Both the position numbers and the translations under genes were made by a program. The notes beneath the pieces were generated by a model. The model was given only the letters and a program-made list of their open reading frames with translations. It was not told where the DNA came from and made no database searches. Below, piece after piece: positions 1 to 64,000 of a stretch of 64,000 nucleotides of DNA. Source of the stretch: Muribaculum gordoncarteri (GTDB lineage: Bacteria > Bacteroidota > Bacteroidia > Bacteroidales > Muribaculaceae); contig NZ_CP039393.1 in NCBI RefSeq assembly GCF_004803695.1, positions 1,612,001 to 1,676,000 of the forward strand, written 5' to 3'. Position 1 is the first letter of the stretch. Every line of letters begins with the position of its first letter.

Positions 1-1
1 G

Positions 2-946
2 CATCCGGCCGAGCTGAAATTTGTGCTTGTCGACCCCAAGATGGTTGAGTTCAGCCTTTACAGCAAGCTTGAGCGCCACTATCTTGCCAAGCTCCCCGAC
101 GAGAATGAAGCTATCATCACCGATCCGATGAAGGTCGTAGCCACGCTCAACTCCCTGTGTGTGGAGATGGACAACCGTTACGCCTTGCTCAAGGATGCCA
201 ACGTGCGCACAATAAAGGAGTATAACAATAAGTTCATCCAGCGTCGACTCAATCCCGAAAAGGGACACCGCTACCTCCCCTACATTGTTATCATAGTCGA
301 CGAGTTTGGCGACTTGATAATGATGGCAGGAAAGGAAGTTGAAACTCCTATAGCGCGTATAGCCCAGAAGGCACGTGCCGTGGGTATGCACATGATTCTT
401 GCCACACAGCGTCCGTCGACCAATGTAATCACAGGTATCATCAAGGCCAACTTCCCGGGACGAATCGCGTTCAGGGTATCGCAGATGGTCGACAGCCGCA
501 CGATTCTCGACCGCACGGGAGCCAATCAGCTGATAGGAAAGGGCGACATGCTATTCTCGCACAACGGCGAGATGGAGCGTGTGCAGTGCGCATTCATCAG
601 CACCGAGGAGGTCGAAGCTATATGTGATGCGATCGACGAACAGGTAGGATATCCCAACGCCTATCCCCTGCCCGACTATGTTCCTGAAAGCGACGGTTCA
701 ACAAGCCTCGGAGCAGTCAACGACCGCGATCCGCTCTTTGAAGAAGCGGCAAGATTTATCGTTACTTCAAGCACCGCCTCAACATCTTCGCTTCAAAGGC
801 GTTATTCTATAGGATACAATCGAGCAGGCAAAATCATGGATCAGCTCGAGGCCGCCGGCATAGTAGGCCCCGCTTCGGGAGCCAAGCCCCGTCAGGTTCT
901 TGTCGATTCATTGCAGCTCGAGAGAATGCTTGAAATAACTGCTTAA
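2..946 (+). CDS. ftsK: DNA translocase FtsK, C-terminal part (5' end outside window)
   Basis: C-terminal part of an FtsK/SpoIIIE motor, the septal ATPase that pumps the chromosome terminus through the closing septum and activates XerCD recombination in the family. The frame is open from the first bases of the window, so the N-terminal membrane and linker regions lie upstream. Visible are the RecA-like core with Walker B (VIIVDEFGDL, about bases 286-315), the ATQRPS stretch, and a C-terminal winged-helix gamma domain in the last 65 residues (RRYSIGYNRAGKIMDQLE), which reads KOPS sites in characterised members. A LolA-like gene follows 14 bp downstream, the usual Bacteroidetes neighbour. Confidence 0.95.
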   Translation, partial: HPAELKFVLVDPKMVEFSLYSKLERHYLAKLPDENEAIITDPMKVVATLNSLCVEMDNRYALLKDANVRTIKEYNNKFIQRRLNPEKGHRYLPYIVIIVDEFGDLIMMAGKEVETPIARIAQKARAVGMHMILATQRPSTNVITGIIKANFPGRIAFRVSQMVDSRTILDRTGANQLIGKGDMLFSHNGEMERVQCAFISTEEVEAICDAIDEQVGYPNAYPLPDYVPESDGSTSLGAVNDRDPLFEEAARFIVTSSTASTSSLQRRYSIGYNRAGKIMDQLEAAGIVGPASGAKPRQVLVDSLQLERMLEITA

Positions 947-960
947 AACGTAATTTTACA

Positions 961-1578
961 ATGTCACGACTCATAACTGCAATACTTCTCATTTTAGCCG
1001 TTTCACTGAATGCGGCGGTTCCCGTAACATCGCCCGAGGAGGTAATAGCCTCGGCGGCTAAAAGCTTTAAGAATGCCAAATCGGTAACCGCACCCTACAG
1101 CATGACAATGGACGGCAACACGGTGAAAGGCGAAGCGGTTATAAGCGGCGACAAATTCAGGATAACCACTCCGGGAATGTCGATATGGTATGACGGACGC
1201 ACTCAATGGACCTATTCCTCATCGACCGGCGAAGTAAACGTAACCGAGCCGACAGCCGAGGAGCTGCAGCAAATCAACCCGTTTGCAATAATCAACTCAT
1301 TCCGCAGCAGCTATAAGGCGCGCATGATTTCGTCGACCTCATCATCGTGCAAAATCGAGTTCACGCCTGTCAACAGCCGGGGAGCGCAGATTCTGAAAGC
1401 CACGATAACGTTCAACGCCTCGACCCACATGCCGGTCGACATTGCATTGACACTTGACAATGGAGCGCAGGCGTCGATAAAGGTCGGGACGGTAAAAACC
1501 GGTATCAGTTATCCGGCATCGACATTTGTGTATGACAAGAGCAAATATCCCGATGCCGAGATTATCGACCTCCGATAG
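961..1578 (+). CDS. lolA: LolA-like outer-membrane lipoprotein carrier
   Basis: A 205-residue periplasmic protein with a clear N-terminal signal peptide (MSRLITAILLILAVSLNAAV). The rest fits the LolA/LolB half-barrel: a short helix (SPEEVIASAAKSFKNAKSV), then alternating strands with the FRITTPGMSIWYDGRTQWTY segment typical of Bacteroidetes LolA-like proteins. Family members carry lipoproteins from the inner-membrane LolCDE complex across the periplasm. It lies between ftsK and trxB in the same direction, the common order in Bacteroidales. The family assignment is good; the exact cargo is inferred. Confidence 0.8.
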   Translation: MSRLITAILLILAVSLNAAVPVTSPEEVIASAAKSFKNAKSVTAPYSMTMDGNTVKGEAVISGDKFRITTPGMSIWYDGRTQWTYSSSTGEVNVTEPTAEELQQINPFAIINSFRSSYKARMISSTSSSCKIEFTPVNSRGAQILKATITFNASTHMPVDIALTLDNGAQASIKVGTVKTGISYPASTFVYDKSKYPDAEIIDLR

Positions 1579-1622
1579 TGACACAGAACATTAAAGTTAA
1601 CAACGCATAATCAATTTAAATC

Positions 1623-2567
1623 ATGAGTAACGAGTCAACAAAATGCCTCATCATCGGTTCGGGGCCGGCAGGATACACCGCCGCCATATATGCCTCGCGA
1701 GCCAATATCTCTCCCATATTGTATGAAGGAATAATGCCCGGCGGACAGCTCACCACCACATCGGAAGTGGAGAACTTTCCCGGCTATCCCGAAGGTGTAA
1801 TGGGAGCACAGCTCATGGACGACCTGCGCAAGCAAGCCGAACGATTCGGAGCCGACATTCGCCCGGGAATAATAACCAAGGTCGACTTCAGCAAGCGTCC
1901 ATTTACCGCTGTCGCCGACGATAACACTACAATAGTTGCCGACACGGTCATAATAGCAACCGGAGCGTCGGCTCGTTATCTTGGTCTACCCGACGAGCAA
2001 CGCTATTCAGGTCTTGGTGTTTCAGCCTGTGCCACCTGCGACGGCTTCTTCTATCGCGGACGCACTGTGGCTGTTGTAGGCGGAGGCGATACAGCCTGCG
2101 AAGAAGCCTACTATCTCAGCAATCTCGCTCAAAAGGTATATCTGATTGTGCGTAAGGACTATCTGCGTGCATCAAAGGTTATGCAGAAGCGAGTGATGGA
2201 TAAGAATAACATCACAATTCTCTTTAACACCAACACATTGGGACTCTTTGGCTCGGAATTCCTCGAAGGAGCGCATCTGGTGGAACATGTAGGCACCGAC
2301 AAGGAGCGTAAATTTGACATAAACATCGACGGTTTCTTCCTTGCAATCGGCCACAATCCCAACACCGAGATATTCAAAGGCCAGGTCGACCTCGACGCAC
2401 AAGGTTATGTCGTGGTTTCAGGCGGTTCAACAGCAACGAGCGTGCCCGGAGTATTTGCAGCCGGCGATGTCGCCGACCCGCACTATCAGCAGGCAATATC
2501 GGCAGCCGGAACCGGATGTCGCGCCGCACTCGATGCCGAGCGCTTCATTATGGAATCGCAATCTTAG
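1623..2567 (+). CDS. trxB: Thioredoxin-disulfide reductase
   Basis: A 314-residue NADPH-dependent flavoenzyme that reduces thioredoxin. An FAD-binding motif (IIGSGPAGYTAA) lies near residue 10, the redox-active CATC at residues 136-139, and an NADPH-binding GGGDTACEEA near 155. The C-terminal FAD contact GVFAAGDVAD is intact. Length and motif spacing match the low-molecular-weight bacterial TrxB class. A hairpin terminator follows about 30 bp after the stop. Confidence 0.96.
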   Translation: MSNESTKCLIIGSGPAGYTAAIYASRANISPILYEGIMPGGQLTTTSEVENFPGYPEGVMGAQLMDDLRKQAERFGADIRPGIITKVDFSKRPFTAVADDNTTIVADTVIIATGASARYLGLPDEQRYSGLGVSACATCDGFFYRGRTVAVVGGGDTACEEAYYLSNLAQKVYLIVRKDYLRASKVMQKRVMDKNNITILFNTNTLGLFGSEFLEGAHLVEHVGTDKERKFDINIDGFFLAIGHNPNTEIFKGQVDLDAQGYVVVSGGSTATSVPGVFAAGDVADPHYQQAISAAGTGCRAALDAERFIMESQS

Positions 2568-2595
2568 CAACCTAAAACAATCAATAAATATCTGC

Positions 2596-2633
2596 AAAGT
2601 CCATGACCTCCCTATCAGGAAGTCATGGACTTT
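2596..2633 (+). terminator. Rho-independent terminator after trxB
   Basis: Perfect 12-bp stem (AAAGTCCATGAC with GTCATGGACTTT) around a 14-nt loop, followed by a T-rich tail. It ends the ftsK-lolA-trxB unit. Confidence 0.8.
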
Positions 2634-2668
2634 CTATATTTCTCTAATTGCATTTTTTGCTTAAAAAG

Positions 2669-2699
2669 TTGCATAATCGAAAAATCGTCATTATTTTTG
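2669..2699 (+). promoter_or_regulatory. Bacteroidetes-type promoter for the AAA+ ATPase transcript
   Basis: The -7 box TATTTTTG (2692-2699) matches TAnnTTTG; a TTG triplet (2669-2671) lies 20 nt upstream as a partial -33 box. Transcription would begin near 2706 and give a leader of about 340 nt before the ATPase start. Confidence 0.5.
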
Positions 2700-2706
2700 C
2701 AGCAAA

Positions 2707-3047
2707 TTGGGTAATAGCCCTTGTGGCATAAGCTCATATTTTTACAGTTTAATAACTTCATTTTCAACTATGAAGCATCTACATCTCAACAACAAGAAGT
2801 TCGGCGGTGCCGCTCCCCCAGGGGAGTGAGATGAGGTGTGCATAGTTATTTCCCACCAACATTTTACAACCGCAGAAATGCCCCGACAGCTCGTGGTGTG
2901 TCTTTACGCATCCCTATTCAGCAGCTCGGAGCAGGGAGTACATTGACATGTTGGTAACAAATCCGGAGGAAGGCCTCCGGCTGAGATTAGTAAAATGAAA
3001 TATTAACCCGGAGGGCTTAACGGCTCTCCCTCTAAAACTGTATAAAT
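2707..3047 (+). promoter_or_regulatory. Long structured 5' leader of the AAA+ ATPase gene
   Basis: About 340 bases without a long ORF between the predicted start site and the ATPase ATG. It holds a 19-codon ORF (2770-2829), a strong GC hairpin spanning that ORF's stop (CTCCCC/GGGGAG, about 2812-2826), a perfect 7-bp hairpin CCGGAGG-AAGG-CCTCCGG (2963-2980) and a G/C-rich stretch just before the start (3007-3032). The mix of small ORF and hairpins suggests a regulated leader or structured RNA. No known riboswitch class is recognised. Confidence 0.4.
2770..2829 (+). CDS. Possible 19-residue peptide in the ATPase leader
   Basis: Reads MKHLHLNNKKFGGAAPPGE then TGA, about 63 nt after the predicted transcription start. 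The beginning (MKxLxLNxK...GG) resembles a shortened leader of the Bacteroidales GG-type natural-product precursors (TIGR04149-like), where GG marks cleavage; here only six residues follow GG. No radical SAM or peptidase-transporter gene is nearby. It may be a regulatory leader peptide, a tiny product, or chance. The GC hairpin overlapping its stop codon favours a regulatory role. Confidence 0.3.
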   Translation: MKHLHLNNKKFGGAAPPGE

Positions 3048-4961
3048 ATGACAAAAAAATCCCCTATATCAGTAGATAAAATTCAATTTTGTGATTACTA
3101 TCTGGATCAAGTAAATGATTTGTCATCCATGGACAAATTCCATTACGACGATCGCCGCGATTTCATCAAACATGAATTTTTCGGGGGCATTGCCGTGAAA
3201 GTGGAAATCAATAACATCCGCTACGACAAGGGCGCTCGCCGTGAAGTTTCTTTCAGATTGATAGACATGACCTCACGCTGCCAAGCTGCCATCCTACGGA
3301 AGAGAATCAACTTAGCAAAAGAGGACTTCAAAGAAGATTTTGTTCATTTTCCCGCTGAATCCTCAGGTCTAAAGGGAGGCCACACATATAAACTCGTGGT
3401 AAGCGATGAAAATGTATCGCAAACACTCGCCGAAGAGTTCATCCATGTTTATGACTATCCATTAGGACGGTATTACAATGTATGTAACTGCGGCGTGCGT
3501 CCCGCATGGGAGGACAACCTCTACAAGTCGCTCAACACAATTGACGACCACGACTACTATTTGAGATTCAATCTCACCACCAAAACGCCCTCAATACACC
3601 CGACAATCATGCCCGAGCTGGAACTAAGGCTCCACTACCCTGACGGCAAATATGTTAAGACATACTTCAAGGAGCCGCGCTGCTTTGGGCTTGAAAATTT
3701 TAACAATGACATTTGGAGCGTTGAGTTCCCTTTTACCACTTTCGGTGATGTTAACGGTGTTTTCTATGCCGAACTCTTATGTATGAATCTACCTATTGCC
3801 GGTTTCGTATTTGACACTATGAGCGGCACCGACATAAAAGGGAAATGTGACCCTGAGTATATCATCCCATTGGATGAATATTCGCCCGAAGCTGCCATAA
3901 AGCGAATCGACAATTATCTTCCCCACCGAAATGAATCCGAATCGGAATTTGATGACGATGATTTTGATAAAGTTCTCGACAAATTCATCGCTTCAGAACT
4001 TGAAAATTCAACCGACGAAGTGGAAGAAAGCATCGAATACGACACCGAGGATGCCACGACAAACGAGGATACCACGACAAACGAGGAAGAATCGGAACCG
4101 CTCGTATCGCTCGACCATCTCACCGGCATAAAATCGGCAAAAGAGAAACTGGCGCTATATGAACGCGTTGTACGCTTTAACAAGATGCGAGCCGACAATG
4201 GATTGCCTTATGTAAATGCTCCGCTTCATGCCATGTTCTTAGGCTCGCCCGGTACAGGCAAAACCACCGTAGCCAAATTGATGGGCGAGATGCTGCGACG
4301 CGCCGGAGTATTAAGCCAGGGGCATGTCGTGATAAAAGAACGCGCCACGCTCCTTGGACAAAACTACAACTCCGAGTCGGAAAAGACACTTCAAGCCCTC
4401 GAGGAGGCTCAAGGCGGCATTCTGTTTATCGATGAGGCATATCAGCTCTATCAGGGCGACGATCCCCGCGATCCTGGAAAATTTGTAATCGAAACATTGA
4501 TGACGGCACTCGCCGACGAATCAAACCGCGACTGGATGCTCATACTTGCCGGTTATCCCGACAATATGATGAAAATGCTGAAAATGAACCCGGGATTCAA
4601 GTCACGAATCCCCGACTCCAACATCTATGTATTTGACGACTACACCGAACAGGAGTTGATGGAGATCGCCGAAAACTACTTGACGAGCAATCATTACAGC
4701 CTGTCTGACGAAGCACGTTCGGCACTGGCCAAGCGAGTTAACATCGATTACCTCCATCGTGACAAGAACTTCGGCAATGCACGTTACATAATCAACATGA
4801 TACAGACCGACATTCTCCCCGCAATGGCCCGGAGAGTGACCTCGGCTGAAACTTTTGATTGTAAAACATTAACCGAGATACTGCCTTGCGACATACCAAG
4901 TCGCGACACAACACCTGCCCGACACTCCGAATCCCGTCAGCGCATCGGCTTCACAATCTGA
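3048..4961 (+). CDS. AAA+ ATPase, CbbX/SpoVK-like, with large N-terminal extension
   Basis: A 637-residue cytoplasmic protein with no signal peptide. Residues 1-295 form an unrecognised beta-rich region with several Asp/Tyr patches. Residues about 295-360 are an acidic low-complexity linker (DDDDFDKVLDKF, TTNEDTTTNEEESEP). The C-terminal 270 residues are a CbbX/SpoVK-type AAA+ module: the LTGIKSAKEKL lead-in, Walker A GSPGTGKTT near 396, Walker B ILFIDEAYQLY near 457 and an arginine-finger region near FKSRIPD. Relatives remodel protein complexes (Rubisco activase CbbX, ESX EccA), but the substrate here cannot be told. The gene stands alone with its own leader and terminator, suggesting an independently regulated accessory function. 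Confidence 0.8.
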   Translation: MTKKSPISVDKIQFCDYYLDQVNDLSSMDKFHYDDRRDFIKHEFFGGIAVKVEINNIRYDKGARREVSFRLIDMTSRCQAAILRKRINLAKEDFKEDFVHFPAESSGLKGGHTYKLVVSDENVSQTLAEEFIHVYDYPLGRYYNVCNCGVRPAWEDNLYKSLNTIDDHDYYLRFNLTTKTPSIHPTIMPELELRLHYPDGKYVKTYFKEPRCFGLENFNNDIWSVEFPFTTFGDVNGVFYAELLCMNLPIAGFVFDTMSGTDIKGKCDPEYIIPLDEYSPEAAIKRIDNYLPHRNESESEFDDDDFDKVLDKFIASELENSTDEVEESIEYDTEDATTNEDTTTNEEESEPLVSLDHLTGIKSAKEKLALYERVVRFNKMRADNGLPYVNAPLHAMFLGSPGTGKTTVAKLMGEMLRRAGVLSQGHVVIKERATLLGQNYNSESEKTLQALEEAQGGILFIDEAYQLYQGDDPRDPGKFVIETLMTALADESNRDWMLILAGYPDNMMKMLKMNPGFKSRIPDSNIYVFDDYTEQELMEIAENYLTSNHYSLSDEARSALAKRVNIDYLHRDKNFGNARYIINMIQTDILPAMARRVTSAETFDCKTLTEILPCDIPSRDTTPARHSESRQRIGFTI

Positions 4962-4969
4962 TCATCAAC

Positions 4970-5011
4970 CATCCACACTCTATTCATTACCATCCACACT
5001 CTATTCATCAC
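4970..5011. repeat. Two tandem 21-bp copies before the terminator
   Basis: Two adjacent copies of a 21-bp unit starting CATCCACACTCTATTCAT (4970-4990 and 4991-5011), differing at one base, directly between the ATPase stop and its terminator. Probably a local slippage duplication. Confidence 0.7.
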
Positions 5012-5013
5012 CA

Positions 5014-5038
5014 TCCCGGAATCCTCACGATTCCGGGA
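5014..5038 (+). terminator. Rho-independent terminator after the AAA+ ATPase
   Basis: Perfect 9-bp stem TCCCGGAAT/ATTCCGGGA with a 7-nt loop, followed by TTTTA. Confidence 0.8.
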
Positions 5039-5056
5039 TTTTAACATTTAATCTAT

Positions 5057-5458
5057 ATGAGCAAACATATTAGCGATACACTATACCGAGTCGGCCACAT
5101 AATGAGCTCCGACGAGGACCAGCCAATAATAATGGACCTGCTTGTCGGCTTCAATTTTTCCGATGAGCTTGTCATTGTCATCGACCTCTTCGACTACGAA
5201 GAGCCGGCCTACAACTGTTCGACCGCAGCCATTGTCAACACCGACGACGCCCGCATAATGGCCCGTAGGCACAACATTGCCTACTCACAGCTTCCACGCT
5301 TTATTGCCGAATGTATGGCTGAATGGCGGGGAATCATAAATCCCGGTCTGAATTGTGTGAGGGATTGCTTCAAGGAAATCACCGAATGTCTACTCGACGA
5401 AGGCTGCCGCTTCCGCATAAAACGCACCCACGGCCCCAACTACTACATCTGCTGCTGA
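5057..5458 (+). CDS. Hypothetical protein, 133 residues
   Basis: Not recognised. The protein is acidic in its first half and ends in a basic, Cys-rich tail (FRIKRTHGPNYYICC). It has no signal peptide or membrane segment. The start is 18 bp after the terminator of the ATPase gene; no clear -7 box is seen in that gap, so expression may depend on read-through. Its position between the ATPase and the DUF3791 cassette places it in the accessory part of the window. Confidence 0.6.
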   Translation: MSKHISDTLYRVGHIMSSDEDQPIIMDLLVGFNFSDELVIVIDLFDYEEPAYNCSTAAIVNTDDARIMARRHNIAYSQLPRFIAECMAEWRGIINPGLNCVRDCFKEITECLLDEGCRFRIKRTHGPNYYICC

Positions 5459-5699
5459 CACCCCCTAACCTCTCTCCTCCTTTTCCCTTCCCTCCAAATT
5501 GCTGCCGCATCCAACTTCACCCCCCGCCACATCAACGAAACTCAACCCCAGCGATAAATAACCGCCGCCTCCCTCTGCGGCATTTCGCATCTAAACGCCT
5601 CTAATATTGCTCTTAGCCGCATATTTCATATTGACTTCGATTGCTACCTCAAAAATTATCTGTAACTTTACGTTTAACAACAATGTATTACAAGTAAAA
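5459..5699. other. Gene-free, pyrimidine-rich intergenic stretch
   Basis: The first 140 bases are strongly C/T-rich on the plus strand. A weak hairpin GCCGC/GCGGC (5564-5581) could terminate the 133-residue gene. Near the right end TAACTTTA (5663-5670) is one base off TAnnTTTG with a TTG 19 nt upstream, a possible promoter for the HTH remnant and DUF3791/DUF3990 cassette. Nothing else is seen. Confidence 0.4.
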
Positions 5700-5817
5700 A
5701 TGGAATCGCAAAAAATGAATAGGATAAAAATTGCAGCCCTCTTTTGATACTCTTGTAAGGATTTCAGAACTACTTGATATTGATGTTAAAGATTTAATTG
5801 TAAGCAATAAAGCATAG
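5700..5817 (+). pseudogene. XRE-type HTH regulator remnant, internal deletion and frameshift
   Basis: Bases 5700-5729 read MESQKMNRIK, the typical start of small Bacteroidetes HTH proteins; after a one-frame shift, bases from about 5732 read QPSFDTLVRISELLDIDVKD and end in LIVSNKA plus TAG at 5815, the typical end of the same family. The DNA-binding helices (about 35 residues) between them are missing. The intact gene would be about 70 residues. It ends 2 bp before the DUF3791 gene, so it was probably the first gene of that cassette and may have been its repressor. It cannot make a working DNA-binding domain now. Confidence 0.75.
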
Positions 5818-5819
5818 TC

Positions 5820-6044
5820 ATGGACAAGAAAGAGATATTTAATAGAATTGAATATGTAGTGGCTTGTGTAGGAGCATTCGCCCAGCGGTATCAAATCTCC
5901 AATATGCAGGCCTACGCATATTTGCGCCGTTTCACAGGCATAGATTTCCTTCTCGACTGCTATGCTGCCGAGCATACCCTCTCCATTGACGATGCCGTTT
6001 CTGACCTTCAGATCATTTGCCAACGGGAAGGAGGTAAGATATGA
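5820..6044 (+). CDS. DUF3791-family protein (first copy)
   Basis: A 74-residue protein resembling DUF3791: an N-terminal helix (IEYVVACVGAFAQRY), the middle segment AYAYLRRFTGIDFLLDCYAAEHTLS (about residues 31-55) and a C-terminal helix. Members commonly lie next to DUF3990 genes; their biochemical role is unknown. Its stop overlaps the start of the DUF3990 gene by 4 bp (ATGA), suggesting translational coupling. By context it could be the antitoxin or partner of the DUF3990 protein; that is inference. Confidence 0.7.
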   Translation: MDKKEIFNRIEYVVACVGAFAQRYQISNMQAYAYLRRFTGIDFLLDCYAAEHTLSIDDAVSDLQIICQREGGKI

Positions 6045-6529
6045 TACGACTCTATCACGGCTCCAACGTGGCCATTGAACAGATTGACCTTTCGCGCAGT
6101 AAGCGTGGCAAGGATTTTGGACAAGGATTCTATCTCAACGCCAATCCTGACCAAGCCATGGAGATGGCAGCTCGAACAACTCGATTCCTAAATGAGGGCG
6201 AACCAACATTATCATGCTTTGAGTTTGATGAAGACGAGACAATAAAGAACGGCTTGAACATAAAGATTTTTCCTGAATACTCCGAGGAATGGGCAGAATT
6301 TGTTGTGATGAACCGCAAGAATAATTCCGATGTTCAGGCTCATCCTTATGATATTGTAATCGGTCCGATTGCGGATGATACGGTTGGTGTGCAAATTCGC
6401 CGTTTCATAATGGGGTATTTGTCTGCCTCCGCATTAGTTGAAGAGCTGAAATTCCGTGGCGACCATGCAGTCCAATACTTCTTTGGTTCCCCCAAAGCTG
6501 TAGAACACTTAAAACGCATCGAATTATGA
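6041..6529 (+). CDS. DUF3990 protein, ADP-ribosyltransferase-like candidate toxin
   Basis: A 162-residue protein of the DUF3990 family. The start LYHGSN (Tyr5, His6) resembles the first ART motif, GKDFGQGFYLN (23-33) resembles the NAD-pocket GxGFY strand of PARP-like folds, and AVQYFFGS (143-150) is the conserved C-terminal motif with a Gln where classical enzymes carry a catalytic residue. It overlaps a DUF3791 gene by 4 bp on each side, so all three are probably translated together. The layout, with a broken HTH gene in front, looks like a toxin-antitoxin or defence cassette. ADP-ribosylation activity is inferred from family fold arguments only. Confidence 0.72.
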   Translation: MIRLYHGSNVAIEQIDLSRSKRGKDFGQGFYLNANPDQAMEMAARTTRFLNEGEPTLSCFEFDEDETIKNGLNIKIFPEYSEEWAEFVVMNRKNNSDVQAHPYDIVIGPIADDTVGVQIRRFIMGYLSASALVEELKFRGDHAVQYFFGSPKAVEHLKRIEL

Positions 6530-6747
6530 CACAAGACATACAGTTTCAAATAGAATGCCTTGCGGCAGAACTCGCTGAAATGCTCATGGCAGAATATAAC
6601 TGGGACATACACCGTGCTCTTGACGAACTGTATTTATCAACCACCTTCGCCAAGCTCAACGACCCCGAATGCGGCCTCTACTATCAAGGAGCCGTCTATA
6701 TCTTCCAGTTCCTTAAATCCGAGATCGAAACCGGCAAAATCGCATAA
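6526..6747 (+). CDS. DUF3791-family protein (second copy)
   Basis: A 73-residue protein with the same layout as the 5820-6044 product: an N-terminal helix (FQIECLAAELAEMLMAEYNW), a middle ALDELYLSTTFAKLNDPECGLYYQG and a hydrophobic C-terminal helix. The two DUF3791 proteins are clearly divergent, so this is not a recent duplication. Its ATG overlaps the DUF3990 stop (ATGA). The two copies may contact different faces of the DUF3990 protein, or one may have another partner. Confidence 0.65.
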   Translation: MTQDIQFQIECLAAELAEMLMAEYNWDIHRALDELYLSTTFAKLNDPECGLYYQGAVYIFQFLKSEIETGKIA

Positions 6748-6904
6748 ACCAAATTATTAACTATTGCAATACTGCTTGACAGAGGCTGCAATGGGATGGA
6801 AAAGCATATCTTTTCAAACTAAATGCGACATGGAGAAAGATGATGACAACGTTAGGATACATCGACAAGCTCTGGGACTTGGAGGATGCTGTTGAGGTTG
6901 TCGG

Positions 6905-6974
6905 TTGAAGCATCGCAATGGCAGCATGGCGATAACAGCATTGCGTTAACAGCATGGTAATAACAGCATGACAG
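6905..6974. repeat. Five imperfect 14-bp tandem units
   Basis: Units begin at 6905, 6919, 6933, 6947 and 6961 with cores TTGAAGCAT, TGGCAGCAT, TAACAGCAT, TAACAGCAT and TAACAGCAT; the last three share the full 9-bp core. The array lies just downstream of rprY (minus strand), next to its likely terminator. Confidence 0.7.
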
Positions 6975-7000
6975 GCGGCCCTCGGTGGGGAGGGTCGCCT
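6972..7000 (-). terminator. Hairpin downstream of rprY
   Basis: An 11-bp stem with one G-T pair (AGGCGGCCCTC against GAGGGTCGCCT) 30-60 nt past the rprY stop. The minus-strand tail is not T-rich, so this may act as a 3' stabiliser rather than a strong intrinsic terminator. Confidence 0.4.
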
Positions 7001-7031
7001 GCGATGTTTCGGTGTATTCAATGAAGGGTGT

Positions 7032-7742
7032 TTACTTTGTCTTCGATTCAACTTCGGGGGCGATGAGCTTGTAGCCCTTGCCGTGGATGTTGATGATTTC
7101 AATCGAAGGATCATCCTTCAAGTGCTTACGCAGCTTGGTGATGTAAACATCCATCGAACGTGCATTGAAGTAGTTGTCGTCGATCCAGATGGTCTTAAGC
7201 GCGAAGTTACGTTCAAGAATCTCATTAACATGGGCACAGAGAAGGCTCAACAGCTCCGACTCCTTGGTGGTAAGCTTTGTCACCTTGTCGTCGATCATCA
7301 ACACTTGCTTCTGGGTGTCAAAAGTAAAGCGTCCGATCTTGTACATGGTAATCTCCTTACCCTTCTTTCCCTTTACACGACGCAATATGGCTTCGATACG
7401 GAACACGAGTTCCTCCATAGAGAAAGGTTTGGTGATATAGTCGTCGGCTCCGATTTTGAAGCCCTCAAGTATATCTTCCTTCAAAGACTTGGCGGTGAGG
7501 AAAATGATAGGAACCTCTGAATTGACAGTGCGAATTTCCTGTGCCAATGCAAATCCGTCCTTTTTAGGCATCATCACATCCAGGACACATAAATCGTATT
7601 TTCCCTTAAGGAATGCTTTATAACCGGCCTCTCCGTCAGGAAACAAGTCGGCATTGAATCCCTTTGCCTGAAGATATTCTCGCAGCAACATGCCAAGATT
7701 CTCGTCATCCTCGCATAGTAATATACGCAAACGCTCTTCCAT
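7032..7742 (-). CDS. rprY: OmpR-family response regulator, RprY-like
   Basis: A 236-residue regulator with an N-terminal receiver domain (acidic pair Asp12/Asp13, phosphoacceptor Asp55 in LCVLDVMMPKKDG, TKPFS with the conserved Lys near 106) and a C-terminal winged-helix DNA-binding domain (about 135-228). It ends RKHLKDDPSIEIINIHGKGYKLI. The sequence and pairing match RprY of Bacteroides fragilis. The sensor kinase gene lies 6 bp upstream in the same direction, so both come from one transcript. In Bacteroides this pair affects envelope stress and sodium/redox genes; the targets here are unknown. Confidence 0.85.
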   Translation of the reverse strand: MEERLRILLCEDDENLGMLLREYLQAKGFNADLFPDGEAGYKAFLKGKYDLCVLDVMMPKKDGFALAQEIRTVNSEVPIIFLTAKSLKEDILEGFKIGADDYITKPFSMEELVFRIEAILRRVKGKKGKEITMYKIGRFTFDTQKQVLMIDDKVTKLTTKESELLSLLCAHVNEILERNFALKTIWIDDNYFNARSMDVYITKLRKHLKDDPSIEIINIHGKGYKLIAPEVESKTK

Positions 7743-7748
7743 AATAGT

Positions 7749-9248
7749 TTAGTTTTTAGTAAGTGGTAATATAATTATAAATGTTGTTCCTATTCCAAGT
7801 TCGCTCTCTACGCGAATGTCGCCCTTCAGCTCGGTAACCATCTTGTGGACATAAGCAAGTCCAAGACCGAAACCCTTCACATCGTGGCGGTTGCCCGTAG
7901 ATACGCGATAGAATTTTTCAAATATCTTCTTGAGGTCGTCACGCTTTATGCCTATTCCGTTGTCGGATATCCTTATCTCAAAGCGATTGCCCGAGATGTC
8001 GGCCGTAGCCACCTTAAGCATCAGCGGCTCATCCTCACGACGGTATTTAACAGCGTTGTCGAGAAGGTTGAAAATGACATTGGTAAAATGCATTTCATCC
8101 ACCTCGACTATAGCGTCATAAGCTGCAAGGTCGCTTTCAATCTTGCCTCCGTAGCTCTCGACCTTGAGCTTGAATGTCGACACAATGTTGGCGATTGCCT
8201 TGTTAGCATCTATTTCCTGAAGTCGCAAAGTCGCCTTCTGACGGTCAAACATCGACATCTGCAACACCTTCTCTACCTGAAAACGCAGTCGCTTCGTTTC
8301 ATCATTTATCACCGTGGCGATGTGCTGCATCATGGTCGGCGACTTGCGCACCGAGTCATCATTGAGCATCTGCGCGGCAAGCGATATTGACGAAATGGGC
8401 GTCTTAAACTCATGCGTCATGTTGTTGATGAAGTCATTCTTCATCTCGGTAAGGCGTTTCTGTTTAAACGCTATGATGATGGTGTAGAGAAATATCACAA
8501 GCAGAATGAAGGTGAAGATAAACGACGGTATCATAAACTTGACCGACGAAAAGATGTAGTCCTTCTTGGTGGGGAAATACACCTTTATATAATTCATCTT
8601 GCTCACCGGATCGTTGGGGAACAGAGTCTGCACAAACATGTTATTCTTGCCGGCATGGTTGGCCTCATAACCCGAAGAGCTGTAGATGACGCGTCCGGAA
8701 CGATTGACGACGGCAAACTCAAACGGCAGATTCAATCCGTTGTTCTCAAACTCGGAGTGCAGATAGCCCGCAACCGTGGCCGAGTCAGCACGCTCCACAA
8801 TAGGACGGTTGCTCGACTGACTCAGTATATTGAGAATCACCTCATTCAGCAATCCTTTCTGATAGAGATACTGGCCGCGTATATTCTCCTGCATGTTGCG
8901 GTACCGGTCCTTGTTGACCTTACTGCCACTCCGTTCAGTCAACGGCTTGACATCAAGGTTGTCGGCCTTCGGGAACGAATACTTCAGCGCATCCTTGCCG
9001 GGCAACGATGCGTCAAGCTGGGAATATATCGACTGTTCTATCGCAGCGGCATCCTCCTCAAGGAAATGCCGGGTTTCATCCTGCTCAAGCGTAGTGGAAA
9101 CGCTATACAGGCTACGGCGCACACCTTCCGAGAATTGGTCGTCACGCATCCTGATTATGTTTTTCATATACATAATCTGAAGGTACAACAACCCGCAAAA
9201 GGTCAGCGCCATTATTATTGTCAAAAACCAGATAGTCGCTTTCTTCAT
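7749..9248 (-). CDS. rprX: Sensor histidine kinase, RprX-like
   Basis: A 499-residue membrane kinase. One transmembrane segment is at residues 4-26 (IWFLTIIMALTFCGLLYLQI) and a second near 245-268, with a periplasmic domain of about 215 residues between them. Then come a HisKA domain with MTHEFKTPISS (phosphoacceptor His) and an HATPase_c domain with NAVKY (N box), DNGIGI (G1) and GFGLGLAYVHKMV (G2). The length and residues fit RprX. The long spacer to the divergent esterase gene (9249-9527) is AT-rich and should carry its promoter, but no clean -7 box was found on the minus strand. Confidence 0.85.
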   Translation of the reverse strand: MKKATIWFLTIIMALTFCGLLYLQIMYMKNIIRMRDDQFSEGVRRSLYSVSTTLEQDETRHFLEEDAAAIEQSIYSQLDASLPGKDALKYSFPKADNLDVKPLTERSGSKVNKDRYRNMQENIRGQYLYQKGLLNEVILNILSQSSNRPIVERADSATVAGYLHSEFENNGLNLPFEFAVVNRSGRVIYSSSGYEANHAGKNNMFVQTLFPNDPVSKMNYIKVYFPTKKDYIFSSVKFMIPSFIFTFILLVIFLYTIIIAFKQKRLTEMKNDFINNMTHEFKTPISSISLAAQMLNDDSVRKSPTMMQHIATVINDETKRLRFQVEKVLQMSMFDRQKATLRLQEIDANKAIANIVSTFKLKVESYGGKIESDLAAYDAIVEVDEMHFTNVIFNLLDNAVKYRREDEPLMLKVATADISGNRFEIRISDNGIGIKRDDLKKIFEKFYRVSTGNRHDVKGFGLGLAYVHKMVTELKGDIRVESELGIGTTFIIILPLTKN

Positions 9249-9494
9249 ATTTTAATTAATGTAGAACCTACATGAGGTTTCCATTTATATTATATAACGT
9301 TAACAATCTTAATCGTTAATTGTTTTTAAGCACATGCACTTATATTCATCGCAATTAACGCTTAAATGCAAAATTAACATAATTAATATTCCAACCAAAA
9401 TATTTTATCTATTTTTTCAAAACTTTTCCAATGTAACGTTTCATAATCAAAGATTTTTGAAACACAAGTAACACCCAGGGCATTAAATAGTGAC

Positions 9495-9502
9495 TAATTT
9501 TG
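9495..9502 (+). promoter_or_regulatory. -7 box upstream of the esterase gene
   Basis: TAATTTTG matches TAnnTTTG, 25 nt before the ATG. No good -33 TTTG is seen at the expected distance. The rest of the 279-bp divergent spacer is AT-rich and holds no other recognisable element. Confidence 0.45.
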
Positions 9503-9515
9503 TAATAACCAATAA

Positions 9516-10634
<1,119 letters not shown>

Positions 10635-10674
10635 CAAATTGACTCTTCCGCAACAATAAGAGCCAACACGCAAT

Positions 10675-10717
10675 AAGCTTTCGACCGTCACCGCAATGAT
10701 TGTCGAAAGCTTTTTTT
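10675..10717 (+). terminator. Rho-independent terminator after the esterase
   Basis: Perfect 11-bp stem AAGCTTTCGAC/GTCGAAAGCTT with a 16-nt loop and a run of T. Confidence 0.9.
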
Positions 10718-10761
10718 AGGTCATATATTATCTAATATTTCCCAATATCACTTTTTTTACG

Positions 10762-10769
10762 TACTTTTG
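10762..10769 (+). promoter_or_regulatory. -7 box upstream of cdsA
   Basis: TACTTTTG matches TAnnTTTG 31 nt before the cdsA ATG. The -33 region is only T-rich. Confidence 0.5.
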
Positions 10770-10798
10770 AAGCTCAATTTAAATTATTGACCGAGTAA

Positions 10799-11620
10799 AT
10801 GAAGAATTTATTGTTGCGAAGCCTTTCGGGAGCCGTGTATGTGGCTCTTATCGTGGCGGCCATACTCATAAATCGATGGACATTCCTCGCGTTATGTCTG
10901 TTGTTTGCAATATTGGCGCTTATTGAATTTTTCAAATTAAGTCATGTAAGCACCACCAAAAAGAGTACGGCTACATGCATAGTCGACATTTTGGGAGCAA
11001 TCGCACTTATCACCTCGACATGGTGTGCCGTGTCATTTAATATATATACCCCGTTTGCCGCCTATCTGGGCTATTTCCTTGTACGCTTCATCATGCAGCT
11101 GTACATCCAGGACAAATCTCCGCTGGTCAATCTTGCCTACTCCATGATGGGCCAACTCTACATCGGCTTCCCCCTGGCGATGATGTCGTGCATATATGCC
11201 ATATCGCCCTACCTCGTATTGGCGATGTTCATTTTTATATGGCTCAACGACACCGGAGCCTTCATCGTAGGCAGCTCTATAGGCCGGCACCCGTTGTTCC
11301 CGCGCATATCACCCAAGAAGTCATGGGAGGGATTCTGGGGCGGATTGGTGTTCTGCATCGCCACCGCACTGCTCATCATGAACCTGTGGCCTGCGACATT
11401 CGCACCCGTGAAGCTATCGCTTATGGTGGCCATGTCGGTTGTCGTGTCGATATTCGCCACATGGGGCGATCTCGTCGAATCGATGATAAAGCGCACCCTG
11501 CACGTAAAGGATTCAGGCACCATAATGCCCGGTCACGGAGGCATACTCGACCGCATCGACTCGCTGCTGTGCGTTTCACCCGCGGTGCTGTGCTACTTGC
11601 TATTGATTCTGTATCTGTAA
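10799..11620 (+). CDS. cdsA: Phosphatidate cytidylyltransferase
   Basis: A 273-residue integral membrane enzyme making CDP-diacylglycerol from phosphatidate and CTP, the branch point of phospholipid synthesis. It has about eight hydrophobic segments from the first residues on. The C-terminal CTP_transf_1 signature is present (SMIKRTLHVKDSGTIMPGHG, continuing GGILDRIDSLL), including the conserved KD and GGxxDRxDS residues. purM begins 23 bp downstream and is probably cotranscribed. Confidence 0.95.
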   Translation: MKNLLLRSLSGAVYVALIVAAILINRWTFLALCLLFAILALIEFFKLSHVSTTKKSTATCIVDILGAIALITSTWCAVSFNIYTPFAAYLGYFLVRFIMQLYIQDKSPLVNLAYSMMGQLYIGFPLAMMSCIYAISPYLVLAMFIFIWLNDTGAFIVGSSIGRHPLFPRISPKKSWEGFWGGLVFCIATALLIMNLWPATFAPVKLSLMVAMSVVVSIFATWGDLVESMIKRTLHVKDSGTIMPGHGGILDRIDSLLCVSPAVLCYLLLILYL

Positions 11621-11643
11621 CATCATAAACTTCAATATAAACT

Positions 11644-12810
11644 ATGAGCGATCAGCGATATGACATGCGTGGAGTATCGGCCTCAAAGGAGGATGTCCAC
11701 AATGCAATCAAGAATGTTGACAAAGGTCTTTACCCAAAAGCTTTCTGTAAAATCATTCCCGACTACCTCGGCAATGATTCGGAGTACTGCAACATAATGC
11801 ACGCCGACGGAGCCGGAACCAAATCATCATTAGCCTATATATATTGGAAAGAAACCGGCGACCTGAGCGTGTGGAAAGGCATAGCACAGGACGCCCTTAT
11901 AATGAACATCGACGACCTGCTCTGTGTAGGTGCAACCGACAACATACTCGTAAGCTCAACAATCGGACGCAACAAGATGCTGATTCCGGGCGAAGTAATA
12001 GCCGCCATAATCAACGGCACCGAAGAGCTGCTTGAAGAGCTTCGCGGAATGGGAGTGTCGATATACAGCACCGGAGGTGAAACAGCCGATGTAGGCGACC
12101 TCGTTCGCACGATAATCGTCGACAGCACGGTAACATGCCGCATGCGTCGCAGCGATGTAATCGACAACGCCAACATAAAGGGCGGCGATGTGATCGTGGG
12201 ACTTGCCAGCTACGGACAGGCCGCTTATGAAAAAGAGTATAACGGCGGAATGGGTTCCAACGGATTGACTTCGGCGCGTCACGATGTGTTTAAGCACGAC
12301 CTCGCTATCAAGTATCCCGAGAGCTATGATGCAGCAGTGCCTGTAGAGCTGGTATATTCAGGTTCGATGGGTCTCACCGACGCCGTCGACAACGCACCCG
12401 TCAACGCCGGAAAGCTCGTTCTGTCGCCCACCCGCACCTACGCCCCCGTTATCAAGAAGCTTCTCGACGAGATGCGTGACAAGATTGACGGAATGGTACA
12501 CTGCTCGGGCGGAGCCCAGACCAAAGTTATGCACTTCGTCACCGACAAGCATGTGATAAAGGACAACCTCTTCCCCGTTCCTCCTCTGTTTGACCTGATT
12601 CAGCGCGAATCGGGAACCGACTGGAAAGAGATGTACAAGGTGTTCAACATGGGTCACCGCATGGAGATATACGTAGCACCCGAGGATGCTGCTTGCGTCA
12701 TCGAGATTTCAGAATCAATGGGCATCCCGGCCCGCATCATCGGACGCGTGGAGGATGCGCCGGCCAATATGCTCACCATCATCTCGGATAAGGGTACATT
12801 CAAGTATTAA
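11644..12810 (+). CDS. purM: Phosphoribosylformylglycinamidine cyclo-ligase (AIR synthase)
   Basis: A 388-residue enzyme for the fifth step of purine synthesis (FGAM plus ATP to AIR). It shows the PurM/AIRS fold: the substrate-binding HADGAGTKSSLAY (near residue 54), the metal/ATP-site NIDDLLCVGATDN, YSTGGETADVGDLVRT and the C-terminal FNMGHRMEIYV. It is longer than E. coli PurM (345) but matches the usual Bacteroidetes length. The TAC-rich purine neighbour purT lies far away at 59.7 kb, so purine genes are not clustered here. Confidence 0.88.
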   Translation: MSDQRYDMRGVSASKEDVHNAIKNVDKGLYPKAFCKIIPDYLGNDSEYCNIMHADGAGTKSSLAYIYWKETGDLSVWKGIAQDALIMNIDDLLCVGATDNILVSSTIGRNKMLIPGEVIAAIINGTEELLEELRGMGVSIYSTGGETADVGDLVRTIIVDSTVTCRMRRSDVIDNANIKGGDVIVGLASYGQAAYEKEYNGGMGSNGLTSARHDVFKHDLAIKYPESYDAAVPVELVYSGSMGLTDAVDNAPVNAGKLVLSPTRTYAPVIKKLLDEMRDKIDGMVHCSGGAQTKVMHFVTDKHVIKDNLFPVPPLFDLIQRESGTDWKEMYKVFNMGHRMEIYVAPEDAACVIEISESMGIPARIIGRVEDAPANMLTIISDKGTFKY

Positions 12811-12833
12811 CAAGCTCCTAAAAGCGCGACATC

Positions 12834-14221
12834 ATGCGTAGTCTTGCAACAATGTTACTATCGGTGTTGCTCGTGTGCACCCTGGCATACTCATGCCGAG
12901 GCGGCTCAACCTCTGAATCAGCCGAGGCCGCCGATTCCATACACAGCATCCCCGACACGTTAAGAGTGGGAACTCTCTACAGTCCCCTCTCCTACTTCAT
13001 CTACCGTGAAGAACAGATGGGCTACGACTACGATCTTATAAAGCAGTTTGGTGCCGACAAGGGCGTCTATATCGACCTTGTAGTTGCTCCAAGCATATCC
13101 TCGCTGCTTGAAATGCTCGATTCGGGCAAAGTAGACCTCGCAGCCTACGAGATTCCAATCATCGCCGCCAACCGCGACAGGGTGATTCCCTGCGGTGTTG
13201 AAAACATAACACATCAGGTGCTCGTACAACCCAAAGGCAATCCCGACTCGCTCATCACCGATGTGACGCAGCTTGTAGGGCGTGAAGTCTACGTAGAGAA
13301 GGACTCCAAGTACCAGCATCGTCTTGCCAATCTCAACGACGAGCTGGGAGGAGGCATAATGATGCATGTTGTCGACCAGGACACATTGATTACCGAGGAC
13401 TTGATAGAGATGGTGTCATCGGGCAAGATACCCCTAACGATTGTCGACAGCGACATTGCGCGGTTGAACAAAACCTACTATAACTCCCTTGATGTGTCAC
13501 TTGAGGTGAGCTTCCCCAACGGTCGTCGTGGGGAGTGCCGCTTGACAAGGCATGGCTGGCCGACAGCATAAACGCATGGATCGGCAGCAGCGAGCCGCGG
13601 CAGGCTCAGGAGAAGTTGCTGAAGCGTTACTTCGAGCTGAGCAAAAACAGTCCGTCACTGTCGCTCGACCTGTCAAAAGGCCGAATGTCGCCCTACGACA
13701 ACCTCTTCAAGAAATATGCCAAGGAGATTGGTTGGGACTGGCGAATGCTTGCCTCACAAGGATATGCCGAAAGCAGGTTTGACACCACGGTTGTGTCATG
13801 GGCGGGAGCACGCGGACTCATGCAGATCATGCCCCGCACGGCACGTGCCTACGGACTGTCGATGAACCGAATATCAAACCCCGAAGCGAGCATAAGCACA
13901 GCCACGGCGATAATACGCGACCTCGACAAGTCGCTGTCACGTTACGTTCCCGACCCCGAGGAGCGGAAAAAGTTTGTAGTCGCAGCCTACAACTCGGGCA
14001 TCGCACACATATACGATGCAATAGCGTTGGCTCGAAAATACGGCAAAAACCCGCAAGTGTGGAGTGGAAACGTCGCCGAAGCTCTGTTGATGAAAGCAAA
14101 TCCCGACTATTACAACGACCCTGTGTGTAAATATGGATATTTTCGTGGCAAGGAAACAACAAATTACGTGATAAAAGTGTTTGATATGTACAACCGGGCT
14201 CGTAAAAACGTGCCTGTTTGA
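12834..14221 (+). pseudogene. MltF-like membrane-bound lytic transglycosylase, frameshifted
   Basis: Two overlapping frames together make one ordinary MltF-type protein of about 462 residues. The first (12834-13571) carries a lipoprotein signal (LLVCTLAYSC) and a periplasmic binding-protein domain (LRVGTLYSPLSYF, DLAAYEIPI). The second carries the SLT domain with catalytic Glu in GYAESRF, GARGLMQIMPRTA and AAYNSG. The expected join FPQRSSWGVPLDKAW needs five C residues; the sequence has four (13514-13517), so one C is missing. The first frame as written adds a false tail and stops at 13571. Either a sequencing error, a true inactivating deletion, or phase variation in a C run. Intact, it would cleave peptidoglycan with anhydro ends. 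Confidence 0.85.
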
Positions 14222-14274
14222 ATTATGTTTCAACTATTAGCATAATCACATTATAATTTAATCAACTATCTATT

Positions 14275-14823
14275 ATGAAAAAAAAGTATCTGAGTGTTGC
14301 TCTCGTAATCGCTTTAGCCGGTTCGATGTTGACAACATCCTGTATTGGTAACTTTGCTCTTACCAACAAACTATTGGCATGGAACAAGACTATCAGCAAC
14401 AAGTTTGTGAACGAACTCGTATTCTTCGCATTCTGGATCATCCCGGTATACGAAGTTTCAGCACTGGCTGATGTACTCGTGTTCAACACAATCGAGTTCT
14501 GGAGCGGTAACAACCCCGTGGCTTGCGGTAAGAAAGTAATAGACGGACAGGACGGTCGCTACCTCGTTGAGTGCGACGGCAAGGGTTACACCATCACAAG
14601 CGAAAACGACAACAGCGTCGTACGCCTTGACTTCGATGCAGCCGACGACTCATGGAGTGTAAGAGTTAACGAGGGCGAAAGCTACAAGCTCATGACATTC
14701 ATCGACGACTCTCATGTAAAGATGATCACCCCCGACGGATCAATGCAGGTTGTCGAACTGTCACAGAGCGGAGTTTGGGCTTACCAGCAGACAGCTACTC
14801 AGGCAGCATTCGCAATGAAATAA
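14275..14823 (+). CDS. DUF3332 lipoprotein
   Basis: A 182-residue predicted lipoprotein (signal MKKKYLSVALVIALAGSMLTTSC with Cys near residue 23). It matches the DUF3332 family: IGNFALTNKLLAWNKTISNKFVNELVFF, a hydrophobic FWIIPVYEVSALADVLVFNTIEFW segment (about residues 50-78) and a beta-rich C-terminal half. The function of the family is unknown. It has a clear terminator 30 bp downstream; the upstream 53 bp are AT-rich with no exact -7 box. Confidence 0.8.
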   Translation: MKKKYLSVALVIALAGSMLTTSCIGNFALTNKLLAWNKTISNKFVNELVFFAFWIIPVYEVSALADVLVFNTIEFWSGNNPVACGKKVIDGQDGRYLVECDGKGYTITSENDNSVVRLDFDAADDSWSVRVNEGESYKLMTFIDDSHVKMITPDGSMQVVELSQSGVWAYQQTATQAAFAMK

Positions 14824-14849
14824 TCGATTTTATAAAAAAACATAAATAA

Positions 14850-14886
14850 TGGCCGTGCCGCGTTATGTGACACGGCCACTATTTTT
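14850..14886 (+). terminator. Rho-independent terminator after the DUF3332 gene
   Basis: Stem TGGCCGTG/CACGGCCA around a 13-nt loop, then ATTTTT. Confidence 0.8.
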
Positions 14887-14905
14887 ACATTAAGCCTATA
14901 TGTCG

Positions 14906-14913
14906 TAACTTTG
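14906..14913 (+). promoter_or_regulatory. -7 box upstream of the M23 peptidase
   Basis: TAACTTTG matches TAnnTTTG, 22 nt before the ATG. It lies just after the preceding terminator, marking a new transcription unit. Confidence 0.55.
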
Positions 14914-14935
14914 AATAGAAATAACGACATCAACT

Positions 14936-16612
14936 ATGATTTGCAAGATATTTTCACTATTGACCGCAGCAGCAATAACGCTTCCCGCTTCAGCGCAGAG
15001 CACCGAAGTTCAACTCGCCAAGCCTCTTAATATTCCGCTATACTTGAGCGGAAACTTCGGCGAGTTACGCAGCAACCACTTCCATTCGGGACTCGACTTC
15101 AAGACCCAGGGACGCACCGGCATCCCCGTACACAGTGCCGATGACGGATATGTGTCACGCATAGTCGTGTCGCCTTGGGGATTCGGACGCGCTATCTACA
15201 TCACCCATCCGGCTACGGGACTCACCACCGTCTACGGTCACCTGAGTTCGTTTTCGCCCAAAATAGACAATCCGGTGCGCAAGCTCCAATATGAAAAAGA
15301 GTCATTTGCCGTCGACCTTGAGTTTGCACCCGATGAAATTCCGGTAAAACGCGGCGAGCAGATAGCCTTGAGCGGAAACTCGGGATCGTCGGGTGGTCCG
15401 CATCTCCACATGGATGTGCGTGACACCAAGACCGAAGAGGCCCTCGACCCAATGCCCTACTTCAAGCAGTACATCACCGACAAGGTGGCTCCCGAGCTGC
15501 GCTCACTGGCGCTATATCCTGTCAACGGTGAAGGCGTGGTCAACGGCGGTTCGTCACCCGTCACCCACTCGCCCCAGCAGGCATCGGTACCTTTCAAGGC
15601 ATGGGGCAAAGTGACTCCGGCCATAAAAGCCTACGACAAGATGTCGGGCACCTCCAATATCTACGGCGTTAAATATCTCACTCTCACCGTCGACGGCAAT
15701 CCGGTCTACAAGCGTGTCATCGACCGATTCAGCTTCGACAACACTCGCGGAATCAACACAATCGTCGACTATGCCGGCGTAGTGCGCAACAACTCATGGA
15801 TGATGACATCGCGCGTTGCCGCCGCCCGTCCGCTCGGCGACATGATTGAAGCCGTCGACAACGGCGTGCTCGACATCAACGAGGAGCGTGACTACAAGTG
15901 CGTGTGGATTCTTGAGGATGAACACGGCAACACCCGCCGCGTACCGTTCACCATAACGGGAGTGCGTCACGACATACCCGAAGCCGTCCATAAAGGTGAC
16001 ATGCTTTCGTGGAAAGGCAACAACGTTTACTCGGGCAACGGCATAAAAGCGTCATTCCCGGCCGGTACATTCTACGACGACATATACCTGAAAGTGACTT
16101 CCGAACCAATTGCCGGATACGTTACCGACCGATTCACCGTAGGCGACACAACAATCCCCGTAAGCGGCGAATACACAATTGAAATCGACATTGACCGTGA
16201 CACCGTACCCGACAAAAACAAATATTGTCTTGTGCGCATCGACGGCAAGCGACGCTCGGCTGTCGACGCAAAATATGTCGACGGCAAGATGCAGGGGACT
16301 CCCAACCGATTAGGATCATTTGCCGTAACCACCGACACGCGTCCTCCGGTCATAAAGCCCGAAGCACCGGCCAACTGGGGCAAGCGTGGAAGAGTGAGTT
16401 ACATAATTTCGGACAATCTCAGCGGAATCACCGAATATCGCGGTGAAATCGACGGAAAATGGGCGATGTTTGAACTCGACGGAAAAACGGGACGACTCTC
16501 GTTTACCATGGATCCGTCACGCTTTACCCGAAACACCAATCATGAGGTTGTGCTGAAGGTAACCGACCGATGCGGCAACACTTCGGAGCATAAATCCAAT
16601 TTCCGATGGTAG
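14936..16612 (+). CDS. Secreted M23-family peptidase
   Basis: A 558-residue exported protein (signal MICKIFSLLTAAAITLPASAQ). The N-terminal third holds an LytM/M23 zinc endopeptidase domain: FHSGLDFK (His and Asp ligands, about residues 53-60) and PHLHMDVRD (about 155-163). A charged insert between the two motifs (KLQYEKESFAVDLEF) is typical of the Bacteroidetes branch. The remaining 350 residues are beta-rich Ig-like modules. Such enzymes cut peptidoglycan cross-links or act as amidase activators. Metal ligands look intact, so it is probably active. Confidence 0.88.
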   Translation: MICKIFSLLTAAAITLPASAQSTEVQLAKPLNIPLYLSGNFGELRSNHFHSGLDFKTQGRTGIPVHSADDGYVSRIVVSPWGFGRAIYITHPATGLTTVYGHLSSFSPKIDNPVRKLQYEKESFAVDLEFAPDEIPVKRGEQIALSGNSGSSGGPHLHMDVRDTKTEEALDPMPYFKQYITDKVAPELRSLALYPVNGEGVVNGGSSPVTHSPQQASVPFKAWGKVTPAIKAYDKMSGTSNIYGVKYLTLTVDGNPVYKRVIDRFSFDNTRGINTIVDYAGVVRNNSWMMTSRVAAARPLGDMIEAVDNGVLDINEERDYKCVWILEDEHGNTRRVPFTITGVRHDIPEAVHKGDMLSWKGNNVYSGNGIKASFPAGTFYDDIYLKVTSEPIAGYVTDRFTVGDTTIPVSGEYTIEIDIDRDTVPDKNKYCLVRIDGKRRSAVDAKYVDGKMQGTPNRLGSFAVTTDTRPPVIKPEAPANWGKRGRVSYIISDNLSGITEYRGEIDGKWAMFELDGKTGRLSFTMDPSRFTRNTNHEVVLKVTDRCGNTSEHKSNFRW

Positions 16613-16655
16613 TAACTTTATTTAATAAAATTGGAGTAACTATTTTAACAATAGA

Positions 16656-16687
16656 TTTGCTTTAGATAACTCAAAACACTATCTTTG
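16656..16687 (+). promoter_or_regulatory. Canonical promoter for the phospho-sugar mutase
   Basis: TTTG (16656-16659), 20-nt spacer, TATCTTTG (16680-16687). One of the best -33/-7 pairs in the window, 38 nt before the ATG. Confidence 0.75.
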
Positions 16688-16725
16688 CCTTATAAATATA
16701 TTTCTAAATACCAAAAAAATTCGAT

Positions 16726-18477
16726 ATGGAAAATGACGAACTTATGAAGGTTGTAACCGAAAAAGCCAATCTGTGGCTTGGTGACGGTTATGACGAAGCC
16801 ACCAAAGCTGAAGTACGACGCATGCTAAATGCTGAAGATAAGACCGAACTCATCGATTCATTCTATCGTGACCTCGAATTCGGAACCGGTGGATTGCGCG
16901 GCATCATGGGTGCAGGTAGCAACCGCATGAACAAATACACTGTAGGTGCAGCCACCCAGGGCCTTGCCAACTATCTTAAGGAGGCTTTTGCCGAACTGCC
17001 AGAAATAGCAGTTGTAGTTGGCCACGACGTGCGCAACAACAGCCGTGAATATGCTGAAATCGTTGCCGACATCTTCTCGGCCAACGGCATCAAGGCATAT
17101 CTGTTTGACAGCTTCCGCCCCACTCCCGAACTTTCATTCGCAATCCGCGAACTCGGTTGCCAGAGCGGTGTCAACATCACAGCTTCCCACAACCCCAAGG
17201 AGTATAACGGCTATAAGGCCTATTGGTCAGACGGCGCTCAGATTATCGCTCCCCATGATGTCAACATCATTGACAACGTAAACAAGATCAAGAGCGTAAG
17301 CGAAATCAAGTTTGAGGGCGACAAGTCCAAGATCGTCATCATCGGCGATGAAATGGACCAGAAGTTCCTCACCGCAATCAAGGGTCTTCAGCTCAGCCCC
17401 GAAGCCGTGGCACAATATCACGACCTCAAGCTCGTCTACACCCCTATCCACGGAACAGGCGTGAAACTGATTCCCGCATCACTGCGCAACTACGGATTCA
17501 CCAACATCATCAACGTTCCCGAACAGGATGTACCCAGCGGTGACTTCCCCACCGTAGAATCGCCCAACCCCGAGGTTCCCTCGGCAATGGCAATGGCTAT
17601 CGCAAAGGCCAAGGAAGTGGAAGCCGACCTCATCCTCGCATCGGACCCCGATGCCGACCGTATCGGCTGTGTGCTTCGTGACGACAACGGCGAGTATGTC
17701 CTCATCAACGGCAACCAGATTGTCATGATACTTCTCAACTACATCATGACCCGCAACAAGGAGCTCGGCCGCATCACCGGCAAGGAGTACATCGTAAAGA
17801 CCATCGTGACAACCGAAACGATAAAGTCAATCGCCGACCAGAACGGCTTCAAGATGTATGACTGCTACACCGGCTTCAAATGGATTGCAGCCGTAATCCG
17901 CGACAATGAGGGCGTAGGACGCTACCTCGGTGGAGGTGAAGAGAGCTACGGATTCCTCGCCGAGGACTTCTGCCGCGACAAGGACGCCGTATCGGCTATA
18001 TCACTCATGGCCGAAGCTCTTGCATGGGCCAAGACCAAGGGCATGAACTTCCTCCAGATGCTTCAGGACATATACATCAAGTACGGATACTCTCGCGAAG
18101 CAGGCGTTTCACTCGTGCGCAAGGGCAAATCGGGCGCCGAAGAGATTATCGCCATCATGAAGGAGTTCCGCGCCAATCCTCCCAAGCAGATTGCAGGCAG
18201 CGATGTTGTCATCGTCAAGGATTATGCCGACCTTAACATGAAGAATCTCAAGACCGGCGAAATCACCAAGATGGACATGCCCACAACAAGCAATGTACTC
18301 CAGTACTTCACCGAGGACGGCACAAAGGTTTCCATACGCCCGTCAGGTACCGAGCCCAAGATTAAGTTCTATGTCGAAGTCAAAGGCTCGATGAAGACCA
18401 ACGCCGACTATGCCGACGCCAACAACAAGGCCGACGCTAAGATCGAAGCCGTCAAGAAAGATCTTGGCATCGATTAA
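16726..18477 (+). CDS. Phospho-sugar mutase (phosphoglucomutase/phosphomannomutase)
   Basis: A 583-residue member of the alpha-D-phosphohexomutase family, long PgcA-like type. The catalytic phosphoserine is Ser154 in TASHNPKEYNGYK, the Mg2+ loop is DPDADRIG, the sugar-binding loop GGGEESYGF and the phosphate-binding loop RPSGTEPKIKFY. It interconverts hexose 1- and 6-phosphates for glycogen, nucleotide-sugar and cell-wall synthesis. Whether glucose or mannose is preferred cannot be read here. All four family loops are intact. Confidence 0.9.
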   Translation: MENDELMKVVTEKANLWLGDGYDEATKAEVRRMLNAEDKTELIDSFYRDLEFGTGGLRGIMGAGSNRMNKYTVGAATQGLANYLKEAFAELPEIAVVVGHDVRNNSREYAEIVADIFSANGIKAYLFDSFRPTPELSFAIRELGCQSGVNITASHNPKEYNGYKAYWSDGAQIIAPHDVNIIDNVNKIKSVSEIKFEGDKSKIVIIGDEMDQKFLTAIKGLQLSPEAVAQYHDLKLVYTPIHGTGVKLIPASLRNYGFTNIINVPEQDVPSGDFPTVESPNPEVPSAMAMAIAKAKEVEADLILASDPDADRIGCVLRDDNGEYVLINGNQIVMILLNYIMTRNKELGRITGKEYIVKTIVTTETIKSIADQNGFKMYDCYTGFKWIAAVIRDNEGVGRYLGGGEESYGFLAEDFCRDKDAVSAISLMAEALAWAKTKGMNFLQMLQDIYIKYGYSREAGVSLVRKGKSGAEEIIAIMKEFRANPPKQIAGSDVVIVKDYADLNMKNLKTGEITKMDMPTTSNVLQYFTEDGTKVSIRPSGTEPKIKFYVEVKGSMKTNADYADANNKADAKIEAVKKDLGID

Positions 18478-18507
18478 TCAAGACTATATTATCGTCATCA
18501 CAAATAA

Positions 18508-18537
18508 GCGGGCGCCCCAACAAGCGCCCGCATTTTT
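18508..18537 (+). terminator. Rho-independent terminator after the mutase
   Basis: Perfect GC-rich 8-bp stem GCGGGCGC/GCGCCCGC with an 8-nt loop and ATTTTT. Confidence 0.85.
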
Positions 18538-18548
18538 AAATCATAGCT

Positions 18549-19235
18549 ATGGAAGTCGTTTACGAGGACAATCACCTGCTTGTAGTCAACAAGGCTCCCG
18601 GTGAAATAGTGCAAGGCGACAAGACCGGCGACACACCGCTTGTCGAAACGCTCAAATTGTGGTTGAAGGAGAAGTATGCCAAACCCGGCAACGTATTCTG
18701 CGGAGTTGTACACCGTCTTGACAGGCCGGTGGGCGGTCTTGTCATATTCGCCAAGACATCAAAGGCCCTGTCGCGACTCAACGAAATGTTTCGCAACGGC
18801 GAGGTAAACAAAACCTATTGGGCAATAACGCGCAACCTTCCCCCTAAAGAGGAGGACACGCTCACCCACTACATAACCACCACCGAGCGAAACAACAAGT
18901 CCTATGCCTCGTTGACCGAGAAGAAAGGCTCTCAGAAAGCGGTGCTCAAATACCGTCACATCGCATCGACCGACCGCTACCATCTGCTTGAAGTGAATCT
19001 GCTCACAGGCCGCAAGCATCAGATAAGAGTGCAGCTGTCGGCCATAGGATGTCCCATAAAAGGTGACTTGAAATACGGTGACAAGCGCAGCAATCCCGAC
19101 GGAAGCATATCGTTGATGTCACATCGCATTGAGTTCACACATCCGGTCAGCGGCAACAAAATCGATGTAACGGCACCCGTTCCCGACGACAATCTGTGGC
19201 GAGCGCTTGATGAGTCAATAAAAAAGGAGGATTGA
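18549..19235 (+). CDS. RluA-family RNA pseudouridine synthase
   Basis: A 228-residue single-domain pseudouridine synthase without an S4 domain. The catalytic motif HRLDRPVGGLVIFAKT carries the active Asp58. LTGRKHQIRVQLSAIGCPIKGDLKYG is the second family signature. It modifies uridine in rRNA or tRNA; the site is not predictable (TruC- or RluA-like short forms share this build). The start 8 bp after the preceding terminator leaves little room for a promoter, so read-through may contribute. Confidence 0.88.
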   Translation: MEVVYEDNHLLVVNKAPGEIVQGDKTGDTPLVETLKLWLKEKYAKPGNVFCGVVHRLDRPVGGLVIFAKTSKALSRLNEMFRNGEVNKTYWAITRNLPPKEEDTLTHYITTTERNNKSYASLTEKKGSQKAVLKYRHIASTDRYHLLEVNLLTGRKHQIRVQLSAIGCPIKGDLKYGDKRSNPDGSISLMSHRIEFTHPVSGNKIDVTAPVPDDNLWRALDESIKKED

Positions 19236-19248
19236 ATCCTCCTTTTTT
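19220..19248. terminator. Bidirectional terminator overlapping the synthase stop codon
   Basis: Nearly uninterrupted 14-bp palindrome (AAAAAAGGAGGATT/AATCCTCCTTTTTT) that contains the TGA stop of the pseudouridine synthase. It has T runs on both strands and serves the convergent aminopeptidase gene as well. Confidence 0.9.
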
Positions 19249-19272
19249 ATTTTAAAGCCGGTTGTCAGGTAT

Positions 19273-20574
19273 CTACAGGTCATAGAATTTGGTAAACGCC
19301 TTTATCGTGTAGAGGTGGTCGTCGACCGATGCAGTTTCCCTTACCGAGTGCATGGCCCACAAAGCCGCACCCATGTCGACGCCCCAGAGGTCGATTTGCG
19401 AAGTGAGTATATTGCCGAGTGTCGAGCCTCCGGCCACATCGGAGTGGTTGACGAAGTATTGACACGGCACTCCGGCCTCGTCGCATATAGTCTTGAACAC
19501 CGCCGCCGAATCGGCATCGGTCATATACTTGCAATTGGCATTTATCTTGATTACGGGACCGCCGCCCACTACCGGATGATTGGTGGGATCATGCTTCTCC
19601 GCATAGTTGGGATGCAGGGCATGCGCATTGTCGGCCGACACCATGAATGAATTTGACACAGCTCTCAGATAATCCTCCTCGTTTCCGCCAAGCGACATGG
19701 TTATTCTGCGACATATATGCTCCAATACCGGTGACGCTGCACCCTGCTTCGTACCTGAACCGGTTTCCTCGTTGTCAAATATAGCCATGACACGCGTCAT
19801 CCTGCACATCTCCGATGAAGCAAGCAGAGCCGAAACGGCAGCGTGTACCATCGACAAATCATCAAGACGGCCTGAAGTGATGAACTCATTGTTAACTCCC
19901 ACCCTGCAAGCCTTAGTGGTGTCATAGAGCGACAGGTCAAAGTCGATTATGTCATTTGACGCCACACCGAGTTCTTCGGCTACAAAACGATGAAGGAAAC
20001 CGTCACGCTCGGCCTGCTGCTTGATGATACCCAAAACCGGGAGCATATCCTTCTGCTTGGAGAGCGGATTGCCTTCGTTGACCTGACGGTTGAAGTGAAT
20101 AGCCAGATGCGGTATGGTCATGATAGGACGATTGACGCGCAATAGTCGTGTTTCAGGATTAAAGGGGTCGTTGCTACGCAACAACACACGCCCGGCAATT
20201 GACAGCGGGCGGTCAAACCACGTGTATAGTATAGGGCCTCCGTAGACTTCGGTATTCAGTTTCATGACACCGCCGTCGCTCATCATTTCGGGACGGGGCT
20301 TGATGCGGAATCCGGGAGAGTCGCTATGGGCCGATATAATCTTGAATCCCGATGAAGCGTCACATTCACCCACAATAAATGCAAAGAGCGCCGAGTGATT
20401 CTTTATCGTATAGTATTTCCCACCCGGCTTCAACGACCATGCGTCACGCGGGTCAAGCTTCTTGAATCCATGAGAGTCAAGCATCGATGCAAGAGTGTCA
20501 ACGGCCAAAAAGTTGCACACACCGGCATCCATAAATTCCATAAGTCCCTCGATAGAGGCGTTGTATTTCTCCAT
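19273..20574 (-). CDS. M18-family aminopeptidase
   Basis: A 433-residue cytoplasmic dinuclear zinc aminopeptidase (aspartyl aminopeptidase/ApeB type). Metal and catalytic motifs are in order: ISAHSDSPGFRIKP (His and Asp near 82-84), DNEETGSGTKQGA (acidic pair near 235), VSADNAHALHPN (Asp near 315) and the C-terminal VNHSDVAGGSTLGN. It removes N-terminal acidic or neutral residues in peptide turnover. It converges on the pseudouridine synthase and is transcribed alone. Confidence 0.92.
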   Translation of the reverse strand: MEKYNASIEGLMEFMDAGVCNFLAVDTLASMLDSHGFKKLDPRDAWSLKPGGKYYTIKNHSALFAFIVGECDASSGFKIISAHSDSPGFRIKPRPEMMSDGGVMKLNTEVYGGPILYTWFDRPLSIAGRVLLRSNDPFNPETRLLRVNRPIMTIPHLAIHFNRQVNEGNPLSKQKDMLPVLGIIKQQAERDGFLHRFVAEELGVASNDIIDFDLSLYDTTKACRVGVNNEFITSGRLDDLSMVHAAVSALLASSEMCRMTRVMAIFDNEETGSGTKQGAASPVLEHICRRITMSLGGNEEDYLRAVSNSFMVSADNAHALHPNYAEKHDPTNHPVVGGGPVIKINANCKYMTDADSAAVFKTICDEAGVPCQYFVNHSDVAGGSTLGNILTSQIDLWGVDMGAALWAMHSVRETASVDDHLYTIKAFTKFYDL

Positions 20575-20619
20575 ATCACTTATTTTAAGGGTTAACTTTA
20601 AATTAAAAATATACTGTAA

Positions 20620-20812
20620 TCAAAGATACGAATAAGTCGAGTGCAATGCCAAATATATTTGAGCATTGCCGAGCGTGAGTATCTAAGACTATAGTCAAAG
20701 ATACGAATAAGTCGAGTGCAATGCCAAATGTATTTGAGCATTGCCGAGCGTGAGTATCTAAGATGTAATCAAAGATACGAATAAATTTTGATTTTGGCGA
20801 GCGTAAGCATCG
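20620..20812. repeat. Tandem palindromic intergenic repeat, two full copies and one decayed copy
   Basis: Copies at 20620-20688 and 20695-20763 (69 bp each, one base different, period 75) and a shorter decayed copy at about 20769-20812. Each full copy can fold: AGATAC...GTATCT at the ends and GCAATGC...GCATTGC inside, around an AAATATATTT-like loop. No ORF crosses it. It resembles hairpin repeats scattered between genes in Bacteroidales; its function is unknown. Confidence 0.85.
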
Positions 20813-21066
20813 ATAACGGGGTACAAATGTTTACGTTTGTTTCGTTAAGTTGTGCAATATATGTTAATTATCGGCATTCACAGTTAAAAATAAGGTCATA
20901 ATTAGAATAAACCCATTGCATTTTAACATTATTTTAACAATAGGGAGGGATAACACGATATTTTTGTATAACTTTGTCGCACAAACAATAATTTTTTTCA
21001 AATTTGCTGCAACCTTTAATCAGCTTGTTGCGTCTAAAAAGCAAAATTCATCCACATAACAGTGCA
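20813..21066. promoter_or_regulatory. AT-rich upstream region and promoter of the efflux operon
   Basis: AT-rich spacer with several TTAACA stretches. The -7 box TAACTTTG (20969-20976) matches TAnnTTTG and would start transcription near 20983, giving a leader of about 85 nt. The -33 box is not obvious, which can indicate activator dependence. Confidence 0.55.
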
Positions 21067-21726
21067 ATGATACATTTAGAAGATATCAATAAAACTTATC
21101 CCGGCGCTGTGCCCCTGCATGTGCTGAAAGGAATCAACCTCGACATAGCACGTGGCGAACTCGTGGCAATCATGGGAGCATCGGGTTCCGGAAAGTCAAC
21201 TCTGCTCAACATTCTTGGCATTCTCGACAACTACGATACCGGAGAGTACATTCTCGACGGCACATTGATAAAAAATCTCAGCGAAAACCGAGCCGCCGAA
21301 CTTCGCAACAAGCTGATTGGTTTTGTGTTCCAGTCATTCAACCTCATCAACTACAAGAATGCGGTTGAAAATGTAGCCCTGCCACTGTTTTACCAAGGCG
21401 TGTCACGCCGCAAGCGCAACGCACTCGCACTTGAGCAACTCGACCGCATGGGACTTGCCGACTGGGCTCACCATCTTCCCGGAGAGCTGTCGGGCGGACA
21501 GAAGCAGCGCGTAGCCATAGCCCGCGCACTCATAACCAAGCCTGCAATAATACTTGCCGACGAACCCACCGGAGCGCTCGACAGCAAGACTTCGGTCGAT
21601 GTGATGCAGGTGTTCCGACAACTGAACTCCGAAGGCATGACAACCGTAATCGTAACGCACGACCCCAATGTGGGAGCACAGACCAACCGAATCATACGCA
21701 TTTCCGACGGAATCATAACCCAATAA
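21067..21726 (+). CDS. ABC transporter ATP-binding subunit, MacB/LolD type
   Basis: A 219-residue nucleotide-binding protein: Walker A GASGSGKSTLLN, Q-loop FVFQSFNLI, signature LSGGQKQRVAIARAL, Walker B IILADEPTGALD and H-loop VIVTHDP. The frame is open upstream to 21004, but MIHLEDINKTYPG is the standard family start, so 21067 is chosen. It is the first gene of a five-gene operon with two MacB-like permeases, a membrane fusion protein and a TolC-like channel, so it probably powers a tripartite export system. Confidence 0.92.
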   Translation: MIHLEDINKTYPGAVPLHVLKGINLDIARGELVAIMGASGSGKSTLLNILGILDNYDTGEYILDGTLIKNLSENRAAELRNKLIGFVFQSFNLINYKNAVENVALPLFYQGVSRRKRNALALEQLDRMGLADWAHHLPGELSGGQKQRVAIARALITKPAIILADEPTGALDSKTSVDVMQVFRQLNSEGMTTVIVTHDPNVGAQTNRIIRISDGIITQ

Positions 21727-21741
21727 CCCCGACAGCACAAA

Positions 21742-22959
21742 ATGTTTGACCTTATCAATGAAATATGGCAAACGATGCGCACCAACAAACTGCGCACCGC
21801 ACTCACCGGAATTTCCGTTGCCTGGGGTATATTCATGCTTATCATATTGCTTGGAATATCCAAAGGGGTACTCACCTCATTTCAGTCATCGTCACTTGCC
21901 CAGAATCCCAACAAGATAACCGTATATCCCGGCAACACATCAATGCCTTACAAAGGGTTAAAGGAGGGACGATACATACAGCTGCGTGACCGAAATCTGG
22001 ATGAGATTAAAAACGACAATCCCCATGATGTGGCTTCGGCAACGGCCGAAATGAATCAAAGCGGCACAATATCGACTCCGCTCGACTACATTACCACAAG
22101 CTATTCAGGTGTGTTTCCCGGAACCGAAAAAATGTTGCAGCTGCCCATGATATATGGTCGCTTCATCAACGAAAAGGATCTCAATGACATGCGCAAGGTA
22201 ATCGTGCTTAACAAGAAGGATGCCGAAACGCTTTTCAAAAACATCGGTTCATCGATAGGCAAGACTGTCGATGTCAACGGAATAGCATTCACCCTGGTAG
22301 GTATATACGAACATGAATGGCGCAGCGGCACCTTCATTCCCTATACGACCGCTCGCGCGTTATCAGGATTTGACGACAAGGTCTACTCCATCCAAGTCGA
22401 CATAAAAGGCGTAAAAAACATGGAAGATGCAGAGCGTGTAGAACGCAACATCAAATCCACGTTGGCCAAATACAATCAGTTTAACCCCGATGATGAAAGC
22501 GCGGTGTGGATGTGGAATCGCTTTTCATCCTATCTTAACAGCCAGGAAGCGGCAGGCGTTCTCAACACAGCCATGTGGGTGATCGGTTTGCTTACGCTTA
22601 TAACCGGCATCGTGGGAGTCAGCAACATCATGTTTGTATCGGTTCGCGAACGCACCCATGAGATAGGCATACGACGCGCCATAGGAGCCCGCCCCCACAA
22701 CATATTGCTTCAGGTGATAATCGAAAGCGTGGCAATGACGACCTTGTTCGGTTATATAGGAATACTGCTCGGCACGATAGGCAATGAAATAATGGCACAG
22801 GTATTTGCCGACGGAGATTTCATAAAGGACCCGAGAGTCGACCTGTCACTCGCCATTGAAGTAACGGTAGTGCTTATAGTGTCGGGAGCTCTTGCTGGAA
22901 TATTCCCGGCGATGCGAGCCTTGAAGATACGCCCTGTCGAAGCATTGAGAACTGAATAA
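21742..22959 (+). CDS. MacB-like ABC permease (first)
   Basis: A 405-residue FtsX-family permease with the MacB topology: one transmembrane segment near 18-42 (TALTGISVAWGIFMLIILLGI), a large periplasmic domain (MacB_PCD, about 45-270) and three C-terminal transmembrane helices (about 280-400). VRERTHEIGIRRAIGARPHNI is the typical cytoplasmic loop. It ends 18 bp before a second, divergent permease; the pair may form a heterodimer. Confidence 0.9.
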   Translation: MFDLINEIWQTMRTNKLRTALTGISVAWGIFMLIILLGISKGVLTSFQSSSLAQNPNKITVYPGNTSMPYKGLKEGRYIQLRDRNLDEIKNDNPHDVASATAEMNQSGTISTPLDYITTSYSGVFPGTEKMLQLPMIYGRFINEKDLNDMRKVIVLNKKDAETLFKNIGSSIGKTVDVNGIAFTLVGIYEHEWRSGTFIPYTTARALSGFDDKVYSIQVDIKGVKNMEDAERVERNIKSTLAKYNQFNPDDESAVWMWNRFSSYLNSQEAAGVLNTAMWVIGLLTLITGIVGVSNIMFVSVRERTHEIGIRRAIGARPHNILLQVIIESVAMTTLFGYIGILLGTIGNEIMAQVFADGDFIKDPRVDLSLAIEVTVVLIVSGALAGIFPAMRALKIRPVEALRTE

Positions 22960-22977
22960 ACCATTCAAACGACAACA

Positions 22978-24225
22978 ATGAAAAATCCTATATTCGACAT
23001 AGACAACTGGAAGGAGATAACCGCCACTCTTGCCCGCAACAAGATACGCACATTCCTCACCGCATTCGGAATCTTCTGGGGCACTGCAATGCTTGCAATG
23101 CTGTGGGGAGGAGCCCAAGGAATGCAGCGAATGTTACGCGGACAATTTGAAGGTTTCGCTACTAACTCGGCAATAATCGCCTCCAGCCGCACAAGCATGC
23201 CCTACAAAGGGTATAAAAAGGGCATGTACTGGTCACTGACACAGACCGACATCGACAACATACGCCACAGTGTTAGCGATATAAAAGCGATGAGCGCAGT
23301 GTCCAATCGCTCAGCCTCGCTGCATTACGGCACAAAGAGTTACGAAGCGTCGGTGCAAGGAGTCGAAAGCGCATTCCCCGAAATATTCACTCCTGTAATA
23401 TATAGCGGACGCTTCATCAACGAAGCTGACGAGCGCGACAGCAAGAAAGTGTGCTGCATAGGCAAACGCGTGGCCGGAGAACTCTTCGGCAGCACCGATC
23501 CCCTCGGTAAATTCATCGAGGTAAACAACATTTACTACCGCGTTGTGGGAGTCGTCGGACAAGAATCGGAAGTGCAGATCAACGGTGATGTCGACAACAT
23601 GATCACAATACCGCTGTCGACGATGCGCAAAGCCTACAACCTCGGTACGCGTGTTGACATGGCCTTGATAGATGTTAAAAGCGGTCACACTCCTGCCGAA
23701 CTGCAGCCACAAATCGAACGCATAATACGACTGTCACATCCCATCCATCCCGATGACAAGCGTGCAATCATGTACATGGACATCTCGGAGGAGTTTGACA
23801 TGATCGACAAGATGTTTACCGGTGTCGATGTGCTGGTGCTGTTCGTTGGATTCGGATCGCTCCTTGCCGGAATCATAGGCGTGGGCAACATAATGTGGAT
23901 CATCGTCAAGGAACGCACCCAGGAGATAGGAATACGCCGAGCAATCGGAGCAAAGCCGCGTGACATAATCATGCAGGTTCTGTCGGAAAGCATCGTACTG
24001 ACCGTCATCGCCGGAATAGCCGGAATATGCTTCGCCTCGGGAATACTCGCAATAGCCGAAATGATAACACCGCCCATCAACGAAGAGCCTCTACCCTTCC
24101 AGCTTACATTCTATTCGGCGATAATAATCCTTGTAGTGTTCCTGACGCTCGGAACGGCAGCCGGAACAATACCCGCCATAAAGGCCATGCGCATAAAACC
24201 CATCGAAGCACTTAACGATAAATAA
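22978..24225 (+). CDS. MacB-like ABC permease (second)
   Basis: A 415-residue permease with the same four-helix plan as its neighbour: N-terminal helix in TFLTAFGIFWGTAMLAMLWG, periplasmic MacB_PCD domain, then the loop VKERTQEIGIRRAIGAKPRDI and three C-terminal helices. Divergence from the first permease indicates an old duplication. Together with the first permease, the ATPase and the downstream adaptor it fits a heterodimeric MacAB-type exporter. Confidence 0.9.
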   Translation: MKNPIFDIDNWKEITATLARNKIRTFLTAFGIFWGTAMLAMLWGGAQGMQRMLRGQFEGFATNSAIIASSRTSMPYKGYKKGMYWSLTQTDIDNIRHSVSDIKAMSAVSNRSASLHYGTKSYEASVQGVESAFPEIFTPVIYSGRFINEADERDSKKVCCIGKRVAGELFGSTDPLGKFIEVNNIYYRVVGVVGQESEVQINGDVDNMITIPLSTMRKAYNLGTRVDMALIDVKSGHTPAELQPQIERIIRLSHPIHPDDKRAIMYMDISEEFDMIDKMFTGVDVLVLFVGFGSLLAGIIGVGNIMWIIVKERTQEIGIRRAIGAKPRDIIMQVLSESIVLTVIAGIAGICFASGILAIAEMITPPINEEPLPFQLTFYSAIIILVVFLTLGTAAGTIPAIKAMRIKPIEALNDK

Positions 24226-24248
24226 AATAAATAACATCATAACTTAAA

Positions 24249-25346
24249 ATGAAAAAGTTTTTCCGAATTTTGCTTTGGACGATTATCGCAGTGATATTCG
24301 TAGGCACGTTTGTCTATCTTTTCTACAACTCCAAGAAGAAAGATACGATTTATGAAATTGTTACGCCCGAAATAGGCAATATCGAACGCACGACAGTGCT
24401 CACCGGCAAGATAGAGCCGCGTGACGAAATCGAAATCAAGCCGCAGATTTCCGGTATTATATCGGAGATAAATGTAGAGCCCGGCGACATTGTAAAGGAG
24501 GGCGACATAATCGCTAAAATCAAGGTAATCCCCGAAGAGTCGCAGCTGTCATCGGCTCAAAACCGCGTCGATGTGGCAAAGATTTCGCTTGAGCAGTCAA
24601 AACTGGTGTATGAACGCACAAAGACATTGTACGACAAGAAGTTTGTGAGCCGTGAAGAGTATGAACAGGCCCTGACCGACTACCGCAAGTCGCAACAGGA
24701 ACTTGAGTCGGCCATCGACGCACTCTCGATTGTGCGTGACGGTATATCGACAGCCAATGCTCAACAGAGTAACACACTTGTGCGTGCAACAATCGACGGC
24801 CTCATCCTTGAAGTTCCCGTGAAGGTGGGTACATCGGTAATCCAGGCCAATACAATGAACGACGGTACCACGGTTGCCAAGATAGCCAACATGAACGACC
24901 TCCTCTTCATAGGAAAAGTCGACGAAACCGAAGTGGGCCAGATAAAGACCGGCATGAACACAAAGATTTCAATCGGCGCCATTCCCGATGTAACACCCGA
25001 TGCAGTGATAGAATATATCGCTCCTAAAAGCACCGAGGAAAACGGTTCCAACACATTTGAGCTAAAGGCGGCCATAACAGTGCCCGATTCAGTACAGCTG
25101 CGCGCCGGCTACAGCGCAAATGCCACCATTAACCTAAACGGAGTTAGCAATGTACTCACAGTGCCTGAAGGAGTGATCGAATGGGTAGGCGACAGCACAT
25201 TTGTGTATTGCCTCACATCCGAAGAGCCCGTGCAGCAGTTTGAACGCCGCGCAGTAACCACCGGACTTTCCAACGGCATCAATATCGAGGTGAAATCGGG
25301 CATCGACAAGAATGTCAAACTCCGTGGTAATGAAAAGAAAGATTAA
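24249..25346 (+). CDS. Periplasmic adaptor (membrane fusion protein), MacA/HlyD type
   Basis: A 365-residue adaptor with one N-terminal membrane anchor (ILLWTIIAVIFVGTFVYLFY), a barrel-sandwich/lipoyl hybrid (IEPRDEIEIKPQISGIISEI, VEPGDIVKEGDIIAKI), a short helical hairpin (about 95-165) and a beta-barrel. It should link the inner-membrane MacB-like permeases with the TolC-like channel encoded next. The start has no Shine-Dalgarno, as usual here. Confidence 0.9.
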   Translation: MKKFFRILLWTIIAVIFVGTFVYLFYNSKKKDTIYEIVTPEIGNIERTTVLTGKIEPRDEIEIKPQISGIISEINVEPGDIVKEGDIIAKIKVIPEESQLSSAQNRVDVAKISLEQSKLVYERTKTLYDKKFVSREEYEQALTDYRKSQQELESAIDALSIVRDGISTANAQQSNTLVRATIDGLILEVPVKVGTSVIQANTMNDGTTVAKIANMNDLLFIGKVDETEVGQIKTGMNTKISIGAIPDVTPDAVIEYIAPKSTEENGSNTFELKAAITVPDSVQLRAGYSANATINLNGVSNVLTVPEGVIEWVGDSTFVYCLTSEEPVQQFERRAVTTGLSNGINIEVKSGIDKNVKLRGNEKKD

Positions 25347-25368
25347 CGCCATCACAACAACGAAAGTC

Positions 25369-26670
25369 ATGAAACGTATCATAGCGATGTTGACAATCGC
25401 CACGGCTTCCACCGTCACAATGTGGGCCGACACATGGAGCCTCGACAGCTGCATAAATTACGCCGTTGAGCACAACCTGACCGTAAAGACGCGTCAAAAC
25501 GACATCGAATCATCGAAACTGAGCGTGACATCGGCCAAATCGCAACTACTTCCCAACGTATCGGCAAGCGCAGGACAATCCTGGAGCATAGGACGAGGAC
25601 TTACCGCCGAAAACACCTATGCCAACAGAAATACCTCCAATACACAATGGGGCGCATCGTTCACCCTCCCGGTGTTCAACGGATTGTCGACCGTGCGTCA
25701 GATACAACTCGCCAAGGCCAATCTTTCCACTGTGATTGAGCAGTATGCCGCCGCCAAGGATGACATAACGCTGAATGTAATCACAGCCTATCTGCAGGTG
25801 CTGTACAACAGGGAGCTTCATGAAGTGGCCTTGAACCAGGTTGAACTGTCGAGCTACGAGCTGACGCGCCAGAGAGCACTGCTCGAAGCGGGAAAAATAC
25901 CCGAAGTCGACCTGCTTGAGGCCGAGTCACAGCTTGCACAGGATAAGCTCCAGGCAACTACCACAGCCAACGACACTCGCCTCGCGCTTGTCGACCTTGC
26001 CCAGCTGCTTGAGCTCGACGACATAGACAACTTTGACATAACGACTCTCGATGGTGAGGAGCAGCCCATCCTTCCTGCCGAATCGGTCTACAACAATGCG
26101 TTGAACATCAATCACACCCTGAAGGCTGCGCGAGGTGAAATAGCGGCAGCGGAGCGTAACATCTCGGTTGCACAAAGCGGCTACATACCCCGCCTGTCAT
26201 TCAACGCCGGAATAGGTAGCAGCTACTATACTGTAACAGGCATGGAGCATCCGTCGTTCAGCCGACAGATGAAGGACAACTTCAACACCTACTTCGGATT
26301 CTCGTTGAGCATACCCATATTTGACGGACTGTCGACACGCAACTCGGTAAAGCGCGCACGCGTGCAGCACGTTGCTTCAAAGTTGCAGTATCAGGATGCC
26401 GAAAACCGCCTGTACAAGACCATTCAGCAAGCCTACTATCAGGCAGTAAGCGCACAGGAACGCTCAAAGTCGTGCCTCATCGCCGAAGATGCCGCCAACA
26501 AAGCCTTTGAAGCGATGCGCGAAAAGTACAACTTGGGACGAGCCACACCGAGCGAGTATGAGCAGGCCAAGAACAAGGCACTGCGCACCACAGCCGAGCG
26601 CATACAAGCCCATTATGAACTCATACTGCGCACCCGCATCCTGAATTTCTACGACACGGGACGCTATTGA
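25369..26670 (+). CDS. TolC-family outer-membrane efflux channel
   Basis: A 433-residue outer-membrane factor. The frame is open back to 25312, but MKRIIAMLTIATASTVTMWAD is a good signal peptide, so 25369 is chosen. Two OEP repeats are visible, each with long amphipathic helices (INYAVEHNLTVKTRQNDIES; VYNNALNINHTLKAARGEIA) and the PEVDLLEAESQLAQDK motif. It completes the tripartite efflux operon. Its end overlaps the convergent DUF3109 gene by 7 bp. Confidence 0.9.
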   Translation: MKRIIAMLTIATASTVTMWADTWSLDSCINYAVEHNLTVKTRQNDIESSKLSVTSAKSQLLPNVSASAGQSWSIGRGLTAENTYANRNTSNTQWGASFTLPVFNGLSTVRQIQLAKANLSTVIEQYAAAKDDITLNVITAYLQVLYNRELHEVALNQVELSSYELTRQRALLEAGKIPEVDLLEAESQLAQDKLQATTTANDTRLALVDLAQLLELDDIDNFDITTLDGEEQPILPAESVYNNALNINHTLKAARGEIAAAERNISVAQSGYIPRLSFNAGIGSSYYTVTGMEHPSFSRQMKDNFNTYFGFSLSIPIFDGLSTRNSVKRARVQHVASKLQYQDAENRLYKTIQQAYYQAVSAQERSKSCLIAEDAANKAFEAMREKYNLGRATPSEYEQAKNKALRTTAERIQAHYELILRTRILNFYDTGRY

Positions 26671-27281
26671 TTGTCACCGCTGCCGTATTGCTCAAGATAC
26701 GCCTCACAAGCCGTTGCAAGCTCTTCGTACCATTCACGACCGAAGTAGCTTGTCAACGGCTCTTTTAGGAATTTATAGAGCCTGATTCCCTCCTTCTTGC
26801 CAAGCACTTCGGCGCAACGGCATATTTTCCAGCGGTGATAGTTCACGGCTGTAAATGAGGGATACTTGGTAATTCTCACGGGATAGAGATAACATGACGC
26901 AGGTTTGCGGAAATCGCTTATGCGTCCCTCACGGTAGGCCTTCTCAATGGCGCATTGACACATTCCACCGGGACCGTAACATGTAAATACGCAGTTGCGT
27001 CCGTCGACAATTGTAGTGACAAGATCGCCCTCTTCATCGACATAACCCACCCCACGCTCGGCTATCTCACGCTGCGCCGCAGGAGTGAGGTCGTCATGTA
27101 TCACCGGAAGTATCTCTTCCAACTTCTTATACTCCTCTTGCGTTATGGGTGCGCCTGCGTCACCCTCTATGCAGCACTCGCCAAGACACTTGTCGAGGTC
27201 GCAACAAAAATATTGCTCGGCAAGGTCGAGCGTTACCAATGTATCTTTAATCTGCAGCATAATTTGTTGCTCTTCTTCCAT
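26664..27281 (-). CDS. DUF3109 cysteine-rich protein
   Basis: A 205-residue cytoplasmic protein of the DUF3109 family, widespread in Bacteroidetes. Conserved cysteine groups (YFCCDLDKCLGECC; CVFTCYGPGGMCQCAI; CYLYP; ICRCAEVL) suggest metal or iron-sulphur binding, as proposed for the related YkgJ-type zinc/iron-chelating domain. No biochemical role is established. It is the last gene of the minus-strand unit that begins with ung, 11 bp after the T9SS plug gene. Confidence 0.88.
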   Translation of the reverse strand: MEEEQQIMLQIKDTLVTLDLAEQYFCCDLDKCLGECCIEGDAGAPITQEEYKKLEEILPVIHDDLTPAAQREIAERGVGYVDEEGDLVTTIVDGRNCVFTCYGPGGMCQCAIEKAYREGRISDFRKPASCYLYPVRITKYPSFTAVNYHRWKICRCAEVLGKKEGIRLYKFLKEPLTSYFGREWYEELATACEAYLEQYGSGDNQ

Positions 27282-27292
27282 TTATCAATTAT

Positions 27293-28546
27293 TTAATATC
27301 CTGAATATATCACGGTGGAACCCAAAAGCCGATCATATCGCGCACCGGGTTCCCTATAGTACACGCTTATAAGGTATTCGTTGACCGTCGGATGACAGTC
27401 GCCTTCAATTACCGATGTCACGCCACGCTTTCCACCCTTTGGCACAGCAAGATACTGATAGTTGTAGGCGCCTTGCTTGAGCAGCAGAGCACCGCGATAA
27501 GAGTTGGATTCAGCATCGTAACGCATCATGCTTTCAGGCGAGAATCTGCGACAGGTCATGTCACCATCTATATATATGTCGTAATCATATAACTCGGGCA
27601 TGTCGAGAATAAAGTGCGTTATCATATAGTCGGCCTCAACATCGCTGTCGTCCGAGTTATATTCACGCACCTTGAAACGGCCGTACTGCGTGCTGTCGTA
27701 ACGGTATTGCTCCCCTACTCTCGGAGCGTCGCGAAATAGCGTCACATGATAGTAGGGATATTCGTAATCGATGCTCTCCACACCCATCGTCGGGAAATCG
27801 ACCGATGTGTTCTCAAACCGCCTGTACTCATTGCCTCCGGGGAAAATCAGATTGCGCAAATGCTCGTAATAGGCTATTCGTCCGTTGATGCGTTGCGGAG
27901 ATTCAAGCATGACAACATCGTCGGTGCGACCGTTACGTGACACAACGACCTTTAAGTCTGACAACATATTCTTCACATCGACACCCGAGGCGTCAACAGT
28001 AAAACTCAATTGCTGATTGCCGTTGTCACTTCCGGTATCGGTGCGTGACGATGCCTCCCCGTTTATCCTAACTTTGGATTCGCTTACCGAGAAGCGAGCC
28101 TGCAACAGATTAACATCAGGGTCATCCTCGGAATAGACACGCATCATATAGTTGCCCGAAAACTTCATCGTCATGTGCTGATTGGGTAGCGTCACGCTGT
28201 AATGTACATAATGCACGGTCGTCGATCTTGAAAAGGAATAATCCTCGACATCGGCCTGATTGAACCCGTCGAGATACTCACTCTCCACAAGTCCCGACGG
28301 CTGCCACGAAGCATCGCAATGCACCAGTGAGTAACGCAGGTAACTGCGATCCTCGGCCAGTTCATCAAAGGCTATCGTGACCTTGTCGTCAGAGTTCAGT
28401 GTTATTACGGGAGGCGCAAGCTCATTGCCGTCAACCGTAACCTGAAGAGAACGAAAACGAGGCGTGACCATATTGCCGGTATCGACCGCCATAGCGTGTG
28501 ACATCGACAAAATCACCGACAGAAGCAACGACAACCGCCGGATCAT
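27293..28546 (-). CDS. Type IX secretion system plug protein (DUF5103)
   Basis: A 417-residue exported beta-rich protein (signal MIRRLSLLLSVILSMSHAMA). It matches the T9SS plug family: LQVTVDGNELAPPVITLNSD near residue 35, LRYSLVHCDASWQPSGL, and the FPGGNEYRRFEN region near 235. In Flavobacterium the Plug protein seals the SprA translocon pore from the periplasmic side. Presence here suggests the host has a T9SS-like system or a relic of it; no other Por/Spr gene lies in the window. It overlaps the upstream gene by 4 bp. Confidence 0.85.
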   Translation of the reverse strand: MIRRLSLLLSVILSMSHAMAVDTGNMVTPRFRSLQVTVDGNELAPPVITLNSDDKVTIAFDELAEDRSYLRYSLVHCDASWQPSGLVESEYLDGFNQADVEDYSFSRSTTVHYVHYSVTLPNQHMTMKFSGNYMMRVYSEDDPDVNLLQARFSVSESKVRINGEASSRTDTGSDNGNQQLSFTVDASGVDVKNMLSDLKVVVSRNGRTDDVVMLESPQRINGRIAYYEHLRNLIFPGGNEYRRFENTSVDFPTMGVESIDYEYPYYHVTLFRDAPRVGEQYRYDSTQYGRFKVREYNSDDSDVEADYMITHFILDMPELYDYDIYIDGDMTCRRFSPESMMRYDAESNSYRGALLLKQGAYNYQYLAVPKGGKRGVTSVIEGDCHPTVNEYLISVYYREPGARYDRLLGSTVIYSGY

Positions 28547-28953
28547 GCTTCACTCAGTTTTTCATGAAGAATCGTTATCGAATCCTCGATGTATTGCGAA
28601 CAAGGCTTACGGTTAGCTCGGTCGGCAAGCAGCTCGGCACATACTATTGACCCGTTACGCTCATTAAAACTATTGCAGCACTCCTTCACTTTTCCGTAAA
28701 CCGCAAGTTTATCCTTCGGATTGCCAAAACGTGACGCACCGATTAGCATCGACATGGCGGAAACCGTTCCACACACCTGATGCTGTCCGCCTACACCTCC
28801 GCCAAGACCGGCGGTAATGCGTGCGGCGTCATCGGGCGACAAAGAGTGGATGTCGTCAAATACCATGAATACGCATTGAGAGCAATTATAGCCCTCGGCG
28901 TGTAGTGCGCGAGCGCGTTCAATGCGCTCTTCCAATGTAGGTCTATTATTCAT
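28543..28953 (-). CDS. C_GCAxxG_C_C family protein
   Basis: A 136-residue protein with the family's cysteine pattern: GYNCSQCVF near 22, GGGVGGQHQVCGTVSAM near 52-68 and KECCNSF near 90. Members are thought to be redox or metal-binding proteins, often encoded beside oxidoreductases, but no function is proven. In the canonical motif the glycine-rich turn reads GCAxxG; here it is VCGTVSA, a close variant. It overlaps ung and the plug gene by 4 bp each, indicating an operon. Confidence 0.8.
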   Translation of the reverse strand: MNNRPTLEERIERARALHAEGYNCSQCVFMVFDDIHSLSPDDAARITAGLGGGVGGQHQVCGTVSAMSMLIGASRFGNPKDKLAVYGKVKECCNSFNERNGSIVCAELLADRANRKPCSQYIEDSITILHEKLSEA

Positions 28954-29624
28954 CGCCAGTTTATAGGAGTTTCATTATGTTGGACAAGATATTGATTGGC
29001 ACGGCTGAAAGGATGCGACCCGAAGAATCCGCGATAAGCCGACAACGGCGATGGATGAGGCGATGTCAACACAAGATGACGGTTTCGGTCAATGAAAGCA
29101 CCTTTCTTTATGGCGTAGGAGCCCCATAGAATAAACACCAGATGCTCCCGGTCGCGGTTAAGACGCATTATCACTTCATCGGTAAATGTTTCCCAACCCT
29201 TGCCCTGATGCGATGTAGGCCGATGAGCCTCCACGGTAAGAGTCGAGTTGAGAAGCAGCACACCCTGTCGTGCCCATCGCGACAAATCACCGTCGGTCGA
29301 CGCCTCAGGCAGCTTAAGGTCGTCCTGCACCTCCTTAAATATATTTACAAGCGACGGAGGCAGAGCAACACCGTTGCCCACCGAGAAGCACAAACCGTTG
29401 GCCTGTCCGGGACCGTGGTAGGGATCCTGACCGAGAATAACGACTTTCACCTTGTCGAAAGGACACTCGTCAAAAGCTGCAAAAATTTTGGAAGCAGGAG
29501 GATATACAATCTGTCGGGAATCCTGGTATTGCTGACGCACAAAATCGGTCAATTCCGCGAAATAAGGCTTATCCCACTCATCCTGAAGTTCTTTATTCCA
29601 AGAAGGGTCGATTCTTACATTCAT
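28950..29624 (-). CDS. ung: Uracil-DNA glycosylase
   Basis: A 224-residue family 1 UDG that removes uracil from DNA. The catalytic water-activating loop is GQDPYHGPGQANGLCFSV (Asp about 68), and the DNA-intercalation loop is HPSPLSAYRGFFGSHPFS near the C-terminus. Length and motifs are standard. It is the first gene of a four-gene minus-strand operon. Confidence 0.95.
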   Translation of the reverse strand: MNVRIDPSWNKELQDEWDKPYFAELTDFVRQQYQDSRQIVYPPASKIFAAFDECPFDKVKVVILGQDPYHGPGQANGLCFSVGNGVALPPSLVNIFKEVQDDLKLPEASTDGDLSRWARQGVLLLNSTLTVEAHRPTSHQGKGWETFTDEVIMRLNRDREHLVFILWGSYAIKKGAFIDRNRHLVLTSPHPSPLSAYRGFFGSHPFSRANQYLVQHNETPINWR

Positions 29625-29648
29625 GATTGAAATAAGTGTTTTATCTGA

Positions 29649-29680
29649 TTTGCAAAACTACAAAAACTTTCGTACTTTTG
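29649..29680 (+). promoter_or_regulatory. Canonical promoter of tRNA-Arg(CCG)
   Basis: TTTG (29649-29652), 20-nt spacer, TACTTTTG (29673-29680), ending 21 nt before the tRNA. Confidence 0.75.
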
Positions 29681-29701
29681 CACATGAAATCCATTCAAAA
29701 T

Positions 29702-29773
29702 GTTCCCATAGTTCAATGGATAGAATAACGGATTCCGGTTCCGTCGATTGGGGTTCGACTCCCCATGGGAATA
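29702..29773 (+). tRNA. tRNA-Arg (anticodon CCG)
   Basis: Complete cloverleaf: acceptor GTTCCCA/TGGGAAT (G-T at the first pair), D stem GTTC/GAAT, anticodon stem ACGGA/TCCGT with loop TTCCGGT (anticodon CCG), T stem TGGGG/CCCCA around TTCGACT. CCA is not encoded. It reads CGG codons. Confidence 0.93.
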
Positions 29774-29781
29774 CACTATTC

Positions 29782-29820
29782 AATCGCAATCGCTTTATCA
29801 CAAAACGGTTGCGATTTTTA
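29782..29820 (+). terminator. Terminator after tRNA-Arg(CCG)
   Basis: 8-bp stem AATCGCAA/TTGCGATT with a 19-nt loop followed by TTTTATTTT. Confidence 0.7.
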
Positions 29821-29976
29821 TTTTGCAAATTTTGATTACAGACTGACTATATATGCCGATTTTAACATATAAAACTCTAAACTGTTGCATTCAAAAATAC
29901 TTTTCGATTAGTGAATAAATGGAAATCCGAACAAAAATTATCTCCAAAATGTTTCTTATTATGTAAACTTTTTGAT

Positions 29977-29984
29977 TAACTTTG
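29977..29984 (+). promoter_or_regulatory. -7 box of the HigBA-type operon
   Basis: TAACTTTG matches TAnnTTTG and lies only 15 nt before the toxin ATG; a TTTC (29952-29955) 21 nt upstream may serve as -33. The leader is very short. Confidence 0.55.
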
Positions 29985-29998
29985 CAGAGTAATTAAGA

Positions 29999-30346
29999 AT
30001 GACCATGGATAAACCGCTTTTCAAGCTCATCGCTCTCAAAGATGCACGGGAATTTCTCGACGCACTCCCTGATAAGGTCAGAGAGAAAATTCTTTACAAT
30101 ATTCGTAAAGTCCGTTTCGGCGTACAAGATAAAGAGTTGTTCAAGAAGTTGGACGATGACATTTGGGAGTTCCGCACATCATGTCAGGGCATGGCATACC
30201 GTCTGTTTGCCTTTTGGGACAATGACGGCGAAACACTTGTGATAGCGACCCATGGACTCATCAAGAAATCTCAAAAAACGCCTCAACGAGATAAAGACAA
30301 AGCGAAAGCAATTCGCAAAGAATGGTTCAACAATAAAAATAAATAA
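29999..30346 (+). CDS. RelE/HigB-family toxin (Gp49-like)
   Basis: A 115-residue basic protein of the Gp49/HigB branch of the RelE superfamily: FKLIALKDAREFLDALPDKV near the start, KKLDDDIWEFRTSCQGMAYRLFAFW in the middle and the ATHGLIKKSQKTPQRDKDKA tail. Relatives cleave mRNA on the ribosome. The antitoxin-type HTH gene follows 3 bp downstream; toxin-first order is typical of HigBA. A second in-frame ATG at 30005 is an equally good start. Surrounding AT-rich DNA suggests mobile origin. Confidence 0.88.
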   Translation: MTMDKPLFKLIALKDAREFLDALPDKVREKILYNIRKVRFGVQDKELFKKLDDDIWEFRTSCQGMAYRLFAFWDNDGETLVIATHGLIKKSQKTPQRDKDKAKAIRKEWFNNKNK

Positions 30347-30349
30347 GCT

Positions 30350-30673
30350 ATGGCACAATTAGAATATACCACCATTGAGGAACTTGAAGATAAGTACCTC
30401 GGAACCGTCGGAACTCCACGCCGCGACGCTTTTGAGGCATCGGTAAAAGAGGAAATCCATGCCTACCATATAGGAGAAGCGATAAAGCAAGCTCGAAAAG
30501 AAAAAAACATGACCCAAGAAGAACTTGGAACACTCATGGGAGTAAAGAAAGCACAAATATCGCGCATTGAGAACGGACATAACTTAACCATCAATACAAT
30601 ATCAAGGGCGTTTAAGGCTCTTGGTGTTAATGTTTCCCTCAATTGCGGAAATATGCGTATAGTACTTGTATAA
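30350..30673 (+). CDS. XRE-family HTH antitoxin (HigA-like)
   Basis: A 107-residue protein. An N-terminal extension (EEHAYHIGEAI-like region, about residues 28-45) precedes an HTH_3 domain (AIKQARKEKNMTQEELGTLMG, KKAQISRIENG). It should neutralise the preceding RelE-type toxin and repress the shared promoter. A hairpin terminator follows within 25 bp. Confidence 0.88.
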   Translation: MAQLEYTTIEELEDKYLGTVGTPRRDAFEASVKEEIHAYHIGEAIKQARKEKNMTQEELGTLMGVKKAQISRIENGHNLTINTISRAFKALGVNVSLNCGNMRIVLV

Positions 30674-30694
30674 ATTCCTCTTCAATAGTTGTAT

Positions 30695-30730
30695 GCCATA
30701 CTCTTTTGCAGAGTATGGCAATGACATTTT
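30695..30730 (+). terminator. Terminator after the toxin-antitoxin pair
   Basis: Perfect 9-bp stem GCCATACTC/GAGTATGGC with a 7-nt loop, then AATGACATTTTT. Confidence 0.65.
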
Positions 30731-30905
30731 TGGACTTTTGTAAGGAGATGTCGTCACAATTTGAGATGACATACAATCATTACTCTTGGTCTAATATTCC
30801 GTTATACATAGTAATATAAATCGACTTCTATATTTGTGTCAGCAGAAAAAGGGATGCAATCAGTGAAAAGTGCAATGTGTGCGTGATTTTCAAATAAAAA
30901 TATGC
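30731..30905. other. AT-rich intergenic DNA left of the invertible segment
   Basis: No gene is seen. A lone -7-like box TATATTTG (30829-30836) lacks a -33 partner. If it is used, transcription would run rightward into the left inverted repeat. Confidence 0.35.
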
Positions 30906-31094
30906 ATCTCTTCGCAAGAGATTTTGAAATGATACAATTGATTAGTAATTAGTGCGTTTAGTCAGCAAAAAGTTATAGATTGAGAAACAATCGTCTATAA
31001 TTGTAAACATTTTTATGCAACAGAATGGCATATTAATTTGCTAATCTTGATTAAATGCATTATTTTTGTAATGAAAAATCTCTTGCGAAGAGAT
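30906..31094. mobile_element. Candidate invertible promoter segment (189 bp between 20-bp inverted repeats)
   Basis: ATCTCTTCGCAAGAGATTTT at 30906-30925 recurs as its exact reverse complement at 31075-31094. Each repeat is itself a dyad (ATCTCTT/AAGAGAT) around a 3-bp core that reads CGC on the left and GCG on the right, the form expected of a tyrosine-recombinase inversion site. Just inside the right repeat lies the best kind of Bacteroidetes promoter: TTTG (31037-31040), 20-nt spacer, TATTTTTG (31061-31068), pointing right. No TAnnTTTG box points left. Inversion would therefore switch the rightward transcript off. Size and layout resemble the phase-variable promoters of Bacteroides capsule loci. 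No recombinase gene is in the window. Confidence 0.65.
31037..31068 (+). promoter_or_regulatory. Canonical promoter inside the invertible segment
   Basis: TTTG (31037-31040), 20-nt spacer, TATTTTTG (31061-31068). Predicted start near 31072-31076, so the right inverted repeat would be the first part of the transcript. Confidence 0.7.
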
Positions 31095-31247
31095 AATACC
31101 TCAAAATTATATTATAATACCTCAAAATTATATTATAGTACCTCAAAATTATATTATAGTACCTCAAAATTATATTACATATCCTTATACTACACAACTA
31201 ATAATTTACGACAAACGGCAGATTTACTTAAAATGATAAATCGGTGA
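31071..31247 (+). CDS. Possible 58-residue heptad-repeat peptide
   Basis: Reads MKNLLRRD, then four 7-residue units (N/S)TSKLYY encoded by the 21-bp array, then a 22-residue tail ending KMINR. The upstream in-frame ATG at 31038 lies before the promoter and is unlikely to be used. The ATG at 31071 is at or just before the predicted transcription start, so translation would be leaderless or from the in-frame TTG at 31083; the RNA could also be non-coding. The protein resembles nothing I recognise. Confidence 0.3.
   Translation: MKNLLRRDNTSKLYYNTSKLYYSTSKLYYSTSKLYYISLYYTTNNLRQTADLLKMINR
31095..31178. repeat. Four tandem 21-bp units abutting the right inverted repeat
   Basis: Units at 31095-31115, 31116-31136, 31137-31157 and 31158-31178 share ACCTCAAAATTATATTA and differ only in the first two and last positions. 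The array starts at the very next base after the inverted repeat. 21 bp keeps the reading frame, so copy-number change would add or remove heptads. Confidence 0.9.
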
Positions 31248-31315
31248 TTGATTGTTTGTGATAAATGGTTTCTCATCTTTTGGACTAATTACCAATTAGT
31301 TAATTATGCCTGTAA

Positions 31316-31349
31316 GGACTGTCCGACAATCGTCGGACAGTCCCTTTTT
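31316..31349 (+). terminator. Strong terminator ending the repeat transcript
   Basis: Perfect 12-bp stem GGACTGTCCGAC/GTCGGACAGTCC with a 4-nt loop and CTTTTT. It isolates the array transcript from the glycosidase gene. Confidence 0.92.
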
Positions 31350-31406
31350 ATATGGATTCCCAATATTTTGCAGTCAAGTCAATTCGGTGATTTTCAAATT
31401 TATTAT

Positions 31407-31414
31407 TATCTTTG
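31407..31414 (+). promoter_or_regulatory. -7 box of the GH43-GH35 gene
   Basis: TATCTTTG matches TAnnTTTG and gives a leader of about 75 nt. The -33 region is poor, consistent with activator control of a polysaccharide-use gene. Confidence 0.5.
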
Positions 31415-31497
31415 TGAATCCATAAACGCAATCGTTGTCACGTTGTGTACATGATGCCAAGACAATTTATTTACCAAACATTTAATAACCTCTAAGC

Positions 31498-34400
31498 ATG
31501 AAAAAGTTCTTTTGCAACTTGGCGATAGCAGCAAGCCTGCTATTAAGTGCATCAATCGCTGAAGCCAAGCCGATAGAAAACAATGTCATTGTCCCCGGTG
31601 AAGTGTGGAACGACACCGACGGAAACCCAATCAATGCTCATGGCGGCGGTATTCTTTACCATAACGGCAAATATTACTGGTATGGTGAGTACAAGAAAGG
31701 CAAAACCGTATTGCCCGACTGGGCGACATGGGAATGTTACCGCACCGATGTGACAGGTGTGAGCTGCTATTCATCACCCGACATGGTAAACTGGACCTTT
31801 GAGGGCATCGTTCTTCCCGCCGAGGAAGATGCGAGCAGCGATCTCCACCCGAGCAAGGTACTTGAGCGCCCCAAAGTAATCTACAACGCCAAGGCAGGCA
31901 AATTTGTAATGTGGGCCCATGTCGAAAGCGCCGACTACAGCAAGGCCGCAGCAGGTGTTGCCGTAAGCGACTCCCCCACCGGCCCATTCAAATATCTCGG
32001 CAGCTTCCGTCCCAACAATGCGATGAGCCGCGACCAGACACTCTTTGTCGACGATGACGGACGAGCCTATCAGCTATACTCATCAGAAAATAACGCAACT
32101 CTCTATATCAGCGAGCTGACCGACGACTATCTACGCCCCTCGGGACGATTTACCCGCAACTTCATCGGTGCAAGCCGCGAAGCTCCTGCCGTGTTCAAGC
32201 ACGACGGAAAGTACTACATGCTGTCATCGGGCTGCACCGGATGGGACCCCAATCAGGCCGAACTTGCTGTTGCCGACTCCATAATGGGACAGTGGAAAGT
32301 ATTAGGCAATCCATGTACCGGAACCGACGCCGACAAGACATTTTACGCACAGAGCACCTATGTTCAGCCCGTATACGGCAAGAAAGATCTCTACGTAGCC
32401 ATGTTTGACCGTTGGAACAAGACTGATCTTGAAAACTCGCGTTACGTGTGGCTGCCGTTGTCGATGAAAAACGGCAAGATAACAATTCCTTGGAAAGAGC
32501 GATGGAGCATGAACGACTATGCCGATCAACCGCGTTTCGAGGCCGGCGACGGTACATTCCTGCTCAATGGAGAGCCATTTGTAGTGAAAGCTGCCGAGCT
32601 TCACTATCCGCGCATACCCAAACCCTACTGGGATCAGCGCATCAAGATGTGCAAAGCCCTCGGCATGAATGCAGTGTGCCTCTATGTATTCTGGAACTCT
32701 CACGAGCCCAAGCCCGACCAATTTGACTTCACCGGACAGAATGACCTCCGTGAATTCGTAAAACTTTGCGAGCAAAATGACATGAAAGTCATATTGCGTC
32801 CCGGCCCATACGTATGCGCCGAATGGGAAATGGGAGGTCTTCCTTGGTGGCTTCTGAAGAAGAAGGATATACGCCTTCGCGAATCCGATCCCTATTTCCT
32901 TGAGCGTGTCGACAAATTCCAGAAGGCCGTAGCTGATCAGGTATCCGACCTCACCATTGCCAACGGAGGCCCCATAATCATGGTTCAGGTTGAAAACGAA
33001 TACGGTTCCTACGGTATCGACAAGCAGTATGTTTCGGAAATACGTGACATGCTGCGCAAGAACTTCGGCAACGAAGTCACCCTGTTCCAGTGTGACTGGT
33101 CGTCCAACTTCCTGAACAACGGACTTAACGACCTTATATGGACAATGAACTTCGGCACCGGAGCCAACATCGACCAGCAGTTTGCCAAGCTTAAAGAGGT
33201 ACGACCCAACAGTCCGTTGATGTGTTCCGAATTCTGGAGCGGATGGTTTGACAAGTGGGGAGCCAATCACGAAACACGCCCTGCCGCCGACATGATAGCC
33301 GGCATCGACGAGATGCTTTCAAAGGGCATATCATTCAGCCTCTACATGACTCACGGCGGAACCAACTGGGGACATTGGGCCGGAGCCAACTCTCCCGGAT
33401 TTGCTCCCGATGTCACATCCTACGACTACGATGCACCCATCAGCGAGTCGGGACAGACAACTCCCAAATATTGGGAACTCCGCAAGACACTCGCCAAATA
33501 CATGGACGGCAAGAAGCAGGCCGATGTGCCCTCGCTCATCAAGCCCATCGCCATACCGTCGTTCACATTCACAGAAGTGGCACCGTTGTTCTCCAATCTG
33601 CCGGAGCCTAAGAGTGATGCCGAGATACGCACCATGGAAGAGTATGACCAGGGATTCGGCAGCATCCTCTACCGCACTACACTTCCCGAACTCAAGCAAC
33701 CGGCACTTCTTACCGTTAACGATCCTCATGACTACGCTCAGGTATTTGTCGACGGAAAATTCATCGGCAAGCTCGATCGTCGCAACGGCGAGAAAGCCCT
33801 CACAATTCCGGCATGCAAGAAAGGCGCAACACTCGACATACTCATCGAGGCCATGGGCCGCATCAACTTCGGCCGCGCAATAAAGGACTTCAAGGGTATA
33901 ACCGGCAATGTCACCGTCACCGTCGACAATGAAGGACACCGATTTGTGTGCGACCTCAAAAACTGGAAGGTATATAATATAGAGGACACCTACGACACCT
34001 ATACCTCGATTGGTGAATTCTATCCTATCGAAACCTTCACTCCCGACGAAAACGGACGCCTGCCTCGCGGTGTATATCGCGGAACATTCAATGTCAAGAA
34101 ACCGTCGGATACATTCCTGAATTTTGAGACATGGGGTAAAGGTCTTGTATATGTCAACGGACATCCCATGGGACGCATTTGGGAGATAGGCCCGCAACAG
34201 ACTCTGTATATGCCAGGATGCTGGCTCAAGAAAGGCGAAAATGAAATACTTGTATTCGACATTATAGGCCCGAAGGAAGCAAAGTCGGAAGGATTGCGTG
34301 AACCGCTCCTCGACCAGCTGCTTGTTCAGAAACCTCTCACCCACCGCGAAGAGGGACAGAATCTCGTGCTTTCATCGGAAACTCCGGTCTACACCGGCAG

Positions 34401-34815
34401 CTTCGCTCCCGGCAACGGATGGCAGGAGGTGAAATTTGACAAGCCTGTGACCGGTCGCTACATCTGCCTTGAGGCACTTAATTCAATCAATGGAAAGGAT
34501 ATCGCCGCCATAGCCGAGATGTATGTATTGGACGACAAAGGCGAGCGTCTGTCACGCGAGCCGTGGATTGTAAACTATGCCGACAGCGAGGATGTGGCAA
34601 GAATGAACCGCTCGGGCGACAAGACATTCGACCTTCAGGAGTCGACCTATTGGAGCACCGTTCCCGGAACACCGTTCCCCCACGCCATAGTGATTGACCT
34701 CGGAGCGACCCACAGCATCGAAGGATTCCAGTATCTCCCGCGAATGGAGAGCGATGTTCCCGGCGCAATCAAGGATTTCAAAATCTATGTAAAGAACACT
34801 CCGTTTAAATATTAA
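31498..34815 (+). CDS. Secreted GH43-GH35 fusion glycoside hydrolase
   Basis: A 1105-residue exported enzyme (signal MKKFFCNLAIAASLLLSASIAEA). Residues about 30-340 form a five-bladed GH43-like domain (HGGGILYHNGKYYWYGEYK, SRDQTLFVDDDGRAYQLY, REAPAVFKHDGKYYMLSSG), close to the galactan-acting GH43 subfamilies. Residues about 350-690 are a GH35 beta-galactosidase barrel with acid/base Glu in MVQVENEYGSYG (near 500) and nucleophile Glu in PLMCSEFWSGW (near 577). Beta-sandwich modules follow (700-960), then a discoidin-like end (about 975-1105). The two activities suggest stepwise removal of galactose from arabinogalactan or a similar glycan. It stands alone, without a SusC/SusD pair nearby. Confidence 0.88.
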   Translation: MKKFFCNLAIAASLLLSASIAEAKPIENNVIVPGEVWNDTDGNPINAHGGGILYHNGKYYWYGEYKKGKTVLPDWATWECYRTDVTGVSCYSSPDMVNWTFEGIVLPAEEDASSDLHPSKVLERPKVIYNAKAGKFVMWAHVESADYSKAAAGVAVSDSPTGPFKYLGSFRPNNAMSRDQTLFVDDDGRAYQLYSSENNATLYISELTDDYLRPSGRFTRNFIGASREAPAVFKHDGKYYMLSSGCTGWDPNQAELAVADSIMGQWKVLGNPCTGTDADKTFYAQSTYVQPVYGKKDLYVAMFDRWNKTDLENSRYVWLPLSMKNGKITIPWKERWSMNDYADQPRFEAGDGTFLLNGEPFVVKAAELHYPRIPKPYWDQRIKMCKALGMNAVCLYVFWNSHEPKPDQFDFTGQNDLREFVKLCEQNDMKVILRPGPYVCAEWEMGGLPWWLLKKKDIRLRESDPYFLERVDKFQKAVADQVSDLTIANGGPIIMVQVENEYGSYGIDKQYVSEIRDMLRKNFGNEVTLFQCDWSSNFLNNGLNDLIWTMNFGTGANIDQQFAKLKEVRPNSPLMCSEFWSGWFDKWGANHETRPAADMIAGIDEMLSKGISFSLYMTHGGTNWGHWAGANSPGFAPDVTSYDYDAPISESGQTTPKYWELRKTLAKYMDGKKQADVPSLIKPIAIPSFTFTEVAPLFSNLPEPKSDAEIRTMEEYDQGFGSILYRTTLPELKQPALLTVNDPHDYAQVFVDGKFIGKLDRRNGEKALTIPACKKGATLDILIEAMGRINFGRAIKDFKGITGNVTVTVDNEGHRFVCDLKNWKVYNIEDTYDTYTSIGEFYPIETFTPDENGRLPRGVYRGTFNVKKPSDTFLNFETWGKGLVYVNGHPMGRIWEIGPQQTLYMPGCWLKKGENEILVFDIIGPKEAKSEGLREPLLDQLLVQKPLTHREEGQNLVLSSETPVYTGSFAPGNGWQEVKFDKPVTGRYICLEALNSINGKDIAAIAEMYVLDDKGERLSREPWIVNYADSEDVARMNRSGDKTFDLQESTYWSTVPGTPFPHAIVIDLGATHSIEGFQYLPRMESDVPGAIKDFKIYVKNTPFKY

Positions 34816-34843
34816 TTGACGGCATTAACATAAACTACAATTC

Positions 34844-34890
34844 AATGACGGATGATGCGGGTAAAAACCATGTCATCCGTCATTATTTTG
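34844..34890 (+). terminator. Terminator after the GH43-GH35 gene
   Basis: 12-bp stem AATGACGGATGA/TCATCCGTCATT with a 17-nt loop, then ATTTTG. Confidence 0.8.
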
Positions 34891-34970
34891 ATTGATAGTG
34901 CATTGTGGCCGTCAGGCCCATCCTCGGGCAAAAAACTTTAACGGTGACAACACATTTTTATCCGAAAAGT

Positions 34971-35002
34971 TTTGGAGATTTCAGAAATGTTGCTTACCTT
35001 TG
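34971..35002 (+). promoter_or_regulatory. Canonical promoter of the tRNA-Arg(ACG) pair
   Basis: TTTG (34971-34974), 20-nt spacer, TACCTTTG (34995-35002), ending 18 nt before the first tRNA. Confidence 0.75.
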
Positions 35003-35020
35003 CAACCGCAAACCAAGAAA

Positions 35021-35094
35021 GGCTCCTTAGCTCAACTGAATAGAGCATCTGACTACGGATCAGAAGGTTACAGGTTTGAATCCTGTAGGAGTCA
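35021..35094 (+). tRNA. tRNA-Arg (anticodon ACG), copy 1
   Basis: Acceptor GGCTCCT/AGGAGTC, anticodon stem TCTGA/TCAGA with loop CTACGGA (anticodon ACG, A34 to be edited to inosine), T loop in GGTTTGAATCC. CCA is not encoded. Identical to the second copy 97 bp away. Confidence 0.95.
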
Positions 35095-35117
35095 CATTGA
35101 AATAGAGAGAGTTTTTT

Positions 35118-35191
35118 GGCTCCTTAGCTCAACTGAATAGAGCATCTGACTACGGATCAGAAGGTTACAGGTTTGAATCCTGTAGGAGTCA
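35118..35191 (+). tRNA. tRNA-Arg (anticodon ACG), copy 2
   Basis: Identical 74-base tRNA. The bases after the discriminator read CCA (35192-35194), unlike copy 1. Flanks differ, so only the gene body was duplicated or kept identical. Confidence 0.95.
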
Positions 35192-35194
35192 CCA

Positions 35195-35230
35195 AAGAGG
35201 TCGTTACACTGCGTAACGACCTCTTTTTTT
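35195..35230 (+). terminator. Terminator after the tRNA pair
   Basis: Perfect 13-bp stem AAGAGGTCGTTAC/GTAACGACCTCTT with a 5-nt loop and a long T run. Confidence 0.93.
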
Positions 35231-35239
35231 ATCGCCCTA

Positions 35240-35270
35240 TTGGTCGTATAAAAATAAATTTGTAAGTTTG
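35240..35270 (+). promoter_or_regulatory. Promoter of the histidine-degradation operon
   Basis: -7 box TAAGTTTG (35263-35270) with TTGG (35240-35243) 19 nt upstream, 26 nt before hutU. No operator was recognised. Confidence 0.6.
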
Positions 35271-35295
35271 CAGCATAAGATTAACCATATCACCC

Positions 35296-37302
35296 ATGAA
35301 ATTTTCGCTATCCGACAAGCTCCCCGAATATCCCGAATTTGTGCCGGGCATAAGGCGAGCACCCGACCGAGGCTACAGGCTTACAAAAGCACAAACCGAA
35401 ACAGCCTTAAAAAATGCGTTACGCTACATCCCCGAATCACTTCATGCCCAACTCGCTCCCGAGTTCATGGAAGAGTTGCTCACCCGAGGCAAAATATACG
35501 GTTACCGTTATCGTCCTCAAGGTGACTTGAAAGCAAAACCTATCGATGAATATAAAGGAAAATGCATCGAGGGCAAGGCTTTTCAGGTGATGATCGACAA
35601 TAATTTGTGTTTCGACATTGCTCTTTATCCCTATGAGCTCGTCACTTACGGCGAAACCGGCCAGGTGTGCCAAAACTGGATGCAATACCGGCTCATAAAG
35701 CAATATCTTGAGGAGCTCACTCAGGACCAGACACTCGTAATCGAGTCGGGACACCCTCTCGGCCTCTTCAAGTCGAAGCCCGAAGCACCCCGCGTAATCA
35801 TAACCAACTCCATGATGGTGGGACTTTTCGACAACATAAAGGATTGGGAAGTCGCAGCACAGATGGGAGTTGCCAACTATGGCCAGATGACTGCCGGCGG
35901 ATGGATGTACATAGGCCCGCAAGGCATCGTACACGGAACATTCAACACCCTGCTGAATGCAGGACGCATGAAACTCGGTGTGCCGCAGGACGGCAATCTG
36001 CGCGGACACTTATTTGTTTCGTCGGGACTCGGCGGCATGAGCGGCGCACAGCCCAAAGCAGCCGAAATTGCCGGAGCCACCGCTATAATCGCCGAAGTCG
36101 ACGCATCGCGCATCAAGACCCGTCACGATCAGGGATGGGTTCAATATGTAACCGACGACCTTGCCGAAGCCTATCGCCTTGCCCATGAATCAATGGAAGC
36201 AAAAGAGCCACGCTCAATCGCCTATCACGGCAATGTAGTGGACCTGTTGCAATATGCGCTCGACAACAACATTCACATCGAGCTTCTGAGCGACCAGACA
36301 TCATGTCACGCCGTATACGAAGGCGGATATTGTCCGGCAGGTGTGACATTTGAGGAGCGTACACGTTTACTGCGTGACGATCGCGATGAATTTGAGCGTC
36401 TTGTCAACACCTCATTGCACCGTCACTTCAACATCATAAAGCAGCTCGTAGAGCGCGGAACCTACTTCTTCGATTACGGCAACTCATTCATGAAAGCCAT
36501 ATATGACGCCGGAGTAAAGGAGATATCACGTAACGGCATCGACGAGAAGGACGGCTTTATATGGCCCTCCTACGTTGAGGACATAATGGGTCCCGAGCTG
36601 TTTGACTACGGTTACGGCCCGTTCCGCTGGGTATGCCTTAGCGGAAAACACAGCGACCTTATAAAGACCGACCACGCCGCAATGGAGTGCATCGACCCCA
36701 ATCGACGCGGACAGGACATGGACAACTGGATATGGATTCGCGACGCCGAGCGCAATGCCCTTGTCGTGGGAACCCAGGCGCGCATCCTTTACCAGGATGC
36801 CGAAGGACGCATGAAAATAGCGCTTCGATTCAACGAGATGGTGCGCAACGGCGAAGTCGGCCCCATCATGCTTGGACGCGACCACCACGATGTAAGCGGA
36901 ACCGACTCACCCTTCCGTGAAACTTCCAACATCAAGGATGGCAGCAACGTAATGGCCGACATGGCCGTACAGTGCTTTGCAGGAAACTGCGCCAGAGGCA
37001 TGAGTCTTGTAGCACTGCACAACGGCGGCGGCGTGGGAATAGGCAAGGCCATCAACGGCGGATTCGGAATGGTGTGCGACGGCTCGGAGCGCGTCGATGA
37101 GATACTGCGCTCGTCAATGCTGTGGGATGTAATGGGAGGTGTGGCCCGCCGTTCATGGGCACGAAATCCCAACGCCATGGCCACATCGCAAGAGTTCAAC
37201 GACAAAAACGGCGACTATTACCACATAACCATCCCGAACATAGCCGATGACGAATTGATAACCAACACAGTAAACAACTATTTAAACAAAAACGCAAAAT
37301 GA
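35296..37302 (+). CDS. hutU: Urocanate hydratase
   Basis: A 668-residue enzyme converting urocanate to imidazolonepropionate using tightly bound NAD+. It has the long form common in Bacteroidetes, with the conserved core YELVTYGETGQVCQNWMQ, SGHPLGLF, TAGGWMYIGPQGIVHGT and a nucleotide-binding SSGLGGMSGAQPKA. It is the first gene of a five-gene hut operon and overlaps ftcD by 4 bp. Confidence 0.96.
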   Translation: MKFSLSDKLPEYPEFVPGIRRAPDRGYRLTKAQTETALKNALRYIPESLHAQLAPEFMEELLTRGKIYGYRYRPQGDLKAKPIDEYKGKCIEGKAFQVMIDNNLCFDIALYPYELVTYGETGQVCQNWMQYRLIKQYLEELTQDQTLVIESGHPLGLFKSKPEAPRVIITNSMMVGLFDNIKDWEVAAQMGVANYGQMTAGGWMYIGPQGIVHGTFNTLLNAGRMKLGVPQDGNLRGHLFVSSGLGGMSGAQPKAAEIAGATAIIAEVDASRIKTRHDQGWVQYVTDDLAEAYRLAHESMEAKEPRSIAYHGNVVDLLQYALDNNIHIELLSDQTSCHAVYEGGYCPAGVTFEERTRLLRDDRDEFERLVNTSLHRHFNIIKQLVERGTYFFDYGNSFMKAIYDAGVKEISRNGIDEKDGFIWPSYVEDIMGPELFDYGYGPFRWVCLSGKHSDLIKTDHAAMECIDPNRRGQDMDNWIWIRDAERNALVVGTQARILYQDAEGRMKIALRFNEMVRNGEVGPIMLGRDHHDVSGTDSPFRETSNIKDGSNVMADMAVQCFAGNCARGMSLVALHNGGGVGIGKAINGGFGMVCDGSERVDEILRSSMLWDVMGGVARRSWARNPNAMATSQEFNDKNGDYYHITIPNIADDELITNTVNNYLNKNAK

Positions 37303-38201
37303 GCTGGACTAAAATAATGGAGTGCGTGCCTAACTTCAGCGAAGGGCGCGACCTTGAAAAGATAGATAAGATTGTAAACCCGTTTCGCAGCAAAGAAGGA
37401 GTTAAACTGCTCGACTACAGCAATGACATCGACCACAACCGACTTGTTGTAACCGTAGTAGGACAACCCGAAGCACTCAAAGAGGCTGTAATCGAAGCCA
37501 TAGGCATAGCTGTCCAACTGATCGACCTGAATCACCATCAAGGCCAGCATCCGCGCATGGGAGCTGCCGATGTAGTGCCTTTCATTCCCATAAAAGGCTG
37601 CACCATGGACGATGCAATTGCATTGTCACGTGAAGTAGGCGCAACGGTTGCCGAGCGTTACAATCTTCCCGTATTCCTGTATGAGAAATCGGCATCGGCA
37701 CCTCATCGCGAAAATCTTGCAGCAGTGCGCAAGGGTGAGTTTGAAGGCATGGCCGAAAAGATAAAACTCCCCGAATGGCATCCCGACTTCGGACCGGCCG
37801 AACGCCATCCGACAGCCGGAACAGTAGCCATAGGAGCACGCATGCCTCTTGTAGCCTACAACATAAATCTCGACACTCCAAGCCTTGAAATAGCCCACGG
37901 CATAGCCAAGAAGATACGCTTCATAGGCGGTGGCCTGCGTTACTGCAAAGCAATGGGAGTGGAACTTAAAGAGCGCGGCATAACCCAAGTGTCGATCAAC
38001 ATGACCGACTACACCAAGACAGCACTCTACCAGGCCATGGAGATGGTGCGCTTTGAGGCTCGCCGTTACGGAGTAAACGTAGTCGGCAGCGAAATAATAG
38101 GCCTCGTGCCCATGGCTGCACTCATCGACACATCGGCCTACTACCTCGGACTCGAAAACTTCTCCATGCAACAGGTGCTTGAAGCACGCATAATGGAATA
38201 A
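37299..38201 (+). CDS. ftcD: Glutamate formimidoyltransferase
   Basis: A 300-residue enzyme moving the formimino group from formimidoglutamate to tetrahydrofolate. It shows the family start KIMECVPNFSEGRDLEKID, the catalytic-site HHQGQHPRMGAADVVPF and the C-terminal GSEIIGLVPMAAL. In animals this domain is fused to the cyclodeaminase; here that activity is encoded two genes downstream (39459-40085). The ATG overlaps the hutU stop. Confidence 0.95.
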   Translation: MSWTKIMECVPNFSEGRDLEKIDKIVNPFRSKEGVKLLDYSNDIDHNRLVVTVVGQPEALKEAVIEAIGIAVQLIDLNHHQGQHPRMGAADVVPFIPIKGCTMDDAIALSREVGATVAERYNLPVFLYEKSASAPHRENLAAVRKGEFEGMAEKIKLPEWHPDFGPAERHPTAGTVAIGARMPLVAYNINLDTPSLEIAHGIAKKIRFIGGGLRYCKAMGVELKERGITQVSINMTDYTKTALYQAMEMVRFEARRYGVNVVGSEIIGLVPMAALIDTSAYYLGLENFSMQQVLEARIME

Positions 38202-38207
38202 ACGCCC

Positions 38208-39446
38208 ATGTCGACATTACGAATAATCCACGCCAACATCCTCACGCCTAAGGGTCGCAAGGCCCTTCACGGCAAAGCGATGAACGAGCTTCACCATATA
38301 CCCGACGGTGAAATAACGATAGTAGACGGGACTATCGACTATGTGGGTCACGTGCGCGAAAACATCGACATCACCGCCATCGATGCACAAGGCCGAGTGG
38401 TTCTGCCCGGATTTGTAGACTCACACACCCATTTGGTGTTCGGCGGTTTCCGTCCCGAAGAATTCATGTGGCGAATGCGTGGTGACAGCTATATGTCGAT
38501 AATGGAGCGTGGAGGAGGCATAGTCAACACAATGAAATCAACCCGCGAGGCATCGACCGAACAGCTCGTTGAAAAGACGCGTCACTTCATCGACATAATG
38601 AGCCGCATGGGTGTCACGACAGTCGAAGCAAAGAGCGGTTACGGACTCGACCGCGAAGCCGAGTTGAAACAACTGCGCGTAATGGCCGAAATCAACGATG
38701 ATCCCGAACGCAAAGTCGACATAGCCACAACCTATCTCGGCGCACATGCCCTGCCGCCCGAGTATGACGGTCGACATGACGAATATATCGATTTCATAAT
38801 ACGTGAGATGCTGCCCGAAGTCAAGAAGCAAAATCTCGCCGAAAATTGCGACATATTCTGCGAACGCGGAGTTTTCACCGTGGAACAGTCACGACGACTG
38901 CTTAAGGCAGCCGCCGACATGGGTTACGGCATAAAAATCCATGCCGACGAGATAGTGACCACAGGAGGTGCCGAACTGTCGGCTGAGCTGAACGCATTGT
39001 CGGCCGATCACCTGCTTCACGCATCGGATGAAGGCATAAAGGCGATGGCCCACAGCGATGTGGTGGCAACTCTGCTGCCGCTGACGGCATTCACGCTGCG
39101 CGAGCCCTACGCCCACGGACGCGAAATGATTGACTCCGGATGTGCCGTGGCATTGGCCACCGACCTTAACCCCGGAAGCTGCTGCAGCGGCTCAATACCG
39201 TTGACATTCGCCCTCGCATGCATCTACATGAACCTCTCGGTTGAAGAGGCCATAACCGCACTTACACTCAACGGAGCTGCGGCAATAGGCCGAGCCGAAT
39301 ATATCGGCTCACTTGAACCGGGCAAGCTCGGCGACCTCGTGATGCTCGACTCCGACACTCACTACACGCTACCCTATTACACCGGCATGAACTCAGTAAT
39401 CATGACTGTAAAGCGCGGCCGGATTGTTTCGTATAACAACAATTAA
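38208..39446 (+). CDS. hutI: Imidazolonepropionase
   Basis: A 412-residue amidohydrolase-superfamily enzyme that opens imidazolonepropionate to formimidoglutamate. Metal ligands are visible: FVDSHTHLVFGG, the HADEIVTTGG His, SADHLLHAS and the late Asp in ALATDLNPGSC. It begins 6 bp after ftcD. Confidence 0.95.
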   Translation: MSTLRIIHANILTPKGRKALHGKAMNELHHIPDGEITIVDGTIDYVGHVRENIDITAIDAQGRVVLPGFVDSHTHLVFGGFRPEEFMWRMRGDSYMSIMERGGGIVNTMKSTREASTEQLVEKTRHFIDIMSRMGVTTVEAKSGYGLDREAELKQLRVMAEINDDPERKVDIATTYLGAHALPPEYDGRHDEYIDFIIREMLPEVKKQNLAENCDIFCERGVFTVEQSRRLLKAAADMGYGIKIHADEIVTTGGAELSAELNALSADHLLHASDEGIKAMAHSDVVATLLPLTAFTLREPYAHGREMIDSGCAVALATDLNPGSCCSGSIPLTFALACIYMNLSVEEAITALTLNGAAAIGRAEYIGSLEPGKLGDLVMLDSDTHYTLPYYTGMNSVIMTVKRGRIVSYNNN

Positions 39447-39458
39447 CCTGAATAAACC

Positions 39459-40085
39459 ATGTTGACCGATCTATCAGTAAAAGATTTTCTAAACAAGACC
39501 GCAGGCAACGACCCCGTACCCGGCGGAGGCAGCATCTCGGCCCTTAACGGAGCCATAGCCGCAGCACTCGGCGAAATGGTGACACGCCTCACGATAGGCC
39601 GAAAGAAATATGCCGACCGTGAAGCCGAAATGACGACATTGCTTGCCGAAATAGAGCCTGTACGTAACGAACTCGAAGCCGACATTGACCGCGACAGCGA
39701 TGCTTACAATCTCGTGTTTGACGCATTCAAGCTTCCCAAGGACACCGACGAGGAGAAATCGACAAGAAGCGCCGCAATACAATCGGCTACGAAATATGCA
39801 GCCGAAGTGCCTATGCAGGTTGCCCGCCGCGTAATCTCCATCATGCCCAAACTCGAAGTGATAGCACGCACCGGCAACCAGAATGCCGTAACCGATGCCT
39901 GCGTAGCCACAATGTGCGCACGCACGGCAGTTCTCGGAGCTTTGATGAACGTGCGCATCAACCTTTCATCGATCAAGGACGAAGATTACGTAAAAACTAT
40001 GGCGCTCGAAGCATCCTCTCTACAGGACCAAGCAGTGGCCATCGAGAAGCGAGTGCTTGACTATCTTAATGAAAATCTACAATAA
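39459..40085 (+). CDS. fchA: Formimidotetrahydrofolate cyclodeaminase
   Basis: A 208-residue all-helical protein of the FTCD C-terminal family: FLNKTAGNDPVPGGGSISAL near the start (folate-site PGGGS), then long helices with DRDSDAYNLVFDAFKLP and the TDACVATMCARTAVLGA segment. It releases ammonia from 5-formimino-THF to give methenyl-THF. Its position beside ftcD supports this role. Confidence 0.92.
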   Translation: MLTDLSVKDFLNKTAGNDPVPGGGSISALNGAIAAALGEMVTRLTIGRKKYADREAEMTTLLAEIEPVRNELEADIDRDSDAYNLVFDAFKLPKDTDEEKSTRSAAIQSATKYAAEVPMQVARRVISIMPKLEVIARTGNQNAVTDACVATMCARTAVLGALMNVRINLSSIKDEDYVKTMALEASSLQDQAVAIEKRVLDYLNENLQ

Positions 40086-40096
40086 ACCAATCACCA

Positions 40097-41596
40097 ATGA
40101 GCAAAAACATATTTCAAATAGGCAATGGCGACCTCACATTTGAGGACATTGAACGAATAATCAACGAGAATCTCAAACTCGAACTCTCGCCTGCGGCCAA
40201 AGAGCGAATTGAAAAGTGCCGAAACTATCTCGACCGCAAAATCGAAGAATCGACCGAACCTCTTTACGGCATTACAACAGGATTCGGATCGCTGTGTACC
40301 AAAAACATCTCGCTCGACGAGCTCAACACACTACAGGAAAACCTCGTGAAGAGCCATGCCTGCAGTGTAGGCAACGAAATTCCCCATGTAATAGTGAAGC
40401 TCATGTTCCTGCTGAAGGCTCATGCGCTTTCATTGGGCCATAGCGGTGTGCAGCTGATAACAGTGCAGCGCATCATCGACTTCTTCAACAACGATGTCAT
40501 GCCCATTGTCTACGACCGTGGCTCACTCGGCGCATCGGGCGACCTCGCCCCTCTCGCCAATCTGTTCCTCCCCCTTATCGGCGTAGGTGATGTATATTAT
40601 AAAGGGAAACGCTGCGAGGCGATAAGCGTGCTCGACGAATTTGGATGGGAGCCCATAAAGCTGAAAAGCAAAGAGGGCCTCGCGCTGCTCAACGGCACCC
40701 AGTTCATGAGCGCAAACGGCGTTTACGCGCTGTTGAAAGCTATGCGCCTGTCCAAGAAAGCCGACCTCATCGCCGCCATTTCACTTGAAGCCTACGACGG
40801 CCTGCTGGCTCCCTTCATGGACTGCATACAGCAGATGCGTCCCCATAAGGGCCAGATAGAAACCGGCAACAACTTCAGGCACCTCCTTGAAGGAAGCGAA
40901 ATAATAAACCGTCCCAAGAAGCACGTACAGGACCCCTACTCCTTCCGTTGCATACCTCAGGTACATGGCGCAACCAAGGATGCAATAAGGCACGCCGCAT
41001 CGGTGCTGCTGACTGAAATCAACTCAGTGACCGACAACCCGACCATATTCCCCGACGAAGACCTCATCATTTCGGGAGGTAACTTCCACGGTCAGCCCCT
41101 TGCACTGGTCTATGACTATCTTGCAATAGCCATGGCCGAACTCGGCAACATATCGGAGCGTCGTGTGGCTCAATTGATAATGGGACTCCGAGGTCTTCCC
41201 GAATTCCTTGTAGCCGAACCGGGACTCAACTCCGGATTCATGATTCCGCAATATGCCGCAGCATCGATGGTAAGCCAGAACAAGATGTACTGCTACGCTG
41301 CATCAAGCGACTCAATCGTGTCGAGCAACGGACAGGAGGATCATGTGAGCATGGGAGCCAATGCAGCCACCAAGCTTTACAAGGTCATGGACAATCTTGA
41401 ACTGATATTGTCGATAGAGCTGATGAATGCGGCTCAGGGCATCGAATTCCGTCGTCCACTCAAGTCGTCGCCCTACATCGAGAAGTTCCTGAAAGCCTAC
41501 CGCAACGAAGTGCCCTTCATTCGCGAGGACATCGTCATGTACAAGGAGATTCACAAGTCGCAGGCGTTCCTTAAACGCTGGAAATGCGATTTTTAA
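40097..41596 (+). CDS. hutH: Histidine ammonia-lyase
   Basis: A 499-residue lyase that deaminates histidine to urocanate, the first step of the pathway. The self-forming MIO prosthetic group comes from Ala146-Ser147-Gly148 in GSLGASGDLAPLANL. FHGQPLALVYDYL and SSNGQEDHVSMGANAATK are further active-site motifs. It is the last gene of the operon; its terminator is partly inside the target duplication of the neighbouring IS. Confidence 0.96.
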   Translation: MSKNIFQIGNGDLTFEDIERIINENLKLELSPAAKERIEKCRNYLDRKIEESTEPLYGITTGFGSLCTKNISLDELNTLQENLVKSHACSVGNEIPHVIVKLMFLLKAHALSLGHSGVQLITVQRIIDFFNNDVMPIVYDRGSLGASGDLAPLANLFLPLIGVGDVYYKGKRCEAISVLDEFGWEPIKLKSKEGLALLNGTQFMSANGVYALLKAMRLSKKADLIAAISLEAYDGLLAPFMDCIQQMRPHKGQIETGNNFRHLLEGSEIINRPKKHVQDPYSFRCIPQVHGATKDAIRHAASVLLTEINSVTDNPTIFPDEDLIISGGNFHGQPLALVYDYLAIAMAELGNISERRVAQLIMGLRGLPEFLVAEPGLNSGFMIPQYAAASMVSQNKMYCYAASSDSIVSSNGQEDHVSMGANAATKLYKVMDNLELILSIELMNAAQGIEFRRPLKSSPYIEKFLKAYRNEVPFIREDIVMYKEIHKSQAFLKRWKCDF

Positions 41597-41619
41597 ACTG
41601 AATATTGACAAAATAATGA

Positions 41620-41657
41620 CTGCAGGAGTGTTATTTTTAACATTTCCTGCAGTTTTA
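41620..41657 (+). terminator. Terminator of the hut operon
   Basis: Stem CTGCAGGA/TTCCTGCAG with a further TGTTA/TAACA part and TTTTA tail. The right part of it was duplicated with the IS insertion. Confidence 0.75.
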
Positions 41658-41685
41658 CTTTGTAATATGCGCAAAAATCAATACC
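41626..41685. repeat. 60-bp target site duplication, left copy
   Basis: Identical over 60 bp to 43709-43768. It begins GAGTGTTATTTTTAACATTT and ends GCAAAAATCAATACC, where the IS starts. The duplicated promoter here is broken: the -33 TTTG (41659-41662) remains but the -7 position reads TACCCCAT. Confidence 0.93.
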
Positions 41686-41713
41686 CCATCTTTTACAGTC
41701 CAAAAACGAGCAA

Positions 41714-41753
41714 ACCCTTTTGTACATTGGCGTGAAGCCATGTGCAAAAGGGT
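41714..41753 (-). terminator. Hairpin at the transposase 3' end
   Basis: Imperfect 17-bp stem (ACCCTTTTGTACATTGGC against GCCATGTGCAAAAGGGT), on the minus strand followed by TTGCTCGTTTTT. Confidence 0.65.
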
Positions 41754-41788
41754 CTATATATGTAGCACTGGAATGGGGTTATCTATAT

Positions 41789-43594
41789 TTAACCTTTTTT
41801 AATATTAGCAATAATCTGTTTGATTTTCTGACGAGTAACAATCTCGGTGTCGAGTCTGAAGCCGGCTTTGGCATGTAGGTCATCGGTAAGATCATCCCGT
41901 GTGAAGTTAGGCTTGTAGCCTTCTCCCTTGACTATGTTCATAGTCATTGACCGTAGTTTCTCAATTATAGCGGAGGATGTGTATTTATAGTTCAGTTCCT
42001 TTTCCATTATTCTGAAGAGCAGTAGTGTGATAAAGCAGACAATGAAGTGGGCCCTTATGTGTTCCGCCGTCCAGACGAAGACGGGTCGACCCTTGAAGTC
42101 AGTCTTGATGACCCTGAAGGCATCCTCCGACTCCCAGCGGTTATGGTTCAGTTCGATGATTTTCGTCACATTGTCAGACAGATCCGTACATATCGCATAG
42201 AAGCCGTCATATTTTTCTTCTTCTGATATGGCGTCAAGATTCAGGGAGACGGTTCTGAATACCGCAACCTCGCCGTCTTCTGTGGCGTAGGTCTCGGAAA
42301 GGAACCTGTCAGGGCTCTTATAAGATTTGGTCAATGTCCTGTTTCCACGTGCATTGCTGTCAGCCTTGTCAATCTCGCGTTGACGCAGGAATCGGAGGTA
42401 GTCGCGGTATTTGTATGAAAATGTCACAATCAATCTTTGAGAGAACTTTGTCTTTTCATTGACAATCCAACGCTCGCGATAAAAAGTGCGGTCTCCGTAA
42501 TAACGGGCAGTATCGGCATCAGTCAGGTCAAACTCCAGTTCATCCTCGTCTGCATCCCGGTACCGCTTGTCTTTTTGTACCGTGTCGGACTTTACAAGTT
42601 TCCATCCTGTCGGTTCCAGACACCAGTCCCTGAGATTATCCTCCAGTTTCTTTATTGACTGCACCGTTATGAATGATCTTTCTGCTGTGGAGTTATATGA
42701 CCGGTTGCCTTCAGAAGAGAGACCTCCGTCTGTACAGACTACAATCTTGCTGACCCCCATCTTCTCAACTATAATCTTTTCAGTTGGAATCAAGGTAGTC
42801 TGTTCGTTGGCATTGCCGGGATTGATGCACATCGCAACCGGCATGCCGGAGTTGTCGATGAACATACCCATCTGTACGATGGGGTTCGGTCGATGTTCCT
42901 TGGAGACTCCGTACTTGCGTATACGTTCATGAACGTTCCCTTTTTTGTCTGTCACATAGTCCGGATCGGCAGATTCTCTCTCGAAAAAATAGTTGGTGCA
43001 GTCATAGTACATGACGGTCGTATCCCGTTCGACAACCTTTGACGAATTAAGGAAAAGTCTCTTCTGGATGTATTCACCGTGTCTGTCCAGGATATCCAGA
43101 CTCCTGTAGATATGCTGTTTTTCTATATCAAAAGGCTCGATATAGCTTCCGCTCCTGCGATAATTACCTAGTTTTGAAGCCGGTCTCAAAAGCCGTTCGT
43201 AGACCATCAGCTCCAGAACTTTGTTGAAATCGAAGTCGAACTTATGTTTACGTGAGATTGCCTCGCATATCCTGTCCATCCCGACCTTATGGTACAGCCG
43301 TTTAAGAAACAGATATCCGCTCTCGCAACTCTGAGCCTCGCCTTTTTCAATAAGCTTTGTGGGCGACAGACGTGATATTATCACCTGCCGGCCCTCCTTC
43401 TCCTGTGCCGTAAGCCTGGCGATATATCCCCTGGCCCATTCAACAGGATCTCTGTCTCCGCATCTCTGACGAACTTCCTCAAGCGTTCCAAGGCGCTCAT
43501 GGATTCTTGAGGTACTTTTGCCGTTCTTGTCCCTGTATGCCTTCTGTACATAAAGGATGGAAGTCTTTTTTGTCTTGGTTATTTTCAGCTTCAT
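41789..43594 (-). CDS. IS1634-family DDE transposase
   Basis: A 601-residue transposase. An N-terminal basic region (KLKITKTKKTSILYVQKAYR) is followed by a DDE catalytic domain: first Asp in TVMYYDCTNYFFE, second in IVVCTDGGLSSEG and Glu in NRWESEDAFRVIKTDF. The frame is intact over its full length, so the element may be active. AT/codon character is similar to its surroundings. Confidence 0.92.
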   Translation of the reverse strand: MKLKITKTKKTSILYVQKAYRDKNGKSTSRIHERLGTLEEVRQRCGDRDPVEWARGYIARLTAQEKEGRQVIISRLSPTKLIEKGEAQSCESGYLFLKRLYHKVGMDRICEAISRKHKFDFDFNKVLELMVYERLLRPASKLGNYRRSGSYIEPFDIEKQHIYRSLDILDRHGEYIQKRLFLNSSKVVERDTTVMYYDCTNYFFERESADPDYVTDKKGNVHERIRKYGVSKEHRPNPIVQMGMFIDNSGMPVAMCINPGNANEQTTLIPTEKIIVEKMGVSKIVVCTDGGLSSEGNRSYNSTAERSFITVQSIKKLEDNLRDWCLEPTGWKLVKSDTVQKDKRYRDADEDELEFDLTDADTARYYGDRTFYRERWIVNEKTKFSQRLIVTFSYKYRDYLRFLRQREIDKADSNARGNRTLTKSYKSPDRFLSETYATEDGEVAVFRTVSLNLDAISEEEKYDGFYAICTDLSDNVTKIIELNHNRWESEDAFRVIKTDFKGRPVFVWTAEHIRAHFIVCFITLLLFRIMEKELNYKYTSSAIIEKLRSMTMNIVKGEGYKPNFTRDDLTDDLHAKAGFRLDTEIVTRQKIKQIIANIKKG

Positions 43595-43708
43595 ATTATG
43601 CCGCCCTGCCGTTGATTGCTACACGGTGCTACAAAGATAGTAATAAAATTTGACACGTGCAAGCGTGCCAGCAAAAAAGATTCATGAAAATGCAACTGTC
43701 AAACTACC

Positions 43709-43768
43709 GAGTGTTATTTTTAACATTTCCTGCAGTTTTACTTTGTAATATGCGCAAAAATCAATACC
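43709..43768. repeat. 60-bp target site duplication, right copy
   Basis: Perfect repeat of 41626-41685. Its last four bases (TACC) join TTTG to restore the rplY -7 box. Confidence 0.93.
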
Positions 43769-43772
43769 TTTG
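43742..43772 (+). promoter_or_regulatory. Canonical rplY promoter, mostly inside the target duplication
   Basis: TTTG (43742-43745), 19-nt spacer, TACCTTTG (43765-43772). The first seven-eighths lie in the duplicated DNA, so the IS was inserted without harming it. Confidence 0.8.
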
Positions 43773-43864
43773 CACCGCTTTTTAGCATCCCGTGTGATGG
43801 GAAATTAAGGAGCATTACAAGTATCACTTAATTTTGAGTAACACAACTAAACTATTTCAACGAA
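43773..43864 (+). promoter_or_regulatory. Possible structured leader of rplY
   Basis: About 85-nt leader with an 8-bp stem AAATTAAG (43802-43809)/CTTAATTT (43827-43834) and a smaller CCC/GGG hairpin before it. Ribosomal-protein leaders are often autoregulated, but no known motif was recognised. Confidence 0.3.
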
Positions 43865-44509
43865 ATGAAAACTTATCAGTTATCAGCCGAGCCCCGTACC
43901 GATTTGGGTAAGAAGGCCGCCAAGGCACTCCGTGCCGAGAACAAAATCCCCGTAGTGCTTAACGGTGGTGAAATCGTAGAACTTCCCTACACCGCAGCTC
44001 TCAAGCCCGGTGAGAAGATTGTAGAAATCGGTCGTGGCAGAGGTCTTGTAACTACCGACCTCGCAGTAAGCAACGAGGATGTGCGCAAGCTCATATACAC
44101 TCCCGACATCTACGCAATCGAGCTCGACATCAACGGCGAAAAGCGCAATGCTGTTCTCCGCGAAATCCAGTTCCACCCTGTAAAGGATTCAATCCTCCAC
44201 ATCGACCTTCTTGAGGTTAACGACAAGAAGCCCGTTGTAGTTGAAGTTCCCGTACAGCTCGAAGGCCACGCCGAAGGTGTTAAGGCCGGTGGTAAGCTCA
44301 ACCTCTCAATGAAGAAGATTAAGGTTAAGGCTCCCTACACTGCAATTCCCGAACGCGTTGTCATCAACATCGACAACCTCGGTCTTGGCAAGACACTTCA
44401 GATTGGCGACCTCCACTTCGAGGGCCTCGAACTGATGAATGCAAAGAACGCTGTTGTTTGCGCCGTTCAGCTCACCCGTGCCGCTCGTGGTGCACAGGCT
44501 AAGGCTTAA
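43865..44509 (+). CDS. rplY: 50S ribosomal protein L25/general stress protein Ctc
   Basis: A 214-residue long-form L25 (TL5/CTC type) binding 5S rRNA: N-terminal L25 domain (about 1-95, starting MKTYQLSAEPRTDLGKKAAK) and C-terminal beta domain (about 98-195). It ends with an Ala/Arg-rich tail. It heads the rplY-pth-hslR unit, as in many bacteria. Confidence 0.95.
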   Translation: MKTYQLSAEPRTDLGKKAAKALRAENKIPVVLNGGEIVELPYTAALKPGEKIVEIGRGRGLVTTDLAVSNEDVRKLIYTPDIYAIELDINGEKRNAVLREIQFHPVKDSILHIDLLEVNDKKPVVVEVPVQLEGHAEGVKAGGKLNLSMKKIKVKAPYTAIPERVVINIDNLGLGKTLQIGDLHFEGLELMNAKNAVVCAVQLTRAARGAQAKA

Positions 44510-44535
44510 ACCCCACAACCTATTAAATTGATTGA

Positions 44536-45099
44536 ATGAAATACTTGATTGTCGGCTTGGGAAACATCGGTGACGAATACCGGGGAACCCGCCACAATAT
44601 AGGTTTTAGAATATTGGATGCCTTTGCCGAGGCATCCAATATTTCTTTTTCCACCGAACGTTACGGCGATGTGGCTCACATGAGGCTCAAGAACAAGCAG
44701 CTTACCCTGCTCAAACCTTCGACCTACATGAACCTCAGCGGAAACGCCGTGCGATACTGGAAGGAGAAAGAGAACATCGACATAAACCACATTCTGGTTC
44801 TTGTCGACGACATCGCATTGGCCTTCGGAGCCATACGCATAAAGCCTAACGGAAGCGACGCCGGACACAACGGCCTCAAAAACATAGCCCAGATGCTCGG
44901 CACACCCGCCTATCCGCGACTGAGATTCGGCATAGGCAACGACTTTCCGCGCGGTTGCCAGGTCGACTATGTGCTCGGACACTTCACCCTCGACCAACGC
45001 CAGCAGCTTCCGGCCCGAGTGGATGTGGCTTGCGAGGCCATAAAGGCATTCTGCCTCTCGGGAATAGATTTCGCAATGTGCAACTTCAATAACAAATAG
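44536..45099 (+). CDS. pth: Peptidyl-tRNA hydrolase
   Basis: A 187-residue enzyme that frees tRNA from stalled peptidyl-tRNA. The catalytic His is in [13 protein letters not shown] (His20), and [12 protein letters not shown] and [27 protein letters not shown] are the other signatures. It begins 26 bp after rplY and 5 bp before the S4 protein gene. Confidence 0.95.
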
Positions 45100-45104
45100 G
45101 CGAA

Positions 45105-45551
45105 ATGGCAAAGAGTGAAGAACGCATTGACAAGTGGATGTGGGCCACACGTATTTTCAAGACCCGCACCATATCGACCGATGCATGCAAGAAAGGACGA
45201 GTTATGGTAGGTGACACCACAGTAAAGCCGTCACGCACAATAAAGCCCGGCGATGTTATAAAGGTGAGAAAACCACCGGTAACCTATTCATTCCTCGTAA
45301 AGGCTCTTACCGAGAACCGACTCGGCGCGAAACTTGTGCCCGACTATCTTGAGAACATAACTCCTCAATCGGAACTCGACCTGCTTGAAGTTGTAAAGAT
45401 AAGCGGATTCATAGACCGTCGCAAGGGCCTCGGCCGTCCCACCAAGAGAGAGGGCCGTGAACTGTCGCGCTTCAAAGAGGACGCACTCAACGACGGCTGG
45501 GACTTTGACTTTGACTTCGACTTCGATGATGATGACGAAGACGAGGATTGA
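45105..45551 (+). CDS. hslR: Hsp15-like S4-domain RNA-binding protein
   Basis: A 148-residue protein with an N-terminal S4 domain (RIDKWMWATRIFKTRTIST, CKKGRVMVG, PSRTIKPGDVIKVRK), as in Hsp15, which rescues stalled 50S-nascent chain-tRNA complexes. The middle is basic (GLGRPTKREGREL). The last 21 residues are extremely acidic with alternating DF (DFDFDFDFDDDDEDED), a feature absent from E. coli Hsp15 but seen in some Bacteroidetes. Confidence 0.88.
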   Translation: MAKSEERIDKWMWATRIFKTRTISTDACKKGRVMVGDTTVKPSRTIKPGDVIKVRKPPVTYSFLVKALTENRLGAKLVPDYLENITPQSELDLLEVVKISGFIDRRKGLGRPTKREGRELSRFKEDALNDGWDFDFDFDFDDDDEDED

Positions 45552-45575
45552 TTCACGACAACAACACGACTTTAT

Positions 45576-45626
45576 AAAAAAAGCGATGGAGCATCTCAAA
45601 TAAATGAAACGCTCCATCGTTTTTTT
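45576..45626. terminator. Bidirectional terminator between hslR and the DUF3127 gene
   Basis: Stem CGATGGAGC (45584-45592)/GCTCCATCG (45611-45619), with A run before and T run after, so both convergent transcripts can end here. Confidence 0.88.
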
Positions 45627-45644
45627 CGTTATACCTGTCAGCCT

Positions 45645-46019
45645 TTAGAAAGGAAGGTCGTCGGTAGCATCACTGCCGAGATCGGGCACGGGAGGCGGAG
45701 GAACCGCACCGGGGAAGTCCTGCACGGGAGCAGCGGCGGGAGCGGCCTGCGCACCGGCCTTCTCTACCTTCCAACCGCTAACCGAGGTGTACCAGCGGCC
45801 GTTGAACTCACGGCTGTTTATATCGAAGCTCAACACAATTTCATCACCTACATTCAGGGGATATTGGTCGGCACGGTCGCCAAAAAGGTCAAAGTGCACC
45901 TTCTTGGGATAAGTTTCTTGTGTTTCAAGAACATATTCACGCTTTTTCCACGCATTACCGGCCTTTGAAACTCCCGACTGTTCAGGTAAGGCAAGTATGA
46001 TTTTTCCTGCTATTTCCAT
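45645..46019 (-). CDS. DUF3127 protein, probable OB-fold nucleic-acid binder
   Basis: A 124-residue Bacteroidetes protein of the DUF3127 family: MEIAGKIILALPEQSG, KKREYVLETQETYPKKVHFDLFGD and FNGRWYTSVSGWKVEK form a compact beta barrel core (1-88). The rest is an Ala/Pro linker ending DLGSDATDDLPF, which resembles the acidic C-terminal tip of single-stranded DNA-binding proteins. An SSB-like role is a reasonable inference but unproven. Confidence 0.85.
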   Translation of the reverse strand: MEIAGKIILALPEQSGVSKAGNAWKKREYVLETQETYPKKVHFDLFGDRADQYPLNVGDEIVLSFDINSREFNGRWYTSVSGWKVEKAGAQAAPAAAPVQDFPGAVPPPPVPDLGSDATDDLPF

Positions 46020-46125
46020 TATTGAATACGATTTTTAATTTTTATCAAAGTTACTCAATCGTGAGCCGTTCACCAAATTTTTCCATCCTTTTTTATGTTC
46101 AATCACAATTTTGAATCAACAGGAA

Positions 46126-47040
46126 TCAGTTTTTAACAAGCATCTGGAGTAATCGTTTATAGTGCTTGGCTCGCAATGGAACATACTTGTTGGAATAGGA
46201 GCGGAAATAAGCCAAATCACGCTTATTCAACCCATAAGCCGATGAATCGGGCAACAATCGGTGCAAAAATCTGCGGCGAAGCTCATATTCGGCACGAAAC
46301 CGGTCGTCGACAGTTATCGACTCCACCACATCGGCATCAGGGCTCTCGTCAATCTTCAGCCGTTTCAGCCTATAGCCTCCGCCGTCGTTCTTTAGCAGGA
46401 ATATGCGGCCCCTCGCATTTATTCGGTGATACTCATCTTGTGCTTCCGAATAGACCTTCTTGAATTCCGCTACAATATCCGTGACATCGTTATCGCTACC
46501 CGACATGTATTTATTCTCAAAACTGCGGGCCAGCTCCACAAAACAGTCAAGCGTCACCTTTGCGTCATTGGATGCCGAGTGTGCGTCATCATCGGGGAAA
46601 TAAATGCCGAGGTCACCGGCACACACTGTCAATCCCGGACCGTTAAGCATGTCATAACCCTTGTCGCGTCCAATACACAGCCAGTACCACTCCCTGATGT
46701 TGACAACATGCTTCTTGGTGAAGTGCCTTATCCCCGACCCTTTCAGATGCTTTATGTCATTCTCGGTAGCGAAGCCTATTATATAGCCGGCACGGTCTAT
46801 GATCGCCTGAATGTCGTGAGTACACTCCTTGAATGTAGGCTTATCCTTGACCATCGCGGGCGTTATGTGATGAATTTTTTCGGTATTCTTCCATTTGCGG
46901 GTCTTAACAGGCTTAAAGTATTGGTGATATATCTCCTCTCCTGAAATGTCATGTATCGACAACTCCAGAATCTCATTGTTGCGTGAATCGGCAAATTCGG
47001 CATCAAGACAAATAAACTCCAATCGGTCGGCTGTCACCAT
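46126..47040 (-). CDS. DEDDh 3'-5' exonuclease-like protein
   Basis: A 304-residue protein. Residues 1-175 are an RNase T/DnaQ-type exonuclease: ExoI FICLDAEFAD (Asp-x-Glu), ExoII AGYIIGFATENDIKHL, ExoIII HSASNDAKVTLDCF (His and Asp). The C-terminal 120 residues are basic, with HRRFLHRLLPDS and YRSYSNKYVPLRAKHYKRLL-like stretches that may bind nucleic acid. The substrate is unknown. It lies 11 bp after the GHL10 gene, so the two may be cotranscribed. Confidence 0.82.
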   Translation of the reverse strand: MVTADRLEFICLDAEFADSRNNEILELSIHDISGEEIYHQYFKPVKTRKWKNTEKIHHITPAMVKDKPTFKECTHDIQAIIDRAGYIIGFATENDIKHLKGSGIRHFTKKHVVNIREWYWLCIGRDKGYDMLNGPGLTVCAGDLGIYFPDDDAHSASNDAKVTLDCFVELARSFENKYMSGSDNDVTDIVAEFKKVYSEAQDEYHRINARGRIFLLKNDGGGYRLKRLKIDESPDADVVESITVDDRFRAEYELRRRFLHRLLPDSSAYGLNKRDLAYFRSYSNKYVPLRAKHYKRLLQMLVKN

Positions 47041-47051
47041 AGGCTCTTCTC

Positions 47052-48563
47052 CTATAAAAAATCATAATCGACATAGACGCCTTCATCGCTACTGTCGTTA
47101 TCGGATTTCGACTTTTTCTTCTTACTCTTATCCTTACCGCGATTTACATAGACGGGATCGCTCTCGGAATAGTCGCGGTCAAATGCCGTGACGGCAAACC
47201 TCAACCCTTTCTTTGACGAACGATAGTTGAAGCTGTTGCCCTTTACCTTGAATCCTACTATATCGTCGGAGGCTTGATCTATCCTCACACCCTTGTCGTC
47301 GGTAAGATAGACCGAATAGTATCTTACATCGCAATTGCGAGGAGCATCCCAAGTGATTACATAACCGCCATTGGAATATTCGGCCTTTACATTGCGTGGC
47401 GACGGAGCTTTGCCGCTTCCAAACTGCGGCAGATGGGCAGGGCGGCTGAAAACATTCTTGCGCAACCTGTCGTAGAGTCGCTTTATCTTGGGATTGTTTC
47501 CAAGCAGATGCTCAGCCCTGAAAAAGCACACACCGGCCACTCCGTCGGTGCGGCGCGTCTTCTCGATCTGGTCGATTATCACATCTACATCCCACTTAGA
47601 GTCAACGAGCTTATAGGGAGCAAGTCCCACTACTACGGGATGCTTGCAGCTGTTGTTGACCCATGTGACCATATTAGGCGTAAATCCGAAATCCTCGTTC
47701 CAATACATCTGAGGGATGATGAAATCATGATGTCCCGACTCTATCCACTGACAAGGATCCTGCTGATAGCTAAAATATGATGTCGCGTTCTTATATTTGT
47801 CTACATTTTTATATGTGCCTATGGGCGCCGACCCTACCCTTATGCCAGGACGCACCTTCTTGGCCATGTCATGCAGCTCAGCGACAAACTCATTTATATT
47901 AGCCCGCCGCCAGTCGTCGCGCGACAACTTGCCGGGATTGTAGGCCTTGAACGATGACGCATCATTGAATTTATCACCGGGATAACGCGTATAGTCAAGG
48001 TTGATTCCGTCAAAGTCATACTTTTCAATCAACTCATTATACAGCTTCAAGAGATACTTTCGTGTTTCAGGCAACCCGGGGTCGAGATAGTAGCCGCCCG
48101 AATAGAGCACACACAAGTCACGGTGTGACTTCAAAGGATGCTTTACTTTATTGGATGCATAACGTGCGGCGTTACGTGACGAGCCTATGCGGAACGGCAC
48201 AACCCATGCGTGACATTCCATCGAACGCTTGTGACATTCATCTATCACAAAGCGGCACACATCGTAGGAGAGGCTGCGTGACCCGTTACCGGTCAGCGAC
48301 TCCATGGCCGGCTGCAGCGAAGAGTTCCACGCCACATCACCATTGGCCTGAACCTGAAATAAAACCATATTGAAATTGGCTTCGGCAAGACGGTCAAGCA
48401 TCTCGACAAGCGACTTTTTCTGCGACGACTCATCATATCGGCCTGCCGGCCAGTCCATACCACCGTTTGTCGTGAGCCATACACCCCTCACCTCCCTTAA
48501 AGGCTGCGCATAAACCGATGTACACTGTAGGACGACAATAGCCAGGATTAACAATCTGAGCAT
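47052..48563 (-). CDS. GHL10/DUF187-family glycosidase-like protein
   Basis: A 503-residue exported protein (signal MLRLLILAIVVLQCTSVYA). The GHL10 barrel (about 25-345) starts REVRGVWLTTNGGMDWP and contains the FDGINLDYTRYPGD strand with conserved Asp residues. A fibronectin-like module (about 375-470) and a charged tail follow (KDKSKKKKSKSDNDSSDEG). Relatives such as YngK are thought to act on peptidoglycan or other glycans; no activity is proven for this branch. Confidence 0.85.
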   Translation of the reverse strand: MLRLLILAIVVLQCTSVYAQPLREVRGVWLTTNGGMDWPAGRYDESSQKKSLVEMLDRLAEANFNMVLFQVQANGDVAWNSSLQPAMESLTGNGSRSLSYDVCRFVIDECHKRSMECHAWVVPFRIGSSRNAARYASNKVKHPLKSHRDLCVLYSGGYYLDPGLPETRKYLLKLYNELIEKYDFDGINLDYTRYPGDKFNDASSFKAYNPGKLSRDDWRRANINEFVAELHDMAKKVRPGIRVGSAPIGTYKNVDKYKNATSYFSYQQDPCQWIESGHHDFIIPQMYWNEDFGFTPNMVTWVNNSCKHPVVVGLAPYKLVDSKWDVDVIIDQIEKTRRTDGVAGVCFFRAEHLLGNNPKIKRLYDRLRKNVFSRPAHLPQFGSGKAPSPRNVKAEYSNGGYVITWDAPRNCDVRYYSVYLTDDKGVRIDQASDDIVGFKVKGNSFNYRSSKKGLRFAVTAFDRDYSESDPVYVNRGKDKSKKKKSKSDNDSSDEGVYVDYDFL

Positions 48564-48698
48564 AATGAATTCAAGATTACAATGCGAAAATACACAAATC
48601 CGAAAGCTTTTACAAAATTTTATTCCTAAAAATAGTCCTATATTCAGGTAATTTCGCTAATTTCGGAAAAAATAAGAGCGAGTATAAAACAACCGATT

Positions 48699-49133
48699 AT
48701 GAAAATAGGTTCGGAATGGTGGACATCGCCCACCGAAAGCGAAAACGGGCGACTGATAATAGTGACCGGCCGTGGCGGCATCGATGAAGTGCGCAACAGC
48801 GGCAAGTACAACATTCGTGTTGAAGTGACATGGAAATATCCCGGCGATGCGACAGGAATGCCCGACTACCCCACCTCCAAAGTGATGGAGGCGGTGCAGG
48901 ACGCCATGACCAAGGCATTCGACAAAGACCCTGTGGCGGTACTCACCGGCATATACACTGGCGATGACGAGCGCAACTGGATATTCTACACCCGTTCAAT
49001 ACACATCTTTGAAAAGAAGATCAACGAGGCTCTTGCCGACTTCGACCTGCTTCCAATCAACATATACACTGAAAACGATCCCGATTGGCAGGAATATGAC
49101 GAAATGAGGGAAGCCTCGGAACTTGAAGGCTAA
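48699..49133 (+). CDS. DUF695 protein
   Basis: A 144-residue cytoplasmic protein of the DUF695 family. The signature region GDDERNWIFYTRSIHIFEKKINEALADF (two halves, about residues 87-114) and the ending YTENDPDWQEYDEMRE are conserved. Function is unknown. Its TAA stop serves as one TAA flank of a 31-bp IS5-type relic that follows directly. Confidence 0.8.
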   Translation: MKIGSEWWTSPTESENGRLIIVTGRGGIDEVRNSGKYNIRVEVTWKYPGDATGMPDYPTSKVMEAVQDAMTKAFDKDPVAVLTGIYTGDDERNWIFYTRSIHIFEKKINEALADFDLLPINIYTENDPDWQEYDEMREASELEG

Positions 49134-49164
49134 GAGCCGGTTCGACAATAAATATTAACGGCTC
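49134..49164. mobile_element. 31-bp solo relic of an IS5-type terminal repeat
   Basis: Begins GAGCCGGTTCGACAATAAAT and ends TTAACGGCTC, flanked by TAA on both sides (49131-49133, 49165-49167). The first 28 bp match the ends of the 514-bp element at 54918-55431. It looks like an extreme internal deletion of that element. Confidence 0.7.
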
Positions 49165-49174
49165 TAAAAAACTA

Positions 49175-49208
49175 CAGGGGCATCGCACTACACAATGCGA
49201 TGCCCCTG
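49175..49208. terminator. Terminator of the lipid A operon (works on minus)
   Basis: Perfect 13-bp stem CAGGGGCATCGCA/TGCGATGCCCCTG with an 8-nt loop. On the minus strand TAGTTTTTTAG follows; on plus the tail is weaker. Confidence 0.88.
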
Positions 49209-49234
49209 CTATATTTATCGGGAAAATATTCCGA

Positions 49235-50011
49235 TTATACGTATCCGCGTATAATTCCGCGCTTGGAGTTGCGCACAAACAGAATGATTTCGTCACGCTC
49301 CTTGGTTGCGGGAAGCTCGGCCTCGATGCGCTCAACGGCATCCGACACGTTAAGAGCCGAGAGATAAAGATAGCGGTATATCTCCTGAATTTCACGAATC
49401 TGCTCGTTGGAGAAGTTACGACGACGAAGTCCTATCGAATTAACTCCGGCATAGGCTATGGGTTCGCGTGCAGCCTTTACGTAAGGAGGAATGTCCTTAT
49501 TTACGAGCGCACCGCCCTGAATCATAACATGCGGGCCTATGTGACAGAACTGATGAACGAGTGTTCCTCCACCGATCACGGCAAAATTGTCGACCACCAC
49601 TTCACCGGCAAGCTGGGTGGCGTTTGACATGATTACATTGTCACCGACAATGCAGTCATGAGCCACGTGACAGTAAGCCATGAGAAGGCAATTGTTGCCG
49701 ACTACCGTCTTACCGCGTGCAGCCGTTCCGCGATTCACTGTAACGCATTCACGTATTGTAGTGTTATCTCCGATTATGGCAAGTGTTTCCTCGCCACGGA
49801 ACTTAAGGTCCTGAGGTATTGCCGAAATAACGGCACCGGGAAATATCGTGCAATTTTTGCCGATACGTGCACCTTCCATTATGGTCACGTTGCTTCCAAT
49901 GCGTGTACCCTCGCCGATTTCAACATTTTGGTCGATGGTTACAAACGGGTCTATGACTACGCTCGGAGCAATCTTGGCCGCAGGATGTACGTAAGCTAAA
50001 GGTTGTTTCAT
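49235..50011 (-). CDS. lpxA: UDP-N-acetylglucosamine acyltransferase
   Basis: A 258-residue left-handed beta-helix enzyme that adds the 3-hydroxyacyl chain to UDP-GlcNAc, first step of lipid A synthesis. Hexapeptide repeats run from residue 5 (YVHPAAKIAPSVVIDPFV), the catalytic His lies in MAYCHVAHDCIVGD, and IPPYVKAAREPIAYAGVNSIGLRRR precedes the C-terminal helices. It is the last gene of lpxD-lpxC/fabZ-lpxA. Confidence 0.96.
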   Translation of the reverse strand: MKQPLAYVHPAAKIAPSVVIDPFVTIDQNVEIGEGTRIGSNVTIMEGARIGKNCTIFPGAVISAIPQDLKFRGEETLAIIGDNTTIRECVTVNRGTAARGKTVVGNNCLLMAYCHVAHDCIVGDNVIMSNATQLAGEVVVDNFAVIGGGTLVHQFCHIGPHVMIQGGALVNKDIPPYVKAAREPIAYAGVNSIGLRRRNFSNEQIREIQEIYRYLYLSALNVSDAVERIEAELPATKERDEIILFVRNSKRGIIRGYV

Positions 50012-50033
50012 TTCTAATATAATAATGATGTGA

Positions 50034-51416
50034 TTATTTATTCTTTACAATTTGGGCCATGAATTCGCACTCGGTAACAATCTTCTCGCCCACGAATGCA
50101 TAGCCCTTCATGATTGCACAGCCTCGGCGCAAGGGAGTCATGAATGAAACGTGGAATATGAGAGTGTCGCCCGGAACCACCTTGTTACGGAACTTCACGT
50201 TGTCAATCTTCATGAAATAGGTTGAATACTTCTCGGGATCGTCGACGGTGCTGAGCACAAGCAGTCCTCCGGTCTGAGCCATCGCCTCGACTTGAAGCAC
50301 ACCGGGCATCACAGGTTCCTGAGGGAAGTGCCCCACAAAGAAGGGTTCATTGCCTGTTACATTCTTTACGCCCACGATGTAGTTGTCGCCTTTATCGATG
50401 ATTTTGTCCACAAGCAGGAAGGGGTAACGGTGAGGAAGCAACTCGCGTATACGGTTAACATCCATCAGCGGCTCTACCGACGGATTGTATATCGGGGCCT
50501 GCAGTTCCTGATGCTTGATCTCCTTGCGTATCTTCTTGGCAAATGTAGTGTTGATTGAATGTCCGGGACGGGTGGCTATCACCTTGCCGCGCATCGGACG
50601 ACCGATGAGTGCGATGTCGCCCAGTACATCAAGAAGCTTGTGACGGGCGGGTTCATTATCGGCCAGCAAGGGGAAGTCGTTTATATAACCAAACTCGGTG
50701 ACATTCTTGTGGGGAACGCCCATAAGGTCGGCAAGACGGTCGAGCTCCTCCTGCTGCATGGGTGAGTCGTAGATCACTATTGCATTGTCAAGGTCGCCGC
50801 CCTTGATGAGATTGCCTTTTACAAGCGGCTCAACCTCGCGTACGAATACAAATGTGCGGCTTGCGCCTATTTCACGCGAAAAGTCATCAAGCTTGTCAAG
50901 CGAAGCATATTGGTTAGTCAGCACGGGAGAGTCAAAAGAAACCATCGTGTCGATGCTGAACTCATCGTCGGGAAGCACAACTATCGACGAACCGGAAGTG
51001 TCGTCGCGCACCTCTATCTTCTGTTTTACAACGTAGAAGTCCTTGTCGGCATTCTGCTCCTCTATTCCGGCTTCGATTATCTTTTCGCAATATACCTTGG
51101 CACTTCCGTCAAGGATGGGAAGCTCGGGAGCGTTCAGCTGGATGAGGCAGTTGTCGATGCCGGCAGCATAAAGCGCAGCCAGAGCATGCTCGATGGTGCT
51201 TATGCGAAGGTCGCCTCTACTGATTACGGTGCCGCGAGTTGTGGCTGTGACATACTCGGCAAGTGCATCGATGACGGGTTGCCCCTCCATGTCAAGACGC
51301 TGAAATTTATAACCGTGGTTCTCAGGTGCGGGAAGGAAAGTGGCCTCTATCATCAAGCCGGTATGCAATCCTTTACCATTAACCTTAAATGATTCCTTGA
51401 GCGTACGTTGTTTCAT
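50034..51416 (-). CDS. Bifunctional LpxC deacetylase-FabZ dehydratase
   Basis: A 460-residue natural fusion typical of Bacteroidetes. Residues 1-about 300 are LpxC (zinc deacetylase, committed step of lipid A): GKGLHTG, the zinc ligand His in TIEHALAALYAAGIDN and HKLLDVLGDIALIG. Residues about 315-460 are a hot-dog FabZ dehydratase: LLPHRYPFLLVDKI with catalytic His and GHFPQEPVMPGVLQVEAMAQ with catalytic Glu. The fusion ties lipid A and fatty acid synthesis. It starts 21 bp after lpxD. Confidence 0.96.
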   Translation of the reverse strand: MKQRTLKESFKVNGKGLHTGLMIEATFLPAPENHGYKFQRLDMEGQPVIDALAEYVTATTRGTVISRGDLRISTIEHALAALYAAGIDNCLIQLNAPELPILDGSAKVYCEKIIEAGIEEQNADKDFYVVKQKIEVRDDTSGSSIVVLPDDEFSIDTMVSFDSPVLTNQYASLDKLDDFSREIGASRTFVFVREVEPLVKGNLIKGGDLDNAIVIYDSPMQQEELDRLADLMGVPHKNVTEFGYINDFPLLADNEPARHKLLDVLGDIALIGRPMRGKVIATRPGHSINTTFAKKIRKEIKHQELQAPIYNPSVEPLMDVNRIRELLPHRYPFLLVDKIIDKGDNYIVGVKNVTGNEPFFVGHFPQEPVMPGVLQVEAMAQTGGLLVLSTVDDPEKYSTYFMKIDNVKFRNKVVPGDTLIFHVSFMTPLRRGCAIMKGYAFVGEKIVTECEFMAQIVKNK

Positions 51417-51437
51417 TGTTATGAGTATGAATTAATA

Positions 51438-52469
51438 TTATTTTTTCGATTGATTGAGTTGTTTCTCAAGCTCGGCTACACGTTCATATAGCTTTCCGAG
51501 ATTCTTTACATGCACAACCTGGCGGGCAAAGTCGCTGTAGTCGGTTGACGGATAACCCATAATGCGGCTGCCGTCTTTTACACTCTTGGGTACGCCCGAC
51601 TGGGGACCCACCTGAACATTGTCGCCTACATGTATGTGTCCCGAGAATCCGGCCTGACCGCCAACCATGCAACCGGAACCTATCTTTGTTGATCCGGCCA
51701 CACCAACCTGCGAGGCCATGACGGTGTTGCTGCCCACTTCACAGTTGTGGGCTATCTGTATGAGATTGTCGAGTTTCACGCCCTTGTGTATGCGTGTACT
51801 GCCCATAGTTGCGCGGTCAACCGTAGTGTTGGCGCCTATCTCAACATCGTCGTCAATCTCTACATTGCCAATTTGAGGTATCTTGTTGTAAACCCCGTTG
51901 ACCGGAGCAAATCCGAAGCCGTCGGCTCCTATCACAACTCCGCTGTGCAATATACAGTTACGGCCTATCCTGCAACCGTGGTACACCTTGACTCCGGGAT
52001 ACAGGATTGTGTTGTCGCCTATGACGGCATTGTCGCCCACATAGCATTGGGGATATATCTTAACGCCTTTTCCTATCGTAACACCCTTTCCTATATATGA
52101 AAAGGCGCCTACGTATGCGTCATCGGGAACTGTTACTCCTTCAGCCACATGCACAGGCGACTCAACGCCTACAGGCTGCGGAGCGGTGAGCTTGCTTACC
52201 ATGCTCAGCAGCTGAGCCACGGTAGCATACGGGTCGTCGACCCTTATCAATGTAGCCTTAACGGGATGTTCAAGGACGAAATCACGGCCTATGAGCACCA
52301 CCGAGCTACCCGTATCATATAGATAATGTGCATATTTAGGGTTGGCGAGAAAAGAAATTGCGCCCGGACGGCCTTCTTCAATCTTAGCAAACGTGCTCAC
52401 TGTTGCCGAGCCGTCACCTTCGACAGTGCCATTGACCAAGGCAGCAATTTGAGTAGCTGAAAACTCCAT
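51438..52469 (-). CDS. lpxD: UDP-3-O-acylglucosamine N-acyltransferase
   Basis: A 343-residue enzyme for the third lipid A step. An N-terminal uridine-binding domain (about 1-100) precedes a beta-helix of hexapeptide repeats (about 105-300) with the catalytic His region [15 protein letters not shown], and a C-terminal coiled helix ([10 protein letters not shown]). The frame is open to 52511, but [14 protein letters not shown] is the standard family start, so 52469 is chosen. Confidence 0.95.
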
Positions 52470-52592
52470 TATTACTATATTTACCTGTTGGATGTTAGTT
52501 TTAATATGCAAAGTTGCGCAAAATTTTTCACACTTAGGCTAAAATATGATTTAAAAATGCCTTATAAAGCCTTATATTGACAGCAAATTCAA

Positions 52593-53435
52593 TCATTTAT
52601 CGGCAATAAGCCTCAACCCGTCTTCAACCAGTGCTATTTTGCCTTGCTTGTAAAGCTGGCCTATGGCCTTCTTGAAGTCCTTCTTGCTGCAGCCGAACAC
52701 TACTCTTATTTCATCGGGTGAAGAGTTGTCGCCCATCGGTGAAAAGCCATTGTTCATTTCAAGATAGCGCAATATGGCACGCTCGGCTGTAGCCACGCGG
52801 TCATATTCATGCGAGCGCAGCGTCAGGTCGATTTTCCTGTCGGGACGAATGTATTTCACACGCGCGTCGATAGTCTGGCCTATTGCTATGTCGACATATA
52901 TGTCGCCGTTGTATATCATTCCGCTGTAGAGGTTGTCGACAATGACCTTGTAGCCTATGTCGGTGCGCTGCAGCACAAGCGCCTTCACCTCGGCACCCGA
53001 GCGATAGTCGGGAATTCGATTGTTCAGGAAACGCTCTATGCGGGCCGAAGCCACTATTCGCTTTGACGAATCGTCAAGATACACGTAGACAGGATAGCGG
53101 CGGCCGGGATACATCTTCATCTTCTGTTCGCGATAAGGACACAGCAGATGCTTGGTAGGAAGTCCCCAGTCAAGAAATGCTCCGGTAGAATTGACATCGA
53201 CAACACGAAGAAATGCAAACTGTCCTACCGTTACGTAAGGCTCCTCGGTAGTTGCAATAAGCCTACCCTCCGAGTCCACGTAAACAAACACCCTCAACTT
53301 TTGGCCTACATCGGGATTTCCCGGCACATATCGTTGAGGTAAAAGGATATCGGTTCCGTCACCATCAGTCAGATAGATTCCAAAATCGACTTTTCGAGCG
53401 ACTTCAAGCTCGTTGTAATCTCCAATTTTAATCAT
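52593..53435 (-). CDS. CvfB-like S1-domain RNA-binding protein
   Basis: A 280-residue protein of the CvfB/YitL family: three S1-like OB domains (about 1-60, 65-130, 145-210; DVNSTGAFLDWGLPTKHLLCPYREQ) and a C-terminal winged helix (about 220-278, PDEIRVVFGCSKKDFKKAIGQLYKQGKI). In Staphylococcus CvfB binds RNA and affects virulence gene expression. It lies upstream of the lpx genes but 123 bp away. Confidence 0.88.
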   Translation of the reverse strand: MIKIGDYNELEVARKVDFGIYLTDGDGTDILLPQRYVPGNPDVGQKLRVFVYVDSEGRLIATTEEPYVTVGQFAFLRVVDVNSTGAFLDWGLPTKHLLCPYREQKMKMYPGRRYPVYVYLDDSSKRIVASARIERFLNNRIPDYRSGAEVKALVLQRTDIGYKVIVDNLYSGMIYNGDIYVDIAIGQTIDARVKYIRPDRKIDLTLRSHEYDRVATAERAILRYLEMNNGFSPMGDNSSPDEIRVVFGCSKKDFKKAIGQLYKQGKIALVEDGLRLIADK

Positions 53436-53602
53436 ATTTCACAAAATTACAACGATTGAGCCATGATTGCAAACAAAACAGCCATATTTACAATATTTAG
53501 TACCGTCTGCGACATAGGCGGCAACCGCCTCATTTGTGTCGGCAATCACAATACCGAGCCGATTTTTTGCCATGTTATCATCCATGATAGACTTAAAAAC
53601 GT

Positions 53603-53610
53603 TATCTTTG
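53603..53610 (+). promoter_or_regulatory. -7 box upstream of rsmG
   Basis: TATCTTTG matches TAnnTTTG, 29 nt before the ATG. No well-spaced -33 box. Confidence 0.5.
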
Positions 53611-53639
53611 CGTAGGATAACATTTCAACCCCGACCAAG

Positions 53640-54260
53640 ATGATAGATACGATTCTGAAATATTTCACCCTCACCGACAAGCAGAAACAACAGTTTGAAC
53701 AAATCGGCAACCTCTATCCCGAGTGGAATGCCAAAATCAATGTCATTTCACGCAAGGATATCGACAACCTGTGGGGGAATCACATCCTGCACTCATTGGC
53801 GATAGCCAAGTTCATCAATCCGGTCACGGGCACTACATTTCTCGACATGGGCACCGGTGGCGGATTTCCGGGAATACCTCTCGCCATAATGTGGCCCGAA
53901 TGTAAGCTTCACCTGATTGACCGCATAGGTAAAAAGATAAAAGTAGCGCAGGACATAGCTCAGCAAATCGGACTTGACAACGTGACATTCCAGCACGGCG
54001 ACATAGGCGAATGTCGCAACACCTACGACTTCGTGGTGAGCCGTGCCGTGATGAGGCTCGACGAGCTGCTGCCTCTAATCAAGAAGAATGTGAGCCGCAC
54101 ATCGCGCAACGCCTACCCCAACGGACTGATATGCCTGAAGGGCGGTGACTTGTCGAGCGAACTTCACGGGATAAAGAATCCCGTAATCGAAGAGCCGCTT
54201 AACCGTTACTTCGATGAGCCGTTCTTTGAAACAAAAAAACTAATTTATGTCCAAATCTAA
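53640..54260 (+). CDS. rsmG: 16S rRNA (guanine-527-N7)-methyltransferase
   Basis: A 206-residue SAM-dependent enzyme that methylates G527 of 16S rRNA. Family motifs are WNAKINVISRKDIDNLWGNHILHSL (about 29-53), the SAM-binding FLDMGTGGGFPGIPLAI (about 69-85) and VVSRAVMRLDELL. Loss of this gene gives low-level streptomycin resistance in other bacteria. The MBL hydrolase follows 15 bp downstream. Confidence 0.94.
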   Translation: MIDTILKYFTLTDKQKQQFEQIGNLYPEWNAKINVISRKDIDNLWGNHILHSLAIAKFINPVTGTTFLDMGTGGGFPGIPLAIMWPECKLHLIDRIGKKIKVAQDIAQQIGLDNVTFQHGDIGECRNTYDFVVSRAVMRLDELLPLIKKNVSRTSRNAYPNGLICLKGGDLSSELHGIKNPVIEEPLNRYFDEPFFETKKLIYVQI

Positions 54261-54275
54261 CAAATCAAAATTACC

Positions 54276-54917
54276 ATGTTGAAAATCAAGACTTTTACAT
54301 TCAATATGTTTGGGGTCAACACCTATATAGTGTGGAACCCCGACACCCGTGAGGCCGCAATAATCGACCCGGGCATGATAAACGAGGATGAGCAGCTTGC
54401 ACTCGACCGCTTCATCAAAAACAACGACCTAACCGTAAAGCAGCTCATAAACACACACATGCATGTCGACCACATATTCGGCGACATATATGTCAAAAAC
54501 AAATACGGAGTCGATGTACAGGCATGCCCCGATGACTCATTCCTCGGTGAACGTGCCGCAGCGCAATGTCGCATGTTCGGCCTGCCCGAAAGCATATCGA
54601 TGGTAACGATAGACCGCCGGCTTCAGCACGGCGACACCATAGAAATAGGCGGAGAGAAAGTGGAGGTGCTTGGCGTACCCGGTCACTCACCCGGCAGCAT
54701 AGTCCTCTATTTCCCCCAATCCAAATGGGCCATAACCGGCGATGTGATATTCAAGTCGAGCATCGGCCGCACCGACCTCGTAGGCGGCAATCACCATCAG
54801 CTGATTGACGGCATACGCAACAAGGTTCTCACCCTCCCCGGCGACACCATCGTCTATCCGGGACACGGCGATCCCACCACGATAGACCGCGAAGAGCGTC
54901 ACAATCCGTTTGTATAA
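54276..54917 (+). CDS. MBL-fold metallo-hydrolase (glyoxalase II-like)
   Basis: A 213-residue metallo-beta-lactamase-fold enzyme with INTHMHVDHIFGD (HxHxDH, about residues 60-65), PGHSPGSIVLYF, a conserved Asp in WAITGDVIFKSSIGR and a final His in YPGHGDPTTI. This ligand set fits the GloB-like/YcbL group, often thiolesterases. The exact substrate is unknown. Its TAA stop is one of two TAA flanks of the decayed IS5-type element. Confidence 0.88.
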   Translation: MLKIKTFTFNMFGVNTYIVWNPDTREAAIIDPGMINEDEQLALDRFIKNNDLTVKQLINTHMHVDHIFGDIYVKNKYGVDVQACPDDSFLGERAAAQCRMFGLPESISMVTIDRRLQHGDTIEIGGEKVEVLGVPGHSPGSIVLYFPQSKWAITGDVIFKSSIGRTDLVGGNHHQLIDGIRNKVLTLPGDTIVYPGHGDPTTIDREERHNPFV

Positions 54918-55431
54918 GAGCCGGTACGACCATAAATATTAACGGCAGGGCGGTCAATTGTTGAGTGATTTTCTTTAGCTCTTGAGGGAGCGATGGGGCT
55001 CCATCGTGACCGAAAGAGATGAAGAAAAGCACCAACGAGTGGCCGAGGCGAAGGTAACTTTCGTCCCATCAAATATCGGGGCAGCATCTTCCACTGACAT
55101 CCGGTGTAAACCAAATATGCAATAGCTGTGAATATCTTATAGGGGTCTGTCCGTTCCTTTCCATGGAAGCCTGACAAAAACTTACGGATGCGCTTCCGCC
55201 GGCAATGCTTAAACTTTATTTTCATGGAGCCAATGATTCATGTTACTGAGATATAACACAAATCAAACCTTTTCCCTTTTGGTTGAACCAAAATTACCAT
55301 CGCCTCGCATATTGCGGGCGCTTTTCCGTCTGTTTGTCAGTCGTGTACATCCAGTACACTCCTTCCTCGCAGACCAAAAAACGCTCCGCACTATGCGACC
55401 CTGCCGTTAATATTTATTGTCGAACCGGCTC
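54918..55431. mobile_element. 514-bp decayed IS5-type element with terminal inverted repeats
   Basis: Left end GAGCCGGTACGACCATAAAT continues TATTAACGGCAGGG; the right end, read inward, has the same sequence with two changes. TAA lies on both sides (54915-54917, 55432-55434), as a 3-bp TNA-type target duplication. Inside, the minus strand from 55225 reads MKIKFKHCRRKRIRKFLSGF and KERTDPYKIFTAIAYLVYTG, then CQWKMLPRY, the N-terminus of an IS5-group transposase (DUF4096-like). After about 55 residues the frame is lost, and a remnant (GAPSLPQELKKITQQLTA) is found in another frame. The catalytic part is gone. Confidence 0.78.
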
Positions 55432-55499
55432 TAAAATCGCCGGTTCATGCGTCACGAAGCATTTTTCGCAAATAATTGTTGAACTTTTCAAGAAATTTG

Positions 55500-55530
55500 T
55501 TGCAAGTTTAAAACTTTTACCATACTTTTG
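55500..55530 (+). promoter_or_regulatory. Promoter of the aromatic amino acid operon
   Basis: -7 box TACTTTTG (55523-55530) with TTG (55500-55502) 20 nt upstream. Start predicted near 55537, 23 nt before the leader peptide ATG. Confidence 0.6.
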
Positions 55531-55559
55531 CATCGCAATTATAACTAAAGCAGAAACAA

Positions 55560-55613
55560 ATGACACGATTTTACGCATATTACTTTTCTTACTTTTATTT
55601 CGCAAGAAATTGA
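55560..55613 (+). CDS. Phe/Tyr-rich leader peptide
   Basis: Seventeen codons reading MTRFYAYYFSYFYFARN then TGA: four Phe and five Tyr in eleven consecutive positions. It lies 23 nt after the predicted transcription start and ends just before two competing hairpins, upstream of genes for Phe and Tyr synthesis. This is the build of transcription attenuators such as pheL of enteric bacteria; the peptide itself is not related to pheL in sequence. Stalling at Phe or Tyr codons would report shortage of either charged tRNA. Confidence 0.8.
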   Translation: MTRFYAYYFSYFYFARN

Positions 55614-55710
55614 AGCGGGATGAGGCGCGCGTAAAATTGCTCAATAAATCATCTTTAAGACATCACCGTAAGTCCCGCTCCTTTAACAAGGTCGGGACTT
55701 TGGTTTTATA
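55614..55710 (+). promoter_or_regulatory. Attenuator: competing antiterminator and terminator hairpins
   Basis: Antiterminator: AGCGGGA (55614-55620, directly after the leader stop) pairs perfectly with TCCCGCT (55673-55679). Terminator: AAGTCCCG (55670-55677) pairs with CGGGACTT (55693-55700), helped by an inner CCTT/AAGG stem, then TGGTTTTA. The two share 55673-55677, so they exclude each other. A ribosome that reaches the stop covers AGCGGGA and lets the terminator form; a ribosome stalled earlier at Phe/Tyr codons frees it and permits read-through. Confidence 0.78.
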
Positions 55711-55728
55711 ATGACACTGAATGAAACA

Positions 55729-56577
55729 ATGAAAAAACGAGTAACAATTCAAGGAGTGGCGGGATGCTATCACGATGCGGCCGCCCGCAACTATTTCAGC
55801 AACGAGGAAATCGAAACAATACCCTGCGACTCATTTCAGGAGATGTTTGACCATCTTGCAACCGATGCTTCATTGCTGGCCATCCTGGCCATCGAGAACA
55901 CCATAGCGGGATCGCTGCTGCAGAATCACGAATTGTTGCGCAAGAACCAGACTCGCATCATAGGCGAATACAAAATGAGAATATCGCACACTCTTGCAGC
56001 GCTGCCGGGACAGTCGATCGACCAGCTCACCGAAGTCAACTCCCATCCCATGGCATTGCGACAGTGTGAGCAGTTTCTACTGCGTCACCCCAACATGAAG
56101 ATGATTGAGAAGTTTGACACGGCAGGAAGCGCAAAGGAGATTGCCGAAAACAATCTGCTCGGACATGCGGCCGTGTGCGGTGAATATGCCGCTGAGCTCT
56201 ACGGGCTCAACATCCTTGAGCGTAGCATCGAAACCAACAAGCGCAACTTCACCCGCTTCCTTATTCTCGCCGACCCGCTCCTCGCCGCCGAGATAGGCCC
56301 CGACGAAAGCAAGATAAACAAGGCATCAATCGTATTCACAACTCCCCACACCAAAGGAGCGTTGTCAAAAGTGCTCACCATCCTGTCGTTCTACGACATA
56401 AACCTGTCAAAGATTCAGTCGATGCCCATACTCGGGCGCGAATGGGAATACCGATTCTACGCCGACTTCACATTTGACAGTTACGCTCGCTACCGACAGT
56501 CAATCGAAGCAATCAAACCGTTAATCAACGACCTCCGTATTCTTGGAGAATATACCGAATGTAAAAATGAAATCTGA
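55729..56577 (+). CDS. pheA: Prephenate dehydratase
   Basis: A 282-residue enzyme (288 if the ATG at 55711 is used) making phenylpyruvate from prephenate. The start MKKRVTIQGVAGCYHDAAAR matches the family; the PDT domain (about 1-180) includes AILAIENTIAGSLLQNHELL and RNFTRFLILA, and an ACT domain (about 195-282) should give feedback inhibition by Phe. It has no chorismate mutase part; that activity is fused to DAHP synthase downstream. It overlaps the aminotransferase by 11 bp. Confidence 0.93.
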   Translation: MKKRVTIQGVAGCYHDAAARNYFSNEEIETIPCDSFQEMFDHLATDASLLAILAIENTIAGSLLQNHELLRKNQTRIIGEYKMRISHTLAALPGQSIDQLTEVNSHPMALRQCEQFLLRHPNMKMIEKFDTAGSAKEIAENNLLGHAAVCGEYAAELYGLNILERSIETNKRNFTRFLILADPLLAAEIGPDESKINKASIVFTTPHTKGALSKVLTILSFYDINLSKIQSMPILGREWEYRFYADFTFDSYARYRQSIEAIKPLINDLRILGEYTECKNEI

Positions 56578-57754
56578 ATCAACAACACAAATAGTTCCGG
56601 CCAAACGAGTGTCGGAGATACAAGAATATTATTTTTCACGCCGACTGCGTGAAGTGGCACAACTCAACGCTCAGGGTGCCGACATCATATCGCTCGGAAT
56701 CGGAGGTCCCGACCGTCCGCCCCACAGCTCGGTTATATCGACACTTGCCGACGAAGCCGCCAAGCCCGGCAACCACAGCTACCAGCCCTATGTAGGCATT
56801 CCGCAACTGCGTCAGGCAATGGCCGACTGGTACAACCGTTGGTATGGCGTGACACTAAACCCCGACACCGAGATTCAGCCGCTCATAGGCTCTAAGGAGG
56901 GAATACTTCACGTTTCGCTCGCATTCCTGAACCCCGGCGACGGCGTGCTCGTGCCCAATCCCGGCTACCCCACCTACACTTCGGTAAGCCGACTCGCACA
57001 GGCTGAGATATTCAACTACGACCTCACCGAGGAGGGCGGATGGATGCCCGATTTCGATGCTCTTGAACGCCTGCCCCTCGACCGCATCAAGCTCATGTGG
57101 ATCAACTACCCCCACATGCCCACCGGAACTCCGGCATCGCTTGAGCTCTTTGAGAAGATTGTAGCTTTCGGCAAAAAGCACAACATAGTCATAGCCCACG
57201 ACAACCCCTACAGCTTCATCCTCAACGAAAAGCCGTTGAGCCTGCTGCAGGTCGACGGAGCGCGTGACATAGCCATCGAGATGAACTCGATGAGCAAGTC
57301 ACACAACATGGCCGGATGGCGCGTCGGCATGCTTGCATCCAATCCTACATTCATCAACTGGATACTCAAAGTGAAGTCCAACATCGACTCGGGACAATTT
57401 AAGCCGCTCATGCTGGCCGCAGTCAAGGGACTGGAAGCCGACAAGGATTGGTATGACGAGGTGAATGCCACCTACGCGTCACGGCGCAAGGTTGCCGAAG
57501 AGATAATGTCGGCGCTTAACTGCACATTCGACCCGCGCCAGAAAGGATTGTTCCTGTGGGGACGCATACCCGACGACGAAGCCTCCAGCGAGTCGCTCGC
57601 CGACCGAGTACTCTACGAAGGCCGCGTATTCATCACCCCGGGATTCATATTCGGAAGCAACGGCGACCGATACATACGCATATCACTGTGCGCCACCGAG
57701 GAGAACATGCGCAAGGCGCTTGACCGTATCAACAAAATGAATAACAAACAATAA
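56567..57754 (+). CDS. PLP-dependent aminotransferase, probably aromatic
   Basis: A 395-residue class I/II aminotransferase. The frame is open to 56543, but MKSESTTQIVPAKRVSEIQE fits the family. Motifs: PNPGYPTY, INYPHMPTG, the cofactor Lys in MNSMSKSHNMAGWRVG and the carboxylate-binding Arg in YIRISLC. The sequence resembles LL-diaminopimelate/aspartate-type enzymes; the place between pheA and tyrA suggests it transaminates phenylpyruvate and hydroxyphenylpyruvate. Confidence 0.88.
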   Translation: MKSESTTQIVPAKRVSEIQEYYFSRRLREVAQLNAQGADIISLGIGGPDRPPHSSVISTLADEAAKPGNHSYQPYVGIPQLRQAMADWYNRWYGVTLNPDTEIQPLIGSKEGILHVSLAFLNPGDGVLVPNPGYPTYTSVSRLAQAEIFNYDLTEEGGWMPDFDALERLPLDRIKLMWINYPHMPTGTPASLELFEKIVAFGKKHNIVIAHDNPYSFILNEKPLSLLQVDGARDIAIEMNSMSKSHNMAGWRVGMLASNPTFINWILKVKSNIDSGQFKPLMLAAVKGLEADKDWYDEVNATYASRRKVAEEIMSALNCTFDPRQKGLFLWGRIPDDEASSESLADRVLYEGRVFITPGFIFGSNGDRYIRISLCATEENMRKALDRINKMNNKQ

Positions 57755-57769
57755 ACACTACATAAAATT

Positions 57770-58849
57770 ATGAATGATTTAAAGCCCATCCTTCCCGATG
57801 GAATAGAGATGCCCCACCCGCTGATAATAGCAGGTCCGTGCAGCGCCGAAACCGAGGAACAAGTAATGAACACCGCCCGCGAGCTGGCTCGTAACGGCAT
57901 CAAGATATTCCGTGCCGGTATATGGAAACCGCGCACCAAGCCCGGAGGCTTTGAAGGTATAGGTGTAGAGGGTCTTGAATGGCTCAAAAGAGTAAAGGCC
58001 GAAACAGGAATGTTGACCGCTACCGAAGTGGCAACCCGTCAGCATGTCGAAGCTGCATTGAACGCAGGTGTCGACATCCTGTGGATAGGAGCCCGCACAT
58101 CGGCCAACCCCTTCGCAATGCAGGAGATAGCCGACTCTCTTGCCGCCGCAAAGGTCGACATACCCGTACTTGTCAAGAATCCCGTAAACCCCGATCTCGA
58201 ACTGTGGATAGGAGCGTTACAGCGCATCTACAATGCAGGCATACGCCGAATTGGCGCAATACATCGCGGATTCAGCTCCTACGGAAAGCATCTTTACCGC
58301 AACCTGCCCCAATGGCACATTCCCATCGAGCTGCGCCGCCGCATGCCCAACCTGCCCATAATATGCGACCCCAGCCACATTGGCGGAAAGCGCGAACTTG
58401 TAGCTCCGTTGTCGCAGCAGGCACTCGACATGGGATTTGACGGACTTATAATCGAAAGCCATTGCGACCCCGACTGCGCATGGAGCGACAAAGCTCAGCA
58501 GGTAACGCCCGATGTGTTGAACTTCATTCTCAACACCCTTGTGCTCCGCGACTCAACCGTAACGACCGAAAGCCTCACCCTTCTGCGTCAGCAAATCGAT
58601 GAACTCGACAACGAGCTTCTTGAAGTTCTCAACAAGCGCATGAGAGTGTCACGCGAAATAGGACAATACAAGAAAGAACATAGAATGCCGGTACTGCAGA
58701 TAGGCCGTCACGACCACATAATGCAGACACGCGCAAAGCTTGCCGAAGAGATGGGCATGAGCGGAGAATTCATGAAGACGGTGCTCGCCGCAATCCACGA
58801 GGAATCGGTGCGCCAGCAGATAGAGGTGTTCAACGACCGCACAAAATAA
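57770..58849 (+). CDS. Bifunctional DAHP synthase-chorismate mutase
   Basis: A 359-residue fusion. Residues about 1-255 form a KDO8P-type DAHP synthase (IAGPCSAETEEQVMNTAREL, KPRTKPGGFEGIGVEGL, CDPSHIGGKRELV), the first shikimate step. Residues about 270-359 are an AroQ chorismate mutase (LRQQIDELDNELLEVLNKRM). The fusion allows joint feedback control, as shown for similar enzymes in Bacillus and Listeria, where the domain order is reversed. It sits 6 bp before tyrA. Confidence 0.93.
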   Translation: MNDLKPILPDGIEMPHPLIIAGPCSAETEEQVMNTARELARNGIKIFRAGIWKPRTKPGGFEGIGVEGLEWLKRVKAETGMLTATEVATRQHVEAALNAGVDILWIGARTSANPFAMQEIADSLAAAKVDIPVLVKNPVNPDLELWIGALQRIYNAGIRRIGAIHRGFSSYGKHLYRNLPQWHIPIELRRRMPNLPIICDPSHIGGKRELVAPLSQQALDMGFDGLIIESHCDPDCAWSDKAQQVTPDVLNFILNTLVLRDSTVTTESLTLLRQQIDELDNELLEVLNKRMRVSREIGQYKKEHRMPVLQIGRHDHIMQTRAKLAEEMGMSGEFMKTVLAAIHEESVRQQIEVFNDRTK

Positions 58850-58855
58850 CGCGCT

Positions 58856-59629
58856 ATGAAGATTTTGATTATAGGAGCGGGAAAAATGGGCTCGTTCTTC
58901 TGCGATGTATTGTCGATGAAGCATGACATAGCCATCTATGACACCGACCCCAAGCGACTCCTCTTCACATTCAACTGCCGCCGATTCAACAATCTTGAGG
59001 AGATTGACGAATTTGCGCCCGACCTCGTGATAAACGCCGCCACTGTAAAATACACCATCGAAGCGTTCAACAAGGTACTTCCCCATCTGCCCGAGAAGTG
59101 TATACTTAGTGACATCGCATCGGTAAAGACGGGTCTGCCGGAGTTCTATGCCAAATGCGGACATCCTTTTGTATCGACCCACCCGATGTTTGGCCCCACA
59201 TTTGCATCGCTCAGCAACCTCAGCAACGAAAACGCCATAATAATTGCTGAAAGCGACCATCTCGGCAAGGTGTTTTTCAAGGATCTCTACAATGAGTTGC
59301 ACCTGCACATCGAGGAGTACACCTTCAGTCAGCATGACGAAACGATAGCCTACTCGCTTTCAATACCGTTTGCCTCGACACTTGTGTTTGCCGGCTGCAT
59401 GAAACACCAGGATGCTCCGGGCACGACATTCAAGCGTCACCTGATGATTGCCAACGGGCTAATGAGCGAGGACGACTATCTGCTCAGCGAAATTCTCTTT
59501 AATCCGCACACATCGGGTCAGCTTGAAAAAATACAGGCCAAGCTGAGCCAACTGCAGGTAATCGTCGAGAATCATGACTCCGAGGCAATGAAGCACTATC
59601 TTGAAGAGGTGCGCAACAATCTGAAATAA
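58856..59629 (+). CDS. tyrA: Prephenate dehydrogenase
   Basis: A 257-residue NAD-dependent enzyme turning prephenate to 4-hydroxyphenylpyruvate. The Rossmann start MKILIIGAGKMGSFFCDVL and the STHPMFGPTF motif with catalytic His are present. It is shorter than many TyrA proteins and has no ACT domain, so feedback control may rest on the other enzymes of the operon. It is the last gene of the operon. Confidence 0.92.
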   Translation: MKILIIGAGKMGSFFCDVLSMKHDIAIYDTDPKRLLFTFNCRRFNNLEEIDEFAPDLVINAATVKYTIEAFNKVLPHLPEKCILSDIASVKTGLPEFYAKCGHPFVSTHPMFGPTFASLSNLSNENAIIIAESDHLGKVFFKDLYNELHLHIEEYTFSQHDETIAYSLSIPFASTLVFAGCMKHQDAPGTTFKRHLMIANGLMSEDDYLLSEILFNPHTSGQLEKIQAKLSQLQVIVENHDSEAMKHYLEEVRNNLK

Positions 59630-59665
59630 ATCGCGTCACTTGGGGCTCGTTTTATGAATTTTGTA

Positions 59666-59688
59666 TAATTTTGCATAATGTAATTTTG
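59666..59688 (+). promoter_or_regulatory. Two overlapping -7 boxes upstream of purT
   Basis: TAATTTTG occurs at 59666-59673 and 59681-59688, both matching TAnnTTTG, 38-53 nt before the ATG. TTTG at 59660-59663 is 17 nt before the second. Confidence 0.5.
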
Positions 59689-59725
59689 TGCATTACACAT
59701 CTCTTGTTACATCATTATTTCATAT

Positions 59726-60916
59726 ATGACTAAAATAGGTTCAGTTATGACGCCGGTAGGACGCAAAGCGTTACTGCTGGGCAGTGGAGAATTAGGAAAA
59801 GAAGTTGCTTTGGAACTACAGCGTTACGGCGTGGAGGTGATTGCTTGCGACCGTTACGCCAACGCTCCGGCCATGCAGGTGGCTCATCGCAGCTATGTGT
59901 TCAACATGCTTGATGCCGATGAACTGAAAGCCGTCGTTAAGCGCGAAAATCCCGACCACATCATCCCCGAGGTCGAGGCCATTGCTACCGGAGCATTGCG
60001 CGAACTCGAAGCCGAGGGATACCATGTAACGCCTACAGCTCAGGCCGCATGGCTTACAATGAATCGCGAAGGCATTCGTCGTCTTGCAGCCGAAGAGCTC
60101 GGACTTCCCACCTCACGCTATAAATTCGCATCCACATTTGAGGAATTCAAGGCGGCTGTCGAGGAGATAGGACTGCCATGCGTCATAAAGCCGATCATGA
60201 GCTCATCGGGTCACGGACAGAGCGTAGCACGCAAGCCCGAGGACATTGAGCGCTCATGGCACATATCACAGGAAGGCGGACGCGCCGGAGCCGGTCGCGT
60301 AATCGTGGAAGGATTTGTCGATTTCGACTACGAAATAACACTGTTGACTGTGCGCAGCTGCTCGGGAACAACCTATTGCGAGCCCGTAGGTCACATTCAG
60401 GTCGACGGCGACTACCGTTACTCATGGCAGCCTCAACCCATGACCGCCAATGCACTCAACCGCGCAAGAGAGATCGCCCGAAAGATAACCGACGCTCTGG
60501 GAGGCTATGGAATCTTCGGTGTAGAGCTCTTCATCAAGGGTGATGATGTAATATTCAGCGAAGTGTCGCCCCGTCCCCATGACACCGGTATGGTCACAAT
60601 GATTTCACAGGATTTGAGCGAATTCGGACTTCATGCACGCGCCCTTCTCGGTCTTCCCGTGCCTGCAATCCGTTTCTACGGTCCTTCAGCGTCACGTGCC
60701 ATCGTTGTTGAAGGCGACACCGACAAGGTGGAATTTGAAAATCTCGAACAGGTACTCGCCGAACCGGGTGTACAGATACGCATATTCGGCAAGCCCGAAG
60801 TTAAGGGACATCGCCGCATGGGTGTAATCCTTGCAACCGACGAGTCGGTAGAGGCAGCACGAGCAAAAGCCGAACGTGCCTACAATGCACTAAAGGTCAA
60901 CGTACTGCCGCGCTGA
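59726..60916 (+). CDS. purT: Formate-dependent phosphoribosylglycinamide formyltransferase
   Basis: A 396-residue ATP-grasp enzyme making FGAR from GAR, formate and ATP (third purine step, folate-independent). N-terminal [24 protein letters not shown]-grasp [17 protein letters not shown], metal-binding [15 protein letters not shown] and C-terminal HRRMGVILA are standard. It stands alone. Convergent with the helicase gene, 4 bp apart, without an obvious terminator between. Confidence 0.95.
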
Positions 60917-60920
60917 TATA

Positions 60921-62948
60921 TTACGACTTAGGCTTGCGGCCTTTAAACTTCTTACGCAGCTTCTTTGCCATTTCATTATGGTGGGAAGCTGCGTTCTCTT
61001 CTCCTATCGACTCATATAAGTCGGCAAGGCGCTCATGCACCACGGCAATTTCATCGTCGATTGACAATGCAATGAGAAACCAGTTCATAGCCTCCGACAG
61101 ATTTCCGGCACGCATATATATTTCACCGAGCGACATCGGAGCATCGAATTCATCGGGACGCAGCTCATAAACACGCTTGAACCAGGGAATGGCCTCTTCA
61201 TCGTTACCCACCTCTACATACATGCGTCCATTGCCCCACATTGCCTCCACACAATCGGGACATAACGACAACGCCTTGTCATAATTGGCCAAGGCTGGAG
61301 TCGGGTCAAACCCTTCACGCCTACATTCATCGCCCATCGACACATATTCCAACGCCAGTTTCTCAAACTTCTCTTTGTCGTCATTGACCTGTTGCTGCAA
61401 ATCAGCAACCATCGACCTGTAGCGGCTGAGTCGTGAAAGCTTCATGCGCGCAAAGCGCATCAGCACCGTGTTGTCAATCTCGTTGCGCAGCCTCATCGCG
61501 CTTATGAACAGCTCGAATGCCGAGGCGGCATCGTCACGTTCAATAGCGTCAAGCGCCTGCGAATAGAGGTCATCGGCCTTGGCGCGTTCAAGAGCCGAGT
61601 CGATAAGCTTCTTGTCGTTGAACGATCGGCTGAATGTAATTATTTCGGGGTTGACAAAGACATCACGCTGGTTGATTGTGCTCAACAGCGACAGTCCGCC
61701 AAGGCTGCGACATCGGCTTAACGCCACATAAGCCTGACCTCCGCTGAATGTGCCGCGACCTATGTCGATCACCACATCGTTAAATGTCAGTCCCTGGCTC
61801 TTATGTATCGTAAGCGCCCACGCAAGCTTCACCGGATACTGTACGAACGAGCCAAGCTCCTTCTCTATTACCTTGTGGCTTTTCTCGTCATATTCATACT
61901 TTATATTACGCCAAATTGCAGGATCGAGCACATGCTTTTCACCCGATTCAAGCTCCACCATGAGCGTGTCCTCATCGGCCATGTATATTCGTCCAAGCGT
62001 ACCGTTGACCCATCGCCGGTCAATGTCGTTCTTGATGAACACAACCTGCGCTCCCACCTTCAATGTCAACGCCATCGAGGTAGGCAGCGAGTTTTCGGGA
62101 AATTCGCCTGTTATCGTACCCTGATATGTTATTTCGGGGGTCTTCAGATGTCGCAGGCGTTCATCGTTTATCGAGTCGACCATGTCACGCTTGGTTGCGA
62201 GCGTCATCACCATGCGCCCGTCATCGTCATGCGACGCGGGAATTATGCGTGAATTCAGCAGCTTCATGTCATCGGTCGATGCACGGCCAAGCCTTATCCG
62301 GTCGAGAATAGCTATGAACTCGTCATCGTTCTGCCTGTAGATTTTACGTAACTCCACCGACACGACATTCAGCTCATCGAAAGCTTTAGCACAGAAGAAA
62401 TAGGGATGGCTGTAGTAACGCCCGAGCAGGTCACGCATGTCGCCCGTCACCACCGGTTCGAGCTGAAATATGTCACCTACGAGCAGGAGTTGCTTGCCGC
62501 CGAACGGCTCACGGGGATTGTCGGAATACACACGCAGTACCTTGTCGATGAAATCTATTATGTCGGCTCTCACCATCGATATTTCATCGATTATTATCAG
62601 TTCAAGCTCCTTGAGCAGTTTCTGATGACTCTTGGAGTACTTCATGCGTGACTTCAGCCGGTTGCGCGCAAACTCCGGATCGTCGGGCAACAGCGGCTTG
62701 AACGGAATCTTGAAAAATGAATGAAGCGTGACACCTCCCACATTGACTGCCGCAATTCCGGTAGGAGCAAGCACTACATGCTTTTTACGGGTATTGTTGC
62801 ATATATATTTAAGGAATGTCGACTTACCCGTTCCGGCCTTTCCTGTCATGAAAACCGACTGACGGGTGAACTGCACGAGTTTCCACACATTCTGAAACTC
62901 AGCGTTGTCAATGTCTATCTTCTCTATGTTATTTTTCTTCCGTGCCAT
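60921..62948 (-). CDS. Pif1-like helicase with C-terminal TPR region
   Basis: A 675-residue SF1B helicase. Walker A FMTGKAGTGKSTFLKYI (about 33-49), motif II LELIIIDEISMV, motif III LLLVGDIFQLEPV and the late WALTIHKSQGLTFNDVVIDI and YVALSRCRSL motifs (about 380-425) are all present. Residues about 555-660 are tetratricopeptide-like repeats (ALANYDKALSLCPDCVEAMW, MNWFLIALSIDDEIAVVHER), an extension not found in yeast Pif1 but frequent in Bacteroidetes. It ends in a basic tail. It probably unwinds structured DNA; TPRs may recruit partners. Confidence 0.88.
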   Translation of the reverse strand: MARKKNNIEKIDIDNAEFQNVWKLVQFTRQSVFMTGKAGTGKSTFLKYICNNTRKKHVVLAPTGIAAVNVGGVTLHSFFKIPFKPLLPDDPEFARNRLKSRMKYSKSHQKLLKELELIIIDEISMVRADIIDFIDKVLRVYSDNPREPFGGKQLLLVGDIFQLEPVVTGDMRDLLGRYYSHPYFFCAKAFDELNVVSVELRKIYRQNDDEFIAILDRIRLGRASTDDMKLLNSRIIPASHDDDGRMVMTLATKRDMVDSINDERLRHLKTPEITYQGTITGEFPENSLPTSMALTLKVGAQVVFIKNDIDRRWVNGTLGRIYMADEDTLMVELESGEKHVLDPAIWRNIKYEYDEKSHKVIEKELGSFVQYPVKLAWALTIHKSQGLTFNDVVIDIGRGTFSGGQAYVALSRCRSLGGLSLLSTINQRDVFVNPEIITFSRSFNDKKLIDSALERAKADDLYSQALDAIERDDAASAFELFISAMRLRNEIDNTVLMRFARMKLSRLSRYRSMVADLQQQVNDDKEKFEKLALEYVSMGDECRREGFDPTPALANYDKALSLCPDCVEAMWGNGRMYVEVGNDEEAIPWFKRVYELRPDEFDAPMSLGEIYMRAGNLSEAMNWFLIALSIDDEIAVVHERLADLYESIGEENAASHHNEMAKKLRKKFKGRKPKS

Positions 62949-62958
62949 TGCTAAAAAA

Positions 62959-63000
62959 TCAAGGGTGCCAACCGGCTTTCATGTCGGGTGGCACCCTTGA
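62959..63000 (-). terminator. Terminator of the porin gene
   Basis: Perfect 12-bp stem TCAAGGGTGCCA/TGGCACCCTTGA around an 18-nt loop; on the minus strand TTTTTTAG follows. It lies between the porin stop and the helicase start. Confidence 0.9.
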
Positions 63001-63022
63001 GTGCAAAGTTAATGAAATATTT

Positions 63023-64000
63023 TTAGAACTTGTATCCTATACTCAGCACAACTTGATTGTTGTTGTCGACAAGCGATGCTGTGGGTGAAGTTTCAAGAAT
63101 TACGCCGTTCTCGATGAGCGGAGAGAATGCGTGGTAAGAGCTTTCGCGACGCTTGTGAACGTAGGCAAGGTCGGCATAGAATCCTCCTGTGCGGAATCCA
63201 AGACCGCAAGTGATGTACTGGGTAGTCTTGTCAAATGTGTAGCTCGGAATTGTTCCGGCGGTCCACACTGCCTCACGGCCCGACGAAGCCTCTTCCTTAA
63301 CAGGCGACGACTCGTAGCTGTAACCGGCACGAAGGCTGAATTGCGGAGTCACCCTGTACTCGGCGCCAAGACGAAGGATGTTGGTACCCTTGTAGTAACG
63401 CTTTACATCGGAAGTGACATCGGTGTATTCGTTTCCGTCGACATCCGAAAGTTTCATTGTCTGGGTTCCGCGGTATTCATAATCAAGACTGAGAATACCC
63501 TGACCGCCGATTACACCTGCAACACCCACCATCATACGCCACGGTGTGCGCATGTCGTAGTCGTTCCAGCTCTCATATCCGTCATTGGTCATAGGATAGT
63601 CCTTGCTTGTCGATGCGTTCTCGGCAAAACGGCTGTCATTAGGAGTGTATCGGTAGTCCATCGTTGCATAGTAGGTATCGGTCATCTGATACCATGTGGG
63701 AGTGTGTACGGCAAATCCGATACGCAACTCATTGATGGGCTTGAATATCAATCCGAACTTCACATTGAAACCTGTACCGGTAGAGTTCAGATAGTTGTCA
63801 AGACGATAGTATCCCTTGCCTCGTGTCTGATAGTAGGGGTCGGCACCGTTTGTCGCGTTAGCGGCCTGCGCTGCTATGTATGCATTGTCGAGGTTTTCGT
63901 CATAGTAGCTTATCTGGGTAAAGTCGATGTCGGTTATACCGAAACCAAGACCCCAATACAGCGTATTGTAGATGTTACCTCCAAAGTTTATGGCATACTC
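63023..64000 (-). CDS. FadL/OmpP1-family outer-membrane transport protein (5' end outside window)
   Basis: At least 325 residues of a beta-barrel protein; the frame stays open to the window edge, so the signal peptide and N-terminus lie beyond 64000. Alternating strands end with the outer-membrane signature NNQVVLSIGYKF (C-terminal Phe). FGLIFKPINELRIGFAVHTPTWY and RLGAEYRVTPQFSLRAGYSYESS are typical of Bacteroidetes FadL/TodX-type porins for hydrophobic compounds. The substrate is unknown. Confidence 0.85.
   Translation of the reverse strand, partial: EYAINFGGNIYNTLYWGLGFGITDIDFTQISYYDENLDNAYIAAQAANATNGADPYYQTRGKGYYRLDNYLNSTGTGFNVKFGLIFKPINELRIGFAVHTPTWYQMTDTYYATMDYRYTPNDSRFAENASTSKDYPMTNDGYESWNDYDMRTPWRMMVGVAGVIGGQGILSLDYEYRGTQTMKLSDVDGNEYTDVTSDVKRYYKGTNILRLGAEYRVTPQFSLRAGYSYESSPVKEEASSGREAVWTAGTIPSYTFDKTTQYITCGLGFRTGGFYADLAYVHKRRESSYHAFSPLIENGVILETSPTASLVDNNNQVVLSIGYKF

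Follow-up and report, generated by a model that had tools for sequence, protein, structure and literature searches.

Several trans-acting promoter invertases have been described in Bacteroides fragilis (citations by PMC number refer to excerpts of the papers). Mpi, a serine recombinase with repeats ARACGTTCGTN (PMC8375218), acts on 13 regions, and Tsr0667 acts on three SusC/SusD clusters and nine regions (PMC4747536). Tsr19 (BF2766/BF2780), a tyrosine recombinase, has local and distant promoters, IVp-I/IVp-II (PMC4747536; PMC3090145); one inverton directly follows the recombinase gene and the other is far off, and the local switch is OFF in three sequenced genomes. Palindromic repeats have also been reported at tyrosine-type invertases, such as CCGTTACCTABVRAGTAAC in B. 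thetaiotaomicron and GCTACTYRGNRAGTAGC in P. distasonis (PMC12118408). In the IP-ARG classes, one or two invertible promoters come after the invertase gene (PMC8748976), and in a defined gut community invertons were grouped by repeat motif (PMC11892184). The -7 consensus used in the present study, TAnnTTTG, is from PMC4747536 and PMC8748976.

Here, we describe a 189-bp segment of the Muribaculum gordoncarteri genome, designated inverton w, which is a candidate invertible promoter and one of a set of eight segments bounded by the site ATCTCT-N5-AGAGAT. This site does not fit the Tsr0667 consensus, which reportedly reads AGTYYYN4GDACT. Otherwise, Tsr0667 is similar in that one tyrosine recombinase serves about a dozen loci, many of them at SusC/SusD (PMC4747536), with conserved arms and a variable core. 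Mpi is also one enzyme that acts in trans on many surface promoters, but it is a serine enzyme with an unrelated site, and PF00239 matches in our genome are limited to contig C3. Tsr19, as presented in the excerpts, shares the TAnnTTTG promoter and the presence of extra repeats between promoter and gene; unlike Tsr19, our candidate recombinase lacks a local switch and would, provided that the assignment is right, have eight distant ones. The GTTAC...GTAAC class is likewise found beside an invertase gene and drives surface operons, whereas our arms, ATCTCT/AGAGAT, are different; in our reading, the GTTAC-type or GCTACT-armed repeats of that source (PMC12118408) can be taken to share a 17-bp 6-5-6 layout with ours. 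Loci homologous to our candidate recombinase have the same architecture as IP-ARG, including two tandem invertons (L149, L150, L180, L194), although IP-ARG cargo consists of resistance and glycan genes (PMC8748976).

Given the Mpi, Tsr0667, Tsr19 and IP-ARG precedents, the mechanism is of a known kind. What the present analysis contributes is the ATCTCT-N5-AGAGAT site, its link with a recombinase family and the eight-locus set, all of which may be new to the literature. No matching site was found in the excerpts of PMC5903667, PMC10939037, PMC11852207 and PMC12632263, and a literature search of limited coverage returned nothing on DNA inversion in Muribaculaceae. Muribaculaceae and their relatives would gain a concrete enzyme-site pair (one recombinase family and one 17-bp site grammar of fixed arms and variable core), together with eight switches named individually in a single genome; two of these switches lie between divergent paralogues (SusC-like genes at d and DUF3575 operons at f). 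Two questions become directly testable, i.e., whether many surface states are set at once by a single enzyme, and whether the core prevents recombination between loci.

Structure of the candidate inverton

The window is the whole stretch of DNA that was analysed, 64,000 nucleotides corresponding to C1:1612001-1676000 of the 3.43-Mb genome. A preliminary description of the window had reported a pair of perfect 20-bp inverted repeats bounding 189 bp, an asymmetric 3-bp core in each repeat, and an outward promoter pointing to the right between HigBA-type genes and a glycosidase. We found that the repeats, the core and the promoter were exactly as described, and that the flanking genes were correctly recognized, with a Gp49/HigB-like gene and an HTH gene on one side and the GH43+GH35 glycosidase on the other (Table 1). 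Each repeat is the dyad ATCTCTT-CGC-AAGAGAT, and on the plus strand the core reads CGC in the left copy and GCG in the right copy. The promoter, TTTG-N20-TATTTTTG, contains the sole TAnnTTTG box of the segment, and no leftward box was found inside it. Allowing up to three mismatches, no further copies of the 20-mer were detected in the 64-kb window, and 100 shuffles also gave 0. A search of plasmids for similar DNA had no match. The comparison with related genomes that had been suggested for detecting an inverted copy (60 relatives, up to eight first-look candidates scored per genome) returned only 28–53 bp matches besides the locus itself; no orthologous segment was found in these relatives, and no inverted allele was seen.

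Table 1. Coordinates of the features discussed in the text. Positions without a contig name are those of the window; box directions refer to the TAnnTTTG box near one end.
Feature	Position	Strand	Remarks
HigB-like gene (Gp49, PF05973)	29999..30346	+	
HigA-like HTH gene	30350..30673	+	
Inverton w (candidate invertible segment)	30906..31094 (C1:1642906-1643094)	.	189 bp; perfect 20-bp inverted repeats at ends; core TCGCA; box right
Left recombination site (candidate)	30906..30925	+	ATCTCTTCGCAAGAGATTTT = ATCTCT-TCGCA-AGAGAT + TTT
Right recombination site (candidate)	31075..31094	-	left-site sequence inverted; 20/20 identical
-33 element	31037..31040	+	TTTG; from sequence and position relative to -7 box
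-7 element	31061..31068	+	TATTTTTG (TAnnTTTG); ends 26 bp before outer end of right repeat
Open frame through right site and repeats	31071..31247	+	58 aa from ATG 31071; listed from TTG 31038
Four 21-bp tandem repeats	31093..31177	+	ATAATACCTCAAAATTATATT; outside right site, sharing its last 2 bases
Intrinsic-terminator-like hairpin	31316..31343	+	strong; 12 pairs, 8 G-C; then CTTTTTAT
Separate promoter-like box	31407..31414	+	TATCTTTG; 3' of terminator-like hairpin, 5' of glycosidase
GH43 + GH35 glycosidase	31498..34815	+	
Candidate tyrosine recombinase	C1:984363-985598		412 aa, intact; PF17293 arm, PF13102 SAM-like and PF00589 domains
Inverton b (L020)	C1:1013207-1013411		205 bp; core TGGCA; box right
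Inverton c	C1:1557983-1558195		213 bp; core TGCGC
Inverton d (L088)	C1:2514085-2514448		364 bp; core TGCCG; box left
Inverton e	C1:2721381-2721571		191 bp; core TACCA; box right
Inverton f (L090)	C1:2987297-2987722		426 bp; core TGCTT; box left
Inverton g	C1:31038-31221		184 bp; core TGGTA; box left
Inverton h	C1:288444-288780		337 bp; core TACCT; box left

Paired sites in the genome

The preliminary description had also proposed looking for the 20-mer at other loci. A genome search with ATCTCT-N5-AGAGAT, one mismatch allowed, matched 19 places, which resolved into eight pairs and three unpaired singles; the backward control pattern matched 2. Not all arms are perfect; in each of the segments d, f, g and h, a single arm mismatch is present in one copy of the site or in both. 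The 5-bp core was the same within the pair at all eight loci and distinct between loci, and when right cores were dealt at random, a mean of 0.99 of 8 pairs matched (20,000 deals). The interiors of the eight segments are unrelated, with a single 13-bp match at E≤0.01. A TAnnTTTG box was present 26–34 bp from one end in 7 of the 8 segments (0.22 of 8 expected from shuffled interiors in a 22–38 bp range). Inverton h has a second box, rightward, 120 bp from the end, and no canonical -7 box was found in inverton c.

A recombinase family adjoining the same site

The statement in the preliminary description that no recombinase lies nearby holds for the neighbourhood of w; elsewhere in the genome, PF00589, the domain of tyrosine recombinases, was matched 38 times. 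Our candidate is the 412-aa protein listed in Table 1, whose gene is about 657 kb from w. No motif site (up to 2 mismatches) was found in the 5 kb around this gene, and the link between enzyme and site therefore rests on homology. R261, K287, R360 and Y392 are invariant across 18 homologues and H383 is nearly so; these five are the putative catalytic residues. A second member of the family in the same genome (C1:1122181-1123107, L086) is short at the start and has 2 TAA codons within the matched stretch; it is probably a relic.

To characterize the surroundings of homologous recombinases, we used the best 80 of at least 590 confirmed loci (1.16 Mb), mostly from Muribaculaceae, Porphyromonadaceae, Bacteroides or Bacteroidales, with Paramuribaculum intestinale, Parabacteroides faecalis and Phocaeicola plebeius among the named species; L179, L215 and L243 were labelled as other phyla, perhaps because of binning errors. 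A motif-free scan of these best 80 of at least 590 loci for every exact hexamer dyad (gaps 0–10) with an exact inverted pair 100–600 bp apart returned only inverted pairs that are registers of the ATCTCT-N5-AGAGAT motif, namely TCTCTT-N3 (13 loci), ATCTCT-N5 (5), CTCTTG-N1 (4), CTCTTA-N1 (4) and CTCTCT-N5 (2). When small mismatches were allowed, 31 pairs were found in 28 of the 80 loci, a proportion that holds for the closest relatives, as the best 80 of at least 590 were taken. Within this best 80 of at least 590, all 31 pairs were located downstream of the recombinase match, 16–605 bp past its end, and in 27 of 31 a -7 box was 28–33 bp from an end (0.82 expected); the promoter is directed towards the recombinase in 24 of these 27 boxed invertons and away from it in the other 3. 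Tandem invertons, two per locus and differing in their cores, were observed at L180 and L194 and likewise at L149 and L150, and L240 has three sites with one core.

The motif pair was missing in 52 of the best 80 of at least 590 loci. An additional search for other arms covered 36 of these 52, and at L248, L249 and L256 the inverted repeats that come after the homologous recombinase have different arms (CACTCT-type; TTTCTTAGACAGAGGGA), so that site specificity probably drifts within the family. At L238, a 15-mer, TAGACCAGGAACCAG, which starts 19 bp past the recombinase match, pairs with several copies in inverted orientation at a spacing of about 50 bp.

Other tyrosine-recombinase loci, examined with 1.5-kb flanks, had no motif pair: 0 of 30 own PF00589 loci (30 of the 38 matches, some being duplicates of one element), 0 of 9 L028-type loci (two of which repeat own ones) and 0 of 14 XerC/D-like loci (from seven relatives), a control from which L114-L129 were left out, L118 among them having a motif pair nearby.

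We also compared the distribution of the family and the site. The E≤1e-55 cut, by which 26 of 61 genomes carried the family (30 by E≤1e-30), was chosen after the results had been seen; no genome has its best match between 4.9e-73 and 1.5e-39. The exact pair was present in 12 genomes, all of them among the 26 family-positive ones (Fisher p 5.5e-6, with kinship only partly controlled), and within our genome's own family, f1, the exact pair occurred in 12 of 25 family-positive and 0 of 12 family-negative genomes (p 0.0028). The comparison considered exact-motif pairs only, with one pair (G000) standing for our own genome and G019, which has a mismatched pair, scored negative. The exact pair was absent from 14 of the 26 family-positive genomes.

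In a tree comparing recombinases from seven site-carrying relatives, our candidate fell into a clade of six rows, members of which adjoin sites in G023 and G027; a sister clade contained one gene adjoining sites, in G021. Homologues outside the tree that adjoin pairs were found in G005 (67% identical) and G019 (57%). In G035, the best family member aligns over residues 68-410 only. Not all adjacent recombinases belong to the family, since L118 of G032 (C16; L137), a 431-aa protein of another clade, is encoded at a distance of about 0.43 kb from a motif pair.

Two other candidates were rejected as the enzyme. The 309-aa L028 recombinase is present in 7 of 61 genomes, and 11 of the 12 pair-carrying genomes lack it. 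Serine recombinases are represented by only two PF00239 matches, both on contig C3 and encoding identical 187-aa proteins. This contig carries two identical resolvase genes (5118-5525 and 19928-20335) 14.8 kb apart and may be a plasmid assembled twice.

Interpretation of the paired dyads

The combination of fixed arms and locus-specific cores points to recombination sites, with the arms as protein contacts and the core as the place of crossover, rather than to terminators or transposon copies. The eight core-matched pairs, the box near one end in seven of them and the pairs adjoining a recombinase in 28 of the best 80 of at least 590 loci all support the invertible promoter proposed in the preliminary description. 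We consider that 30906-31094 is a promoter inverton within a multi-locus regulon, most likely flipped by the C1:984363-985598 recombinase, with a probability of roughly 0.88. That the two dyads are instead fixed bidirectional terminators, each a hairpin with a T-run, around an ordinary promoter that does not invert is very improbable. The w dyad can fold as a hairpin and has TTTT on both inner sides, and at h one inner flank carries a T-run. However, TTTT (last site base plus 8) was observed at no more than 3 of the 16 inner flanks, two of which belong to w, and at 2 of the 16 outer ones. Moreover, terminators predict neither asymmetric cores that are identical within a pair and distinct between loci nor adjacency to one recombinase family, and this alternative, which the preliminary description had raised, fits poorly. 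It is hardly credible that the repeats are the ends of a miniature transposon (MITE). Although 184–426 bp segments with terminal inverted repeats at eight loci would be in line with such an element, we rejected it because no interior match across the copies exceeded 13 bp at E≤0.01 and the cores are locus-specific.

Two further possibilities accept that w is a site-specific switch and concern its enzyme. The segment could be, or have been, an invertible promoter that is now locked, its enzyme being missing, inactive or incapable of acting on the site, so that a single fixed state is seen in the window. Our 412-aa recombinase has no nearby site, the second own member appears to be degraded, and two relatives retain site pairs when their sole family member is interrupted (1 TAA in G018, L125/L170) or shows 1 TGA (G002, L154), which means that either another enzyme acts there or the sites are relics. 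On the other hand, our 412-aa gene is intact with conserved catalytic-type residues, and the repeats of w are undecayed, being identical at all 20 positions, so we regard a locked state as improbable. Similarly small is the likelihood that a different tyrosine recombinase of this genome flips the sites. There are 38 PF00589 matches to choose from, and the gene near a pair in G032 is of another clade, in a genome that also has a family member; but the L028-type candidate is missing from nearly all genomes with the pair, and the 30, 9 and 14 control loci of other recombinases lacked it, as compared to 28 of the best 80 of at least 590 loci for the proposed family.

Proposed mechanism

We propose that a tyrosine recombinase, most likely the 412-aa product, acts in trans on w. 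The enzyme would bind the 6-bp arms of the two inverted sites and strands would be exchanged in the 5-bp core, thus flipping the 189 bp. In the assembled state, the single promoter points to the right, and transcription would start near 31074 and run through the right site and the four 21-bp repeats to the predicted terminator at 31316-31351. In the flipped state, it would drive leftward, antisense transcription that reaches the HigA-like gene at its 3' end. If recombination is efficient only between sites with the same core, the core would serve as a locus address, and eight switches could depend on one enzyme without cross-recombination.

Probable product of the switch

The preliminary description had named an adjacent repeat transcript as the switched product, and this wording agrees better with the arrangement downstream of w than the glycosidase does, as the terminator-like hairpin and the TATCTTTG box lie in between. 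The fold of 31073-31352 had a z of -3.6. Thus, the directly switched product of w is probably a repeat-bearing transcript or leader of about 280 nt, as judged from these sequence elements. The glycosidase is the next long same-strand gene after w, and other invertons often neighbour surface or glycan genes; direct regulation of the glycosidase by w as a classic ON/OFF promoter is possible but doubtful, because the hairpin with its 12-bp stem separates the two and the gene has its own TATCTTTG box past the hairpin, in a stretch of 35–53 bp that is 78–89% alike in three other genomes (G004, G015 and G059). We think that control of the glycosidase, if any, would occur via read-through, as an additional regulated step. 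A more specific idea, which we put forward tentatively and consider rather unlikely, is that w flips on a phase-variable regulatory RNA (or an antiterminated glycosidase leader) inside a trans-acting invertase regulon with core-encoded addresses. If the regulatory-RNA reading were true, w would control not a surface gene but a terminator-bounded RNA of about 280 nt that combines the recombination hairpin with four 21-nt repeats.

With up to three mismatches, the 21-bp unit is confined in the whole genome to the array at 31093-31177. The repeats are in frame, giving a 7-codon unit that is NTSKLYY-like, and their copy number may differ among strains. The open frame that includes them is doubtful as a gene because its ATG is only 3 nt past the -7 box.

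Possible signs of inversion

Most similar stretches among the recombinase-linked segments have the same direction, and opposed matches are short or weak. The latter were found for L268 versus L269-L271 (114 bp, 68%), L213 versus L245 (53 bp, 75%) and L190 versus L180 and L194 (30–37 bp, 84–87%). These opposed pairs provide a modest hint of real inversion, modest because the shorter matches may be promoter sequence alone. Of 79 contig ends, 2 had the full motif at a distance of no more than 60 bp and a third had a variant, compared with 10 of 829 for the interior control, which is too weak to serve as a sign of mixed orientation. Among IMG/VR viral contigs, the family with an adjoining site pair was observed at 6 of 17 loci (L265, L267-L271), the segments of L269-L271 being identical; the recombinase-site cassette may travel on mobile elements.

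Genes adjacent to the other invertons

Inverton d is located between two divergent SusC-like genes and inverton f between two divergent DUF3575 genes, with a fimbrillin in the right-hand run of f (the third gene on its left was outside the domain scan). As d and f sit between divergent paralogues, a flip there would exchange the driven side rather than switch a gene ON or OFF. The promoter of e faces a SusC-like gene, that of h faces away from a DUF3575/DUF3868/fimbrillin run, and that of g points away from a 944-aa protein that matched no Pfam domain. Inverton c lies beside an M13 peptidase. The promoter of b faces a lipoate-ligase gene and away from a NusG-domain gene, which is followed by an unmatched gene and then by a polysaccharide flippase; we take this NusG-domain gene to be UpxY-like by its position. 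The left site of b falls within the first codons of the longest NusG-domain reading frame.
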